Of a stretch of DNA of 55,663 nucleotides, positions 1 through 55,663 are shown piece by piece (within the stretch, counting starts at the first letter, position 1; every line of letters begins with the position of its first letter). The DNA lies in assembly GCA_031264865.1 (NCBI GenBank), contig JAISDJ010000007.1, positions 1 through 55,663 of the forward strand, in the 5' to 3' direction. The notes below the pieces were generated by a model that was given only the letters and a program-made list of their open reading frames with translations, was not told where the DNA came from and searched no databases. The position numbers were made by a program, and so were the translations under genes. The stretch is from Tannerellaceae bacterium (GTDB lineage Bacteria > Bacteroidota > Bacteroidia > Bacteroidales > Tannerellaceae).

Positions 1-101
1 CCTTGCGAAACATCTTTCAGTTGATAAGTCTCGAAAGCTCCTTTTTCTTTCGGGCCTTTCTGACGCCAAACTTTCAGCGTGATATTTATATTTTTATCCA
101 T
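1..101 (-). CDS. sdhB: Succinate dehydrogenase/fumarate reductase iron-sulfur subunit, N-terminal part (runs off window)
   Basis: Minus-strand ATG at 101 gives MDKNINITLKVWRQKGPKEKGAFETYQLKDVS..., directly downstream of the flavoprotein gene in sdhC-A-B order. Confidence 0.85.
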   Translation of the reverse strand, partial: MDKNINITLKVWRQKGPKEKGAFETYQLKDVSQ

Positions 102-107
102 TGTTGT

Positions 108-2048
108 TTAGTTTTTGTAATTTCTTTGTTGACGAACTACGAATTCATAATCAAGCGGTTCTTTATACATAACCGGATCTTTGTCTTCTCCCTGGTATGC
201 CCAGCAAGAAACGTAAGAGAACTGATCATCCCGGCGCAACGCTTCCCCGTCGGGCGTTTGGTACTCTTCGCGGAAATGTCCGCCACAAGATTCGGCGCGG
301 TCGTATGCATCGTGCGCCATCAATTCGCCTATTTCGAGGAAATCGGCCAAACGCAACGCTTTTTCAAGCTCTACATTTAAGTCTTCGGCTTTACCGGGGA
401 TACGTACATTACTCCAGAACTCTTTCTTCAGCTTTTTAAGCATTTCGATCGCTTCTTTCAATCCTTCGGCATTACGAGCCATACCTACGTGATCCCACAT
501 GATATGTCCTAACTCCTTGTGGATACTGTCAACAGAGCGTTTACCCTGGATAGCCATCAAACAATTAACACGTTCTTTGATTTGTTTTTCGGCTTCGTCA
601 AATTCAGGCAGATCCGTACTGAAACGTGGTACCTGTATCTGGTCGGCCAAATAATTCTGAATCGTATAAGGCAATACGAAATAGCCGTCGGCCAGCCCTT
701 GCATCAATGCTGAAGCCCCCAAACGGTTTGCGCCATGATCGGAGAAATTGGCTTCACCAATGGCAAATAAACCAGGAACAGACGTCATCAGTTCATAATC
801 CACCCAAAGTCCACCCATTGAATAGTGGAGAGCGGGATAAATCATCATCGGTGTTTCGTATGGATTATCGTCGACAATCTTTTCATACATTTGGAATAAA
901 TTGCCGTAACGTGCTTCCACCACATTTTTGCCCAAACGATTGATCGCTTCGGCAAAGTCGAGGTACACAGCCTGTCCGGCTCCTACGCCGAAACCGGCGT
1001 CGCAACGTTCTTTTGCAGCACGAGACGCCACATCGCGTGGAACCAAGTTGCCGAATGCCGGATAACGACGTTCCAGATAATAGTCACGATCTTCTTCTTT
1101 AATTTGTGTCGGTTTCAATTTACCTGCACGGATTGCTTCGGCATCTTCTTTTTTCTTCGGAACCCAGATACGGCCATCGTTACGAAGCGATTCCGACATC
1201 AGGGTCAGTTTAGATTGAAATTCGCCATGCACCGGAATACAAGTCGGGTGAATCTGAACCATACAAGGGTTGGCAAAATAAGCGCCATTTTTATAGCATT
1301 GCCAGGCGGCAGACCCATTCGATGCCATCGCATTGGTAGAAAGGAAGAAAGTATTCACATAACCACCTGTGGCAACCACTACGGCATGAGCAGAATAACG
1401 CTCTAGCTTACCAGTCACCAGGTTACGGGCAATAATACCACGGGCGCGTCCGTCTACCTTTACCACATCCACCATCTCATGGCGGGTGTACATTTTCACT
1501 TTATTCAAACCGATCTGGCGACTCAACGCAGAATAAGCACCCAGTAATAATTGTTGGCCGGTTTGTCCGCGGGCATAAAATGTGCGGGATACCTGTGCGC
1601 CACCAAAAGAACGGTTGTCTAGCAAACCTCCATATTCACGAGCAAAAGGAACACCCTGTGCAACACATTGGTCGATAATCGAGTTGGATACTTCAGCCAG
1701 ACGGTAAACGTTTGCTTCACGAGCGCGATAGTCTCCTCCTTTAATGGTATCATAGAACAGACGGTAAACAGAGTCGCCATCATTCTGATAGTTTTTAGCA
1801 GCATTGATACCTCCCTGTGCAGCAATCGAGTGCGCCCTGCGGGGAGAATCCTGTATACAGAAGCTTAATACATTAAATCCCATTTCGGCAAGTGAAGCGG
1901 CGGCAGAAGCACCGGCCAGGCCTGTTCCTACCACAATAATATCCAAACGACGTTTGTTGGCGGGATTCACTAATTTCTGATGTGCTTTATAATTAGTCCA
2001 CTTTTCAGCCAATGGGCCTTGAGGGTTTTTTGAATTTATCTGAGTCAT
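108..2048 (-). CDS. sdhA: Succinate dehydrogenase/fumarate reductase flavoprotein subunit
   Basis: 646 aa; FAD-binding [38 protein letters not shown] and [19 protein letters not shown] motifs. Confidence 0.95.
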
Positions 2049-2082
2049 ACTATTTATTTTCTATTGATTACACCTATAATAA

Positions 2083-2775
2083 TTATAATATGCCAAGGCT
2101 CTTCAGGAAAAACACAATGGTTACAAATGCAAATCCCAGGCAAACAACGGTTGCAAAAATATTGGAAATAACCTGCCAGCGTTTCAGCCAGAGGGTATTA
2201 CTCCAACCGATCGTCTGGATAGCGCTCCAGAAACCGTGTGTCAGGTGAAACCATAAAGCTACATACCATACCAGGTAAAGCGCAACAATCAGCGGCTGAC
2301 TGAAATAATACTTGATAAATTCAGCTCCGGCTTGTGTAGAAACGGTTGCTCCACCCAAGGCTACCGTATGATGCCCCATTAATTCGGCAAACATCATCTT
2401 ATACCAGAATTGAGTAAAGTGCAATACGAGGAAGCCGACAACAATCAATCCAAGCACAAACATGTTTTGTGATGACCATTCCACATTTTTCGGACGAACA
2501 TTTACCGCATACTGGTTATTACCACGCGCTTTACGATTCTGCAAAGTCAACAGAATAGAATAAAGAATGTGAATAGCGAATCCCGCCGCCAACACCAGCG
2601 TACCGACCACTGCGTACCAATTGGAGCCTAAGAAAGAACAAATCCAGTTGTATGCCTCTTCCGAGAATACAGCCGCTATGTTCATAGACAAGTGAAACAG
2701 TAGAAACAAAATAAGGAAGACTCCCGATATGCTCATTATCAGTTTCTTCCCAATAGAAGAATTAAGTAACCACAT
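2083..2775 (-). CDS. sdhC: Succinate dehydrogenase/fumarate reductase cytochrome b subunit
   Basis: 230 aa, multiple TM helices; SSIGKKLIMSISGVFLILFLLFHLSMN start; upstream of sdhA. Confidence 0.92.
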   Translation of the reverse strand: MWLLNSSIGKKLIMSISGVFLILFLLFHLSMNIAAVFSEEAYNWICSFLGSNWYAVVGTLVLAAGFAIHILYSILLTLQNRKARGNNQYAVNVRPKNVEWSSQNMFVLGLIVVGFLVLHFTQFWYKMMFAELMGHHTVALGGATVSTQAGAEFIKYYFSQPLIVALYLVWYVALWFHLTHGFWSAIQTIGWSNTLWLKRWQVISNIFATVVCLGFAFVTIVFFLKSLGIL

Positions 2776-3088
2776 AAGATAATCAGTTTAAGTTATTTAC
2801 TTATATTTATAAATTTCAGTATCACTTTAACAATTCCACAAAGGTATGTTAATTCATGCTATCAAACAAATAGATTCCGGGTTTATTCAGAGCTATCGCA
2901 TGAAAGTATGAAAAAATACTTCACGAGCACTTACTTTGTACAGCATCTTTTTTGAGAAAGACGCCCACCTTTTTGAAAGAAGGTAGGCATGAAATTTTTA
3001 TCAGGTTGCGCGACGCGGCCTGACAAGGAAATCACTTATCTAAACGACATTGTTTTTAAAATACGAACCAAGGTATCAATAAAATCAC

Positions 3089-3096
3089 TATATTTG
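3089..3096 (+). promoter_or_regulatory. Bacteroidetes-type -7 box TATATTTG
   Basis: TAnnTTTG consensus about 18 bp before the lipoprotein ATG at 3114. Confidence 0.5.
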
Positions 3097-3113
3097 CATA
3101 TAGCCTGAGCAAA

Positions 3114-3875
3114 ATGAAAAAGATAGAACAATTAATCGTCATTGTTATTTTTTTTGTTATACTAATTACTTCCTGTGGGAAGGACAGTCCGTTGGAATCC
3201 GGTGATCTTGCCGAAGCCAATTTTTTATTATCCATCGAACTTCCCAAGACAAGGACAGGTATTCCTGTTTCCGATATTGAACAAGATAAAGTCATCATCT
3301 ATTACGGGGATATCCACCAAACGAGTTTCCAGCAAGGCAGTATAGTAGGCGATTCCCTTATTTTTAATTATCCTATACTCCTTAAAGTGGGCAACCCCGG
3401 CAGATTACGCGCAACCTATGTTCATGAAAGTTATCCAACGGTTATTCCCGGCGCGGAAACACTTTCCGACAGTTTGTTTGTAGACAGTGAAGATCCCTCC
3501 ACTATACAGATATCATACAGTGAAGATGAATATACGATTACGCTCAACTTCAAACATTGCCATGCATTAGCTGATTTCATCCTGCCGGAAGGCGAAACGA
3601 AAGAAGTAACATCTTTAATAGATAAGATTTTCGTGCTGGTATGTGAAAATAACGGTACAGAGAAAATGTATGTAGAAACAAGCTCCAAAGTAATCGTTCC
3701 GGCAGGCTGCTTACTAAAATATGTTACCCTATTCTTAACCGACGGGAAAGAATTTCAAATAAAAAACGACACGCCTATCCTATTCGAACGCAATAGGCGT
3801 TATTCCATTCGGTTGTCGCCGGATTTAAAAAGAATGACTATCGAACCGGAAGAAGGAAGCGAGAATTGGGAGTAG
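3114..3875 (+). CDS. Hypothetical lipoprotein
   Basis: 253 aa; signal peptide with lipobox-like ILITSCGK; no confident family. Confidence 0.75.
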   Translation: MKKIEQLIVIVIFFVILITSCGKDSPLESGDLAEANFLLSIELPKTRTGIPVSDIEQDKVIIYYGDIHQTSFQQGSIVGDSLIFNYPILLKVGNPGRLRATYVHESYPTVIPGAETLSDSLFVDSEDPSTIQISYSEDEYTITLNFKHCHALADFILPEGETKEVTSLIDKIFVLVCENNGTEKMYVETSSKVIVPAGCLLKYVTLFLTDGKEFQIKNDTPILFERNRRYSIRLSPDLKRMTIEPEEGSENWE

Positions 3876-3878
3876 AGG

Positions 3879-4856
3879 TCACATATTTTCGATATGATCC
3901 ATATTCTCAATCGTCTTTATTTGCTTTTTCATAAAAATAGCCGTATACTCGTAGTTTGATTTAGAGATTAATATAGAAAACTTTTTTAAAGAATCCAACC
4001 ATACTTTATATTCTAGTATCTTCCCAAGGTCATATTCAATAATCGGGCATATTTGATTATACCAGTTAATTACCATCTTTGTTTCTTTATGTTCTATATA
4101 GAGTATACTTGAATCGATATTGACTGTTGAAACGAATATATTAACCAAAGAGTTATATTCATTCCGGCCTGTTTTTAAAATAGACTCAAAATTTCGCATC
4201 ATATCCAGCAGTTCGTCTTTCAGCAACATCAATTCGTCTTTGGTAATCAACTCTCTCTTATAAAAATACTGGATATCTCTGACCGTATTCGATAATGCAT
4301 TAGGACACATGATGAGACTACTTTCATTATTCAAATACATAACTTGACTTAGTTTTTTTCGCAATTCTGTTAATTCAGCCGGTACCTTCAGCTCGGAAAA
4401 AGAGAAAAGTATAGACAAATCATCAATCTGATAAATCCATCGATAATAGTAGTACTTAAACAGATTTTCATATTTCGGAATTAAGAAAATATAGACCTTA
4501 TTAAAAGAGGAAATTGATTTAAACAAATTTATATCATCAATGAAACTATTTTTTAAGTTATAAAAAGACAGTAGCTTATTTATAAGGAGATCATTGGGCG
4601 AAAACTTTTCAAATTCTCCCATTATTTTAGCTTCTTTATTATCTTCATCTTTAACAATTACGTCTAAAGAAAAATTTAACCTTTTAGATAATTTTACTAA
4701 TTCCTCAAAAGTAAAAGGTATTTTCCCATTAACTCTTCTGTATATCGAGTCTTTCCCAAGATCAAGGATATCCATTATGTATTCTACAGGATTCTGATAA
4801 TCAGGAATATTTTTAATAATTGTATCTACTATTATGTTATTCAAATGCCTATCCAT
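3879..4856 (-). CDS. Helix-turn-helix transcriptional regulator with large C-terminal domain
   Basis: 325 aa; N-terminal HTH-like DILDLGKDSIYRRVNGKIPFTFEELVKLSKRLNFSLD; divergent from the 2043-aa surface protein. Confidence 0.75.
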   Translation of the reverse strand: MDRHLNNIIVDTIIKNIPDYQNPVEYIMDILDLGKDSIYRRVNGKIPFTFEELVKLSKRLNFSLDVIVKDEDNKEAKIMGEFEKFSPNDLLINKLLSFYNLKNSFIDDINLFKSISSFNKVYIFLIPKYENLFKYYYYRWIYQIDDLSILFSFSELKVPAELTELRKKLSQVMYLNNESSLIMCPNALSNTVRDIQYFYKRELITKDELMLLKDELLDMMRNFESILKTGRNEYNSLVNIFVSTVNIDSSILYIEHKETKMVINWYNQICPIIEYDLGKILEYKVWLDSLKKFSILISKSNYEYTAIFMKKQIKTIENMDHIENM

Positions 4857-4891
4857 CTTAACTGTTGGAATTATATTTATACTATGAAAAA

Positions 4892-4909
4892 CAAATGATT
4901 TATCATTTG
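4892..4909. promoter_or_regulatory. Perfect 8-bp-arm palindrome CAAATGAT-TT-ATCATTTG upstream of the HTH regulator
   Basis: Read directly; 36 bp upstream of the regulator start codon; candidate operator. Confidence 0.5.
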
Positions 4910-5420
4910 AGTGTTAGAGTTTATTATATTTGTAAGTAGAAAATTATCTTGAATAAATCTACACAAAGATACATTTGAAAAATATTCATTTTTCATTTTA
5001 TATTTATTATTTAAGAGATTTCTATAATCAATTATTCGCTCTTTTTGCATTTAAGTAGATAGGTAAATCTATTTTGTCTTTTTTAGAAACAAACGAACGC
5101 TATTTTTCATTTATATTAAAATAGAATGCATAAAAACAGTCTGTTTTATCGTTTACCGCATACATGCTATACATATCATTAGTTTATACTGTAAATAAAC
5201 AGCTAATATGTATAATATCAAAATCATAATTCTCATTAATTACCACACAAATATTATTTCATTTATTTTTCTTTGTCATAAAATTTCGTCTCACAAATTG
5301 TATGGTTTTTTTAAACGAATAAAAAAGATAAGATATATGTCTGTAAAAAGAATTCTTACCCAAAGAGATAATTTTCACCTTTACATCTATTACATTTAAT
5401 TAGAAATTAATTCACTAAAG

Positions 5421-8400
5421 ATGAAGAAAACAATATACATTAAAATAATACTTTTATTTGTTTCTCTTACACTTGGAATTACAGAGGTAAAGGCGCAAAT
5501 GAATATTTATGTATCTCATACTGCCTCCGCAACAGGTGGAGGTTCTGGTTCGAAGACTTCTCCGTATAATATAAGCGAATTATTTGACAATGTGATTAAG
5601 ACTAAGCTGAAGTTTGCGACCGATACGGTTAATATCTTTTTTGAAAAAGGAGGTACGTATTACACAGGTTCTTTTGCATCTCGCGGCTATAACGGATTTA
5701 ATGCAGATGCCTGGAATGGTAAAACCGTCATATTGGATGCTTTTGGGAATGGTTCTCCCGTTATATTCGATGGTAACAACCAAAACGTATTCGCTGATAT
5801 AGATCGCGGACGTTCAGCAAACGACCAGTTTACATTAAACGTTACAAACATAATCTTCCAAAATTTTGAAGGAAATAATGGCTATCCTTTTATATTTGTC
5901 AATTACTGGAATACATTAAATATGGACAATGTAACTATACAGAACTGTAATAATATCCAGGGATATTTATTTCATATAAATTGTAATTCGGCGCAATTTA
6001 CCCTTTCCAATAGTAGTATTATTAATAATAACAGAGGTGATAATCACTTGATTTATCTTCAGAATGCTAAGGTTGCATATATCTACAATAACACCTTTTC
6101 TTATAACACTACAACCGCTCATGGTATAAATATAGCAACAGATGATGTTAATTTCTTTAATAATACCATCTACAATTCGGGAACGTTGCGTATCAACAAC
6201 AGCTCAACTAAAAAAAGAATTATCAACAATTTAGTTGTAGGGACATCAACTATTTCTTTAGAAGGAATGAGCCTCGGACATCGCGCCGGATTAAAGAATA
6301 ATGTTTCGGGAACAGAATACTGGCAGGCAGGTAATACATTAACATTCTCCTTTACCAATACTCAGTTTGAACAATATATTGATACGCTACTGACAAATAA
6401 TAACAAACCGGGCGGTCGGTTCCATAAACTAAAAAACACATCCGACCCCAATCATTTGTTTTTGGGGAAAGGAGTTTCCGTTCCCGATTTACAAAAGGAT
6501 GTTACGATCTATTTGGATAAAGATCAATCCGGCAATAAACGTTCGGATCATTTCCCAATATCTTTAGGCGCTATTGATTATTGGAATTGTATATTATCCC
6601 AGTCTTCTATTATAACGATCTTGTTTAACTCAGACGAAGGAAGCAAACTTCCTTTGCCAAAAGAAATTGATTTAAATGAATTTGTTTTAGAAACACCCCC
6701 AGGAGTTGATCACAGTCAATTAAATTTTGAATTGGTAAACAAATCCATGAAATATGGAACGCTATCCAACCTGACACCTGATAAAAAAACAACTTTTACC
6801 CCGGCTACTCCGGGAGGTAAACCAGTAGGCATTAATATAACGGATTCATTCTCTTATAAGGTTAGTCAGATGATAAACGGTGTTTTGTACGAAAAAACAG
6901 CCTTTGTTAAAGTGATTATTGTAGACATGAACGAACCGGTCGGTTATATAGATCCGGCCAACTATCCGAGTACCTGTTTTGATTTCATGGGTAAGATTAC
7001 ATTTTCCGGGGATCATCGATTTATGACGGACAAAGGCCATTATTTAGTTGGATATGCTATCCCGCTTGTGGCGGATTTGAATAAAGACGGCTATCCGGAA
7101 ATTATAGCTTTTGGTAAAAGAGGCACTGGTTCCAGCAGTCATTATGACTCTGTCCACATTTTTAATGGACAAACGGGGAAGCATATTTGTGGTTTACAAA
7201 TAGCTTCGAGTGAATTTTCACACGACGGCTGGCATCCTTCTCCTTCGCCGGCTGTCCTTGTAGATGCAAACAGAGACGGGATTGTTGAGCTTATCATGGC
7301 ATTTCCTCAGGGTGGAGGAGGAGATTCAGGATATGCAGGAAAAGTTGTTTCTTTTAATCTCCGCCCAAAAGACTCTACTTATGTGTTGGAACATAATAGA
7401 ACGTTTCCTGTCAGTTATGGAGATGGCATAACATCCAAAGCTTCACTTCCCACACCACAAGTATGTGATTTAGACGGAGACGGCACGCCTGAATTGCTTG
7501 TCTACAATAAAGTATATGACGCCGTAAGTGGAGAATTATTATTTACCATCGACCAAAACTATATGGGGCGCAACCCGATGGCCAGATACGATAATGACAG
7601 ATTTCAGGTGTTTCCCTATATTTATGATTTAGATGGAGACGGCATTTATGATATCGCCGCTGGCGGGAAAATGTATAAAGTCACCAAACCGGGTGGCGTT
7701 TGGAATATACAAGAAATAGTATTGAACAGTAGCGATGATCCGGGCGATGGTTTTACCGGAGTTGCAGATATTGATGGCGACGGTTTACCGGATATTGTTA
7801 CTGTTCGTGCGGTTACAAGGGATAATAACGGAAGTATTTTAGTTACGGTATGGAATCCCGGATTCTCCTCCAATGGCAAAGCGAATCCTCGTGTCATGGC
7901 TAAAAAAACGGTTAAATTCATAGACAGAGGCGGATACGGTAGTAATTCGTATGTATATATAGGAGACATTAACGGCGTTGAATATGGAGGGAAACGCCTG
8001 CCTGAAATTGCTGTCTTGTCAGGAAGTGTAGAATTTACTAATGAAGAAGTACATCCCAGCGTATCAGGCTTAACAGGAAGAAAGACCAATGGAGAAGGCG
8101 TTATTTTCGCACTCACTTTTGATGAAAAAGAAAAGGATATCACCCAAAAACTCAAATTCTCATTCTTTTTAGAACATAATGATGACTCAGTGGATACAGG
8201 GTTTACCATGTTTGATTTCGACAATGACGGAATTATGGAAATCTGTTACCGCGATAGAAGGACTTTACGAATTATAAAACCGACAAAATCATATGTCTCA
8301 TTAAATGAAAAAAGTGAAGACGTTATCTTATTTAATAAGACTGTCTATTCCGGAACAGGTTTTGAATATCCGGTTATTGCTGATATTGACAATGATGCGT

Positions 8401-11400
8401 CAGCCGAAATGATCGTAATGGGCTATCCAAATGATGGAGGATTCCATGGATTTATTTATGCGCTAGGAAGCAAGGGCGACAAATTCGCTCCGGCACGTCC
8501 TGTGTGGAATCAATTTATTTACGATCCGTTCAAAATTAATGACGACTTAACAACGCCTATTGGCCCAGCCAAAAACCGTTTGGCGTACAAATACAAACAT
8601 GAAGTAAGAAATGATGAAGGCGTTATAGAAAAAACAATAAATGATTATCAACCCTATAATGCCACGATCAATCAAACGCCTTATTTTACAACCTTATCGA
8701 ATGGCTCCGGGCAATTAAGCAGTTTTGAACCGATTATCTTCTTAACGGAATCTTATCTCGTGGCAGAAAATGCCGGAGAAGAGGCAAAACGCCCTAAGAT
8801 TATTATGGAGAAAGGCAAGTCCTTTATTGAAGTAACGATAGGCAATAAGGCTACGGCTAAAACGGATATTTCAATCAATACGCCCATTGCAATCTATGAA
8901 AGCCAGGTGAGTCCCTCTACTTTAGTGGGAAAAGTGAGTTTAAGTAATCTGGGGGTAACGTCGGCCATTAAAGCAGGTCGGGAAATGCGGATAAAAATAG
9001 CTGTTTCCAACGCCTATTCGACGTATCATGTCCGGTTGGGCGACGACAGTGGATACGACGACCAGGGAAATACGAATTGGAAATGGCGTTTCGGAACAAA
9101 TAATGAAGGACAAGGAGCCGGCACAAATGTTTCGAATCCTCCGGCTAATCCCGGCAGAGGGATCGGCAAAGCGCGCCGCGCCTATCGTGATTGTGACTGG
9201 ACAGACCAATCCGTAAAAGTATCATTTATCAATCTTAATCATGATGCCGCTACCGTACAGGAGTTCAAATCTGTTATGATTGATGTCCTTCATAACGATG
9301 AGATTAATATATCCGATTTATCGAATCCGTTTCCTACTCAGAAATCGGGTTTCAAAATGAGTAGTCAATATATCAGAGGTAAAGGCCCGGTAGCAGGTAT
9401 GCTTACTTTCTCCAACAACAATATTATTTATACGCATAACGGAACTATTCCACCTAATAATATCGATACATTTTCGTATGCATTCAAATATGCACCTACG
9501 GGCAGTGGGGTAGAAAAAGAATTTTTCGCCAATGTTTACATCTATATTATGCAGCCTGTATCAGGAAGTTTTGGCGTTTGTTATGGCGACAACCTCTCTG
9601 CTAAACTAAATGAGTCTCCTACAGGTATTCGTTTTATCTGGTGGAATGAGCAAAATCAATTACAATCGTCTTCCGATAGTTTAACGATTCATTTCGGCGC
9701 CATTACAACTTTTAATACATATACGGTCAAGCCGTTGTTAACCACATGGAATAATGACAGGATCGAATTTATTCCCGGACAACTGACGGTGAATCCATTG
9801 GGAGCCTTCGGTTCTAACGCCATTATGAAATGGACGGGAGGAATAGATACTAACTGGAATGACCCGCGCAACTGGATAGAAATAATAAACGGAGTGGAAG
9901 CTTCTGCCTCATCTGCACCTGCAAGATGCGTAGATGTTATCATTCCTTCCGATTTGGCAAACTATCCGATAATAACAAGCGCTGTCGCATGCTCGAAAAT
10001 TACAATGAAAAACCGCGCTATGATAGCCGGTATTCATTGGCTTACATATAATAATGCGCAGGTGGAACTAATGCTGAAACCGACAGAAAGGAACCGATTC
10101 ATCATGTGGTCGGCCCCTTTGATGAATATGTATTCGGGCGATTATCATTTCAAAAAAGGAAACGACCCTTATTGGGGAGATGTTTTCATGAATTTCTTCC
10201 AGGCTAAAAATCCGGATAATTTATCCAGCGTTGCTAAGGATAATCATTTTACGCCCACATTCAAAAACGCAGGATTCGAATTAAGCCAGGGACAAGCGTT
10301 TAATCTGAAACTGATTGCGACTTCTTTGAACAAAGATAGCATGTTTGTATTTCCCAAAACAGATAAAAGCTATACGGCAATGGATGGTACACAGTATAAT
10401 ACGCCTCGTAACGGCAATGCCGGTAAATTTATATCGGATGCTGTTATTGCAGCCGGGAATCGGGTGAATGTGCCAAGCGGCGCTATGTCCAGTTCAAACT
10501 ACATACAGGTAGTTAATCCTTTCATGGCTTATCTGGATATCAAGAGCTTTCTTACAAATAATACGAATCTTGAAAATGCAGTCAAGATTTGGAATGGCGG
10601 AATAAGCGCCCAACCTAACGCCACACCGGGAGATTTCATAACGATCTTACCGGATAAGACAAGCGACAATCGTTACATCATTGACAATGCAGATGATTGG
10701 TTTAATGACGGAACAAGCAATACGGGATATATCGCTCCATTACAATCGTTCTTTGTAAAGAAAGCATATTCCGGAGAAACAATCAGCACATTAAATATGA
10801 ATCCTGCCTGGACTACAACTATCAACTCTTCGCATTCAGGAGATTATACCTTACGAGCTGATGCAAAAGAAATAAATACGCTTCGTATCAAGGCTACTCA
10901 AAACAAAGAATCGAGCACAACTGTATTATTCTCCTATCCGGAAGCAACACCGAATTACAATAAAAACGAAGACTCCTACAAATTGTTTTCTTCAGAAATA
11001 ACGGTCTCGGTATACAGTCTCTCTCCTACCGGTGATCCGCTGGCAATCAATACAAGCAATAATTTCCAGAACACAGCTATTCGTTTGGGTATCCGTTTGA
11101 AAGAAGCTGGTACGATAACTTTTCACTTTTCCGGCATGGAAACATTTGGATATAAGACATATCTGATTGATCATTCACAGAATAACAAAAAAATAGATAT
11201 ACAGCAGAATCCAACCTATTCTTTCACTGTCGTTAAACAATCGGTCAATGATAAGGTAATAGAACTCAATAATCGTTTTACACTGGAAATGCAATATACA
11301 GGAAATATTCAGGTCGATAATGAAAATATTCAGGCAAAAAATTTAACTATAACATCAAAAAATGGATATATTCATATACAAACGCCGTCTGTTGCCAGTA

Positions 11401-11552
11401 GTTTGCAAATTTACAATATGGCTGGAACATTGGTTTACAATACCCATACTAAATCGGATAATTACCGAGTACATGTAGGCTCCCCGCAAACATATCTCAT
11501 AAAAGTGAAAATGAATGACGAATATATCGTAGAAAAAGTGTTCGTCAAATAA
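5421..11552 (+). CDS. Giant secreted surface protein: beta-helix-like N-terminus, FG-GAP/VCBS-like Ca-binding repeats, C-terminal T9SS type A-like sorting domain
   Basis: 2043 aa; signal peptide ending VKAQ; repeated DLNKDGYPE, DANRDGIVE, DLDGDGTPE, DLDGDGIYD, DIDGDGLPD, DFDNDGIME, DIDNDASAE; C-term LQIYNMAGTLVYNTHTKSDNYRVHVGSPQTYLIKVKMNDEYIVEKVFVK. Confidence 0.85.
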   Translation: MKKTIYIKIILLFVSLTLGITEVKAQMNIYVSHTASATGGGSGSKTSPYNISELFDNVIKTKLKFATDTVNIFFEKGGTYYTGSFASRGYNGFNADAWNGKTVILDAFGNGSPVIFDGNNQNVFADIDRGRSANDQFTLNVTNIIFQNFEGNNGYPFIFVNYWNTLNMDNVTIQNCNNIQGYLFHINCNSAQFTLSNSSIINNNRGDNHLIYLQNAKVAYIYNNTFSYNTTTAHGINIATDDVNFFNNTIYNSGTLRINNSSTKKRIINNLVVGTSTISLEGMSLGHRAGLKNNVSGTEYWQAGNTLTFSFTNTQFEQYIDTLLTNNNKPGGRFHKLKNTSDPNHLFLGKGVSVPDLQKDVTIYLDKDQSGNKRSDHFPISLGAIDYWNCILSQSSIITILFNSDEGSKLPLPKEIDLNEFVLETPPGVDHSQLNFELVNKSMKYGTLSNLTPDKKTTFTPATPGGKPVGINITDSFSYKVSQMINGVLYEKTAFVKVIIVDMNEPVGYIDPANYPSTCFDFMGKITFSGDHRFMTDKGHYLVGYAIPLVADLNKDGYPEIIAFGKRGTGSSSHYDSVHIFNGQTGKHICGLQIASSEFSHDGWHPSPSPAVLVDANRDGIVELIMAFPQGGGGDSGYAGKVVSFNLRPKDSTYVLEHNRTFPVSYGDGITSKASLPTPQVCDLDGDGTPELLVYNKVYDAVSGELLFTIDQNYMGRNPMARYDNDRFQVFPYIYDLDGDGIYDIAAGGKMYKVTKPGGVWNIQEIVLNSSDDPGDGFTGVADIDGDGLPDIVTVRAVTRDNNGSILVTVWNPGFSSNGKANPRVMAKKTVKFIDRGGYGSNSYVYIGDINGVEYGGKRLPEIAVLSGSVEFTNEEVHPSVSGLTGRKTNGEGVIFALTFDEKEKDITQKLKFSFFLEHNDDSVDTGFTMFDFDNDGIMEICYRDRRTLRIIKPTKSYVSLNEKSEDVILFNKTVYSGTGFEYPVIADIDNDASAEMIVMGYPNDGGFHGFIYALGSKGDKFAPARPVWNQFIYDPFKINDDLTTPIGPAKNRLAYKYKHEVRNDEGVIEKTINDYQPYNATINQTPYFTTLSNGSGQLSSFEPIIFLTESYLVAENAGEEAKRPKIIMEKGKSFIEVTIGNKATAKTDISINTPIAIYESQVSPSTLVGKVSLSNLGVTSAIKAGREMRIKIAVSNAYSTYHVRLGDDSGYDDQGNTNWKWRFGTNNEGQGAGTNVSNPPANPGRGIGKARRAYRDCDWTDQSVKVSFINLNHDAATVQEFKSVMIDVLHNDEINISDLSNPFPTQKSGFKMSSQYIRGKGPVAGMLTFSNNNIIYTHNGTIPPNNIDTFSYAFKYAPTGSGVEKEFFANVYIYIMQPVSGSFGVCYGDNLSAKLNESPTGIRFIWWNEQNQLQSSSDSLTIHFGAITTFNTYTVKPLLTTWNNDRIEFIPGQLTVNPLGAFGSNAIMKWTGGIDTNWNDPRNWIEIINGVEASASSAPARCVDVIIPSDLANYPIITSAVACSKITMKNRAMIAGIHWLTYNNAQVELMLKPTERNRFIMWSAPLMNMYSGDYHFKKGNDPYWGDVFMNFFQAKNPDNLSSVAKDNHFTPTFKNAGFELSQGQAFNLKLIATSLNKDSMFVFPKTDKSYTAMDGTQYNTPRNGNAGKFISDAVIAAGNRVNVPSGAMSSSNYIQVVNPFMAYLDIKSFLTNNTNLENAVKIWNGGISAQPNATPGDFITILPDKTSDNRYIIDNADDWFNDGTSNTGYIAPLQSFFVKKAYSGETISTLNMNPAWTTTINSSHSGDYTLRADAKEINTLRIKATQNKESSTTVLFSYPEATPNYNKNEDSYKLFSSEITVSVYSLSPTGDPLAINTSNNFQNTAIRLGIRLKEAGTITFHFSGMETFGYKTYLIDHSQNNKKIDIQQNPTYSFTVVKQSVNDKVIELNNRFTLEMQYTGNIQVDNENIQAKNLTITSKNGYIHIQTPSVASSLQIYNMAGTLVYNTHTKSDNYRVHVGSPQTYLIKVKMNDEYIVEKVFVK

Positions 11553-11596
11553 TGACATTGGGTTAGAGTCCCAATTTAGGTTTAAATTCTTATCTT

Positions 11597-11629
11597 AACC
11601 CGGGCATGTGAATGTCTGGGTTTTGTTTT
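11597..11629 (+). terminator. Rho-independent terminator after the giant surface protein
   Basis: AACCCGGGCAT-gtga-ATGTCTGGGTT stem (two mismatches) followed by TTGTTTTG. Confidence 0.65.
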
Positions 11630-11766
11630 GTCGATTTCTTTTAATTATTAGCTTGATATACAAATTAAAAACATTGCTTCAAACGATATTGGCATCAAAC
11701 GCTTATCTAAAAACAGAAATAGTAAAAATAAAATATGCAGGAGTTGATAATTTCATTTTAAACAAT

Positions 11767-12813
11767 TTATCCTTTCTCTTCCTTATTTCCCTCCGTTCCG
11801 GTAAAAGATTTTCCCTCGAGATATTCTATTTTAAAAATATGGAAGCACAAAATAAATCCCGACAGCAAAATTGGGCCGAAAATAACGCCCATAAAACCGA
11901 ATAGCGGCAATCCTATAATAACACCAAAAATTGTAACAAGAGGATGTGTATCTGCCAGCTTTTTCTGCAAAACAAAACGAATCAAGTTATCAACAGTCGT
12001 AAGAATAAGCAACGCATAAGCAAATAGCCCTAATGCATTCATCCAATCTCCCGTAAGAGCCAGGTAAACAGAGAGCGGAAACCATATAATCCCGGTTCCC
12101 AAAAGCGGAACAATTGTGGCAAAACAGGTAAGGAACGCAAACACAACGGGACTCGGAGCACCGAATATAAGGTATCCAATAAAAGCAACAACTCCTTGAA
12201 TAATAGCCAGGAGCGGTATCCCCAATGCGTTTGCTTTAACCAACGTGTTTAGTTCTTTCAATACCACATGTCGGTTTAAACGGTTAAAAGGAAGCATCTC
12301 ATACACATATTGTTCCATGTTACGTCCGTCTGTGAGCATAAAATAGAGAACGAGAAGCAACATTACAATATTTATTATAAATCCGCTGATGCCACTCATC
12401 AAAAATTGTCCTATTTTAGGCAACATGGAAACAACAGACATCAGGTTTCCCGTATCAAGGACATCATACGTTGTTTTCTCTTTTATCAAACCAGCAAAAC
12501 GTTCTATCAAGGCAACTAACTCACCGGTATCTAAGTTAAAACCTTGTATCGCTGTAATAAACAACCATACGGAAAACGCAAGGGGGATGAGAAAACAAAG
12601 AATCGTTTCAAACAATAATAACAAGGCAACTAAACTTTTATTCCAATGCTTTTGCTCGGTAAGATAAAACATCTGGTTTCTTACTAATATGTAGATAGTA
12701 AATGCGCCTAAAATCCCTCCAAGGAAAGGGGCAAACTCTTTTATCAAAATAATTCCCAAAATAAGGATAATACCCATTAATGAATATTTCCAATATTGCT
12801 CTTTCAGACCCAT
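11767..12813 (-). CDS. AI-2E family transporter (PerM/YdiK-like permease)
   Basis: 348 aa multi-TM protein with PLLGTGIIWFPLSVYL and DNLIRFVLQKKLADTHPLVTIFGVIIGLPLFGFMGVIFGP. Confidence 0.9.
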   Translation of the reverse strand: MGLKEQYWKYSLMGIILILGIILIKEFAPFLGGILGAFTIYILVRNQMFYLTEQKHWNKSLVALLLLFETILCFLIPLAFSVWLFITAIQGFNLDTGELVALIERFAGLIKEKTTYDVLDTGNLMSVVSMLPKIGQFLMSGISGFIINIVMLLLVLYFMLTDGRNMEQYVYEMLPFNRLNRHVVLKELNTLVKANALGIPLLAIIQGVVAFIGYLIFGAPSPVVFAFLTCFATIVPLLGTGIIWFPLSVYLALTGDWMNALGLFAYALLILTTVDNLIRFVLQKKLADTHPLVTIFGVIIGLPLFGFMGVIFGPILLSGFILCFHIFKIEYLEGKSFTGTEGNKEEKG

Positions 12814-12921
12814 AGCTTATATTTTTTTGATTTACAAAGATAAGTTGTTTATTTATTTAACAAATGAAATGATAAACGTTTTAAGTTCGTATATTTGCCC
12901 CTGTATTTATGTTTGACGGAT

Positions 12922-13479
12922 ATGGAGGATACGAAAGTGCAATTTGAAGAAGTAATCGCCCAATGCAGGGAACTGTTTAAAAACAAACTAAAGGATTACA
13001 ATCCGTCGTGGCGAATCATGCGCCCCGAATCGGTGACCGACCAGCTACTTATAAAAGCAAACCGGATCCGCAGCCTCGAAATAAAAGGTTTCAGCATGAT
13101 TGACGAAGACATAAAGTTTGAATTTATCGCTATCGTTAATTATGGCGTAATCGGACTTATCCAACTTGAATTGGGCTTTGCCGACACGACAGATATCACT
13201 CCCGAAAAAGCCTTAGTCCTGTACGACAAGCATATTACGGCTACCAAAGAATTGATGTATGCCAAAAATCATGATTATGATGAAGCATGGCGCCGGATGA
13301 GAATTAGTTCGTATACCGATTTGATTCTGATGAAAATATATCGCGTAAAACAAATCGAAAACCAGGGAGGAAAAACAATTGCATCGGAAGGTATAGATGC
13401 AAATTATATGGATATGATAAATTATGCTCTCTTCGGTTTGATAAAGCTTGAATTTGGCAAAGAACAAACAAATGACTAA
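12922..13479 (+). CDS. DUF1599 domain-containing protein
   Basis: MEDTKVQFEEVIAQCRELFKNKLKDYNPSWRIMRPESVTDQLLIKANRIRSLE with internal repeat of the motif; start placed at 12922 because a TATATTTG box overlaps the earlier ATG at 12895. Confidence 0.85.
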   Translation: MEDTKVQFEEVIAQCRELFKNKLKDYNPSWRIMRPESVTDQLLIKANRIRSLEIKGFSMIDEDIKFEFIAIVNYGVIGLIQLELGFADTTDITPEKALVLYDKHITATKELMYAKNHDYDEAWRRMRISSYTDLILMKIYRVKQIENQGGKTIASEGIDANYMDMINYALFGLIKLEFGKEQTND

Positions 13480-14746
13480 AGAAAGAATCATAAAAGTTAT
13501 TGCAGAGATTTGCCGGTTATTAATTGGTAGTGTATTTGTCTTTTCAGGATTTGTTAAGGCGATAGACCCCGTAGGGTTTGCTATTAAAATCGGGGATTAT
13601 TTAGTGGACTTCGGTTTACAGAACTTTAAACCGCTCGCTCTGTTGGTCTCCATAAACCTGAGTGCGGTAGAATTCACTTTAGGTGTTTGTATGCTACTAG
13701 GAGTGTACAGGCGATATACTTCTATATTGACTCTGCTTTTTATGCTGGTTATGACGCCACTAACACTTTATCTGGCTCTTTTCAATCCGGTATCGGATTG
13801 CGGATGTTTTGGCGACGCCATTATTCTTTCCAATTGGGAAACGTTCTCCAAGAATGTCGTTTTGCTGTCAGCAGTTATTTTTGTCTTGATTCATCACCAG
13901 AAACTTTTCCAATGCTTTACATTCAGGGTCTATTGGTTTATTGTTTTATTTGTCTATGTATATTGTGTTGGTTTTTCTTATTGGAATTACAATCACCTTC
14001 CCCTGCTCGATTTCCGTCCATATAAAATCGGAGCAAATATTCCGGAACAGATGGCAATTCCCGACGATGCCCCGCAGGATGTATACGAATCTATTTTCAT
14101 TTACGAAAAAGATGGCGTAAAGAAAGAATTCACCTTAGATAATTACCCGGCAAACGATTCGACATGGACATTTGTGGATACGCGCACCGAGTTAGTAAGC
14201 GAAGGAGTAAAACCGGCGATTGAAACATTCAACGTTTACGACAAAGATTATAATGACGTTTCAGACATCCTCCTTTATAGCGAAGAGCCTATTTTTTTGC
14301 TTATCGCTCACAAACTGGAAGAAGCGAGCGACGAACGGATCGACGCCATCAACAATCTGTATGATTATGCCTTGGAGCGCGGAATATCCTTCTATTGCAT
14401 CACCGGGTCGGCTCAAAAATATATACAAGCATGGATTGATATCACTGGAGCCGAATATCCTTTCCTTTTTGCCGATGATGTCTTATTGAAGACAATCATC
14501 CGTTCCAATCCGGGACTTGTCTTGATAAATAACGGAACTATCTTGGAAAAACGGCACTATAAAGATATCCCGGAAGAGGAATATATGGCAGAGGTATTAA
14601 ACGATTATTTGGAAGAAAAACAGACAAATAACAAAGGATACCGGTGGATTTATATCTACTTATCAGGTTTTACCGTACCTTTGTTGCTTATTTGGGTGTA
14701 TGATTACCTGCATTTCCGCCGCAGGAAAGAATCCGAGGACGAATAA
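13472..14746 (+). CDS. BT_3928-like DoxX/MauE family membrane protein
   Basis: MTKERIIKVIAEICRLLIGSVFVFSGFVKAIDPVGFAIKIGDYL; overlaps the stop of the upstream gene by 8 bp. Confidence 0.85.
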   Translation: MTKERIIKVIAEICRLLIGSVFVFSGFVKAIDPVGFAIKIGDYLVDFGLQNFKPLALLVSINLSAVEFTLGVCMLLGVYRRYTSILTLLFMLVMTPLTLYLALFNPVSDCGCFGDAIILSNWETFSKNVVLLSAVIFVLIHHQKLFQCFTFRVYWFIVLFVYVYCVGFSYWNYNHLPLLDFRPYKIGANIPEQMAIPDDAPQDVYESIFIYEKDGVKKEFTLDNYPANDSTWTFVDTRTELVSEGVKPAIETFNVYDKDYNDVSDILLYSEEPIFLLIAHKLEEASDERIDAINNLYDYALERGISFYCITGSAQKYIQAWIDITGAEYPFLFADDVLLKTIIRSNPGLVLINNGTILEKRHYKDIPEEEYMAEVLNDYLEEKQTNNKGYRWIYIYLSGFTVPLLLIWVYDYLHFRRRKESEDE

Positions 14747-14783
14747 ACAATTTATTGTATCATATAATTAATTTATAAAACTT

Positions 14784-15539
14784 ATGAGAAAGAATATTAT
14801 TGCCGGAAACTGGAAAATGAACACTACGCTCCCCGAAGGCCTGGCATTGGCAAAAGGATTGAACGAAGCCTTGAAAGGCAAGACACCAACATGTGATGTT
14901 GTGATAGGCGTCCCGTTTACTCACTTGGCAAGCATTGCAGCAGCAGTCGACCTGACTAAAATAGGCGTTGCCGCCCAGAATTGCGCCGATAAAGAAAAAG
15001 GAGCTTTCACCGGCGAAATATCGGCTGCTATGATAGCTTCTACCGGAGCAACCTATACAATCATCGGACACTCGGAAAGACGCATATACTATCATGAAAA
15101 TGCCGAGATCCTGAAGAACAAAGTAAATCTGGCATTGGCCAACGAGCTTGCCCCGATTTTCTGCATCGGCGAAATACTGGAAGAAAGAGAAGCTGGCGAG
15201 CATTTTAATGTGGTAGACAAACAAGTGGAAGCTTCTTTGTTTAATTTGTCTGCCGAAGACTTCGGAAAGCTTATTATCGCTTATGAACCCGTTTGGGCAA
15301 TTGGAACCGGCAAAACAGCAACGGCAGAACAGGCTCAGGAAATTCATGCGCATATCCGGCAAACAATTGCAAACAAATATGGACAAACCGTAGCTGATAA
15401 TTGTTCTATTCTTTACGGCGGAAGTATGAATGCAGAAAATGCAAAAGATCTAGTTGCCAAACAGGACGTTGACGGTGGCCTGATTGGCGGCGCTTCTTTA
15501 TCCGTAGAGAAATTCCTTCCTATCGTAGAAGCTTTTTAA
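14784..15539 (+). CDS. tpiA: Triosephosphate isomerase
   Basis: 251 aa; [39 protein letters not shown]. Confidence 0.98.
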
Positions 15540-15553
15540 TTATTCCATATATC

Positions 15554-15580
15554 TTGAGACAAGGCATTGCCTTGTCTCAA
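15554..15580. terminator. Perfect 12-bp inverted repeat TTGAGACAAGGC-ATT-GCCTTGTCTCAA
   Basis: Between tpiA and the SPOR gene; no strong U-tract, so terminator or processing/regulatory hairpin. Confidence 0.45.
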
Positions 15581-15595
15581 CAAAATCATAAAATA

Positions 15596-16108
15596 ATGAA
15601 ACCGTTTTTATTTTTTACCGGACTATTCTTATTTCTCGCTTGCTTTGGAAATGTATCGGCTCAATATTTTCCGGGACAACACACCACTATTTTTGACACC
15701 CTTCAAGAAAAACAACCTGGAAAAGGAGAAGTAACAATTGACCAGCCTCTCAACATCAAGAACATGGTGGGAGCCCGCCAATCAGGTAGAAATGTAGAAA
15801 CAAGCGATGGACGCTCCTTCTTAAAAACGCAGGGATATCGAGTACAAGTTTTCTCTGGAAATAATCAACGTACTTCCAAAGACGAAGCATTCCAAAAAGA
15901 ACAACAAATAAAAGAGGCTTTTCCCGACCTCAAAACATATGTCACATACACTGCTCCTTTCTGGAGATTACGTGTAGGCGATTATAGCTCGCACGACGAA
16001 GCCTATCATACGCAACGCCAAATAGCAGAGGCCTTACCGTCTTTCGGTAAAGAAATGTATATCGTGCGGGAAGAAATCCAAATTCCGTTAGATTATTATT
16101 TTTACTAA
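15596..16108 (+). CDS. SPOR domain-containing secreted protein
   Basis: [23 protein letters not shown] signal; C-term [20 protein letters not shown]...[22 protein letters not shown]. Confidence 0.85.
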
Positions 16109-16125
16109 ACAAAGCAAAAACACAA

Positions 16126-16713
16126 ATGAGGAAAGATATAAGTGAAGATGTTTCGGAAACATGCGAAATATTATCCAGCCATTACAAAAAAATAATCCAA
16201 TTACTGGGAGAGGACCCCGATCGCGAAGGTTTACTAAAGACGCCGGCGCGTGTAGCCAAGGCAATGCAATTCCTTACCGGCGGATACAATGAAGACCCTG
16301 AAGAAATATTATCATCGGCTATGTTCCGCGAAGAGGGATATAAACAAATGGTTATCGTAAAGGACATTGATTTTTTTTCTCTTTGCGAACACCATATGCT
16401 CCCTTTTTTCGGGAAAGCGCATGTGGCTTATATTCCTAATAGGTATATCACAGGGTTAAGTAAAATTCCCCGTGTAGTAGACGTCTTCGCCCGCCGGTTA
16501 CAAATACAGGAACGGATGACCCTGGAAATTAAAGATTGTATTCAGAAAACATTAAATCCCTTAGGTGTAATGGTGGTAATAGAAGCTCAACACATGTGCA
16601 TGCAAATGCGCGGCGTGGCAAAACAAAATTCACTAACGACAACGTCTGATTTCACAGGTTTTTTCCAACAAGCAAAAACACGCGAAGAATTTATGAACCT
16701 AATCAAAAAATAA
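16126..16713 (+). CDS. folE: GTP cyclohydrolase I
   Basis: 195 aa; [50 protein letters not shown]. Confidence 0.97.
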
Positions 16714-17607
16714 TCAGGCTTTCGCGAGCCGCATGACTCTTTCTACTGCATCATCTATTTGTAATTCGCTTTCCATACCCAGAGTCATGCAACTGATATT
16801 TCCCTGAGTGAGGGCAAATTTGATGGATTGTTCACGTTCATCATCTTTGATGCGTTCTCCTTCTCCGAATACTTTCATGGCGATCACTCCTTTTCCGTTA
16901 GCCTGTGCTTGTGCAAGAATTTCTTTTATTTCGTCGGGAGTACCATCCATCTTCGTTCCGAACGGATTAAGCCGGGCCATGATAACGTCTACCCAAGGAT
17001 GTTCCGACGCTAAACGAAGAGCGTCTATGTTATGACAGGAAACACCTGTTGCTTTGATTATGCCATCCTGTTTCGCTTTGGCTAATCCATCTATATAATG
17101 TGTACGGGTTTTGTCCCAATCTCCTTGCATCATACAATGCATCAAAACGATATCGATGTAATCGGTACCTATTTCCTGACGGAACCGATCAAGAATCTTA
17201 TCCACCGGTTGATTATTTTCGGAGCCATCTTCGTGTGTCCAGACTTTGGAAAGTAACGTTAGTTTCTCACGAGGCAATGTTTTTATCGCCTCTCCTACAA
17301 AAGGATGTGAACCGTATCCGTCGGCCATATCAAAAAAATGGATTCCTCGTTCATAGGCATGATGTGCCATTTTTACAAAAGCATCCATACCTCTGCGCGT
17401 TTGATTTGAGCCTTTATTATATCCAACAGTTCCTGTTCCCATAGCCATACGGGAAACAAACAATCCCGATTTTCCCAACTTTACTTTATCTACCGTAACA
17501 TTGGCTGATGCACAATGGATGTTTGCAAAGCCTGAACCTATGACAGTCAGCCCAGCCATTCCGGCAACTCCTGTCCTAATAAATCTACGTCTGGTAATTT
17601 TACTCAT
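16714..17607 (-). CDS. Aldo/keto reductase with twin-arginine-like signal
   Basis: 297 aa; ITRRRFIRTGVAGMAGL leader; HFFDMADGYGSHPFVGEAIK; DYIDIVLMH. Confidence 0.9.
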   Translation of the reverse strand: MSKITRRRFIRTGVAGMAGLTVIGSGFANIHCASANVTVDKVKLGKSGLFVSRMAMGTGTVGYNKGSNQTRRGMDAFVKMAHHAYERGIHFFDMADGYGSHPFVGEAIKTLPREKLTLLSKVWTHEDGSENNQPVDKILDRFRQEIGTDYIDIVLMHCMMQGDWDKTRTHYIDGLAKAKQDGIIKATGVSCHNIDALRLASEHPWVDVIMARLNPFGTKMDGTPDEIKEILAQAQANGKGVIAMKVFGEGERIKDDEREQSIKFALTQGNISCMTLGMESELQIDDAVERVMRLAKA

Positions 17608-18145
17608 AATGGATTAAGTTTAAAGTTGCAAGATAGTTATTTTTTACATACTCATTTGTCCAGAAAACGATTTTCCCGGTAGCGAGTGAAGCCGTAACAT
17701 CAATAATGCGTTGGTTAGCGCTGCCTTTAAAACGTAATGCTTCATCACGAAGGCTTTCTACATATCGGCCATCTACCAATACATCTATATAGGGCAATAT
17801 TCCGGAAAGTTTAGATGACATAAGAATCTGTTCGTATTGATATCCTGTATAACACCAGATTGTTTTACGAGTTTCATAGTGGATACGCCTGGCAAGTTCG
17901 GTAAAAGCTTCCGGTTGCATCAATGGATCGCCTCCGCTGAACGTAACATTCGAAAATTCTGCTCTTTTAACAATATCCAGTATTTCCGTTACTGTATAGT
18001 AAACACCTTCCTCTATATCCCATGATTGCGGATTATGACATCCCGGACAATGATGATTACATCCGGCGGCATAAATAGTAGTCCGAAACCCCGGCCCGTC
18101 TACGGTCGTATCTTCTACTATTTTTAATATGGAAAGCTTATTCAT
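17600..18145 (-). CDS. nrdG: Anaerobic ribonucleoside-triphosphate reductase activating protein
   Basis: MNKLSILKIVEDTTVDGPGFRTTIYAAGCNHHCPGCHNPQSW, radical-SAM Cys motif; alternative upstream start at 18160. Confidence 0.95.
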   Translation of the reverse strand: MNKLSILKIVEDTTVDGPGFRTTIYAAGCNHHCPGCHNPQSWDIEEGVYYTVTEILDIVKRAEFSNVTFSGGDPLMQPEAFTELARRIHYETRKTIWCYTGYQYEQILMSSKLSGILPYIDVLVDGRYVESLRDEALRFKGSANQRIIDVTASLATGKIVFWTNEYVKNNYLATLNLIHYE

Positions 18146-20345
18146 GAATGATCCTGTCATTTAGTTCGGCTAATTTAGCGCTATTCCAGCGGTCGGTTGT
18201 TCCTACCAGATAGCCTGTTATACGCTGTAGTCTGTCAATACTCATGCTTCCGCATTTCGGGCATTCGCTCATCTGAGATGCCGCATTTTCATATCCACAA
18301 TTCAGGCATCTGTTTCGGTTATGATTCACCGAAACATATCCCATATTATGCTTATCCATTAAATCCACAACCGTCATAATCGCTTCGGGATTATGTGTAG
18401 CATCACCGTCAATTTCTACATAAAAGATATGGCCACCACGAGTTATATCGTGATAGGGTGCTTCTATTTTTGCCTTATGGTGAGCACTACAGGAATAGTA
18501 AACCGGCACATGATTGGAATTAGTATAATATTCCTTGTCGGTTATCCCCGGTAAAATACCGAATGTTTTTTTATCTCTACGTGTAAAACGTCCGGATAAT
18601 CCTTCTGCCGGTGTTGCCAAAACACTGTAGTTATGCTGATATTTTTCTGAAAAATCGTTTACTTTATTCCGCATATGCGTTACGATTTCAAGTCCCAGTT
18701 TCTGTGCCTCATCATCCTCGCCATGATGTTTACCTGTTAAAGCTACCAACGCTTCCGCTAATCCGATAAAACCTATCCCAAGCGTCCCCTGATTAATAAC
18801 ACGTTCGATTGTATCGTCCGATTTCAGGTTTTCACTACCTTCCCAAAGAACAGACATCAGCAGGGGGAATTGTTTCGCCAGAGCCGTTTTCTGAAATTCA
18901 AAACGCCTGTGCAATTGTATCGCAGTCAAGTCAAGCACCTCATTTAATTTCTTATAAAAACCGACAATCCGTTCTTGTTGATTTTCGATGCTCATACACT
19001 CGATAGCCATGCGAACCAGATTCAATGTCGAAAAAGAAAGGTTCCCACGACCAATAGACGTTTTTCTGCCGAAACGGTTTTCAAAGACCCGGGTACGGCA
19101 TCCCATCGTCGCAACTTCATAAAAGTAACGCTGCGGATCGTCTTCGCGCCACTCTTCGTGCTGATTGAATGTAGCATCAAGATTTAGAAAATTCGGAAAG
19201 AAACGCCGGGCGCTTACTTTACAAGCCAATGTATACAAATCATAATTCCGGTCTTCGGGCAAATAACTTACTCCCTTCTTCTTTTTCCATATCTGAATGG
19301 GAAAGATAGCCGTACCTCCATTTCCTACTCCTTCATTGGTACTGATTAGCAATTCACGAATAATACATCTTCCTTCAGCCGAAGTATCCGTACCATAATT
19401 AATAGAGCTAAACACCACCTGGTTTCCCCCACGCGAATGGATAGTATTCATATTATGGATAAATGATTCCATGGATTGGTGCACGCGTCCTATCGTACGG
19501 TTTATTGCATGTTGTACAACCCGTTCTTCACCTTTTAAACCATCCAGCTCTTTTTGCAGGTAGTCAACAATCGTTACATTATATAAATGCTTGTAATCTT
19601 CTCCGTTTATATGCTCCAGTATTTTTATCTCTTCAATAAATGTAAGCCTTACATACGGCGCCATATAAAAGTCGAAAGCGGGAATTGCTTGTCCGCCGTG
19701 CATCTCGTTCTGGGCTGTTTCCAAAGAGATACATCCCAACATACTAGCCGTTTCTATCCGTTTAGCCGGACGCGATTCGCCATGTCCGGCAGTAAAACCG
19801 TTTCCAAGTATTTTATTCAACGGATGCTGCACACATGTCAGGCTCTTTGTCGGATAATAATCCTTATCGTGGATATGCAGATAATTTTGGCGAACAGCCT
19901 CTTTTACATCAGGGAGCAACAAATAGTCGTCAACAAAAGGCTTGGTAGACTCGCTTGCAAATTTCATCATCATCCCCGCCGGCGTATCTGCATTCATGTT
20001 TGCGTTTTCACGCGTAATATCATTCGACTTGGTTTCGATGATTTCAAGAAACATATCTTTTATCTTAGCCTTCCGGGCAATACTCCGCTGGTCACGATAA
20101 GCGATATATTTTTTGGCCACCTCTTTCCTCGGGCTTTTCATTAATTCTATTTCTACCATATCCTGGATTTCTTCTACGGTCATTTGCTCGCGTCCCTGGC
20201 ATGAAATATAGTCGGCGATGCACCTTATTAATGATGGGTCTTCTCCCTTTTCGGTATGAAGCATTGCTCTACGCACGGCTGCCATAATCTTTTCTTCATT
20301 AAAACCAACTACTCGCCCGTCTCGTTTTACTACTGTCTGTATCAT
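18138..20345 (-). CDS. nrdD: Anaerobic ribonucleoside-triphosphate reductase
   Basis: 735 aa; N-terminal ATP-cone VVKRDGRVVGFNEEKIMAAV; C-terminal NRCLNCGYENAASQMSECPKCGS and RITGYLVGTTDRWNSAKLAEL. Confidence 0.97.
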   Translation of the reverse strand: MIQTVVKRDGRVVGFNEEKIMAAVRRAMLHTEKGEDPSLIRCIADYISCQGREQMTVEEIQDMVEIELMKSPRKEVAKKYIAYRDQRSIARKAKIKDMFLEIIETKSNDITRENANMNADTPAGMMMKFASESTKPFVDDYLLLPDVKEAVRQNYLHIHDKDYYPTKSLTCVQHPLNKILGNGFTAGHGESRPAKRIETASMLGCISLETAQNEMHGGQAIPAFDFYMAPYVRLTFIEEIKILEHINGEDYKHLYNVTIVDYLQKELDGLKGEERVVQHAINRTIGRVHQSMESFIHNMNTIHSRGGNQVVFSSINYGTDTSAEGRCIIRELLISTNEGVGNGGTAIFPIQIWKKKKGVSYLPEDRNYDLYTLACKVSARRFFPNFLNLDATFNQHEEWREDDPQRYFYEVATMGCRTRVFENRFGRKTSIGRGNLSFSTLNLVRMAIECMSIENQQERIVGFYKKLNEVLDLTAIQLHRRFEFQKTALAKQFPLLMSVLWEGSENLKSDDTIERVINQGTLGIGFIGLAEALVALTGKHHGEDDEAQKLGLEIVTHMRNKVNDFSEKYQHNYSVLATPAEGLSGRFTRRDKKTFGILPGITDKEYYTNSNHVPVYYSCSAHHKAKIEAPYHDITRGGHIFYVEIDGDATHNPEAIMTVVDLMDKHNMGYVSVNHNRNRCLNCGYENAASQMSECPKCGSMSIDRLQRITGYLVGTTDRWNSAKLAELNDRIIHE

Positions 20346-20407
20346 AATAACATATCTTTTTTCTTATTTTTCTCTCGTCAACAACATAGTGTAAATGTGT
20401 AGGCAAA

Positions 20408-20426
20408 GATATATGATTTATATATC
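20408..20426. promoter_or_regulatory. Palindrome GATATAT-GATTT-ATATATC overlapping the predicted nrdD promoter
   Basis: Perfect 7-bp arms; overlaps the minus-strand TATCTTTG -7-like box. Confidence 0.45.
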
Positions 20427-20693
20427 AACACACCTATTCGAGACAACAATTCTCAATAATTAATATGTGAAGTTTTCTTAAATAAAATACAACCACATAA
20501 CTATCAATACATTGTAAAAAACACATGTATAAATTATTTTCCAAAATGAAAACCAAACTACTCATATGATATAACCAATTGATTGCCATCAACATTCCGA
20601 TATAGCTTCTGTTTTATTCTGAAAAATCTTTTTCCGGTTTTCATGTTTATTATCCGATTAATGAGTAGCTTTGCGCCCTTATTTGGTTTAAGT

Positions 20694-22373
20694 ATGGAAT
20701 GGATTAGCGACTTATTATGGGGAAGTGGCATTGCCCACTCTGTTCTGATTTTATCAGTTGTAATAGCCTTAGGCATCCAACTGGGAAAGATTAAAATCTT
20801 TGGTGTATCATTAGGTATCACTTTGGTTCTTTTCGTAGGGATACTTTTAGGACATTTCGGGTTCCGTGTAAATGAAGATATACTTCATTTCCTCAAAGAA
20901 TTCGGACTTATTTTATTTGTGTTTTCAGTGGGAATGCAGGTGGGCCCCGGTTTCTTTTCTTCTTTCAAACAAGGTGGTATTACATTAAATATGCTGGCTT
21001 GCGGAATTGTTCTTCTCGGAGCTGTCGTTACTATTATTCTCCATTTCATAACAGGTATTCCTCTCTCTACGATGGTAGGTATTATGTCGGGCGCCATTAC
21101 CAACACACCAGGATTAGGAGCCGCTCAGCAAGCATACAGTGATTTATTCGGCGACACCGACCCAACTATCGCTCTCGGTTATGCTGTTGCTTATCCGCTA
21201 GGGGTGGCAGGTATTATCCTTTCGATGCTATTTGTTCGTTATGTCTTCCGCATACGCCTCGACAAAGAATTCAGACAAATTGAGGAAGAAAGTAAACAAC
21301 AAGTACACGGAGCGATACCGGTTTCACTTATCGTAAAGAATCCGGCTGTGTTTGGAAAAACAATCGGTGAACTATCCGCCTTGTTAACTCATAGCGAATT
21401 TGTGATTTCACGTATTTGGGTAAAAGAGATAAACAAGATTGAAATAGCAAGCAGCGAAACGGTATTGCACGGAGATGATAAAATATTTGTTATCACTACC
21501 GAACATGACGCCGAAACAATCAAAACATTTATCGGCCAAGAGATAGAAATGGACCGTAAACAATGGATTCCGGCCGACAGCCAATTCGTTAGCCGACGCA
21601 TTGTCGTAACCAAGCCGGAACTAAACGGCAAAAAGCTTGGCGAACTCCAATTACGTCGTTTACACGGTGTTAACATCACCCGTATCAACCGTGCAGGAGT
21701 TGACTTAGTAGCCAATCCCGGACTAACCATGCAAATTGGCGACCGTTTGACAGTAGTGGGTAGTGAACCTGCCGTTGCCAAAGTAGAAGAAATATTCGGC
21801 AATTCTTTCAAACGACTGAATGAACCTAATCTGATCACGATCTTTATCGGCATCGCTTTAGGGATTATTCTTGGAAGTATTCCGATTGCATTCCCAGGTA
21901 TTCCGCAATCGGTTAAATTAGGTCTGGCCGGCGGCCCGCTTATTGTTGCTATCTTGGTCAGCCGGTTTGGGTACCGATATAAATTGATTACCTACACCAC
22001 ACAAAGCGCCAATCTTATGTTGCGCGAAGTAGGCATCGCCCTTTTCCTTGCTTGCGTAGGATTAAGCGCCGGAGAAGGTTTTGTAGATACAATCGTCAAC
22101 CAGGGCGGATTATCCTGGATAGGTTACGGATTTGCTATTACCACTATACCTTTATTAATAATAGGATTTATCGGACGGTTTTTCTTCCAAATAAATTATT
22201 TCACCTTGATGGGATTAATAGCCGGCAGTACAACCGACCCTCCCGCATTAGCGTACGCAAATACCACTGCCGGGAATGACTCTCCGGCTGTAGGATATGC
22301 TACGGTTTATCCGATTACCATGTTCCTGCGTGTACTCACTGCTCAATTGATGATTTTGTTTTTCTATGCGTAA
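20694..22373 (+). CDS. Putative AspT/YidE/YbjL-family transporter with two TrkA-C domains
   Basis: [48 protein letters not shown] and [14 protein letters not shown] duplicated motifs. A TAGCTTTG box at 20667-20674 favours start 20694 over 20583. Confidence 0.85.
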
Positions 22374-22437
22374 GCGGATTTCGTTATCGTAAAACGCAAA
22401 AATCATTTCAGTATCTTTTATAACCTGCATGAAATAT

Positions 22438-22480
22438 AAAACCGCGCGGCTGGGGAATTTAACCACGCCGCACGGTTTCA
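22438..22480. terminator. Bidirectional terminator between transporter and susD
   Basis: AAACCGCGCGGCTGGGG...CCACGCCGCACGGTTT stem with one mismatch; convergent genes on each side. Confidence 0.6.
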
Positions 22481-22506
22481 AAGATCTCTTTTTACAGTCT
22501 ATAATA

Positions 22507-24246
22507 TCAATATCCCGGATTCTGTTCGATCAGGTTATTGCTATTCATTGCCTGTTCAGGAATAGGATAACGGTTATAATTCGGCTTATTATCTGCTGGT
22601 TTGTCCCACCAGGCTTCGGTTGTATACTTGTCCCAGCGAACCAAGTCGGTGCGACGACGTCCTTCACCAATAAACTCAATCAGCCACTCGTCAAGCATAC
22701 GCCACTCGTCAAGGTTAGCAGCCGTTACCGGGTCAGGATCGGCACCATTGAAATAACGTGCACGAATCTGGTTGATAAGCGCGGCAGCGCCAGCCTTGTC
22801 ACCCGTCCGCATCTTGCACTCGGCCAGTGTGTAGTAAGCCTCCGCCAGGCGCAAGACAGGGATATCGGGATTACCTCTAAGTGTCTTCTCCGCCAGCCAG
22901 GGAATAGGTGAAAATTTAGCCAGGCGGATACCTGAATTTTCTTCGCCCCACCGGGCACCTTCCTTACCGTGGTCGACAGCAGAAGCCTCCTGTGGAATGA
23001 TGCGTGCAATCTGGTCTACCAAATTTACGGTATCCGTCGGCGTGAGCTGCCTGTTACCACCGTGGCACACATTGCCTGTGACGGGATTCACCAGTTTGCC
23101 GAAATAGAACATGCCACGCCACTTGCCACCGCCCTCATAGGCACGGAGCTGCTTGCGTATGTCCAGATCGTGAAACTTGGCAAACGGACTGCCCAGGCGG
23201 TACGTCCCCTTCGAGCTGGGATTACTGCTACCATACAAGTATGACTTACCTTCAACGTCGAGTGACGGTACGAGGCAATACCCGTTATTGCGGTTCCCGA
23301 TTTCGCCGTTATCCCAGTATTCGCCCATGCCGTAATGGCTGGAGTGAGGCCCAACGCTGCGTTCGCTCTGGGCATTCTGGCTTGGCACCGACCAGATGAT
23401 TTCGGTTGACCGGTCATTATTGAACCCAAAAATATCCGTCCAGTCATCCTCCAGTGCATAAGCACCATACGTACCGTTGATAATATCCTGGCAGAGCGCG
23501 GCACATTCGGCGAACCGGTCCTGACGAACGTACGGTCCGGCGTTAAAATAAAGGCGCGCCAGCAGCAGCGCTGCCGTTGCCTGATTGATACCACCCGTTT
23601 CCATCGCACCCAGATCGGTCTTCTTCGGCAGCTTGGGAAGCGCCTCTTTCAGCAAATCTTCAACAAATAGGAACGTCTCCTCGTCGCTCGAACGCGGCAG
23701 TGCATCCCCCTTATTGTTCGTATACAACGGTACACCTCCAAACAGGTCCAACCCATTCAGATAGAAAAACGCTGCCAACGTCTGAAGCTGCATCAATACC
23801 GCATCGCGGCCGCCGGCCGGAAAGCCCAAGGCATCGAAATCCACATATTCGTCGATATCGTCCTTAGCGCTCCATGTCTGTGCCACGCCCATTGAAAAGG
23901 CGCGCCAGGCGTCGTTCACGCCAGGCGTCGTCGGCGTAAAGTCATGCTGATAATTACGAAGGTAAGCACCGCCGTCATACCAGTCATTATAGCGCGAAGG
24001 AACCAGCAATTCGTCGGTCGTAAACTCCTGCAGCCTGACAAGGTTCGAGTGCGCCTGTCCGTCCGCCATCGCCCATGCCCAGTGGGTAAAGGGGCGTCCC
24101 ATACGCTGATAGACCTTCGACTGCATGTCGAAGAACAAATTTGGCGTCGATTGTGAATAATACACCGGCTCGACGCTGCAGGCCTGATATATTGCAGCGA
24201 CTGCTACCAAGGCAATTGCCACAATAAAAAATTTATGCTTTTTCAT
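22507..24246 (-). CDS. RagB/SusD family nutrient-uptake outer membrane lipoprotein
   Basis: MKKHKFFIVAIALVAVAAIYQACSVEP lipoprotein signal; C-term RRTDLVRWDKYTTEAWWDKP...RYPIPEQAMNSNNLIEQNPGY. ORF track start at 24348 is upstream of the natural signal peptide and overlaps susC. Confidence 0.9.
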   Translation of the reverse strand: MKKHKFFIVAIALVAVAAIYQACSVEPVYYSQSTPNLFFDMQSKVYQRMGRPFTHWAWAMADGQAHSNLVRLQEFTTDELLVPSRYNDWYDGGAYLRNYQHDFTPTTPGVNDAWRAFSMGVAQTWSAKDDIDEYVDFDALGFPAGGRDAVLMQLQTLAAFFYLNGLDLFGGVPLYTNNKGDALPRSSDEETFLFVEDLLKEALPKLPKKTDLGAMETGGINQATAALLLARLYFNAGPYVRQDRFAECAALCQDIINGTYGAYALEDDWTDIFGFNNDRSTEIIWSVPSQNAQSERSVGPHSSHYGMGEYWDNGEIGNRNNGYCLVPSLDVEGKSYLYGSSNPSSKGTYRLGSPFAKFHDLDIRKQLRAYEGGGKWRGMFYFGKLVNPVTGNVCHGGNRQLTPTDTVNLVDQIARIIPQEASAVDHGKEGARWGEENSGIRLAKFSPIPWLAEKTLRGNPDIPVLRLAEAYYTLAECKMRTGDKAGAAALINQIRARYFNGADPDPVTAANLDEWRMLDEWLIEFIGEGRRRTDLVRWDKYTTEAWWDKPADNKPNYNRYPIPEQAMNSNNLIEQNPGY

Positions 24247-24266
24247 ACCATAAACATTTTTAGCAG

Positions 24267-27215
24267 TTAAAAATTCAATTGAACACCAACGGTAAACGTG
24301 CGGGTCTGGGGATAAATGTCGCCCGCCTTCTCGATACCTGTATCCCAACCGGTTATATTTACTTCGGGATTTAGTCCGTTGTATTTGGTAAACGTATAGA
24401 TGTTATTACCCGTCAAATAAAGTTTAATACTTTCGACGAAGTCTGTATATTTCCGCATCGGCAGCGTATAACCCAGTGTAAAATTCTGGATTTTGAGGAA
24501 CGTACCGTCGTAGAGGAAATAATCACAAGGCTGCGGACGTCCGGTAATATTCCCATTCTTATTGATCGCATCGTAAAGCATGTTGCCCTGTGCCACGTTC
24601 TTCAGTCCGTAGCCGAGCTCCACACCGTTGTAGATATCATAGTCGATCCAGCTCGTAAGAGTCAAGTTGAGTGACCAATTTTTCCATCTAACGTTATGCG
24701 TCCATCCGGCGATGAGTGAAGGCATGAAATTACCTTGGTAAATACGGTCGTCAACGCGTCCTTGGTCACCCGATACCACTTCGCCATCCTTGTTGAGGAT
24801 CATGATTTGCCCGTCGTCGCTTATCCCGGCATATGGGTAAAGGAAGTAGCTTCCAACTTTCGTTCCCTCTTCGATACGGTGGGCATATTCCACCCAGTTA
24901 TTCACGTATTCGCCATTGATATACGTCTGGTCGCCCCAGAGCGAACCGATGGTTGTTGTGTTGTGCGTCAGGTTGAGCGAAGTATTGTAGTTCCAGTCTT
25001 TCGTGCGCACCACATCGCCGCCGATTTCGAGTTCCCATCCCGCATTTTTCATCGTACCGATATTCTTGTACATCTCCGATTCCGTGTTAGGTGGCTGCGG
25101 CACCTGTACATTATAAATCAGTCCTTCGATCGAGCGGCGGTAGAGGTCGAACTTGCCATAAAGGCGGTTGTCAAAGAGCGAATAATCAAGCCCAACATTC
25201 CATTCGTGTTTTTCTTCCCATCCGAGTACATCGTTGATATTCTTCGTCACACCGTATGAATAAGCCCAACTACCATCGGGTAACAGCCAGCGTGTATCCG
25301 AACCGTACATTTTAGCGGCATAGTCGGCCGGAAAACCTTCGTTACCCGTCACACCGTATGCAAGACGGAGCTTAAGGTCGTCTAGCCAGGAAACTTCCTT
25401 CAGGAACGATTCGTTCGAAATACGCCATCCGGCCGAAGCCGCCCAGAACGTACCCCAACGGTTTTTAGCGGCAAACTTGCTCGATCCTTCGCGACGGATA
25501 GAAAAAGTAGCCATATACGTATCCCTATAAGAATAATTGGCGCGGGCGAAATAAGCCATCAGGCGTTGCGTGATGCCTTTAGAAGACGACATTTCGGCCA
25601 GACCTTCTTTCAGGCGTGCGCCTTCACCAAGGTTCCAGAACTTAACAAGGTCATTGGTAAAATGACCGTTCTTGGCTTTAAATTCCTCATTATTACGTTC
25701 ATAATAGCTATAACCGGCCGTCGCATTGATATCGTGATCGCCAAATGCTTTAACGTAAGAAAAGTAACCGTCGGTGTTAAGCAATTCGGTCTTACTGAAC
25801 TCCATCTCCGCCCAACCCTTGCGGCCGGCCCGTATCTCTTCACGCGTGAACATGGAGCGGTAGACATGTCTTTCCCACTGGCGGTTCTCATAAGCCGCCG
25901 TATGACGGTACGAGAGGCCTTCAATGGGCAGGATATTGAGTTTAAACGTTACATCGGGACGAAACCATTTGTCGAGGCCTTCGTCTATCTTCAATGCCGC
26001 TTCACCGATTTCGTTCATCTCCGTATTGTCTCCGTCGGTCCAGATGTTGTATCCTGTCTGGCTACTGGGATCGTATACTTCCTGCGTCGGATTGGCGCGC
26101 ATGATACCTGAAACAGACGGTTTGTTCTGATTACGTTTCGCCTGGCGGTAGTTGACATGAGAACTGATGTCGAGCCATCCCTTGAGGAGCTTAAAGTCTG
26201 TATTGATACGGCCTGCATAGTCCTGGCGGTTGTCGCCCTGTAGAATACCACGATTATCGTCATACATCACGGTGGCATAGATACGAGCATTTTCGGCGCC
26301 TCCGTGAATCGTCAGCACGTGACGGTTGGAAGTCGGATTGTCGTTCAACGCCTCACTCCACCAGTCGGTATCGTGCCCGTAATTGTTCTTGGCAGCCCCG
26401 TAGGTAGCAATATAATCGGCGGCATTGAGCATATCGGGTTGTCCGAAAGCCTGTTTGAAAGTCAACTCACCGGTATAGCTTATCTTAAGTTCGTTCGACT
26501 TGGCCTGCTTGGTAGTAATCAAGATCACACCGCCGGTAGCGCGTGTACCGTAGATAGCGCCGGCGGATGCATCCTTCAGCACATCGATCGACTGGATGTC
26601 TTCCTGCACAACGGTGCGGATGTCGCCGCCGGGCATTCCGTCAATCACAATTAGTGGCGCGCGCGAAGTATTGATTGATGCCATACCACGCAATTGGAAA
26701 GTGTTATCGGAGTTTGGACTGGTTGTCCCAGACATTACCAAACCGCTCACTTTACCCTGCAGGGCGGTGGCAATAGACGAGCCGCCCACGCCTGCAGGCA
26801 GATCGCGTGCCGAGAGCGAAGTAATGGAGCTTGTCACCTGCTTTTTCTGCATTGTACCATAACCGATGACTACGACTTCGTCTAGTGTTTGGTTGTCTTC
26901 CTGCAGAACAACGTTAATCGTACTACGGTTGCCTACCGCGATCTCCTGTGTAATGTAGCCGATGTAGGAAATAACCAACGTTGCACCGGATCGTACGTTT
27001 AGCGTAAACTTGCCGTCTAAGTCGGTTATATTTCCATTTGAGGTACCCTTCTCAACGACGTTCACCCCGATTATCGCTTCACCCGCTTTATCAGTAATAG
27101 TTCCCTTAACGGAAACGTTCTGTTGGGCAAACAGCGTAAACGAGGACATACATATAGCAACTACCATTAGTGGCTGCCGCCATATATTCCTTTTGATTAA
27201 TTCTATTATATTCAT
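24267..27215 (-). CDS. SusC/RagA family TonB-linked outer membrane protein
   Basis: 982 aa; carboxypeptidase-like plug NVSVKGTITDKAGEAIIGVNVVEKGTSNGNITDLDGKF; LDEVVVIGYGTMQKKQVTSSI. Confidence 0.95.
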   Translation of the reverse strand: MNIIELIKRNIWRQPLMVVAICMSSFTLFAQQNVSVKGTITDKAGEAIIGVNVVEKGTSNGNITDLDGKFTLNVRSGATLVISYIGYITQEIAVGNRSTINVVLQEDNQTLDEVVVIGYGTMQKKQVTSSITSLSARDLPAGVGGSSIATALQGKVSGLVMSGTTSPNSDNTFQLRGMASINTSRAPLIVIDGMPGGDIRTVVQEDIQSIDVLKDASAGAIYGTRATGGVILITTKQAKSNELKISYTGELTFKQAFGQPDMLNAADYIATYGAAKNNYGHDTDWWSEALNDNPTSNRHVLTIHGGAENARIYATVMYDDNRGILQGDNRQDYAGRINTDFKLLKGWLDISSHVNYRQAKRNQNKPSVSGIMRANPTQEVYDPSSQTGYNIWTDGDNTEMNEIGEAALKIDEGLDKWFRPDVTFKLNILPIEGLSYRHTAAYENRQWERHVYRSMFTREEIRAGRKGWAEMEFSKTELLNTDGYFSYVKAFGDHDINATAGYSYYERNNEEFKAKNGHFTNDLVKFWNLGEGARLKEGLAEMSSSKGITQRLMAYFARANYSYRDTYMATFSIRREGSSKFAAKNRWGTFWAASAGWRISNESFLKEVSWLDDLKLRLAYGVTGNEGFPADYAAKMYGSDTRWLLPDGSWAYSYGVTKNINDVLGWEEKHEWNVGLDYSLFDNRLYGKFDLYRRSIEGLIYNVQVPQPPNTESEMYKNIGTMKNAGWELEIGGDVVRTKDWNYNTSLNLTHNTTTIGSLWGDQTYINGEYVNNWVEYAHRIEEGTKVGSYFLYPYAGISDDGQIMILNKDGEVVSGDQGRVDDRIYQGNFMPSLIAGWTHNVRWKNWSLNLTLTSWIDYDIYNGVELGYGLKNVAQGNMLYDAINKNGNITGRPQPCDYFLYDGTFLKIQNFTLGYTLPMRKYTDFVESIKLYLTGNNIYTFTKYNGLNPEVNITGWDTGIEKAGDIYPQTRTFTVGVQLNF

Positions 27216-27266
27216 ATAATAACTTTATTGATTCATTAAAAAAGATTTGCGTTAACAAGTTAATTT

Positions 27267-27301
27267 GCGCACCAAAGGGAACGGCTAGGCCGTGTGTGCG
27301 C
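27267..27301. other. Imperfect stem-loop in the susC upstream/leader region
   Basis: GCGCAC...ACGGC-TAG-GCCGT...GTGCGC nested inverted repeats, about 50-85 bp upstream of the susC start. Confidence 0.35.
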
Positions 27302-27362
27302 CATGTTGTTGATTACTTTTACGATGTATCCATAAGCATTCAATTTAAGGATAAAACAAAAT

Positions 27363-27411
27363 AAACCGTTGAGACGGTAAAGAGTGATACTCTTTACCGT
27401 CTCAACGGTTT
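27363..27411 (-). terminator. Perfect 23-bp inverted repeat with 3-nt loop
   Basis: AAACCGTTGAGACGGTAAAGAGT-GAT-ACTCTTTACCGTCTCAACGGTTT; followed on the minus strand by TATTTTGTTTTATCC. Confidence 0.65.
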
Positions 27412-27602
27412 TGCATAAATAATAAAACCATTTGCGACAAGCGTCGCGCTATGGGTATGCTGTACTGTTTTTTGAAAAAATGTTGTCCTGTATAAGCAGG
27501 AGTATAGGATATTACATAATGTGCCCCCCCCCCCGCAAATATTATGCCAAAGTCACCTGTCGGTAATTCTACGGAGAAATGTTTCATGATATAGTTTTTC
27601 AT
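27402..27602 (-). CDS. Small hypothetical ORF interrupted by poly-G
   Basis: 66 aa; contains 11-nt G run (plus-strand C run) encoding AGGGA; no family recognised. Confidence 0.2.
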   Translation of the reverse strand: MKNYIMKHFSVELPTGDFGIIFAGGGAHYVISYTPAYTGQHFFKKQYSIPIARRLSQMVLLFMQNR

Positions 27603-27744
27603 ACTATTGCAATTCTATATTTATTGGCAAATTTAAAGTTTTTTTTTAATTAAAAGGTATTTTATAATCCAAATATCCACATTTTGCAAAAAAAGAAAAA
27701 AAATTGGTTACGGGAGCGGGATTGACGGATGGAACGATGTCGTT

Positions 27745-28162
27745 TCACCGACGATAATTTCCTCCCGTCGGTTCGTAGAGTGGGAAGTTGCGATAGCCGG
27801 CGTCGCGGAGTTTGCCGTCGGCAACTAACCGGCGCAGGCGACGCCTGCCTGTCGACTCGGTAAAACCGCAAAGGGAACAGAACTCACGGCGGGTGATATG
27901 GGCATTGTCGAGGAAATGACGGATAACCTAATCCTTCCAAATGAATACGCCGGCCTAAAGCTAATTCGTTTGCCATTACTTCAACAAGAGAAATTAAAGA
28001 GGCTTTTACGTCGGCAGACGTAAGCGTACACATATCATGTATGTACTGAGCTAACTGGTCGGTATTCATCGTACCGGTTGTAACTACCCTTGCATGTAAC
28101 TTCGGACGTCCATCACTATCCTTTGAAACAGGATTTTCATAAAAGTCGTAATGTAAACTCAT
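27745..28162 (-). pseudogene. HU-related (HU-HIG-type) DNA-binding protein, internally deleted and frameshifted
   Basis: N-term MSLHYDFYENPVSKDSDGRPKLHARVVTTGTMNTDQLAQYIHDMCTLTSADVKASL...RIHLEGLGY aligns with the 39769-40380 protein. Its C-terminal module is readable in another frame as VIRHFLDNAHITRREFCSLCGFTESTGRRRLRRLVADGKLRDAGYRNFPLYEPTGGNYRR*, matching ITGIQFRQLCSFTHSTASRHLKRLVTEGKLQTIGHRRSPLYEPVEGHYHR. Confidence 0.8.
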
Positions 28163-28218
28163 CGTTTTAATGGTTTATTTATGATTATTATTGTTTGGTT
28201 TACCAAATCTTCAACCGA

Positions 28219-28296
28219 TCACCTCTGTGATCGGGATCCGTCACCCTTGTGAACGACTACGATCACACTTGTGATCGACTCCGTTCACGAGTGTGA
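28219..28296. repeat. Array A: four dyads TCAC-N4-GTGA at exact 22-bp period
   Basis: TCAC begins at 28219, 28241, 28263, 28285; GTGA begins at 28227, 28249, 28271, 28293. Unit 1 extends to CCGATCAC-CTCT-GTGATCGG. Confidence 0.95.
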
Positions 28297-28315
28297 CCGG
28301 TTAAAATTGATCCGG

Positions 28316-28323
28316 CAAATATA
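28316..28323 (-). promoter_or_regulatory. Predicted -7 box TATATTTG for the HU-like pseudogene
   Basis: Plus strand CAAATATA, 20 bp beyond the array; would place the array in the transcribed 5' leader. Confidence 0.45.
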
Positions 28324-28427
28324 TAAAATTTTCGTTTTTCAATCACCTTTTTTTGAATATAACAAAATGTGAATGTAAGTTTAGTATATTTACGGGAATT
28401 ATCAAACCCGAAGAAGTTGCTAACAAC

Positions 28428-31268
28428 ATGAGAAACCTTGTATTGTTATTTACACTAATCTCACTTTGCCCATTGAGCCTATCCGCCCAGTGGAATGCTT
28501 TTGTAAATAATTACGGGAAAGATTTGTTCGGGAGAGGGGCTAAGACATGGAATATACAGATATATAATAAAAACCGTATTTACTTAGGAAATCAAAAAGG
28601 ACTGTTAGAATACAATGGGAACGATTGGAATCTTTATCCGGTAGACAACCAAAATGATGTTCGTTCGGTACATATCTCTAAAAGGGAGAACAGAATATAT
28701 GCGGGAGGAGATGGCGAATTTGGTTACTTTGAACCGGATCATACCGGTCGGTTAATTTATACCCGGTTGTCTGGTGAGGTTATTGCAAACCATCATTTAT
28801 CCGGCGGCTATTGGGGGATATACGAAATAGACAACCTGATCTACTATGTTTCCGACAGGCATATAATCAAACAAATCGACACTGAATTTACCATTATTCA
28901 CAGTGAGCATAAGATTGATTGTTCCAATATCGTAAATGGCGTATTGCTGATAGGTACAACGAATGGTGTCCGGATGTTAGTGGGCAATTCTTTATTATCG
29001 GTGGTTGGCGACGAGATCGTACGCGGGAAAACGATACGCGCCATCGTTCCCTATCAGGAAGGTAGTTTGATAGCAACCGCTTTCGACGGTTTATTTTATA
29101 CTACCGACAAAGAAATAATCCCTTTCACCACGGGCGTAGAAGAGTTTATGCGACGTAATGAAATTTTCTCGCTGGCTGTTTCTTCCAATTATATTGCCGT
29201 AGGAACCATTCATAAGGGATTAGTTTTAATAGATACAGACTCTCACCAACCTTTTTATTATAACGAACAGAATGGTTTACAAAACAATACGATTCTATCC
29301 TTAGCGTTCGATGCCCGGAAGAATCTTTGGCTGGGGCTTGATGACGGCATTGATTATATACAACTCGAATCGCCTTTTTCAAATTTATATACTTCGCCCA
29401 ATGCATACGGCAGCGGATATGCGGCGTTGCTTGCAGACAACCGCTTATTGTTGGGCACGAACCGCGGACTGTTTTATGCGGAAACGCCTATCGTACTGGG
29501 TGAAAACCCGCCGAAATTCCAGCTAATCCACGAATTAAGCAGTCAGGTTTGGGGGATAACAAAAGTAAATAATGATATTTTTTGTCTGCACGACAAAGGA
29601 TTGTATTGGTTGAAAGAGAAAGAGATTGAGTTGATCCCCGGCCTCAGAGGCGCTTTATCCTGCATTGTCATAAAAGGACGGCCAGACATCTGTTTGATTG
29701 GCGCCTATGAAGGACTGTTCCTTCTTAAGAAAACAAACAATAAATGGTCTGTCCGGAAAAAAATCATGGATGCCACCACCTGGTTGAAAAACATAGCCTT
29801 CCTCCCACCCGATATTCTTTGGATTCGCGCACTCGACCAAGGAATGATCCGTCTGCAAGTAGATACTGTTGATTTTTCCATAAAAGAATACACGCTATAC
29901 GGTCGTTCATCCGGTTTTGAATCAACCGATGATTTATACCTTCACCAGATAGAAGATTCCGTATTCTTTTCGTCGGCATCCGGTATCTATACGTACGATG
30001 AATTACAGAAACGTATGATTCCTTCCGTACATCTGGCCAGCCATTTCCTGACGGATGAAATATATCCTGTATTTAAGCAATCGGGCAACGACGTTTATGC
30101 GCTTTCTTCCCATACGGTTCAGGCAAGAAACATCTCTTCCTCAGACAGTCTTTTGTCGGCTGTTTATCCGTTTAATTTCAATCAAATCGAACTTATACGG
30201 TATTATGAATCCATGGCTTCTATGTACGATTCCCTGGTTATTATACCGAATGGCAATGGTTTTGCCCTCTTAAACAAAACCATCTGTTCGAAAGAAGAGA
30301 AAAAAGAACTGTATATACGAAATGTGTATATCACCTATCCGAAAGATTCACTGATTTATACAGACAATTTCTTACATACCGGCATTACGCCTGAAATAAA
30401 CTACGACGAGCGTTCGCTTCGTTTGGAATATGCCGTTCGTATGTTTGGTCCTGAGAATCCTGTAAAATACAGGGTAAGACTAAAGCCTGATATGCAATGG
30501 ACGGAATTTTCGCCCATATCGGTAAAAGAGTACAACAACCTGAAAGAAGGAGATTATGCCTTTGAAGTAGAAGCGTTATTTGTTGATGGGAGCGTTTCTT
30601 CCGCCTCATTCTCCTTTGCCGTTCTTCCCCCTTGGTATCGAACCATCTATGCCTGGATTATTTACCTCGTCCTGTTTTGGCTGTTGATATACGTTTTATA
30701 TGAAACCGACAAACGCCGTATCCTGCGAAGCAGGAAAACGGAAGCTGCCAAAAGTGAAAACGAGATCCACCTGAAAGAACAGGAGATCATTAAACTGAAT
30801 ACCGAAAAACTAGAACAGGAACTCACGTTCAAAACACAGGAGTTGGCCAATTTAATGATGAATGTTTCCCGGAAAAACGAGATACTGACTACAATTAAAG
30901 AAGAGTTGTATAAAGTATCCGCCGAATTAAAAGGAGAATCGTCGGCCAGAGCCAAACGAATGTTGATTATCCTGAATAATAGTATCGACTCGAACATTGC
31001 TTCGGATGATGTGCTGAAACGTTTTGAAGAACAATTCGACTTAGTTCATAATAACTTCACCAAAAAACTAAAAGAATATCATCCTGATTTAACCGTTTCC
31101 GAATTAAAAATGTGTATTTATATAAAGATGGATCTGTCTTCCAAAGAGATTGCTCCTCTGTTGAACCTATCTATTCGCGGCATTGAGACCTTGCGTTATC
31201 GTTTACGAAAAAAGCTAAAACTTGAGCATGAGGATAGTCTTCGCGAATATTTAGATAAATTATCCTGA
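28428..31268 (+). CDS. PUL regulator: periplasmic Reg_prop beta-propeller and Y_Y_Y sensor, TM helix, coiled coil, LuxR-like HTH
   Basis: MRNLVLLFTLISLCPLSLSAQ signal; IYAWIIYLVLFWLLIYVLYE TM; C-term LTVSELKMCIYIKMDLSSKEIAPLLNLSIRGIETLRYRLRKKLKLEHEDSLREYLDKL. Confidence 0.88.
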   Translation: MRNLVLLFTLISLCPLSLSAQWNAFVNNYGKDLFGRGAKTWNIQIYNKNRIYLGNQKGLLEYNGNDWNLYPVDNQNDVRSVHISKRENRIYAGGDGEFGYFEPDHTGRLIYTRLSGEVIANHHLSGGYWGIYEIDNLIYYVSDRHIIKQIDTEFTIIHSEHKIDCSNIVNGVLLIGTTNGVRMLVGNSLLSVVGDEIVRGKTIRAIVPYQEGSLIATAFDGLFYTTDKEIIPFTTGVEEFMRRNEIFSLAVSSNYIAVGTIHKGLVLIDTDSHQPFYYNEQNGLQNNTILSLAFDARKNLWLGLDDGIDYIQLESPFSNLYTSPNAYGSGYAALLADNRLLLGTNRGLFYAETPIVLGENPPKFQLIHELSSQVWGITKVNNDIFCLHDKGLYWLKEKEIELIPGLRGALSCIVIKGRPDICLIGAYEGLFLLKKTNNKWSVRKKIMDATTWLKNIAFLPPDILWIRALDQGMIRLQVDTVDFSIKEYTLYGRSSGFESTDDLYLHQIEDSVFFSSASGIYTYDELQKRMIPSVHLASHFLTDEIYPVFKQSGNDVYALSSHTVQARNISSSDSLLSAVYPFNFNQIELIRYYESMASMYDSLVIIPNGNGFALLNKTICSKEEKKELYIRNVYITYPKDSLIYTDNFLHTGITPEINYDERSLRLEYAVRMFGPENPVKYRVRLKPDMQWTEFSPISVKEYNNLKEGDYAFEVEALFVDGSVSSASFSFAVLPPWYRTIYAWIIYLVLFWLLIYVLYETDKRRILRSRKTEAAKSENEIHLKEQEIIKLNTEKLEQELTFKTQELANLMMNVSRKNEILTTIKEELYKVSAELKGESSARAKRMLIILNNSIDSNIASDDVLKRFEEQFDLVHNNFTKKLKEYHPDLTVSELKMCIYIKMDLSSKEIAPLLNLSIRGIETLRYRLRKKLKLEHEDSLREYLDKLS

Positions 31269-31391
31269 ATACTTCTACTTATTTTTCAATCAATCGATTA
31301 TAAATTACTGACGGGTTCTTGACGTATTTGTTTCCTATCTCAAACGTATTCGGGAATAGGTAAATCAGGTTTCAATTGTTTCGTATTGGGG

Positions 31392-31399
31392 TACGTTTG
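31392..31399 (+). promoter_or_regulatory. Predicted -7 box TACGTTTG for the GH3 PUL, overlapped by CGTA-TTGGGG-TACG dyad (31382-31395)
   Basis: TAnnTTTG match, 36 bp upstream of susC ATG. Confidence 0.45.
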
Positions 31400-31434
31400 C
31401 ATCAATACAAAAAGTAACTCTTAAATTATAATTC

Positions 31435-34400
31435 ATGAGAAATCTGTTAACTATTTTAATCTTGTTATGTGTAACCTTCTCTGTCTTTGCTCAGAATGTA
31501 GAGATAAAAGGTGTGGTCGTATCGGGAACCGACAATTTTCCGCTTCCTGGAGTAAACGTAATCGTGAAAGGTACGACAAACGGGGTAATGACTGACTTCG
31601 ACGGGCAGTTTGTCCTTAACGCTCCGAATGGGAGTGTATTATCCATTTCTTATATTGGATTCAAATCGCAGGAAGTAACAGCCACTGCTTCGGGTACAAT
31701 GAATATCGTTTTATACGAAGATTCGGAATTGCTCGACGAGGTAGTGGTAGTAGGTTATGGCGTACAAAAAAAGAGCGTGGTAACAGCGGCTATCAGCCGG
31801 GTTACTGCCGAAGACCTGAGTGTGGCCAAACCTTCGCGTGTAGAAGATGTATTAAAAGGAAAAGTATCCGGTGTACAGATTACGCAGAGTTCCGGCCAGC
31901 CCGGTTCCGACTCCAAAGTGCGTATCCGTGGGATTGGTACGGTAAACGACAGTAATCCTCTGTATATCGTAGACGGTATGCCGGTAGGCGGAGGTATTAA
32001 TTACCTGAATCCTTCGGATATCCAGTCTGTGGAAATATTGAAAGACGCTGCTTCTGCCGCTATCTATGGTACGCGTGGCGCCAACGGAGTTATCCTTATT
32101 ACCACCAAAAGCGGGAATAAAGGGAAAGCCACTGTTAGTTACGATGTAAGCTACGGCTGGCAAAACCCCTGGAAGAAAAAAGCCGTACTCGATGCCAAAG
32201 AGTATATGGTTATTATGAACGAAAGCCAAATTAACGACGGAAACGCTCCCCGCTATTCGCCGGAAGATCTAGCAACAGCAGGAAGCGGCACCGACTGGCA
32301 GGACGAAACATTCAATTACAACGCGCCTGTACAGAATCATCAGGTAAGTATTAATGGCGGAAATGAAAAGGCACAATACTTCCTCTCTATGGGTTATTAC
32401 AACCAGGAAGGTATTATCGGCGGCGATTACGACAAATCGAATTACGACCGTTGGAGTATCCGTTCCAATTCTACCTATGAAGTGTTTGAAGATATAAACC
32501 GTTCTTTCCTCAACAAGCTGAAAGTAGGCGTTAACGTAGGATATGCCAGAGGCAAAACAACAAGCATCGAGACCAATTCGGAATATGGTTCCATATTAGG
32601 AAGCGCCCTTACCTTTAATCCCCTGGTACCCGTTTATGCAGATGAGGCAACGGCTACGTCTATACTGGCGCAATATCCGTATGCCGTAACCGATAAAGAG
32701 GGACGTGTATTTTCTATTCCGCCTACCGGATTCCAGGAAATAGCCAATCCGGTAGGGATGTTGAACCAGCCACGTGAAGAAAAGAACAACGAAGACAAAT
32801 TAGTAGGTTCATTCTGGGCTGAATTAGATGTGCTCCCCAAATTGAAATTCAAATCCAGCTATGGCTTTGATCTGGCTTTCTGGGGAAAAGACGGATATGA
32901 GTTTCCTCATTTCCTGGCCTCACAAGGTAAAAACATTACGCAAAGTTCGGTATGGAGTGAAATGAACCGCGGATATACCTGGCTGGTAGAAAATGTATTG
33001 ACCTACAATGATACGTTTGCCGACAAGCATAACCTCACCGTTGTGCTGGGACAATCGGCGCAAAAATATACAACCCGCCAGTTGGGCGGCAGTGATTACA
33101 GTTTGCTGGAGACAGACCCTTCTAAAGCCAATATCAACTCCGCCATTGCCGACCGGGACGAGGAACGCGTGTACGGAGGGACAGGCGGATTTAATTTCGA
33201 ATCGCTGGCTTCATACTTCGGACGTGTAGATTATAATTTCGACGAACGGTATATGCTTCAGGCAACGGTGCGCCGCGATGGTTCTTCCAAATTCGGAGCC
33301 AATAACAAATGGGCGATCTTCCCGGCTGTTTCCGTTGGTTGGAATGTATTGAACGAACCGTTTATCACAGACCTTAAACCGGCTTGGTTTGATAGTTTCA
33401 AACTTCGCTTCAGTTGGGGTAAGAACGGCAACCAGAATATTGGTAACTTCCGCTATACGTCGTTGATGGATGGTGGACAGAACTACTATTTCGGAGGAGG
33501 CTACCTGGTATCTTCCGCTTCAAAGGATGGTATGATGCAGTATGGAACCTCTCCGGCTGCGATCCCTAACCCGAATGTAAAATGGGAAGAATCCGAACAA
33601 ATCGACTTGGGTTTCGACACCCGTTTATTTGGTAGCGCTCTGAGTGTTGGCTTTGATTACTTCAAAAAGAAAACAAACGGTATGCTAATGGATCAGCCGA
33701 TTCCCAATTATGTAGGGCAAAGCGCTCCGATTGCCAATGTGGGTGATATGGAAAACTGGGGGCTTGAGTTTGAAGTAGGTTGGAGACAAACCGTAGGTGA
33801 TTTCAGTTATAACGTTTCGGCCAATGCCACCTATATGAAGAATAAACTCGTTAAACTGGGGAATGCTTCCGGCGAAGCAACATACGAAAATGCGGGCGCT
33901 TCCGGAGTAGGTAGCTATGTAAAAGGTGAAAACGGTGAAGTATGGCCTTATTTCTATGGATTCAAAACAAACGGCCTGTTCCAAAACCAAGCCGAAGTGG
34001 ATGCTTATGTAAACAGTAATGGCGGAAAACTTCAGCCGAACGCTCAACCGGGTGATGTTCGTTTTATAGATTTCAACGGCGATGGTTCTATCGACGATCA
34101 GGATAAGACAAAAATAGGTAAAGGCATGCCGGATTGGACGTATGGTATCAGCATAGGTGCAGACTGGAAAGACTTCGACCTGAATTTATTCTTCCAGGGA
34201 ACAATCGGCAACGATATTTTCGACTTCTCCCAACGGGGTGATATCCCGGCTATGAACCGTCCCACATGGATATTAGACCGATGGATTGGCGACGGTACTT
34301 CAAACACAATTCCCCGTATGACAACTGCCAACCCGAATAGCAACTGGCGTTCGTCTGACCTGTACGTTAAAAACGGTTCTTATTTACGTCTGAAATCAGC

Positions 34401-34614
34401 GCAGTTCGGATATACATTACCGGCTTATCTGACAAAGAAAGTTTCCGTTCAACGTTTACGCCTGTTTGTTTCGGCCGAAAATTTACTGACATTCACCGGA
34501 TACGACGGTTTCGACCCCGAAGTAGCTTCCGGCGGATATACAACGATTGGCGTTGATAAAGGTATTTACCCGCAATCACGTACCATTTCTTTAGGCGCTA
34601 ATATTACTTTCTAA
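31435..34614 (+). CDS. SusC/RagA family TonB-linked outer membrane protein
   Basis: 1059 aa; NVEIKGVVVSGTDNFPLPGVNVIVKGTTNGVMTDFDGQFVL; LDEVVVVGYGVQKKSVVTAAIS. Confidence 0.96.
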   Translation: MRNLLTILILLCVTFSVFAQNVEIKGVVVSGTDNFPLPGVNVIVKGTTNGVMTDFDGQFVLNAPNGSVLSISYIGFKSQEVTATASGTMNIVLYEDSELLDEVVVVGYGVQKKSVVTAAISRVTAEDLSVAKPSRVEDVLKGKVSGVQITQSSGQPGSDSKVRIRGIGTVNDSNPLYIVDGMPVGGGINYLNPSDIQSVEILKDAASAAIYGTRGANGVILITTKSGNKGKATVSYDVSYGWQNPWKKKAVLDAKEYMVIMNESQINDGNAPRYSPEDLATAGSGTDWQDETFNYNAPVQNHQVSINGGNEKAQYFLSMGYYNQEGIIGGDYDKSNYDRWSIRSNSTYEVFEDINRSFLNKLKVGVNVGYARGKTTSIETNSEYGSILGSALTFNPLVPVYADEATATSILAQYPYAVTDKEGRVFSIPPTGFQEIANPVGMLNQPREEKNNEDKLVGSFWAELDVLPKLKFKSSYGFDLAFWGKDGYEFPHFLASQGKNITQSSVWSEMNRGYTWLVENVLTYNDTFADKHNLTVVLGQSAQKYTTRQLGGSDYSLLETDPSKANINSAIADRDEERVYGGTGGFNFESLASYFGRVDYNFDERYMLQATVRRDGSSKFGANNKWAIFPAVSVGWNVLNEPFITDLKPAWFDSFKLRFSWGKNGNQNIGNFRYTSLMDGGQNYYFGGGYLVSSASKDGMMQYGTSPAAIPNPNVKWEESEQIDLGFDTRLFGSALSVGFDYFKKKTNGMLMDQPIPNYVGQSAPIANVGDMENWGLEFEVGWRQTVGDFSYNVSANATYMKNKLVKLGNASGEATYENAGASGVGSYVKGENGEVWPYFYGFKTNGLFQNQAEVDAYVNSNGGKLQPNAQPGDVRFIDFNGDGSIDDQDKTKIGKGMPDWTYGISIGADWKDFDLNLFFQGTIGNDIFDFSQRGDIPAMNRPTWILDRWIGDGTSNTIPRMTTANPNSNWRSSDLYVKNGSYLRLKSAQFGYTLPAYLTKKVSVQRLRLFVSAENLLTFTGYDGFDPEVASGGYTTIGVDKGIYPQSRTISLGANITF

Positions 34615-34630
34615 AAAATAATACACATAT

Positions 34631-36166
34631 ATGAAACGATATAGATTATTTATAACAATTGCTGTCTTTGCAGGACTTCTTACTACGACTTCCTGCGGCG
34701 ACGATTTCCTTACAGCTTCTTCTACGGAGAAACAGGAAGCGGGAGCTGCCGCTACCGAAGGAGCCATTTTATCCAATCTGGCGTCTGCTTATCAGATCCT
34801 TTTATTTGATAGTTATGCTAATAACAATTATAATGGCGTGTTACTTATGTCGGACTTGCGTTCGGACGATCTCTTTAAAGGAGGAGGCGATGCCGGCGAC
34901 CAAAGGCAATTATATCTCCTATCATTGTTCACCTCTACGGCAGCCGAAACCACCGGAGGTTTGTGGGGCATCTATTATAAAGGGCTGGCTCGCTGTAACA
35001 ATGTCATCATAGCCTGTGATAATGCAGTAGATGTAAATGACAACAAACTGAAACAGTATAAAGCGGAAGCTCATTTTCTCCGCGCCTATTACGTACATCT
35101 TCTATGGAAGTTCTGGGGAAATATTCCCTACTTTGAAGAACCGCTTAGCGAATCTCCTTATATGACACGCCAATATACGGCCGATGAAATATACAACGAG
35201 ATTATAGAAGACCTAGCGATTGCCTGCGAAGATGGAGCCATGTCGATGCGCCAGTCGGGTGCAGATTTAGGCCGTGCATCCAGAGCAGCAGCATTAATGC
35301 TGAAAGCACGTGTGGTAATGTATCAAAAAGACCAAAGCCGCTATGCCGAGATAACGAGTGATATGGCTACTATTATCAACAGTGGCGCATATGATCTCTT
35401 CAGCAATTTCGATGCAATGTGGGAAGACGAGAACGAATTTTGCATCGAGTCTATTTTCGAAAGTAATCAACTACCGGAAGGAAAAACATGGTCGGACGGT
35501 AATAAGGGATACGGAACCAATCTTCCGGCATTTATTTCTCCGAACGAATTGAAAGACCCCGATGGCGTATTTAAAGGTGGTTGGGGATTTGCTCCGGTAC
35601 GTCCGCAGGCGTATGCCATCTTTGAGAATGGTGATCTTCGCCGCGACGCTTCCATCAATGTTTGGCCGGAAGGTTCTTATGGAGTACGTTTCCAGGATAC
35701 CGGTATGTTCCAGCGTAAATATGCTGCCCGCGAAGGCTATAATCCTCCTCCGGGTGATACCGATTTGAACTATACTAACAACCTCCGTATTTTCCGTTTT
35801 GCCGAAACACTGCTCAATTATGTTGAATTAGTACGTATGCACGGACAGGGTGAATCGCAGGGAGTAAGCGCTCAGGCTTGCCTGGACCGTATCCGCACGC
35901 GTGCTTTCGGTTCGGCAAACACAGTAGACGCAACGCCTGCCAATATTAAGCTGGAACGCCGACGCGAGTTTTTAGGAGAAGGCATGCGTTTCTGGGATTT
36001 GATACGTTGGGGAGAAGCCACAAGTGTATTGTCGGAAAACCTGCCTGCTTACAACTCCGTTCGTACATTTGAAGAATGGATGAAATATTTGCCCATACCA
36101 CAGGGAGAATTAGAAAAAACAAAGGGTACCGAATTTGAACTCAAACAAAATGGTAACTGGAATTAA
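34631..36166 (+). CDS. RagB/SusD family outer membrane lipoprotein
   Basis: MKRYRLFITIAVFAGLLTTTSCGDDFL; ERRREFLGEGMRFWDLIRWGEA; YLPIPQGEL. Confidence 0.95.
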   Translation: MKRYRLFITIAVFAGLLTTTSCGDDFLTASSTEKQEAGAAATEGAILSNLASAYQILLFDSYANNNYNGVLLMSDLRSDDLFKGGGDAGDQRQLYLLSLFTSTAAETTGGLWGIYYKGLARCNNVIIACDNAVDVNDNKLKQYKAEAHFLRAYYVHLLWKFWGNIPYFEEPLSESPYMTRQYTADEIYNEIIEDLAIACEDGAMSMRQSGADLGRASRAAALMLKARVVMYQKDQSRYAEITSDMATIINSGAYDLFSNFDAMWEDENEFCIESIFESNQLPEGKTWSDGNKGYGTNLPAFISPNELKDPDGVFKGGWGFAPVRPQAYAIFENGDLRRDASINVWPEGSYGVRFQDTGMFQRKYAAREGYNPPPGDTDLNYTNNLRIFRFAETLLNYVELVRMHGQGESQGVSAQACLDRIRTRAFGSANTVDATPANIKLERRREFLGEGMRFWDLIRWGEATSVLSENLPAYNSVRTFEEWMKYLPIPQGELEKTKGTEFELKQNGNWN

Positions 36167-36196
36167 TCAATCTCACAAACGAAAGAACATATAATC

Positions 36197-37126
36197 ATGA
36201 AAAAGATACTAAAATCGGGATTATTCGCCTTAATGACATGCTTTGTCATGCTCTCGTGCAGCCCGCAGGAAAGTGATGATCACGCCTTAGGGAGTACGCC
36301 ACAGGAAAGCCAATTGGCCTTTTCGGCAACTTCTGTATCAGGGCAACCTAATATAATTGAACTAAAAGATGAATCTTCTCTTTCAGGCGTCGCCACATGG
36401 GATTTGGGGAATGGCTCATTAGCAAAAGGGTCACAGGTAAAAGCAGAATATCCGTTTGCCGGCACATACACCATTACAATGACACTGTACACCACAGGCG
36501 GTTCGGCCACTATATCCAAGACACTGACGGTAGAAAAGGATGATATGTCTTTATTGAATACGCCTATGTATAATGCATTGACAGGCGGTGCGTCTAACCT
36601 GGCCGGTAAAACATGGGTATTCGACCAGTACAATGATGGACACTTCGGCGTAGGCCCGGCGGATGATTCCTCTCCAAGCTGGTGGTCGTGCCCGGCTGGA
36701 GGCAAAGATGGTTCAAGCTTATATACACAGGAATTCACCTTTATCCAGGTAGGCGTAAAGCTGGAATGGAAAAACAACGGTTATGTCTATTCCAACGAAC
36801 CGGGTAAAAATGCATTAGGCGGTGACTTTATCGACAATCCGGGTGGCGCTGGCGACTTTGATGTAAAATACGAACCGAAAGGCGGCTATACATTTATATT
36901 AAATGAGTCGGAAAAGACAATTTCATTAAGTAGTGGCGCTTTCTTCGGTTTCTATACCGGTTCGTCTACATACGAGATTCTTTCTTTAACAGAAGATGAA
37001 TTGTATATAAAGAACAGGAGCGCTGTTGAATCGGGCAATGGCTGGTGGTTCCGCTTCATTCCTAAAGAAAAGAGCCAGAAACCATCGGTAGAAATATCCA
37101 ATAAAGCGGGTTCGTTTGATAAATAG
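36197..37126 (+). CDS. PKD-domain surface glycan-binding-like lipoprotein
   Basis: Lipobox CFVMLSCSP; PKD-like VATWDLGNGSLAKGSQVKAEYPFAGTYTITMTLYTTGGSATISKTLTV; located between susD and GH3. Confidence 0.75.
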   Translation: MKKILKSGLFALMTCFVMLSCSPQESDDHALGSTPQESQLAFSATSVSGQPNIIELKDESSLSGVATWDLGNGSLAKGSQVKAEYPFAGTYTITMTLYTTGGSATISKTLTVEKDDMSLLNTPMYNALTGGASNLAGKTWVFDQYNDGHFGVGPADDSSPSWWSCPAGGKDGSSLYTQEFTFIQVGVKLEWKNNGYVYSNEPGKNALGGDFIDNPGGAGDFDVKYEPKGGYTFILNESEKTISLSSGAFFGFYTGSSTYEILSLTEDELYIKNRSAVESGNGWWFRFIPKEKSQKPSVEISNKAGSFDK

Positions 37127-37137
37127 GTGTTAGTAGG

Positions 37138-37174
37138 CAGGAGGGGATACCTGATGAGGGTTCCCCTCTTTTTT
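37138..37174 (+). terminator. Rho-independent-type hairpin between PKD lipoprotein and GH3
   Basis: GAGGGG...CCCCTC followed by TTTTTT. Confidence 0.5.
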
Positions 37175-37196
37175 AACGTAAAAAGACTTGATAAAA

Positions 37197-39452
37197 ATGA
37201 AAGATAAAATATTCGCCGGGCTATTACTCCTTTCTATATTGTTACAGGGATGTGATAACCAGACAACGCAGGCTTCTACTGCCGGCAATGATACAGAGCG
37301 CAAAATAGATGCGTTGCTAAAACAAATGACGCTGGAAGAAAAAGTCGGACAAATGAACCAGATTAGTTTCTCCGGAGAAAATGGAAAGGTCAGAGAATTG
37401 GTTTGCAAAGGCGAGGTAGGTTCTATTTTAAATATAACCGATCCGGATATGATCAATTCGCTCCAACAGGTAGCTATGGAGGAAAGCCGCTTAAAGATAC
37501 CGTTGATTATCGGAAGGGATGTTATCCACGGATTCAAAACGATTTTCCCGATTCCATTAGGACAAGCAGCTTCATTCGATCCGCAATTGATTGAAGACGG
37601 CGCTCGTATAGCGGCTATCGAAGCAGCATCGACAGGCATTAACTGGACATTTGCTCCTATGATTGATATTGCCCGCGACCCACGCTGGGGACGCATCGCC
37701 GAAAGCCTGGGCGAAGACCCGTACCTAACGTCAGTATTAGGCGCCGCCATGATAAAAGGGTTTCAAACGGACGAATTGGACGGTCCTACAGCAATCGCCG
37801 CATGCCCCAAGCACTTTGTAGGTTACGGTGCAGCAGAAGCAGGTAAAGATTATAATTCAACCTTTATCCCCGAACGATTACTGAGAAATGTGTATTTACC
37901 CTCATTTGAAGCAGCTGTAAAAGCCGGAGCGGCCACCTTCATGACCTCTTTTAATGATAATAACGGCGTTCCTTCTTCGGGCAATAAGTTCATCCTCGAC
38001 CAGGTATTACGGAAAGAATGGGCGTTCGACGGATTTGTTGTTTCCGACTGGACATCTATTGCCGAAATGATTTCTCACGGTTTTTGCAAAGATGGAAAAG
38101 AAGCCGCAGAGAAGGCTGTTAATGCAGGAGTGGATATGGATATGGTAAGCGAACTCTATGTAAAACACCTAAAAGAACTCTTGCAGGAAGGAAAAGTAAA
38201 ACAGTCAACGATCGATGATGCCGTTCGTAGTATCTTACGGATTAAGTTCCGACTGGGATTGTTCGACAATCCGTATATCAGTACAGATGCTAAAGAAGTT
38301 ATCTACGCTGAAGAACATTTGCAGAAAGCAAAGGAAGCAGCAATCGAATCGGCCATCCTGCTGAAAAATGAGGCAAACATTCTTCCCTTAGGCGATCATA
38401 TCAAAACCATCGCTGTAATAGGCCCTATGGCGGACGCGCCTCACGACCAGTTAGGTACTTGGATTTTCGACGGAGACAAAAACCATACTGTAACGCCGTT
38501 GAAAGCCTTGCAGCAACAGTATGGCGACAAGATACGTATTTTGTATACCCAGGGGACAGCCTATAGCCGGGATATGGAGACCAATGGTATTCCGGCTGCT
38601 GTTTCCATAGCCCGTAGCGCCGATATTGTATTGGCTTTCGTAGGTGAAGAATCAATTCTCTCCGGCGAAGCGCATAGCCTGTCAAACCTGAACTTACAAG
38701 GTGTGCAAAGCGAATTGATTGAAGCCGTTGCTAAAACAGGTACGCCGGTAGTGACGATTGTTATGGCCGGACGTCCGCTAACCATCGGGCGGGATGCCGA
38801 ACATTCCAAAGCCGTCTTATTCAATTTCCATCCGGGAACGATGGGAGGCCCGGCAATTGCAGACCTTTTATTTGGGAAAGCCGTACCTGGCGGTAAATTA
38901 CCGGTTACATTCCCTAAAACCGTCGGACAAATCCCTCTCTACTATGCCCACAATAACACCGGACGTCCGTATCAGGGAGGAGAAACCCTGCTAAATGATA
39001 TTCCGTCGGAAGCCGGACAAACTTCCTTAGGAAATACCTCTTTCCATCTGGATGCAGGCGTAGAGCCCTTATATCCGTTCGGCTACGGCCTGTCGTACAC
39101 CACCTTCGAATACAGCAATCTCCGTTTGTCCAACACACAAATGACAGCATCAGATGTATTAAACGTATCGGTAGATATCACCAACACAGGTAATTACGAT
39201 GCCACCGAAATAGCCCAACTATACGTGCAAGACTGTTTCGCTTCGGTAACACGTCCGGTAAAAGAATTAAAACGCTTCGACCATATACCATTGAAAGCCG
39301 GTGAAAAGAAGACGACAACCTTCACATTACCCATAGCAGAGCTGGCGTTTTACAATATAGATATGAAAAAGATAGTTGAACCCGGAGACTTCAATCTTTG
39401 GGTAGGCCCCAACAGCCAAGAAGGTCTAAAAGCCTCCTTCGTAGTAAACTAA
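37197..39452 (+). CDS. Glycoside hydrolase family 3 beta-glucosidase (lipoprotein)
   Basis: MKDKIFAGLLLLSILLQGCDN; GRDVIHGFKTIFPIPLGQAASFD; DGFVVSDWTSIAEM; C-terminal fibronectin-III-like domain. Confidence 0.94.
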   Translation: MKDKIFAGLLLLSILLQGCDNQTTQASTAGNDTERKIDALLKQMTLEEKVGQMNQISFSGENGKVRELVCKGEVGSILNITDPDMINSLQQVAMEESRLKIPLIIGRDVIHGFKTIFPIPLGQAASFDPQLIEDGARIAAIEAASTGINWTFAPMIDIARDPRWGRIAESLGEDPYLTSVLGAAMIKGFQTDELDGPTAIAACPKHFVGYGAAEAGKDYNSTFIPERLLRNVYLPSFEAAVKAGAATFMTSFNDNNGVPSSGNKFILDQVLRKEWAFDGFVVSDWTSIAEMISHGFCKDGKEAAEKAVNAGVDMDMVSELYVKHLKELLQEGKVKQSTIDDAVRSILRIKFRLGLFDNPYISTDAKEVIYAEEHLQKAKEAAIESAILLKNEANILPLGDHIKTIAVIGPMADAPHDQLGTWIFDGDKNHTVTPLKALQQQYGDKIRILYTQGTAYSRDMETNGIPAAVSIARSADIVLAFVGEESILSGEAHSLSNLNLQGVQSELIEAVAKTGTPVVTIVMAGRPLTIGRDAEHSKAVLFNFHPGTMGGPAIADLLFGKAVPGGKLPVTFPKTVGQIPLYYAHNNTGRPYQGGETLLNDIPSEAGQTSLGNTSFHLDAGVEPLYPFGYGLSYTTFEYSNLRLSNTQMTASDVLNVSVDITNTGNYDATEIAQLYVQDCFASVTRPVKELKRFDHIPLKAGEKKTTTFTLPIAELAFYNIDMKKIVEPGDFNLWVGPNSQEGLKASFVVN

Positions 39453-39466
39453 CCTGTTATATAAAT

Positions 39467-39520
39467 AAACCACAGATGGATGATTCGGCAAATAGCCGCC
39501 AGATCGGATATCTGTGGTTT
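39467..39520. terminator. Hairpin AAACCACAGAT...ATCTGTGGTTT after GH3
   Basis: 11-bp perfect arms flanking a smaller inner stem. Confidence 0.55.
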
Positions 39521-39541
39521 CCCACAAGTTGAAGAGCACAA

Positions 39542-39745
39542 CTAAAACAGCAAAGTAAACGTATTATTCTTATCTTGGTTTTTTGTATAATTGCGAATTT
39601 CTTCTTTCAGCGTTTTCAGACATTGTTTTGCCATAAACTCTCTGAATGGATGATTCGATTCCTTTTCCCAGCTTGCTTCCAAAGCTTTTATATACTCGCC
39701 CTTATCTTCTTTATATACTTTCACCGGAATTATTCCATGATAAAA
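39542..39745 (-). pseudogene. Probable Fic-domain C-terminal remnant
   Basis: FYHGIIPVKVYKEDKGEYIKALEASWEKESNHPFREFMAKQCLKTLKEEIRNY resembles the post-catalytic segment of Fic proteins (GY..IIP...R.EYI.ALE....D..PF..F); a stop immediately precedes it and the catalytic HPFxxGNGR region is absent. Confidence 0.5.
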
Positions 39746-39768
39746 TTATGAGATTACAAATTGCAGCA

Positions 39769-40380
39769 TTACCGGTGATAATGGCCTTCTACGGGTTCGT
39801 ATAAGGGGGAACGGCGGTGACCGATGGTTTGTAGTTTGCCTTCGGTAACAAGTCGTTTGAGATGGCGACTGGCGGTAGAATGGGTAAAACTGCAAAGCTG
39901 ACGGAATTGTATGCCGGTGATGTAAGGGTAGTTTGAGAAGTGCCTGGTGAGTAGTCCGTCTATTTCTGCTTCCGAGTGGCGGCTGGAGTGGCGCTTTTCC
40001 GGTGTCCGTGTCAGTGGAAAACGCTTTATTGTTTCCTTTAATTTCTTTTCGGGTCGGAAAACAATTGTCTTCGGATGAATGGACTCCGCTCGTATTTCTT
40101 TTGTCGAACAAACGGGAGGGCAGGATAAAGCAAGTTCGAAGTATCCCACACCTTTCCAGTGTACCCGGTGGCTGGACGATAAATGGGTTAAAAGTTGTTC
40201 TCCGAACATGCTCAGAGCCATCTGTACTTCTCCTGTTGTGAGTGTGGACATTTCGTGAATCTGTTTGGCAATTTCATCCGAATGGATGGTTCCCGATGTT
40301 ACAACCCGTGCATGTAATCTTGGCTTTTTGTCACTCCCTTTTTCGGGAGGATTCTGATAGAAGTCGTAAAATAATCCCAT
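39769..40380 (-). CDS. HU-related (HU-HIG-type) DNA-binding protein with C-terminal winged-helix-like module
   Basis: 203 aa; MGLFYDFYQNPPEKGSDKKPRLHARVVTSGTIHSDEIAKQIHEMSTLTTGEVQMALSMFGEQLLTHLSSSHRVHWKGVGYF is typical of Bacteroidetes HU-related proteins. Confidence 0.85.
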   Translation of the reverse strand: MGLFYDFYQNPPEKGSDKKPRLHARVVTSGTIHSDEIAKQIHEMSTLTTGEVQMALSMFGEQLLTHLSSSHRVHWKGVGYFELALSCPPVCSTKEIRAESIHPKTIVFRPEKKLKETIKRFPLTRTPEKRHSSRHSEAEIDGLLTRHFSNYPYITGIQFRQLCSFTHSTASRHLKRLVTEGKLQTIGHRRSPLYEPVEGHYHR

Positions 40381-40437
40381 AGTTTTATTGATTTATTGGT
40401 GAATAAGTAATTATTTAGTTATTTCTTTTTTATCGTT

Positions 40438-40515
40438 CCACCCAGGTGAGACAGTTATATCACCTAGGTAAGATAGATATACCACCTGGGTAGGATACTT
40501 GTTTCACCTGGGTGA
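40438..40515. repeat. Array B: four dyads YCAC-N4-GTRR at exact 22-bp period
   Basis: CCACCCAGGTGA, TCACCTAGGTAA, CCACCTGGGTAG, TCACCTGGGTGA starting at 40438, 40460, 40482, 40504. Confidence 0.95.
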
Positions 40516-40534
40516 GACGATAAAAAGTCGATTA

Positions 40535-40542
40535 CAAAAATA
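40535..40542 (-). promoter_or_regulatory. Predicted -7 box TATTTTTG for the HU-like gene
   Basis: Plus strand CAAAAATA, 20 bp beyond array B. Confidence 0.4.
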
Positions 40543-40616
40543 CGAAATATACACGATTCCATCAATAGTTTTAAACGAATAAACTAGCACATTAAGCCAA
40601 GTCTGTGAATAATCCA

Positions 40617-40624
40617 TATCTTTG
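40617..40624 (+). promoter_or_regulatory. -7 box TATCTTTG upstream of the aminotransferase
   Basis: TAnnTTTG consensus about 23 bp before the ATG at 40647. Confidence 0.55.
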
Positions 40625-40646
40625 TTTGGTTAAATAATCATAGGAA

Positions 40647-41819
40647 ATGAAACAATACAATTTTGATGAGATTATCAACCGTAAAGGGACTCATTGCATA
40701 AAAGTAGACAAGCTTGAAGAACGATTTGGAAATGCCGATCTAACACCGTTATGGGTGGCAGACATGGACTTCCGCACTCCGGATTTTATCGTTGAAGCAA
40801 TAAAAGAACGCTGTTCGCATGAGATTTTCGGATACACGTTTGCTTCCGCCGACTATTACAATCGCATTATCAACTGGGTTAAGCAGCGCTATGAGTGGGA
40901 TATCAAGCAGGAATGGATCAGTTATATCCCCGGAATTGTCAAAGGTATAGCCTTCACTATCGACTGCTTTACCCAACCCGGAGACAAGGTAATTATCCAG
41001 CCTCCCGTATACCATCCGTTTCGTATTGTACCGGAAAGCATGGGGCGCACGGTTATAAATAATCCGTTGAAACTGATAAACGGAAAATACGAGATGGATT
41101 TTGAGCAATTGGAAACTATCATAGACAACGGATGCAAATTATTTATCCTCTCCAATCCACATAATCCGGGAGGTATTGTATGGCCGAAAGACACATTAAT
41201 CCAATTGGCCGAGATATGTGCAAAACATCATATACTCATAATTTCAGATGAAATACATGCAGAAATGATCTATCCGGGATACCGGCACTATCCCTTCCCT
41301 TCTATTTCCGAAACAGCCACATCTTCCAGCATCACCTTTATGGCCCCAAGCAAAACATTTAATATAGCCGGCATCGTTACTTCCTATGCTATCATACCTA
41401 ATCCTGCCATTCGCGAACGATTCTATTCTTTTCTCGAAGCCAGAGAATTGCACGAGGGCACTATTTTCGCTTATGAAGCAACGAAAGCAGCCTATACCTA
41501 TGGAAATGAATGGCGCCAACAAATGCTCGGATACATCCTGAAAAATGTAGACTTTGTTGTCGATTTCATTGAAAAATATATACCGGAAATAAAGGTATAC
41601 CGCCCGCAAGCATCCTTTTTAATATGGTTGGACTGTAAAAAGTTAAAACTAAAACAGGAAGAGCTTGTTTCAGTATTCTTAAAAGCCGGATTAGCACTGA
41701 ATGACGGAGCCATGTTCGGTCCCGGAGGCGAAGGGCATATGCGTATGAATATAGGCTGTCCACGCTCCACCGTAGAGCAATCGCTGAACGCATTAAAAAG
41801 AGCCCTAGATGAAAAATAA
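40647..41819 (+). CDS. MalY/PatB family pyridoxal-phosphate-dependent C-S lyase/aminotransferase
   Basis: 390 aa; PLWVADMDFRTPDFI, LSNPHNPGG, SDEIHAEMIYPG, PSKTFNIAG. Confidence 0.93.
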   Translation: MKQYNFDEIINRKGTHCIKVDKLEERFGNADLTPLWVADMDFRTPDFIVEAIKERCSHEIFGYTFASADYYNRIINWVKQRYEWDIKQEWISYIPGIVKGIAFTIDCFTQPGDKVIIQPPVYHPFRIVPESMGRTVINNPLKLINGKYEMDFEQLETIIDNGCKLFILSNPHNPGGIVWPKDTLIQLAEICAKHHILIISDEIHAEMIYPGYRHYPFPSISETATSSSITFMAPSKTFNIAGIVTSYAIIPNPAIRERFYSFLEARELHEGTIFAYEATKAAYTYGNEWRQQMLGYILKNVDFVVDFIEKYIPEIKVYRPQASFLIWLDCKKLKLKQEELVSVFLKAGLALNDGAMFGPGGEGHMRMNIGCPRSTVEQSLNALKRALDEK

Positions 41820-41864
41820 TATGTATCTTTGCAGGATTATGCATTTATAAATATCAAATTAAAC

Positions 41865-42419
41865 ATGAGAATAGCAACGAATAAGTTCGTATCGGTTACT
41901 TACGACCTGAACGTGGGAGAAGGCGAAGAACGGGAATTAATGGAAAGAGCAACAGCCGAAGCTCCTTTACGTTTTATTTTTGGAACAGGCACGATGCTTC
42001 CTGCTTTCGAAGACGCATTAAAAGGGCTTGAAGTAGGTAGTACGTTCGACTTCACGATTTCTCCGGCCGACGGATATGGTGAGTATAATGAAGAACATAT
42101 TATGGAACTTCCGAAAAGTATTTTTGAAATTGACGGTAAGTTCGACTCAGATATGATTAAAGAAGGAAATACCGTCCCTATGATGGATGCCGACGGCAAC
42201 AGATTGAATGGTTCAGTAGAAGAAATTAAAGAAGATGTTGTTGTTATGAACTTCAATCATCCTTTAGCCGGAGAAACACTTCACTTTACAGGCGAAGTGA
42301 TTGACGTACACGACCCTACAGCCGAAGAAATAGCAGCGATATCGTCTGGCGGATGCAACTGCGGATGCGGAGATGATGATTGCAGTAGTGGTGGTTGCAA
42401 TGGTTGCGGACATCATTAA
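41865..42419 (+). CDS. FKBP-type peptidyl-prolyl isomerase, SlyD-like
   Basis: VTYDLNVGEGEERE...FIFGTGTMLPAFEDALKGLEVGSTFDFTISPADGYGEYNEE; Cys/His-rich tail GGCNCGCGDDDCSSGGCNGCGHH. Confidence 0.92.
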   Translation: MRIATNKFVSVTYDLNVGEGEERELMERATAEAPLRFIFGTGTMLPAFEDALKGLEVGSTFDFTISPADGYGEYNEEHIMELPKSIFEIDGKFDSDMIKEGNTVPMMDADGNRLNGSVEEIKEDVVVMNFNHPLAGETLHFTGEVIDVHDPTAEEIAAISSGGCNCGCGDDDCSSGGCNGCGHH

Positions 42420-42422
42420 GCG

Positions 42423-43493
42423 GTGAATACTTTTGGAACTATATTCAGGCTAACGTCATTCGGCGAATCGCATGGCCTTGGCGTAGGAGGTGTGATAGAT
42501 GGTTGTCCTGCCGGAATTGAGTTGGATATGGAATTTATCCAACAAGAATTGAACCGACGGAAACCCGGACAATCAAAAGTCACTACTCCTCGTAAAGAGA
42601 ATGACGAAGTTCAATTTTTATCCGGAATATACGAAGGTAAAACTACCGGTACACCAATAGGTTTTATCATATGGAATAAAAACCAACATTCTTCCGATTA
42701 CGACAACATGAAGGATGTATACCGCCCTTCACATGCCGATTATACCTATCATAAAAAATACGGCATTCGCGACCCACGAGGCGGAGGACGTTCATCTGCA
42801 CGCGAAACAATTGCCCGGTGTGTAGCCGGGGCTATCGCCAAATTAGCTCTTCGGCCATATAATATCTCCATACAGGCATATACTTCGCAAATAGGTTCTG
42901 TCAAATTAGAAGGAACATACAAGGATTATGATCTGAGCTTCACCGAAGAAAGCCTTGTCCGTTGTCCGGATCCTGCTAAAGCAGAGGAAATGGAACAACT
43001 TATCATGGAAATAAAAGGACAAGGCGATACCATCGGAGGTATTATTACTTGTGTAGCCAAAGGAGTGCCGGCAGGATTAGGCGAACCCGTTTTCGGGAAA
43101 CTGCATGCAGCTTTAGGTCATGCTATGCTTACGATTAATGCAGTAAAAGGATTTGAATACGGAGATGGTTTCGACGCCCCTCTTTACCGTGGCTCTGAAC
43201 GGAACGACCGTTTTTTCAATGATCGGGGACGTATTAATACCCGTACGAATCATTCGGGGGGAATACAAGGAGGCATTTCAAACGGACAGGATATCTATTT
43301 CCGGGTAGCTTTCAAATCGGTTGCTACCATCCTGATGGAGCAAGAAACCGTTACAACAGAAGGAGAAGATACACTTTTAACAGCGCGTGGCCGGCACGAT
43401 GCTTGTGTTATTCCTCGTGCCGTCCCTATTGTAGAAGCCATGACTGCCATGACTTTATTAGATTATTTACTGTTGCATAAGAATAAGAGCTAA
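42423..43493 (+). CDS. aroC: Chorismate synthase (GTG start)
   Basis: [50 protein letters not shown]. Confidence 0.97.
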
Positions 43494-43629
43494 TCATACA
43501 TTCACTTTTTTTCGAATGTTTTCAACATTTTTTGCTACTTATCAACAGGTAGGGTATAGTTTTACATCTTTTAGATTGTGTATATTCATTTAATGTTTAG
43601 TTTTGTGCGAGAATTAGTATAGATGAAAT

Positions 43630-44394
43630 ATGGGAAAAATTATTGCAATAGCAAATCAAAAAGGCGGAGTCGGAAAAACAACTACTACAATTAACTTAGC
43701 CGCTTCATTAGCCGTTCTTGAAAAAAAAGTATTAGTAGTGGATGCCGACCCACAAGCAAATGCATCATCAGGGCTTAGTATAGATATTCGCAATGTAAAC
43801 CTTTCTATTTATGAATGTTTGGTGAATGGCGATGATGCCAAACAAGCAATCGTTCCAACAGAAGTCGATGGACTTGAGATTATCCCGTCTCACATAGATT
43901 TAGTAGGCGCCGAAATAGAGATGTTGAATTTGGAAAACAGGGAACAAATCATGAAGCATGTATTACTTCCCCTGAAAGATATGTATGATTACATATTGAT
44001 AGACTGTTCGCCGTCTTTAGGTCTTATCACCGTTAATGCACTAACTGCCGCCGATTCTGTTATGATTCCGGTACAATGCGAATATTTTGCATTGGAAGGT
44101 ATCAGCAAATTGTTAAATACAACAAAAATAATCAAATCCAGATTGAATCCGGCATTAGAAATAGAAGGTTTCTTGCTTACCATGTACGATTCGCGCCTTC
44201 GTTTGGCAAACCAGATATACGAAGAAGTAAAGCGTCCGTTTAAAGACCTGGTATTTACAACCGTTATCCAACGTAATATTAAACTAAGCGAAGCTTCCAG
44301 CTATGGAAAACCGGCCATATTGTATGATGCGGAATCCAAAGGTTCGGAAAACCATATGCAATTAGCTAAAGAACTAATCGAAAAGAATAACTAA
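43630..44394 (+). CDS. parA: Chromosome partitioning ATPase ParA/Soj
   Basis: AIANQKGGVGKTTTTINLAASLA; VDADPQANASSGL. Confidence 0.96.
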   Translation: MGKIIAIANQKGGVGKTTTTINLAASLAVLEKKVLVVDADPQANASSGLSIDIRNVNLSIYECLVNGDDAKQAIVPTEVDGLEIIPSHIDLVGAEIEMLNLENREQIMKHVLLPLKDMYDYILIDCSPSLGLITVNALTAADSVMIPVQCEYFALEGISKLLNTTKIIKSRLNPALEIEGFLLTMYDSRLRLANQIYEEVKRPFKDLVFTTVIQRNIKLSEASSYGKPAILYDAESKGSENHMQLAKELIEKNN

Positions 44395-44396
44395 TT

Positions 44397-45314
44397 ATGG
44401 ACGTTAAAAAGTCTCCGACAGCAAGTAAAAAGCCTGCGCTAGGTCGTGGATTAGATGTACTTATCAAGATGGATGAAGTAAAAACCGGTGGTTCGTCGTC
44501 TATAAATGAAATCGCGTTAAGCAAAATCCAGCCGAATCCGGACCAGCCTCGTTCTGTGTTCGAAGAAGAAACACTTGAAGAACTTTCCGCATCTATCCGT
44601 GCCTTAGGAATTATCCAACCTATTACGTTAAAAGAAGTTTCTCCTGATAACTATATGATTATTTCAGGAGAGCGGCGTTATCGCGCCGCAATAAGGGCCG
44701 GACTAAAAAGTATCCCGGCTTATGTGAAAACAGCAGCTGACGAAAATGTTGTTGAAATGGCGCTGATCGAGAATATACAGCGTGAAGACCTGAACTCCAT
44801 AGAAATTGCATTGGCCTATCAGAAACTAATCGACAACTACGGACTAACACAGGAAAAATTAAGTGAACGCGTAGGCAAAAAACGAACAACCATTGCCAAC
44901 TATCTACGGTTATTAAAGCTACCTGCCGAAATCCAGATGAGTTTGAAAGACAAGAAAATTGATATGGGGCATGCCCGTGCATTAATTCCTGTAGAAGACC
45001 CGGAAGTCCAGTTAGCTCTTTATGAACAGATCATGTCCGACGGACTTTCCGTAAGGATGGTAGAAGATATGGTTCGCAGAGTAGCTGCCGGAGAAGAATT
45101 ATCGCAAAAAAAAGACAAAGAAAAAAGCAATAAAGACGGACGGAAATCAACGCCGCCTGAAGAATATAAGATGTTGAAAGACCATTTATCTCGTTTCTTT
45201 AACACGAAAGTGCAGTTGAGTTATAATGAGAATGGAAAAGGGAAAATCAGTATCCCTTTTCATTCGGAAGAAGATCTGGAACGGCTAATCGGCCTGTTTG
45301 ATAAGTTGAAATAA
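44397..45314 (+). CDS. parB: ParB/RepB/Spo0J family partition protein
   Basis: IQPNPDQPRSVFEEETLEEL; ISGERRYRAAIRAGL; ENIQREDLNSIEIALAY. Confidence 0.96.
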   Translation: MDVKKSPTASKKPALGRGLDVLIKMDEVKTGGSSSINEIALSKIQPNPDQPRSVFEEETLEELSASIRALGIIQPITLKEVSPDNYMIISGERRYRAAIRAGLKSIPAYVKTAADENVVEMALIENIQREDLNSIEIALAYQKLIDNYGLTQEKLSERVGKKRTTIANYLRLLKLPAEIQMSLKDKKIDMGHARALIPVEDPEVQLALYEQIMSDGLSVRMVEDMVRRVAAGEELSQKKDKEKSNKDGRKSTPPEEYKMLKDHLSRFFNTKVQLSYNENGKGKISIPFHSEEDLERLIGLFDKLK

Positions 45315-45324
45315 ACGATGACGA

Positions 45325-46068
45325 ATGGGGCAAATAATCAAAACAAGTAGCGCCATATTATTCGCTATATGGTTATTATGCCTTCCGTTGAAAGGAAATG
45401 CACAAGAGTTCATTGAAGGATTTGATACCGATACTACTATTGTTACAGCGCCGGATTCATTAACCCTTGCGGTGTTATCAGTTGCCGACTCAGGTGTTGT
45501 TTTTATACCGGAAGTGCCCAAAGCGGCATTTAAACCGAATCCTAATAAAGCTATCTTGTTGGGGTTAATTCCCGGTATGGGGCAGATATACAACCGGAAA
45601 TATTGGAAATTGCCTCTTGTCTATGGTGGTTTTATGGGATTTATGTATGCCATTACCTGGAACAACAAAAATTACCAGGATTATTGGAACGGATATAAAG
45701 GCATTATGCATGATGCCGAGGCATATAAAATTGCATTAGAAGCGGCAGAAGGAGGAGAAGTAGACTTTACTTTCAATAAAGATTGGACGGAATTCTATCC
45801 TAGTGTAGATCCGAAAAGCGCTGTGTTTGATTCCGGAAGGCAAAATCTCTTGAAATCAAGAAAAGATTACTTTCGCCGGTATAGAGACTTAAGTATCATT
45901 CTTTCCATTGGTTTTTATGCCATCACATTAATTGATGCATATGTAGACGCACAATTGTTTGATTTTGATATATCACCGGACTTGTCTATGCGGGTAGAGC
46001 CGGTTTTCGCACCGCAAACCCGTTATAGTCCGCGGAATATTGGTTTGAATTGTAGTATAACATTCTAA
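45325..46068 (+). CDS. DUF5683 domain-containing membrane protein
   Basis: AAFKPNPNKAILLGLIPGMGQIYNRKYWKLPLVYGG; downstream of parB as in other Bacteroidales. Confidence 0.85.
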   Translation: MGQIIKTSSAILFAIWLLCLPLKGNAQEFIEGFDTDTTIVTAPDSLTLAVLSVADSGVVFIPEVPKAAFKPNPNKAILLGLIPGMGQIYNRKYWKLPLVYGGFMGFMYAITWNNKNYQDYWNGYKGIMHDAEAYKIALEAAEGGEVDFTFNKDWTEFYPSVDPKSAVFDSGRQNLLKSRKDYFRRYRDLSIILSIGFYAITLIDAYVDAQLFDFDISPDLSMRVEPVFAPQTRYSPRNIGLNCSITF

Positions 46069-46072
46069 TAAC

Positions 46073-47620
46073 ATGAACAGACATTTACACATTTTATTTT
46101 GCATCCTTGGTTTCTGTTTGTCTGCAAATGCACAGCAAGAAACCTCCGGAGAGCAGAATTATTCCGTATTATCAACTGATGCACTTTCCGAAGATATCGG
46201 GATGATTCCTGAAAGCTTAGATGCCAATGTAGATAGCTTGTTAGAATCATGGCATGTAAAGTATTTCTCCAAAACAGACGATTATTGTCATGACGACGAA
46301 AACAATGTTTACTTCACTGATGAAGTAATACGTGGTCGCTTGGAAAGATTGCCTCATATTATCCCTATGACATTCAACAACATTGTACGCAACAGTATCA
46401 ATCTTTATACCGAACGCCGGCGCAGTTTGGTTCGGTATATGCTGGGGATGGCTGATTATTATTTCCCTTTGATTGAACAAATATTAGACGAGCATAACCT
46501 TCCCCTCGAATTAAAATACCTGGCTATTGTAGAAAGCGCCCTGAATCCAACAGCTATCTCAAGAGTCGGCGCTTCCGGTTTTTGGCAATTTATGCTACCT
46601 ACAGGTAAAAGTTATGGCTTGGAGATAAATAGTTTAGTAGATGAACGACGCGACCCTGTAAAAGCAACCTATGCCGCTTGCCGTTATTTCAAAGATATGT
46701 ATGACATCTATCAGGATTGGCATTTGGTTTTAGCGTCTTATAATTGCGGGCCGGGGAATGTTAATAAAGCGATTCGGAGAGCCGGCGGAAAAATGGATTT
46801 TTGGCAGATTTATCAATATCTTCCTCGTGAAACCCGTTCGTATGTACCTTTATTTATTGCTGCAAATTATGTAATGAATTATTATTGCGACCATAATATC
46901 TGTCCGGTACAAACCAATCTTCCCTTGTCAACAGATACCATCATGGTGACCCGTATGCTCCATTTACAGCAGGTCGCTGATCTTACTCAAATGGATATAG
47001 AACAAATACGAGCCCTTAACCCGCAATACAAACGGGATATCATCCCAGGTAACGTCAAACCATCCGTATTAAAGCTACCGACAGCAAAATCTTTTGCTTA
47101 TGTAGACAAAGAAGACACCATTTATACGCATCGGGTTGAAGAGTTGTTAGCGAATACGCTTTACGATGCTAATAATTATCTGAAAGGTTCTACACGCGAA
47201 CAGATCATCCACGTAGCAAAAGCTGGTGAAAATCTTTTTACCATAGCAGATAAATATGGTGTAACAGCACGTGAAATCCGTAATTGGAACGGATTAGGTT
47301 CCAACCGGGTAGTATCAGGCAAACGATTGAAGTTATATGTTAATAACGGAGGTGTAGCTTTTGCTTCAAACAACACGGCTAAACAAGTAAATACCCAACA
47401 GACGGTGGTTGCTTCTTCTACTTCTAAAACAACGACAACTGCATCTCCCCAGATATCTGCAAATAACGGGCATGTTACTTATAAAGTAAAATCAGGCGAT
47501 TCACTCTATTCTATTGCCAAACAATATCCGGGTGTTTCGGCTTCAACATTACAGAAAGCCAATAATCTTCCAAATTCAAATATCCGGCCCGGACAAATTT
47601 TAAAAATCCCCACAGGATAA
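46073..47620 (+). CDS. Lytic transglycosylase with two C-terminal LysM domains
   Basis: ESALNPTAISRVGASGFWQFMLPTGKSYGLEI (SLT); HVAKAGENLFTIADKYGV and YKVKSGDSLYSIAKQYPGV (LysM). Confidence 0.94.
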   Translation: MNRHLHILFCILGFCLSANAQQETSGEQNYSVLSTDALSEDIGMIPESLDANVDSLLESWHVKYFSKTDDYCHDDENNVYFTDEVIRGRLERLPHIIPMTFNNIVRNSINLYTERRRSLVRYMLGMADYYFPLIEQILDEHNLPLELKYLAIVESALNPTAISRVGASGFWQFMLPTGKSYGLEINSLVDERRDPVKATYAACRYFKDMYDIYQDWHLVLASYNCGPGNVNKAIRRAGGKMDFWQIYQYLPRETRSYVPLFIAANYVMNYYCDHNICPVQTNLPLSTDTIMVTRMLHLQQVADLTQMDIEQIRALNPQYKRDIIPGNVKPSVLKLPTAKSFAYVDKEDTIYTHRVEELLANTLYDANNYLKGSTREQIIHVAKAGENLFTIADKYGVTAREIRNWNGLGSNRVVSGKRLKLYVNNGGVAFASNNTAKQVNTQQTVVASSTSKTTTTASPQISANNGHVTYKVKSGDSLYSIAKQYPGVSASTLQKANNLPNSNIRPGQILKIPTG

Positions 47621-47735
47621 AAAACCATCCATTTTCCGGGTATTCTGTTTGCTCAAAGAATCGTTTCTTTGCGAACATATACAAATATTTAATATATTTG
47701 CTTCTTTACACAAAATATGAGAGGAGACGCTTTTT

Positions 47736-49976
47736 ATGAGCAATGTAGCAGAACAAATAAAGTCCGACGAGCAAATGATTCAAGAAGTATTCGATGCTCT
47801 GTTAAACGATTATGTCCATTCGAATCACCGGCGTAAAATAGAGAAGATAACAAAAGCGTTCCTCTTTGCGAAACAAGCGCATGCTGATGCCAGGCGTCGT
47901 TCGGGAGAACCTTACATCATGCATCCTTTAGCTGTCGCTCGTATTGTATGTAGCGAGATGGGGTTAGGCTCTACTTCTATTTGTTCGGCTTTATTACATG
48001 ATGTAGTGGAAGACTGCGATTACACGGTTGATGACATAAAAAACATGTTTGGTGAAAAAATCGCCCAGATCGTAGACGGACTTACTAAAATATCAGGAGG
48101 TATATTTGGAGAACAGGCATCAGCGCAAGCTGAGAATTTCCGAAGGCTCCTCCTTACGATGAACAGTGATATTCGTGTTGTTTTAATCAAGATTGCTGAT
48201 CGCTTGCACAATATGCGTACATTAGGTTCTATGCTTCCGGCTAAACAATTCAAAATTGCAGGAGAAACAATCTATCTTTATGCGCCTTTGGCACATCGTT
48301 TAGGCCTGTTTACTATAAAAACCGAATTAGAGGACCTTAGTTTTAAATACGAACATCCGAAAGAGTACGAATCGATACACAATAAATTAAAAGCTACGGA
48401 GGAAGAACGCAATACTCTCTTTGAGCATTTCGCAGAACCTGTACGTGTCAAATTGGATAAAATGGGGCTTACCTATGAAATGCGCGCCCGCGTTAAATCC
48501 GCTTATTCCATATGGAATAAAATCCAAAGTAAAGACATTACTTTTGAAGATGTATATGATTTATTTGCTGTACGCATCATCTTTGAACCGGTACCCAATA
48601 TAGATGAGAAAAATCTTTGTTGGGATATTTACTCTGCTATTACTGACATATATCGTATCAAGCCTGATAGGATACGAGATTGGGTAAGCCGTCCCAAAGC
48701 AAACGGATATCAAGCACTACACCTTACAGTAATGGGCCCCGATGGGCAATGGATCGAGATTCAAATCCGCAGCCAACGTATGGACGAAGTGGCGGAAAAA
48801 GGATTTGCCGCCCACTGGAAATATAAAGGAGACAACATAGAAGAAGATACCGAATTAGGTAAATGGTTACAGACTATCAAAGAAATATTGGACAATCCCG
48901 ATCCGAATGCACTGGATTTTCTTGATACGATCAAGATGAACCTGTATACTTCCGAAATATTTGTATTCACCCCTAAAGGCGAATTTAAGACGCTCCCACA
49001 AGGGGCTACCGCCCTAGATTTCGCCTATGCAATTCATACCAACGTAGGAAATATGTGCATTGGAGCTAAAGTAAACCATAAACTAACACCTCTTAGTCAT
49101 CGTTTATCAAGCGGAGATCAAGTAGAAATACTCACATCCCGCTCGCAAACACCACAAGCAGAATGGTTACATTTTGTAACTACAGCAAAAGCACGTACTA
49201 AAATAGAAGCTGCGCTTCGGAAGATTAAAAGAGAGGGAGCAAAGAAAGGAGAAGAAAAAGTTACTTCTGCTTTTTTAAAAGCAGAAATAGAACCGGATAC
49301 TACAAGTATGGATAAACTGGCCATATTTTTCGGTTTTCCTAAACGGGAAGATTTCTTCTATTCTGTAGAGAAAGGGAATGTAATATTGCCCGAAAACTTA
49401 AAGAAACTGCTCAAAGACAAAAGTCAGGATAAAACCATGTGGAATCAGTTGATAGCTGTTCTGCCAATGGGTTCTAAAAAGAAAAAACCACAGGAAGTAA
49501 CAGAGAAACCCAAAATTGATAAGAGTAAACCATATATATTAACCGAACAGGCTTTCGAACATAATTATATTGTAGCCAAATGTTGTAATCCTATTCCCGG
49601 CGACGATGCTCTCGGTTTTATCAACGATGATGGTGACGTAGTTGTTCACAAACGCTCCTGTCCTATGGCAACACGGCTGAAAAGCAGTTTTGGCGAACGG
49701 ATTGTTTCTACCGAATGGAGTAGTCATAAAAACACATCTTTTGATGCCACGCTCGAAGTACAGGGAATTGATTCTTTAGGCGTACTAAATACAATTACTC
49801 AAATCATATCCAATGACTTTAATGTAAACATACAACGTCTCTTAATTGAAGCCAAAGATGGAGTATTCGAAGGCAAGATAAAGTTAAAGGTACATAATGT
49901 AGAAGATATTCAACACCTGTGCTTAACTCTTTCCAAAATTAAGAACATTAAATCCATTGGACGTGTAGCCGATTAA
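47736..49976 (+). CDS. RelA/SpoT bifunctional (p)ppGpp synthetase/hydrolase
   Basis: 746 aa; HD domain ALLHDVVEDCDYT; synthetase RPKANGYQALHLTV; TGS and ACT domains. TATATTTG box at 47693-47700. Confidence 0.95.
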   Translation: MSNVAEQIKSDEQMIQEVFDALLNDYVHSNHRRKIEKITKAFLFAKQAHADARRRSGEPYIMHPLAVARIVCSEMGLGSTSICSALLHDVVEDCDYTVDDIKNMFGEKIAQIVDGLTKISGGIFGEQASAQAENFRRLLLTMNSDIRVVLIKIADRLHNMRTLGSMLPAKQFKIAGETIYLYAPLAHRLGLFTIKTELEDLSFKYEHPKEYESIHNKLKATEEERNTLFEHFAEPVRVKLDKMGLTYEMRARVKSAYSIWNKIQSKDITFEDVYDLFAVRIIFEPVPNIDEKNLCWDIYSAITDIYRIKPDRIRDWVSRPKANGYQALHLTVMGPDGQWIEIQIRSQRMDEVAEKGFAAHWKYKGDNIEEDTELGKWLQTIKEILDNPDPNALDFLDTIKMNLYTSEIFVFTPKGEFKTLPQGATALDFAYAIHTNVGNMCIGAKVNHKLTPLSHRLSSGDQVEILTSRSQTPQAEWLHFVTTAKARTKIEAALRKIKREGAKKGEEKVTSAFLKAEIEPDTTSMDKLAIFFGFPKREDFFYSVEKGNVILPENLKKLLKDKSQDKTMWNQLIAVLPMGSKKKKPQEVTEKPKIDKSKPYILTEQAFEHNYIVAKCCNPIPGDDALGFINDDGDVVVHKRSCPMATRLKSSFGERIVSTEWSSHKNTSFDATLEVQGIDSLGVLNTITQIISNDFNVNIQRLLIEAKDGVFEGKIKLKVHNVEDIQHLCLTLSKIKNIKSIGRVAD

Positions 49977-50350
49977 AAAGGCAAATCATCTGTTGGATTG
50001 GGAGACGGAAAATCCGGAGCGGAAGATATCGGAGCGGCCGCAGGCGCGAAATTGTCCGGTGTAGCAGCAGGAATCCCCATATTTGCACGTTCTACTTTCC
50101 ATGCGTTAATATTCGTAAACCAGCGTCCGTTATATTCACGGCTATCTATATCAAAATAAACAGTTAAATCTTCCCCTGCCTGAATAGCTGCTTGTTCAAT
50201 CTTATCATTCCCAAATAGTTGAAAACATACTTTCTTTGGATATTGGTCATACGTTTCCAATACATATTCCTTTTTTTTCCATTCGTTTCCGGTTTTGCTT
50301 ACACCTCCCTGTTCCGGTAATACGGCGATAATTTTTCCTGTAATTTCCAT
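49973..50350 (-). CDS. DUF3127 domain-containing (SSB-like) protein
   Basis: MEITGKIIAVLPEQGGVSKTGNEWKKKEYVLETYDQYPKKVCFQLFGNDKI; C-term DDLPF. Confidence 0.88.
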   Translation of the reverse strand: MEITGKIIAVLPEQGGVSKTGNEWKKKEYVLETYDQYPKKVCFQLFGNDKIEQAAIQAGEDLTVYFDIDSREYNGRWFTNINAWKVERANMGIPAATPDNFAPAAAPISSAPDFPSPNPTDDLPF

Positions 50351-50402
50351 TTCTTTTAATTATTATTAATCCGCTACAAAGATAATTTTTTCTCACAAAA
50401 TA

Positions 50403-50759
50403 TCATTCAACCGGGTCTATCGCATCAAATGCATCTTTTAATGAGAGTAACTCTTCTTTAATCTTTTTTAGTTTGTGGACAATTTCTTCTTCACGGACCG
50501 TATTTTCTTTATTCTCTTTCAATTTCTGCCGGGCGCCAGACAAAGTCATTCCTTTTTCTTTCACCAAATAATGAACAAGCCTGACAGACTCAATATCTTC
50601 TTTTTTATAAAAACGGATACCTCTGTCATTTGTCTTGGGACGAATAAAATCGAACTCTTTTTCCCAAAACCGCAAAGTCGATTCATTTAGTCCAAACATT
50701 TTAGCTACCTCTCCGATAGAGAAATAGATTTTTAAATCTTTGTTTTTTTTTGAATCCAC
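50403..50759 (-). CDS. MerR family transcriptional regulator
   Basis: YFSIGEVAKMFGLNESTLRFWEKEFDFIRPKTNDRGIRFYKKEDIE. Confidence 0.92.
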   Translation of the reverse strand: MDSKKNKDLKIYFSIGEVAKMFGLNESTLRFWEKEFDFIRPKTNDRGIRFYKKEDIESVRLVHYLVKEKGMTLSGARQKLKENKENTVREEEIVHKLKKIKEELLSLKDAFDAIDPVE

Positions 50760-50772
50760 AACAAAAAGAAGA

Positions 50773-51756
50773 TTAATCCATTACCTGCCCGTGATTTTCT
50801 GCAATCTGGATCATATGGTCGTATTCTTCGGGCGTAAGGTCCATAAAATAATATTTGGAAGGACTATCACGTCTTCCATGCACAATCACTTCATAATGTA
50901 AATGCGGACCTGTTGATTTTCCGGTGCTTCCTACAAGTCCGATGACTTCACCGCGAGTCACTTTCTGTCCGACACGCGCCTTGAATGCACTCATGTGTCC
51001 GTATAAAGTCACATAACCAAACCCATGGTCTACCATAACGCAATTACCATAGTCTTGTTTCCATCCGGAGAATGTAACTACACCATTACCCGTAGCATAA
51101 ATCTCCGTCCCTATATTAGCGGCAAAGTCCATACCTCCATGAAAACGAGGCGTACGATAAATAGGGTCAATACGCATACCATAACCGGAAGCCGTATGCT
51201 TAAGGTCTTTATTCGCCAGGGGTTGAATGGCAGGAATACACTTTGCGCGCTCTTCCTGTGTTTTTCCTATATTTACTAATTCTTCCAACGAATTGGATTG
51301 CACATACAACTGCTTGGTAATCATATCCATTTTCTGCGTGGTTGCAACTACCAAATCGGAATTAGGGAGACTCATCAGGTATTCATACCGATTGGCTCCA
51401 CCAAAGCCTAACTTCCGGATAGATTCCGGTATCGACGTCGCCTGGAAGATAGCGCGATATAAATTTTCATCACGTTGCTGAATATCGTTTAATATATCAA
51501 AAGCATTATTCAGCCGCAATGACAATACTTCATATTGCGTCTGGAGCAACTTGTTTTCTTTCCGCAATTGCGATTCCGTCGGAGATTCAAAGAAACGCAT
51601 CATGACAAAAAAGATGATCAACCCTACAATAATACCTGTACTTAAATGACGGATAATGGTAAAGATACGGTCTTTTGTCGATGGATAAACACGTTCGTAA
51701 CTAAGCGTATTAGGATCGTATAAGTAGTATGATTTGCGTGTTCTATGAAGTTCCAT
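50773..51756 (-). CDS. M23 family metallopeptidase (LytM)
   Basis: RFHGGMDFAANIGTEIYATGNGVVTFSGW; GKSTGPHLHYEVIVHG. Confidence 0.94.
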   Translation of the reverse strand: MELHRTRKSYYLYDPNTLSYERVYPSTKDRIFTIIRHLSTGIIVGLIIFFVMMRFFESPTESQLRKENKLLQTQYEVLSLRLNNAFDILNDIQQRDENLYRAIFQATSIPESIRKLGFGGANRYEYLMSLPNSDLVVATTQKMDMITKQLYVQSNSLEELVNIGKTQEERAKCIPAIQPLANKDLKHTASGYGMRIDPIYRTPRFHGGMDFAANIGTEIYATGNGVVTFSGWKQDYGNCVMVDHGFGYVTLYGHMSAFKARVGQKVTRGEVIGLVGSTGKSTGPHLHYEVIVHGRRDSPSKYYFMDLTPEEYDHMIQIAENHGQVMD

Positions 51757-51856
51757 TGAATATTTTGTAATGATAATAGTCGCAAAAATAATAATTTACA
51801 GTATTTTTGCAAACCGTTTTTCGGATTATTAACGAGTAATACAATTTATCATAATT

Positions 51857-54478
51857 ATGTTGACAGCTAAAGAAACCCGCGAATCATTCAAATCTTTTTT
51901 TGTATCAAAGAATCATCAAATAGTTCCTTCCGCTCCAATGGTTATCAAAGGAGACCCAACATTGATGTTCACAAATGCGGGTATGAATCAGTTTAAAGAT
52001 ATCATTTTAGGCAATGTACCTATTAAATATCCACGCGTTGCCGACTCACAGAAATGCCTTCGCGTAAGCGGGAAACATAATGACCTCGAAGAAGTCGGCC
52101 ATGACACATATCATCATACTATGTTTGAAATGTTAGGAAACTGGTCTTTCGGGGATTATTTCAAGAAAGAAGCCATTTCCTGGGCTTGGGAGTATCTGAC
52201 AGATGTGTTGAAACTTAATCCTGAAAATCTGTATGCAACCGTGTTTGAAGGCAGTACCTCCGAAGGATTGGAACGCGATAATGAAGCCGCAGGTTATTGG
52301 GAGAAATATCTTCCTAAAAATCATATTCTGAACGGGAATAAAAAAGATAACTTCTGGGAAATGGGTGATACCGGGCCTTGTGGCCCTTGTTCCGAAATAC
52401 ATATAGACCTTCGTTCGGAAGAAGAAAAGAATACAATAAATGGAGCGGATTTGATTAATAAAGACCATCCGCAGGTAATCGAGATATGGAACCTTGTATT
52501 TATGCAATACAACCGGAAAGCAGACCGTTCATTGGAACCGTTACCGGCCAAAGTGATTGATACAGGCATGGGATTTGAACGGCTTTGTATGGCGATACAG
52601 GGAAAAACATCCAATTATGATACGGATGTTTTCCAACCGATTATCCAAAAGATTACTCAATTAACAGGTTTCACCTACGGGGAAGACAAAGAGAAGGACA
52701 TTGCTATGCGCGTAATAGCCGATCATATCCGTACAACCTCTTTCTCTATAACCGACGGACAATTGCCCTCCAATGCAAAAGCCGGTTATGTAATCCGCCG
52801 TATCCTGCGCCGGGCTGTACGTTATGCTTATACATTTCTCAATCGTCACGAAGCGTTCATGTACCAATTACTTCCTGTTTTAATTGAAACCATGGGAGAT
52901 GCTTATCCTGAACTAATCGAACAAAAATCATTAATCGAAAAGGTAATAAAAGAAGAAGAAGAATCATTTCTTCGCACACTGGAAACAGGAATCCGGTTAC
53001 TTGATAAAAAAATAGAAGAAGCAAAAGCCGCAAACAAAAAAACGTTGAGTGGCATAGATGCTTTTACTTTATATGATACGTTTGGTTTCCCATTGGATTT
53101 AACGGAGTTGATTCTACGGGAGCAAGGTATGGATGCTGATATTGAAGAGTTCAATGTCGAAATGCAAAAGCAAAAAGAACGTGCACGTAATGCCGCCGCA
53201 GTAGAAACAGGCGATTGGACTATATTGAAAGAAGGAGAAAGTCGGTTCATTGGATATGATTTCTTTGAAAGCGATTCCGAAATTCTCCGTTATCGTAAAA
53301 TAAAGCAGAAGAACAAAGAATTATATCAGATTGTATTAGACCAAACGCCTTTCTATGCTGAAAAAGGAGGACAAGTTGGCGATACAGGATGGCTCTTGAC
53401 TGACGACGAAAAGATTGTTATCATAGACACTAAAAATGAAAACAATCTCACCGTACACATCACAGAGCGTTTACCTAAAGACCCTACGGCGTCATTCATC
53501 GCAAAAATAGATGATGTCAAACGTTTACAATGCGAGTGTAACCATACAGGTACCCACTTACTACACGAAGCTTTACGGGAAGTGTTAGGCACGCATGTTG
53601 AACAGAGAGGCTCTTATGTATCGCCCGAATCGTTACGATTCGACTTTTCCCATTTCCAAAAACTAACAGATGAAGAAATAAAGAAAGTAGAACAATTAGT
53701 AGGAAAAAAGATACGCGCCGATTATCCGATGGAAGAACATCGCTCATTGCCTATTGCACAAGCTAAGGAAATGGGCGCCATGGCTTTGTTTGGCGAAAAA
53801 TATGGAGAGGAAGTACGTGTTGTTAAATATGGTAATTCCATTGAATTATGCGGTGGAACACATGTGCCTTCTACCGGCAGGATAGGTTCACTGCGTATTG
53901 TAGGAGAAAGTTCTATTGCAGCTGGTGTCCGTCGCATTGAAGCGGTAACTGCCGAAGGGGCCGACAACTTCTTTTATGCCCAACAGGATCTTATTCGGGA
54001 ATTACGTGTGTTATTCAACAATATGCCCAACCTTGTACAAGGGATAAAGAAGTTTGTTGATGAAAATGCCGATCTGAAGAAACAAGTAGAGGATTATCTG
54101 AAGGAGAAGGTAATACAGGTAAAGAATGAACTTATTTCGCATGCGACAAACCGTAATGGCATAAAACTAATAAAAGCCGTAACCAAAGGCTCTGTCGAAA
54201 TGATGAAAAATGTAGCATTTCAGATAAGAGGAGAAATGAAAGATAGCTTCGTGCTGGTTGCAGGACTGATTGAAGAAGACAAATGCACATTAATAGTGAT
54301 GCTAAGCGATGATTTGGTGGCAGAAGGTTATAATGCAGCCCAATTAGTAAAAGAGGCTGCCAAACATATTCAAGGCGGCGGCGGCGGACAACCTCATTTT
54401 GCCACAGCCGGAGGTAAAAATCCGGATGGATTAACCATCGCAGTAGATCAGATAATAGAAGCATTAGGGTTAAAATGA
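51857..54478 (+). CDS. alaS: Alanyl-tRNA synthetase
   Basis: 873 aa; [58 protein letters not shown]. Confidence 0.97.
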
Positions 54479-55548
54479 TGCAGCACCAGACAGTTATTAT
54501 AACAACAGATATTAAAACGGAATTACAGGCATTTCTTGAAACGTCGGATTATGATAAATTATTTATCCTTACCGACACAAATACATATGAGAAATGCTAT
54601 CCTTCCATACAAAACATCCCACAAATACAAAAAGGGGAAATAGTCACAGTTAAAGCAGGAGATAATCATAAAAACATCGAACAATTAGCTGTTATATGGA
54701 GCTTTCTCTCAAATAACGGCGCTTCACGCAACTCCTTACTAATCAATTTAGGCGGAGGAATGATCACGGATATGGGAGGCTTTGCCGGAGCAACATTCAA
54801 ACGTGGAATAAAAACAGTCAACATCCCCACTACGTTAATGGCCTCGGTAGATGCTGCGGTAGGAGGAAAAACAGGTATTAATTTCAATGGATTGAAAAAC
54901 GAAATAGGTTCCTTTTATCCACCTGAACGTGTCTTCATAGATTGTCATTTCCTGAGCACATTAGACAAAGACAACCTGTTGTCCGGTTATGCGGAAATGA
55001 TAAAACACGCATTGATCAGTAACGAAAAAATCTATCAGGAAACGCTACGCTTCGACCTCAACGAAGAATTGCCAACCGCCAATCATCAACTGTCAACACT
55101 CATAAAAGATTCCGTTGCAATCAAAGAGTATATCGTAGAAGAAGACCCCAAAGAAAAAGGTATTCGCAAAGCACTGAATCTCGGACATACCATAGGCCAT
55201 GCCATTGAAAGCTTATCTTTTCAGAAAAACATCCCTTTGTTGCATGGCCATGCCGTAGCCATCGGATTAATCTGCGAACTTTACTTATCCTATAAGCTCT
55301 GCCATTTTCCTTCAGAAAAACTTATACGGATAGCACATTATATAAAAGAACACTACCCTGTTTTCTTTTTCGACTGTAAAGATTATGACACGCTATATGA
55401 ACTTATGACACACGACAAAAAGAACGAATGAGGAACAATCAATTTCACCTTGTTGTCCGACATAGGTCAAGTTCACATCAATCAGGAAACAAACAAAGAG
55501 CTCATCTTTGAATCATTAGATTTTTACCGTGAAAGCTTTGGAACATAA
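54475..55548 (+). pseudogene. aroB: 3-dehydroquinate synthase interrupted by in-frame TGA at 55429-55431
   Basis: LINLGGGMITDMGGFAGATFKRGI, NIPTTLMASVDAAVGGKTGIN, LNLGHTIGHAIES, ELMTHDKKNE then TGA. The same frame continues GTINFTLLSDIGQVHINQETNKELIFESLDFYRESFGT to TAA at 55546-55548. The annotated ORF ends at 55431. Confidence 0.85.
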
Positions 55549-55568
55549 CCGAAATAACCCTACCTTTG
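55537..55568 (+). promoter_or_regulatory. tRNA-Pro promoter TTTG-N20-TACCTTTG
   Basis: Matches the Bacteroidetes sigma-70 -33/-7 consensus immediately before the tRNA. Confidence 0.65.
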
Positions 55569-55584
55569 CCCCACAATTAAAAAA

Positions 55585-55658
55585 CGGGATGTAGCTCAGC
55601 CCGGTAGAGTACGCGTCTGGGGGGCGTGTGGCCGCAGGTTCAAATCCTGTCATCCCGA
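55585..55658 (+). tRNA. tRNA-Pro (anticodon GGG)
   Basis: CGGGATG/CATCCCG acceptor; GCTC/GAGT D stem; CGCGT-CTGGGGG-GCGTG anticodon arm; GCAGG-TTCAAAT-CCTGT T arm. Confidence 0.93.
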
Positions 55659-55663
55659 CTGGT

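Follow-up and report, generated by a model that had tools for sequence, protein, structure and literature searches.

Arrays of palindromes spaced 22 bp apart precede most of the HU-HIG-wHTH genes that we sampled across the Bacteroidales and recur at dispersed sites, mostly without an intact HU-HIG neighbour, in families that each match one paralogue. We interpret the HU-HIG-wHTH proteins as paralogue-specific, array-binding nucleoid-type regulators, which are predicted to repress their own genes and to bind the dispersed family in trans; judged from the sequence comparisons set out below, this reading has a probability of about 0.66. The window, that is, the whole stretch of 55,663 nt of Tannerellaceae bacterium DNA that was analysed, holds two such arrays, one at a decayed gene (locus A) and one at an intact gene (locus B), and array A would be what a recently broken gene has left behind.

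Array A consists of four exact TCAC-N4-GTGA palindromes at 28219, 28241, 28263 and 28285, spaced exactly 22 bp apart as the preliminary description had it (Table 1); dinucleotide shuffles give a chance expectation of 0.41 single cores per window, and a search for further 4-unit arrays with periods of 14 to 39 bp and at most one mismatch per unit found none elsewhere in the window. Array B matches it in span and period, but three of its four cores are imperfect. At both loci the array lies 19 bp downstream, in gene orientation, of a TAnnTTTG box, and the start codon of the HU-HIG gene follows 56–57 nt further on (56 bp for array A); the distance of 20 bp to the box given in the preliminary description should read 19 bp. 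A spacing of 22 bp amounts to about two helical turns and keeps the units on one face of the DNA; together with the usual number of four units and the outer inverted arms, this geometry points to a nucleoprotein complex that would assemble cooperatively on that face.

Table 1. Features of the two array loci (positions in the window).
Feature	Position	Strand	Remarks
Array A, four 22-bp-spaced TCAC-N4-GTGA palindromes	28219..28296	.	
Array A including outer inverted arms (AACCG ... CCGGTT)	28213..28302	.	Outer 8 bp conserved among dispersed A-type arrays (1.13 bits)
TATATTTG, Bacteroidota -7 type promoter box of the array A locus	28316..28323	-	Gap as in array B and many homologues
Leader, array A to start codon	28163..28212	-	
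Decayed A-type HU-HIG gene, N-terminal part (HU-HIG positions 1-83 of 125)	27914..28162	-	E 4.5e-23
wHTH end of decayed A gene, out of frame after internal deletion	27748..27927	-	E 4.9e-13; 44/50 identical to intact G005 gene
Divergent sensor/regulator gene adjoining array A (context only)	28428..31268	+	Weak Y_Y_Y and LuxR-type HTH matches, both under family cut-off
Array B, four 22-bp units, B family	40438..40515	.	
TATTTTTG, promoter box of gene B	40535..40542	-	
Intact B-type HU-HIG + wHTH protein, 203 aa	39769..40380	-	PF18291 107.5 bits (cut-off 26.2); model pLDDT 89

Both genes belong to PF18291 (HU-HIG), a family reportedly defined in a 2017 analysis of the HU/IHF superfamily; even the decayed gene A scores 85.6 bits. 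The AlphaFold model of the gene B product has a C-terminal winged helix of three helices and a two-strand wing (residues 137–196), for which the Foldseek matches of the structure were weak and included MarR-type chains. In gene A the winged helix is present only out of frame, an internal deletion having fused the N-terminal HU-HIG part to the gene's own wHTH end. The closest relative found is an intact gene of G005, a congeneric species, with which gene A shares 64/80 residues in the N-terminal part and 44/50 in the wHTH; the C69 paralogue, which is truncated by a contig end so that any upstream array would fall outside the sequence, shares 41/56 and 43/57 residues with gene A in the same two parts. 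Since the promoter box survives, the decay is possibly recent, in support of what had been proposed. In three A-type internal deletions (window 27900–27960, L041 and L051) the right endpoints cluster near where the wHTH coding region begins, which may mark a deletion hotspot.

Outside the half-sites, arrays A and B are 29% identical, at the level of the shuffled null (26 ± 5%; 673 of 2,000 shuffles equally good); the two have only core and geometry in common, and the divergence beyond the core noted previously is borne out. The array of the intact G005 gene, compared with array A over the same positions, reaches 0.47 against a null of 0.28, a value equalled in 2 of 2,000 shuffles. These comparisons support the conclusion that the non-half-site sequence of array A tracks its own protein clade and not array B, and this resemblance of a dead locus to a related intact one is among the evidence for paralogue-specific recognition.

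To evaluate the association beyond the window, we scanned the 300 bp upstream of 79 non-redundant full-length HU-HIG-wHTH genes of Bacteroidales for the best palindrome-array period among 20 periods tested. The set combines members of the genus, named genomes such as Parabacteroides goldsteinii, P. gordonii, P. bouchesdurhonensis, Bacteroides faecis and B. congonensis, and members of the order at large. The best period was 22 bp for 51 of the 79 genes, where about 4 were expected, compared with 2 of 19 short HU-HIG genes that lack the wHTH; a first scan with the number of units fixed at four gave 48/79 and 2/19. This contrast favours the proposed array-binding role, and the 28 genes with another best period count against it; some of their arrays are visibly imperfect, and L016 and L029 are among the few with no array at all. 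The gap from promoter box to core is 18–20 bp in about a dozen genes of clear register. The core itself differs by clade (TCAC/GTGA, CGAC/GTCG, CGCC/GGCG, GACC/GGTC and others), and array distance correlates with protein distance over the HU and wHTH domains (Mantel rho 0.30–0.39, P=0.002), a correlation that plain co-inheritance of array and adjoining gene could also produce. The earlier idea of a shared, paralogue-specific module thus stands across genomes and in the genome of the window itself, as a promoter box, an array of four 22-bp units and a HU-HIG gene with clade-specific sequence; what it missed is the dispersed array family. Such arrays also occur in P. distasonis and B. finegoldii upstream of genes annotated just as 'HU family DNA-binding protein'; a P. 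distasonis HU-HIG-wHTH gene with a 4-unit array (L317) adjoins rpsL. Two HU-HIG genes without wHTH (L229 and L230) have a 22-bp palindrome pattern upstream, and the rule may extend past wHTH proteins.

Being downstream of the promoter box, the array is presumably transcribed, and this position, together with its palindromic sequence, is what speaks for a structured 5' UTR RNA that controls HU-HIG translation. The mispairs argue otherwise: on the sense strand the dyads hold 108 G.T and 108 A.C pairs, so that G.U is not in excess over A.C on the mRNA strand, and this equality argues for symmetry at the level of DNA, not RNA. With no Rfam match for the array, with the -7 box gone from most dispersed copies and with some of these lying between convergent genes, RNA structure was rejected and the 5' UTR reading is very improbable.

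The genome of the window carries about 20 dispersed arrays in three families, which lie mostly beside dead promoters or gene stubs. All 16 that were tested are closest to one of three resident HU-HIG loci (10 A, 5 B and 1 C), in favour of paralogue-specific binding. This genome is a draft MAG of 376 contigs with an estimated contamination of 6.9%, but isolates give the same pattern, and it recurs in the other genomes: at least four array types, with about 20 or more arrays in all, in the isolate Parabacteroides sp. PH5-46 (G002), 13 A-type sites and at least one C-type site in G005, which has A- and C-type genes, and 11 sites of one gene's type in P. bouchesdurhonensis, located from 0.47 to 3.49 Mb of a 3.73-Mb contig, where 28 of 33 unit-pair matches have no half-site mismatch although two were allowed. 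Similar, unannotated sequences occur in P. distasonis records that apparently belong to one assembly. Because the search pattern included the half-sites, their conservation is partly ascertainment, and the informative parts are the spacers, the close flanks and the mismatch distribution. Spacers (0.75–1.26 bits) and the first 8 flanking bp (1.08–1.41 bits), which lie outside the search pattern, are more conserved than the N4 centres (0.36–0.61 bits) or flanks 20–40 bp out (0.44–0.63 bits); this favours the array-binding reading, though it may partly reflect common descent of the copies. The preliminary description had held that arrays occurring independently of HU-HIG genes would undo the module interpretation. 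They do so occur, and since the copies form families that each match one paralogue, the idea is extended rather than refuted. In G002, loci L105–L109 show more array types, TCACCTAGGTGAGAATTTTTTC and TCACCGCAGTGATCTTTTAAG, for which a cognate HU-HIG gene was not identified in that genome. A separate high-copy 22-bp tandem array, TCGCGTTCGTGAGA(A/C)GGCGACC, lies at about 5700–5820 of G000:C349 (L056), with no obvious HU-HIG link in the stretch seen.

A narrower reading, in which array A acts on nothing but the recently broken HU-HIG gene, as its autoregulatory operator, would agree with the intact promoter box and leader and with the single internal deletion that broke the gene. We regard this as unlikely, given that about 20 further loci lacking an intact gene retain similar arrays, conserved in units and spacers.

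The genomic settings of the arrays were compared for 36 dispersed copies in two genomes, of which 15 lie in divergent gaps, 12 in tandem and 6 in convergent ones (3 unclassifiable). Their neighbours include clpB, glgA, panC, dapB, dcuB, lytB, sigma/FecR pairs and SusC/hybrid-sensor regulators, and a specific link to a polysaccharide-utilisation regulator was not found among them. PUL-specific regulation, which the sigma/FecR and hybrid-sensor neighbours had suggested, was dropped in view of the mixed housekeeping neighbours and the convergent gaps; for the same reasons neither PUL control alone nor promoter function alone is likely to account for the array set as a whole. Array A itself sits between two divergent genes and could be the operator of the divergent regulator at 28428, a possibility favoured by the sigma factor/FecR or hybrid-sensor regulators that adjoin some of the other arrays. 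We find this quite unlikely, as the neighbours of other arrays are housekeeping genes of mixed function and convergent gaps hold 6 of the 33 arrays that could be classified. The nucleoid-type reading also has to accommodate these settings: arrays between convergent genes (L094, L095, L101 and L105 among them) are unlikely to have a promoter role, and the neighbours have no common function.

Positions were then compared between species. The glgA|panC gap measures about 100 bp and has no array in nine genus members; G000, G005 and G010, three close relatives, have an A-type array there, G002 has one of a different paralogue's type, and two further close relatives have other sequence. As this one gap is empty, A-type or of a different type depending on the relative, arrays evidently come and go at fixed chromosomal sites. 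Their positions turn over between species, which counts against the nucleoid-type reading. In G008 the gap (L290) carries an unrelated inverted-repeat sequence, GGAGGCGTTTGGAAATAAATCAT ... ATGATTTATTTCCAAACGCCTCC, which makes this spot an apparent insertion hotspot. G000 and G005 have one exact array position in common. For the distant species pair G000 and G312, three arrays lie within a few kb of each other's positions, which is only suggestive of conserved neighbourhoods; arrays L233, L237 and L241 of G312 share the neighbourhoods (patB, panC, clpB) of window array B, L043 and L042 and occupy different gaps a few kb off. Macrodomain clustering was not evident in the one near-complete genome, that of P. 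bouchesdurhonensis.

Most dispersed copies in the genome of the window comprise the promoter region, the array, the leader and the first 10–20 HU-HIG codons and then break off, and some jump to the 3' end of the HU-HIG gene; dispersed copies (L041, L051, window A and L048) thus derive from the gene unit, either by internal deletion or as stubs. The promoter box is lost in 14 of 16 copies. Five A-type copies (L039, L045, L046, L048 and L054) have the same dead promoter, CATTCG for TATTTG, and three of them (L039, L048 and L054) a +1 frameshift in common; copying therefore went on after gene death. B-type copies have similar limits (about -86 to +178) and, in most cases, a mutated -7 box. Both in the five A-type copies and in copies L040, L052, L053 and L055 of the B type the sequence around the promoter is kept and the -7 box is mutated; the copies that multiplied are the promoter-dead ones, with CATTCG in the A type and mostly TTTTTA in the B type.

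A rival reading takes the arrays to be primarily mobile, MITE-like sequences that arose from units of array and HU-HIG gene and were spread by some recombinase, possibly HU-HIG-aided, with their conservation reflecting mobilisation and not host benefit. We put it somewhat below even odds: the derivation of the copies from the gene unit, the copying past gene death, the similar limits of the B-type copies, the varying occupancy of the glgA|panC gap and the position common to G000 and G005 all favour it, whereas the structure and age of the copies do not. The array ends are inverted repeats, yet inspection by eye found no evident or consistent terminal inverted repeat of the larger shared unit and no target-site duplication, and neither a transposase in the array/gene unit nor a junction chemistry was recognised; the copies, at 70–85% identity, are old. 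The gene family has no relatives among IMG/VR viral contigs, a further point against the mobile reading; since six distant ones (26–32% identity) occur in short, unannotated faecal 'Bacteriophage sp.' records only, a phage origin was rejected. A bolder proposal, which we hold tentatively and think rather unlikely, is that HU-HIG-wHTH genes and arrays form a self-dispersing element with no known transposase, in which the protein would assist the copying or insertion of its four-palindrome array. Each paralogue would spread a solo-array family of its own, and these arrays could then serve as changeable nucleoid or regulatory anchors.

For the preferred reading, that of paralogue-specific nucleoid-type regulators, we envisage that dimers would occupy the palindromes in a cooperative manner, with half-sites and spacers recognised by the wHTH and the DNA bent or bridged by the HU domain. 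A protein sitting on its own array, between promoter box and start codon, would repress its own gene, and the surviving protein of each family would bind that family's dispersed arrays in trans. Array A would then be the site left after a recent internal deletion in the adjacent A-type gene, and the A-type protein that remains in the genome, with the C69 product as the candidate, would still bind it.

Several known systems resemble parts of this arrangement. As in RAYT transposase/REP systems, a family-specific protein gene with palindromes is accompanied by many non-autonomous intergenic palindromic copies, and the dispersed palindromes match the gene's own flank; unlike them, the protein is of the HU-HIG + wHTH type, matching HU-type families only and not an HUH/Y1 transposase, and the units are tandem with 22-bp spacing, usually four per site, at about 10–20 sites instead of hundreds. 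MatP/matS (and likewise Noc/NBS and SlmA/SBS) pairs a sequence-specific nucleoid protein with about 10–25 dispersed cognate sites, as predicted for binding here; the present system differs in its 4-unit arrays, its several paralogous protein/site families per genome and its site turnover between species, the protein is HU-type, no MatP homologue, and in P. bouchesdurhonensis the sites (0.47 to 3.49 Mb of the 3.73-Mb contig) do not point to a single macrodomain or to confinement at the terminus. MITEs share the internal-deletion derivatives that multiplied after gene death, and differ in that a transposase partner and target-site duplication were not found here. Iteron and multi-operator autorepressors share the regular helical-phase spacing and an array at their own promoter, whereas here solo arrays are also dispersed far from any cognate gene. 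Among open-licence papers, searches on HU-HIG, TIGR01201, REP-like repeats, HU arrays and MatP in Bacteroidetes returned no description of these HU-HIG arrays.

HU-HIG proteins are numerous in gut Bacteroidales, where their annotation says no more than 'HU family DNA-binding protein', and they now have predicted paralogue-specific sites. As arrays have been located in named species, including human gut Parabacteroides and Bacteroides, HU-HIG function can now be tested directly. Should the sites prove to spread along with the protein family, they would constitute an HU-based analogue of REP/RAYT or matS, with several orthogonal versions per cell.

What the first reader, a model, noticed from the sequence alone, without database searches (positions are those of the whole stretch)
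40438..40542. Four-dyad, 22-bp-period array (array B) controlling an intact HU-related gene
Seen: four units CCACCCAGGTGA / TCACCTAGGTAA / CCACCTGGGTAG / TCACCTGGGTGA begin at 40438, 40460, 40482 and 40504, exactly 22 bp apart, so the dyads sit about two helical turns apart on one DNA face. The array is 58 bp upstream of the HU-like start codon (40380), and a TATTTTTG box sits 20 bp beyond its far end, which would place it in the transcribed leader. Inference: an autoregulatory operator or nucleation site for the HU-HIG/winged-helix protein, or a tandem-hairpin leader RNA. I do not know of a published description of this element.
Basis: partly seen in the sequence, partly recalled or inferred. 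Interest (0 to 1): 0.85.

Follow-up and report, generated by a model that had tools for sequence, protein, structure and literature searches.

The report
Dispersed 22-bp arrays paired with HU-HIG
The four evenly spaced DNA palindromes in front of this gene are one of more than twenty similar, unannotated arrays scattered over the genome, and in many gut Bacteroidales each such array family is paired with its own HU-like DNA-binding protein gene, which points to an undescribed class of specific chromosome-binding systems that can be tested in Parabacteroides distasonis.

Summary
Four dyads (YCAC-N4-GTRR) sit exactly 22 bp apart at 40438-40515, 57 bp before the ATG of an intact HU-HIG/winged-helix gene. 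Its idea of a private operator is only part of the story. The genome holds about 22 such arrays, against 0-1 hits for a reversed-pattern control; most lie in intergenic DNA beside unrelated genes. Across Bacteroidales, 28 of 43 winged-helix HU-HIG genes have a significant 22-bp dyad array upstream, against 3 of 28 paralogues without the winged helix (p=6e-6). Dyad sequence differs between paralogues and follows the recognition helix. One genome has seven such genes with seven different arrays, at least five of which are also dispersed. In two P. distasonis strains, six of seven array loci examined are shared; their dyads are nearly frozen (2.6% change) while the N4 cores change at 33%, faster than flanks (15%). 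Best explanation: each HU-HIG protein cooperatively binds its own family of four-dyad arrays, one of them autoregulatory. The purpose of the dispersed sites (chromosome organisation or selfish repeat) is open. No description was found in the literature held.

The parts
40438..40449 (.). array B, dyad unit 1 (CCAC-CCAG-GTGA)
40460..40471 (.). array B, dyad unit 2 (TCAC-CTAG-GTAA)
40482..40493 (.). array B, dyad unit 3 (CCAC-CTGG-GTAG)
40504..40515 (.). array B, dyad unit 4 (TCAC-CTGG-GTGA)
40428..40437 (.). terminal inverted half-site, gene side (TTTTATCGTT)
   Evidence: conserved at 77-90% identity among family copies; seen in other type-1 copies
40516..40525 (.). terminal inverted half-site, promoter side (GACGATAAAA)
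   Evidence: conserved at 83-87% identity among family copies
40535..40542 (-). TATTTTTG, Bacteroidales -7-like promoter box; places the array in the presumed 5' leader
   Evidence: sequence; the same box lies just before the array at most of the HU-HIG genes inspected; no TSS data
39769..40380 (-). intact HU-HIG + winged-helix gene, 203 aa; the proposed cognate binder
   Evidence: Pfam HU-HIG 6e-31; AlphaFold pLDDT 88 with HU body and winged helix
28219..28296 (.). array A: four TCAC-N4-GTGA dyads at 22 bp, of a different half-site family (CCGATCAC)
28209..28218 (.). array A terminal half-site (CTTCAACCGA)
28297..28306 (.). array A terminal half-site (CCGGTTAAAA)
27748..28162 (-). HU-HIG/winged-helix gene broken by an internal deletion (N-terminal ~88 codons and last ~60 codons kept)

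Best explanation
The element is a compound binding site of four dyads plus two terminal half-sites. Inverted half-sites alternate about every 11 bp on one face of the helix. It is read by the winged helix of the HU-HIG protein encoded next to it; that protein's HU body would bend the DNA, so that several dimers assemble cooperatively. The copy in the gene's own leader would give autoregulation. The same protein also occupies a family of dispersed arrays with the same half-site elsewhere in the chromosome. Paralogous HU-HIG proteins with different recognition helices have their own orthogonal array families. Shown here: architecture, dispersal, association with winged-helix HU-HIG genes, match of dyad type to recognition-helix type, conservation of dyads. 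Inferred: binding, cooperativity, bending, autoregulation, function of the dispersed sites.
For: Upstream 22-bp dyad arrays at 28/43 winged-helix HU-HIG genes against 3/28 without the winged helix, p=6e-6; best period 22 in 26 of 27 scored. In the genus, YCAC arrays occur in 6/6 genomes with a homologue of at least 45% identity and 1/13 without, that one being 58% complete, p=2.6e-4. Parabacteroides sp. PH5-46 has seven winged-helix HU-HIG genes with seven different arrays; five of those types recur dispersed. Recognition helices of the TxxRRL kind go with YCAC dyads and KYLALKDL with CGAC dyads. In dispersed copies dyads keep 83-93% identity while flanks fall to 42-71% and most promoter boxes are lost. 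Between orthologous arrays of two P. distasonis strains dyads change at 2.6% against 15% in flanks, p=1e-7.
Against: No binding, footprint or expression data exist. About a third of the winged-helix genes have no significant array within 260 bp. Three HU-HIG genes without the winged helix also have 22-bp repeats, so the pitch may come from the HU body. Array families d and g of PH5-46 have no HU-HIG gene found next to them. The pairing of helix type and dyad was noticed after the fact and the all-against-all correlation is weak (rho about 0.2). Gene conversion could mimic part of the dyad conservation among paralogous copies.
Confidence: 0.7

Rival explanations
1. The arrays are MITE- or REPIN-like mobile or selfish repeats; HU-HIG is their partner or host gene, and dispersed copies are debris of HU-HIG genes that spread and were deleted.
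For: In G000 dispersed copies carry the HU-HIG leader plus about 10-16 decayed codons; C96, C10 and C108 also keep the 3' end. C69 and C108 look like one locus with full and internally deleted HU-HIG. In 20 other Parabacteroides genomes the secG-DUF4491 gap is 70-176 bp, against 292-293 bp with the array in P. distasonis, suggesting lineage-specific gain. Nearly all copies are intergenic.
Against: No target-site duplication or sharp ends seen. No transposase or other catalytic domain reported in HU-HIG. Arrays at shared P. distasonis loci are stable between strains. Mere debris would not keep dyads while flanks decay.
Confidence: 0.4
2. Regulon model: arrays are ordinary operators through which HU-HIG controls the neighbouring genes.
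For: Arrays at matching places in different species: between panC and a starch synthase-like gene in two species, and between TetR and clpC in two species.
Against: In the multi-species set convergent gaps, which hold no promoter for either neighbour, are 18/63 (29%) against 14% expected; only the panC locus was found shared between the fetched array loci of G000 and G005.
Confidence: 0.2
3. Transcribed leader RNA: the array acts as a tandem or long hairpin in the HU-HIG mRNA.
For: Array B folds as a 98-nt hairpin, z=-7.4; a promoter box lies just upstream of the array at the gene.
Against: Complementarity between the N4 cores of units 2 and 3, expected for a long hairpin, is not enriched (0.41 against 0.43 for units 1 and 2). 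Dispersed copies mostly lack promoter boxes, convergent gaps are not avoided, and the secG copy lies between terminator-like and promoter-like sequences.
Confidence: 0.07

Closest known systems
HU-HIG family (Pfam PF18291; HU domain fused to wHTH, Ig or Gly-rich motif)
   Same: The adjacent protein is a clear member with a predicted winged helix; nearest solved structure 4fmr from Bacteroides vulgatus.
   Different: No description of cognate DNA arrays was found in the library held; the family's original paper could not be read here.
BrickBuilt MITE of Porphyromonas gingivalis (PMC4596501)
   Same: Bacteroidales; intergenic; tandem units of about 22-23 bp; 19 copies; one copy lies before a PF00216 DNA-binding gene.
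   Different: Unit AGAYCATARTATCCTCTCRTRTG is not a dyad, copy number runs from 1 to 22.8, ends match IS5-family TIRs; ours is mostly 4 dyads.
REP/REPIN with RAYT transposase
   Same: Families of dispersed intergenic palindromic repeats, each with a cognate gene next to one copy.
   Different: The cognate protein is an HU-fold DNA binder with no Y1 transposase domain reported; copies are about 5-20 per family rather than hundreds.
Sequence-specific nucleoid proteins with dispersed sites, e.g. MatP/matS (from memory)
   Same: Few tens of dispersed specific sites for one architectural protein would work alike.
   Different: Four-dyad arrays, an HU-fold binder, several orthogonal paralogues per genome; chromosomal role untested.

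Membership tests
HU-HIG (PF18291) | HU-like domain above the Pfam cut-off | tested here: met
   107.5 bits against 26.2; HU/IHF chains hit by profile
HU-HIG (PF18291) | C-terminal winged helix (wHTH subtype) | tested here: met
   AlphaFold helices 137-179 and strands 183-196; Foldseek hits to MarR/HpaR-type proteins
BrickBuilt MITE | 23-nt unit AGAYCATARTATCCTCTCRTRTG, leader/tail with IS5-like TIRs | tested here: not met
   Our unit is a 12-bp dyad plus 10-bp spacer, 22 bp long; published unit read
REPIN-RAYT | associated Y1 (HUH) transposase gene | tested here: not met
   Adjacent gene carries HU-HIG and Bac_DNA_binding only
MITE | target-site duplications and defined ends | tested here: inconclusive
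   None visible and boundaries ragged; a shorter gap without the array exists at secG but intergenic DNA is too diverged to place ends
Autoregulatory operator | array bound by the product of the adjacent gene with effect on its expression | not testable with these tools
   Needs EMSA and reporter assays; only association shown
Sequence-specific nucleoid protein (MatP/matS-like) | protein bound at dispersed sites with effect on chromosome structure | not testable with these tools
   Dispersed sites shown; occupancy and chromosome contacts need ChIP-seq and Hi-C
Structured leader RNA known to Rfam | match to an Rfam family | tested here: not met
   Only a tRNA in the window reaches a gathering score

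The most novel reading that the evidence does not exclude
Bacteroidales carry several orthogonal, co-evolving chromosome-architecture systems per genome. Each consists of an HU-HIG/winged-helix protein and its own set of dispersed four-dyad, 22-bp-pitch arrays that it assembles on as an ordered nucleoprotein structure. The N4 cores at the dyad centres turn over unusually fast, partly by inversion.
Probability: 0.35. Interest if true: 0.92.

Novelty: new variant of a known kind. Interest (0 to 1): 0.8.

Why it matters
HU-family proteins are usually thought of as weakly specific DNA benders. Here a whole HU subfamily appears tied to precise multi-site arrays, with parallel protein/array pairs in one genome. 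If right, it assigns binding sites to a family for which no function was found in the literature held, explains unannotated repeats in gut Bacteroidales (including a P. distasonis genome that appears from its length to be the type strain), and offers orthogonal specific DNA-binding modules for study of nucleoid organisation and for genetic tools.

Tried and rejected
Array as a feature private to HU-HIG genes: rejected. Known Rfam RNA: none. Terminator: a hairpin flanked by TTTT before and AAAA after is the wrong polarity on either strand. Sharp MITE ends or TSDs: not found. Specific pairing of core 1 with 4 and 2 with 3, as a long hairpin needs: not supported. Phage or plasmid origin: one strict hit in viral contigs; the plasmid hits are unannotated or chromosome-like contigs deposited as plasmids. 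The search for related loci with the 203-aa protein found nothing in genome contigs and could not use the alignment in viral contigs; the genome search was used instead. The original HU-HIG paper is not in the library held.

Full report
What is in the window. Array B is exactly as described: four YCAC-N4-GTRR dyads at 40438, 40460, 40482 and 40504, 57 bases before the start codon of a 203-aa gene on the minus strand. It is bounded by 10-bp inverted ends (TTTTATCGTT and GACGATAAAA), so the whole element is 98 bp. A TATTTTTG box on the gene's strand lies 19 bases beyond it, which would put the array in the transcribed leader. The gene encodes an HU-HIG domain plus winged helix (model pLDDT 88; HU and MarR-type matches). 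A second array of the same design (28219-28296) lies before a HU-HIG gene broken by an internal deletion.

Genome-wide picture. The two-unit pattern finds 57 forward hits in the 4.7-Mb assembly, against 1 and 0 for its reversed control. They form about 22 arrays, most of four units, with ends of the form TTTTATCG..CGATAAAA, TTTTAACCGA..TCGGTTAAAA or TTTCCACCG..CGGTGGAAA. By half-site they fall into about four families (RTATCACC, CCGATCAC, CCGCTCAC, CCGTTCCAC). Only a few adjoin a HU-HIG gene.

Link to HU-HIG genes. I tested the 260 bp upstream of HU-HIG genes with a statistic that knows nothing of YCAC, only a 22-bp period and dyad symmetry. Among genes found by protein similarity, 28 of 43 with a winged helix score z of at least 4, against 3 of 28 without it, p=6e-6; 22 is the best of seven periods in 26 of the 27 winged-helix genes that reach this score. 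Dyads differ between genes: YCAC, CGAC, CGCC, TGTCA and others. TxxRRL-type recognition helices go with YCAC, and KYLALKDL types with CGAC; this pairing was seen after the fact. In Parabacteroides sp. PH5-46 all seven winged-helix HU-HIG genes have their own array type. Five of the types are also found dispersed elsewhere in that genome: four in the pattern listing and one (CAACAGTTGTTG type) between TetR and clpC. Within the genus, YCAC arrays occur in 6 of 6 genomes with a homologue of at least 45% identity and in 1 of 13 without, p=2.6e-4.

Origin and constraint of the dispersed copies. In this genome many dispersed copies resemble the HU-HIG leader on both sides and include the start codon and about 10-16 decayed codons; C96, C10 and C108 also keep the 3' end. 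C69 and C108 share a 1-kb flank at 84% identity, one with the HU-HIG gene and one with it internally deleted. So some dispersed arrays are remnants of HU-HIG genes. Within families, dyads keep 83-93% and terminal half-sites 77-90% identity while flanks keep 42-71%, and only 4 of 16 copies, two of them at HU-HIG genes, keep a TAnnTTTG box. Placement in the multi-species set is intergenic, with convergent gaps over-represented (18 of 63 against 14% expected).

P. distasonis. The HU-HIG gene WP_008779936.1 (mutL side upstream, rpsL downstream) has a four-unit array ending 57 bp before its start. Strain TSDC17.2-1.1 has unannotated related arrays at six other loci examined. Six of the seven array loci examined in TSDC17.2-1.1 are shared with strain NM39_I3 (secG, nucleotidyltransferase, udk/porin, HU-HIG, cusA, bioC-bioD). 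No counterpart of the seventh (L325, efflux/transglutaminase) turned up among the NM39_I3 loci fetched, and NM39_I3 has four further arrays without a counterpart among the TSDC loci fetched. Across the six shared pairs the dyads differ at 5/192 positions, spacers 13/180, terminal ends 11/120, flanks 237/1616 and N4 cores 32/96. Of the 14 changed cores, 3 are exact reverse complements (permutation mean 0.79, P=0.03). TSDC17.2-1.1 and the 4.81-Mb genome G171 (by its length, from memory, ATCC 8503) have near-identical arrays at the six loci compared. At secG-DUF4491 the gap is 292-293 bp with the array in P. distasonis; in the 20 other Parabacteroides genomes where it could be measured it is 70-176 bp. 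The P. distasonis array there sits between a terminator-like hairpin and a promoter-like box, which argues for a role at the DNA level.

Conserved places. Arrays lie between panC and a starch synthase-like gene in both G000 and G005, with different half-sites, and one lies beside the same synthase gene in RUG12482. Between TetR and clpC, G000 has a CCGATCAC-type array and PH5-46 a CAACAGTTGTTG-type array. These hint at preferred sites but are few.

Reading. Dyads conserved on both strands, with variable centres, 22-bp pitch and matching recognition helices, fit cooperative binding by the adjacent protein. What binding at dispersed sites achieves is not known from sequence. No published description was found in 8 searches of the open library; BrickBuilt of P. 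gingivalis is the nearest analogue and differs in unit and ends.

Noticed in passing
L330/L324, L332/L327, L333/L329, L338/L321, L347/L328, L348/L326 (P. distasonis NM39_I3 vs TSDC17.2-1.1): N4 cores of orthologous arrays change at 33%, faster than flanking DNA (15%), and 3 of 14 changes are exact inversions; cause unknown.
   Followed up: partly
L281, L058, L059: HU-HIG genes without the winged helix that still have upstream repeats of 22-bp pitch, with other sequences.
   Followed up: partly
L054:1501-2082 upstream: One winged-helix HU-HIG gene whose dyads appear spaced 23 bp rather than 22.
   Followed up: no
G002 arrays C4:208433, C6:224640, C6:205066 and similar: Two dispersed array families (TCACTCGAGTGATCTT and TCACCTAGGTGAGAATTTTTTC types) with no HU-HIG gene found beside them; perhaps orphaned families.
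   Followed up: partly
L003 (G000 C69) and L032 (G000 C108): Two versions of apparently one locus (84% identical flank) in the assembly, one with HU-HIG intact and one internally deleted; the assembly may mix two strains (contamination 6.86%).
   Followed up: partly
L032:6135-7298: VapE-like protein beside an array; homologues lie beside arrays in L098, L121 and L139.
   Followed up: no
NZ_OY725757.1 and related NZ_OY7257xx/8xx records: P. distasonis TSDC17.2-1.1 contigs deposited as plasmids carry chromosomal genes such as rpsL and secG.
   Followed up: no
L355 (G191), just after secG: A tyrosine-recombinase-like gene follows secG where P. distasonis has its array.
   Followed up: no
L100:3608-3751: A seven-unit TCAC-N4-GTGA array at 22 bp in a Treponema MAG, outside Bacteroidales (possible misbinning).
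   Followed up: no
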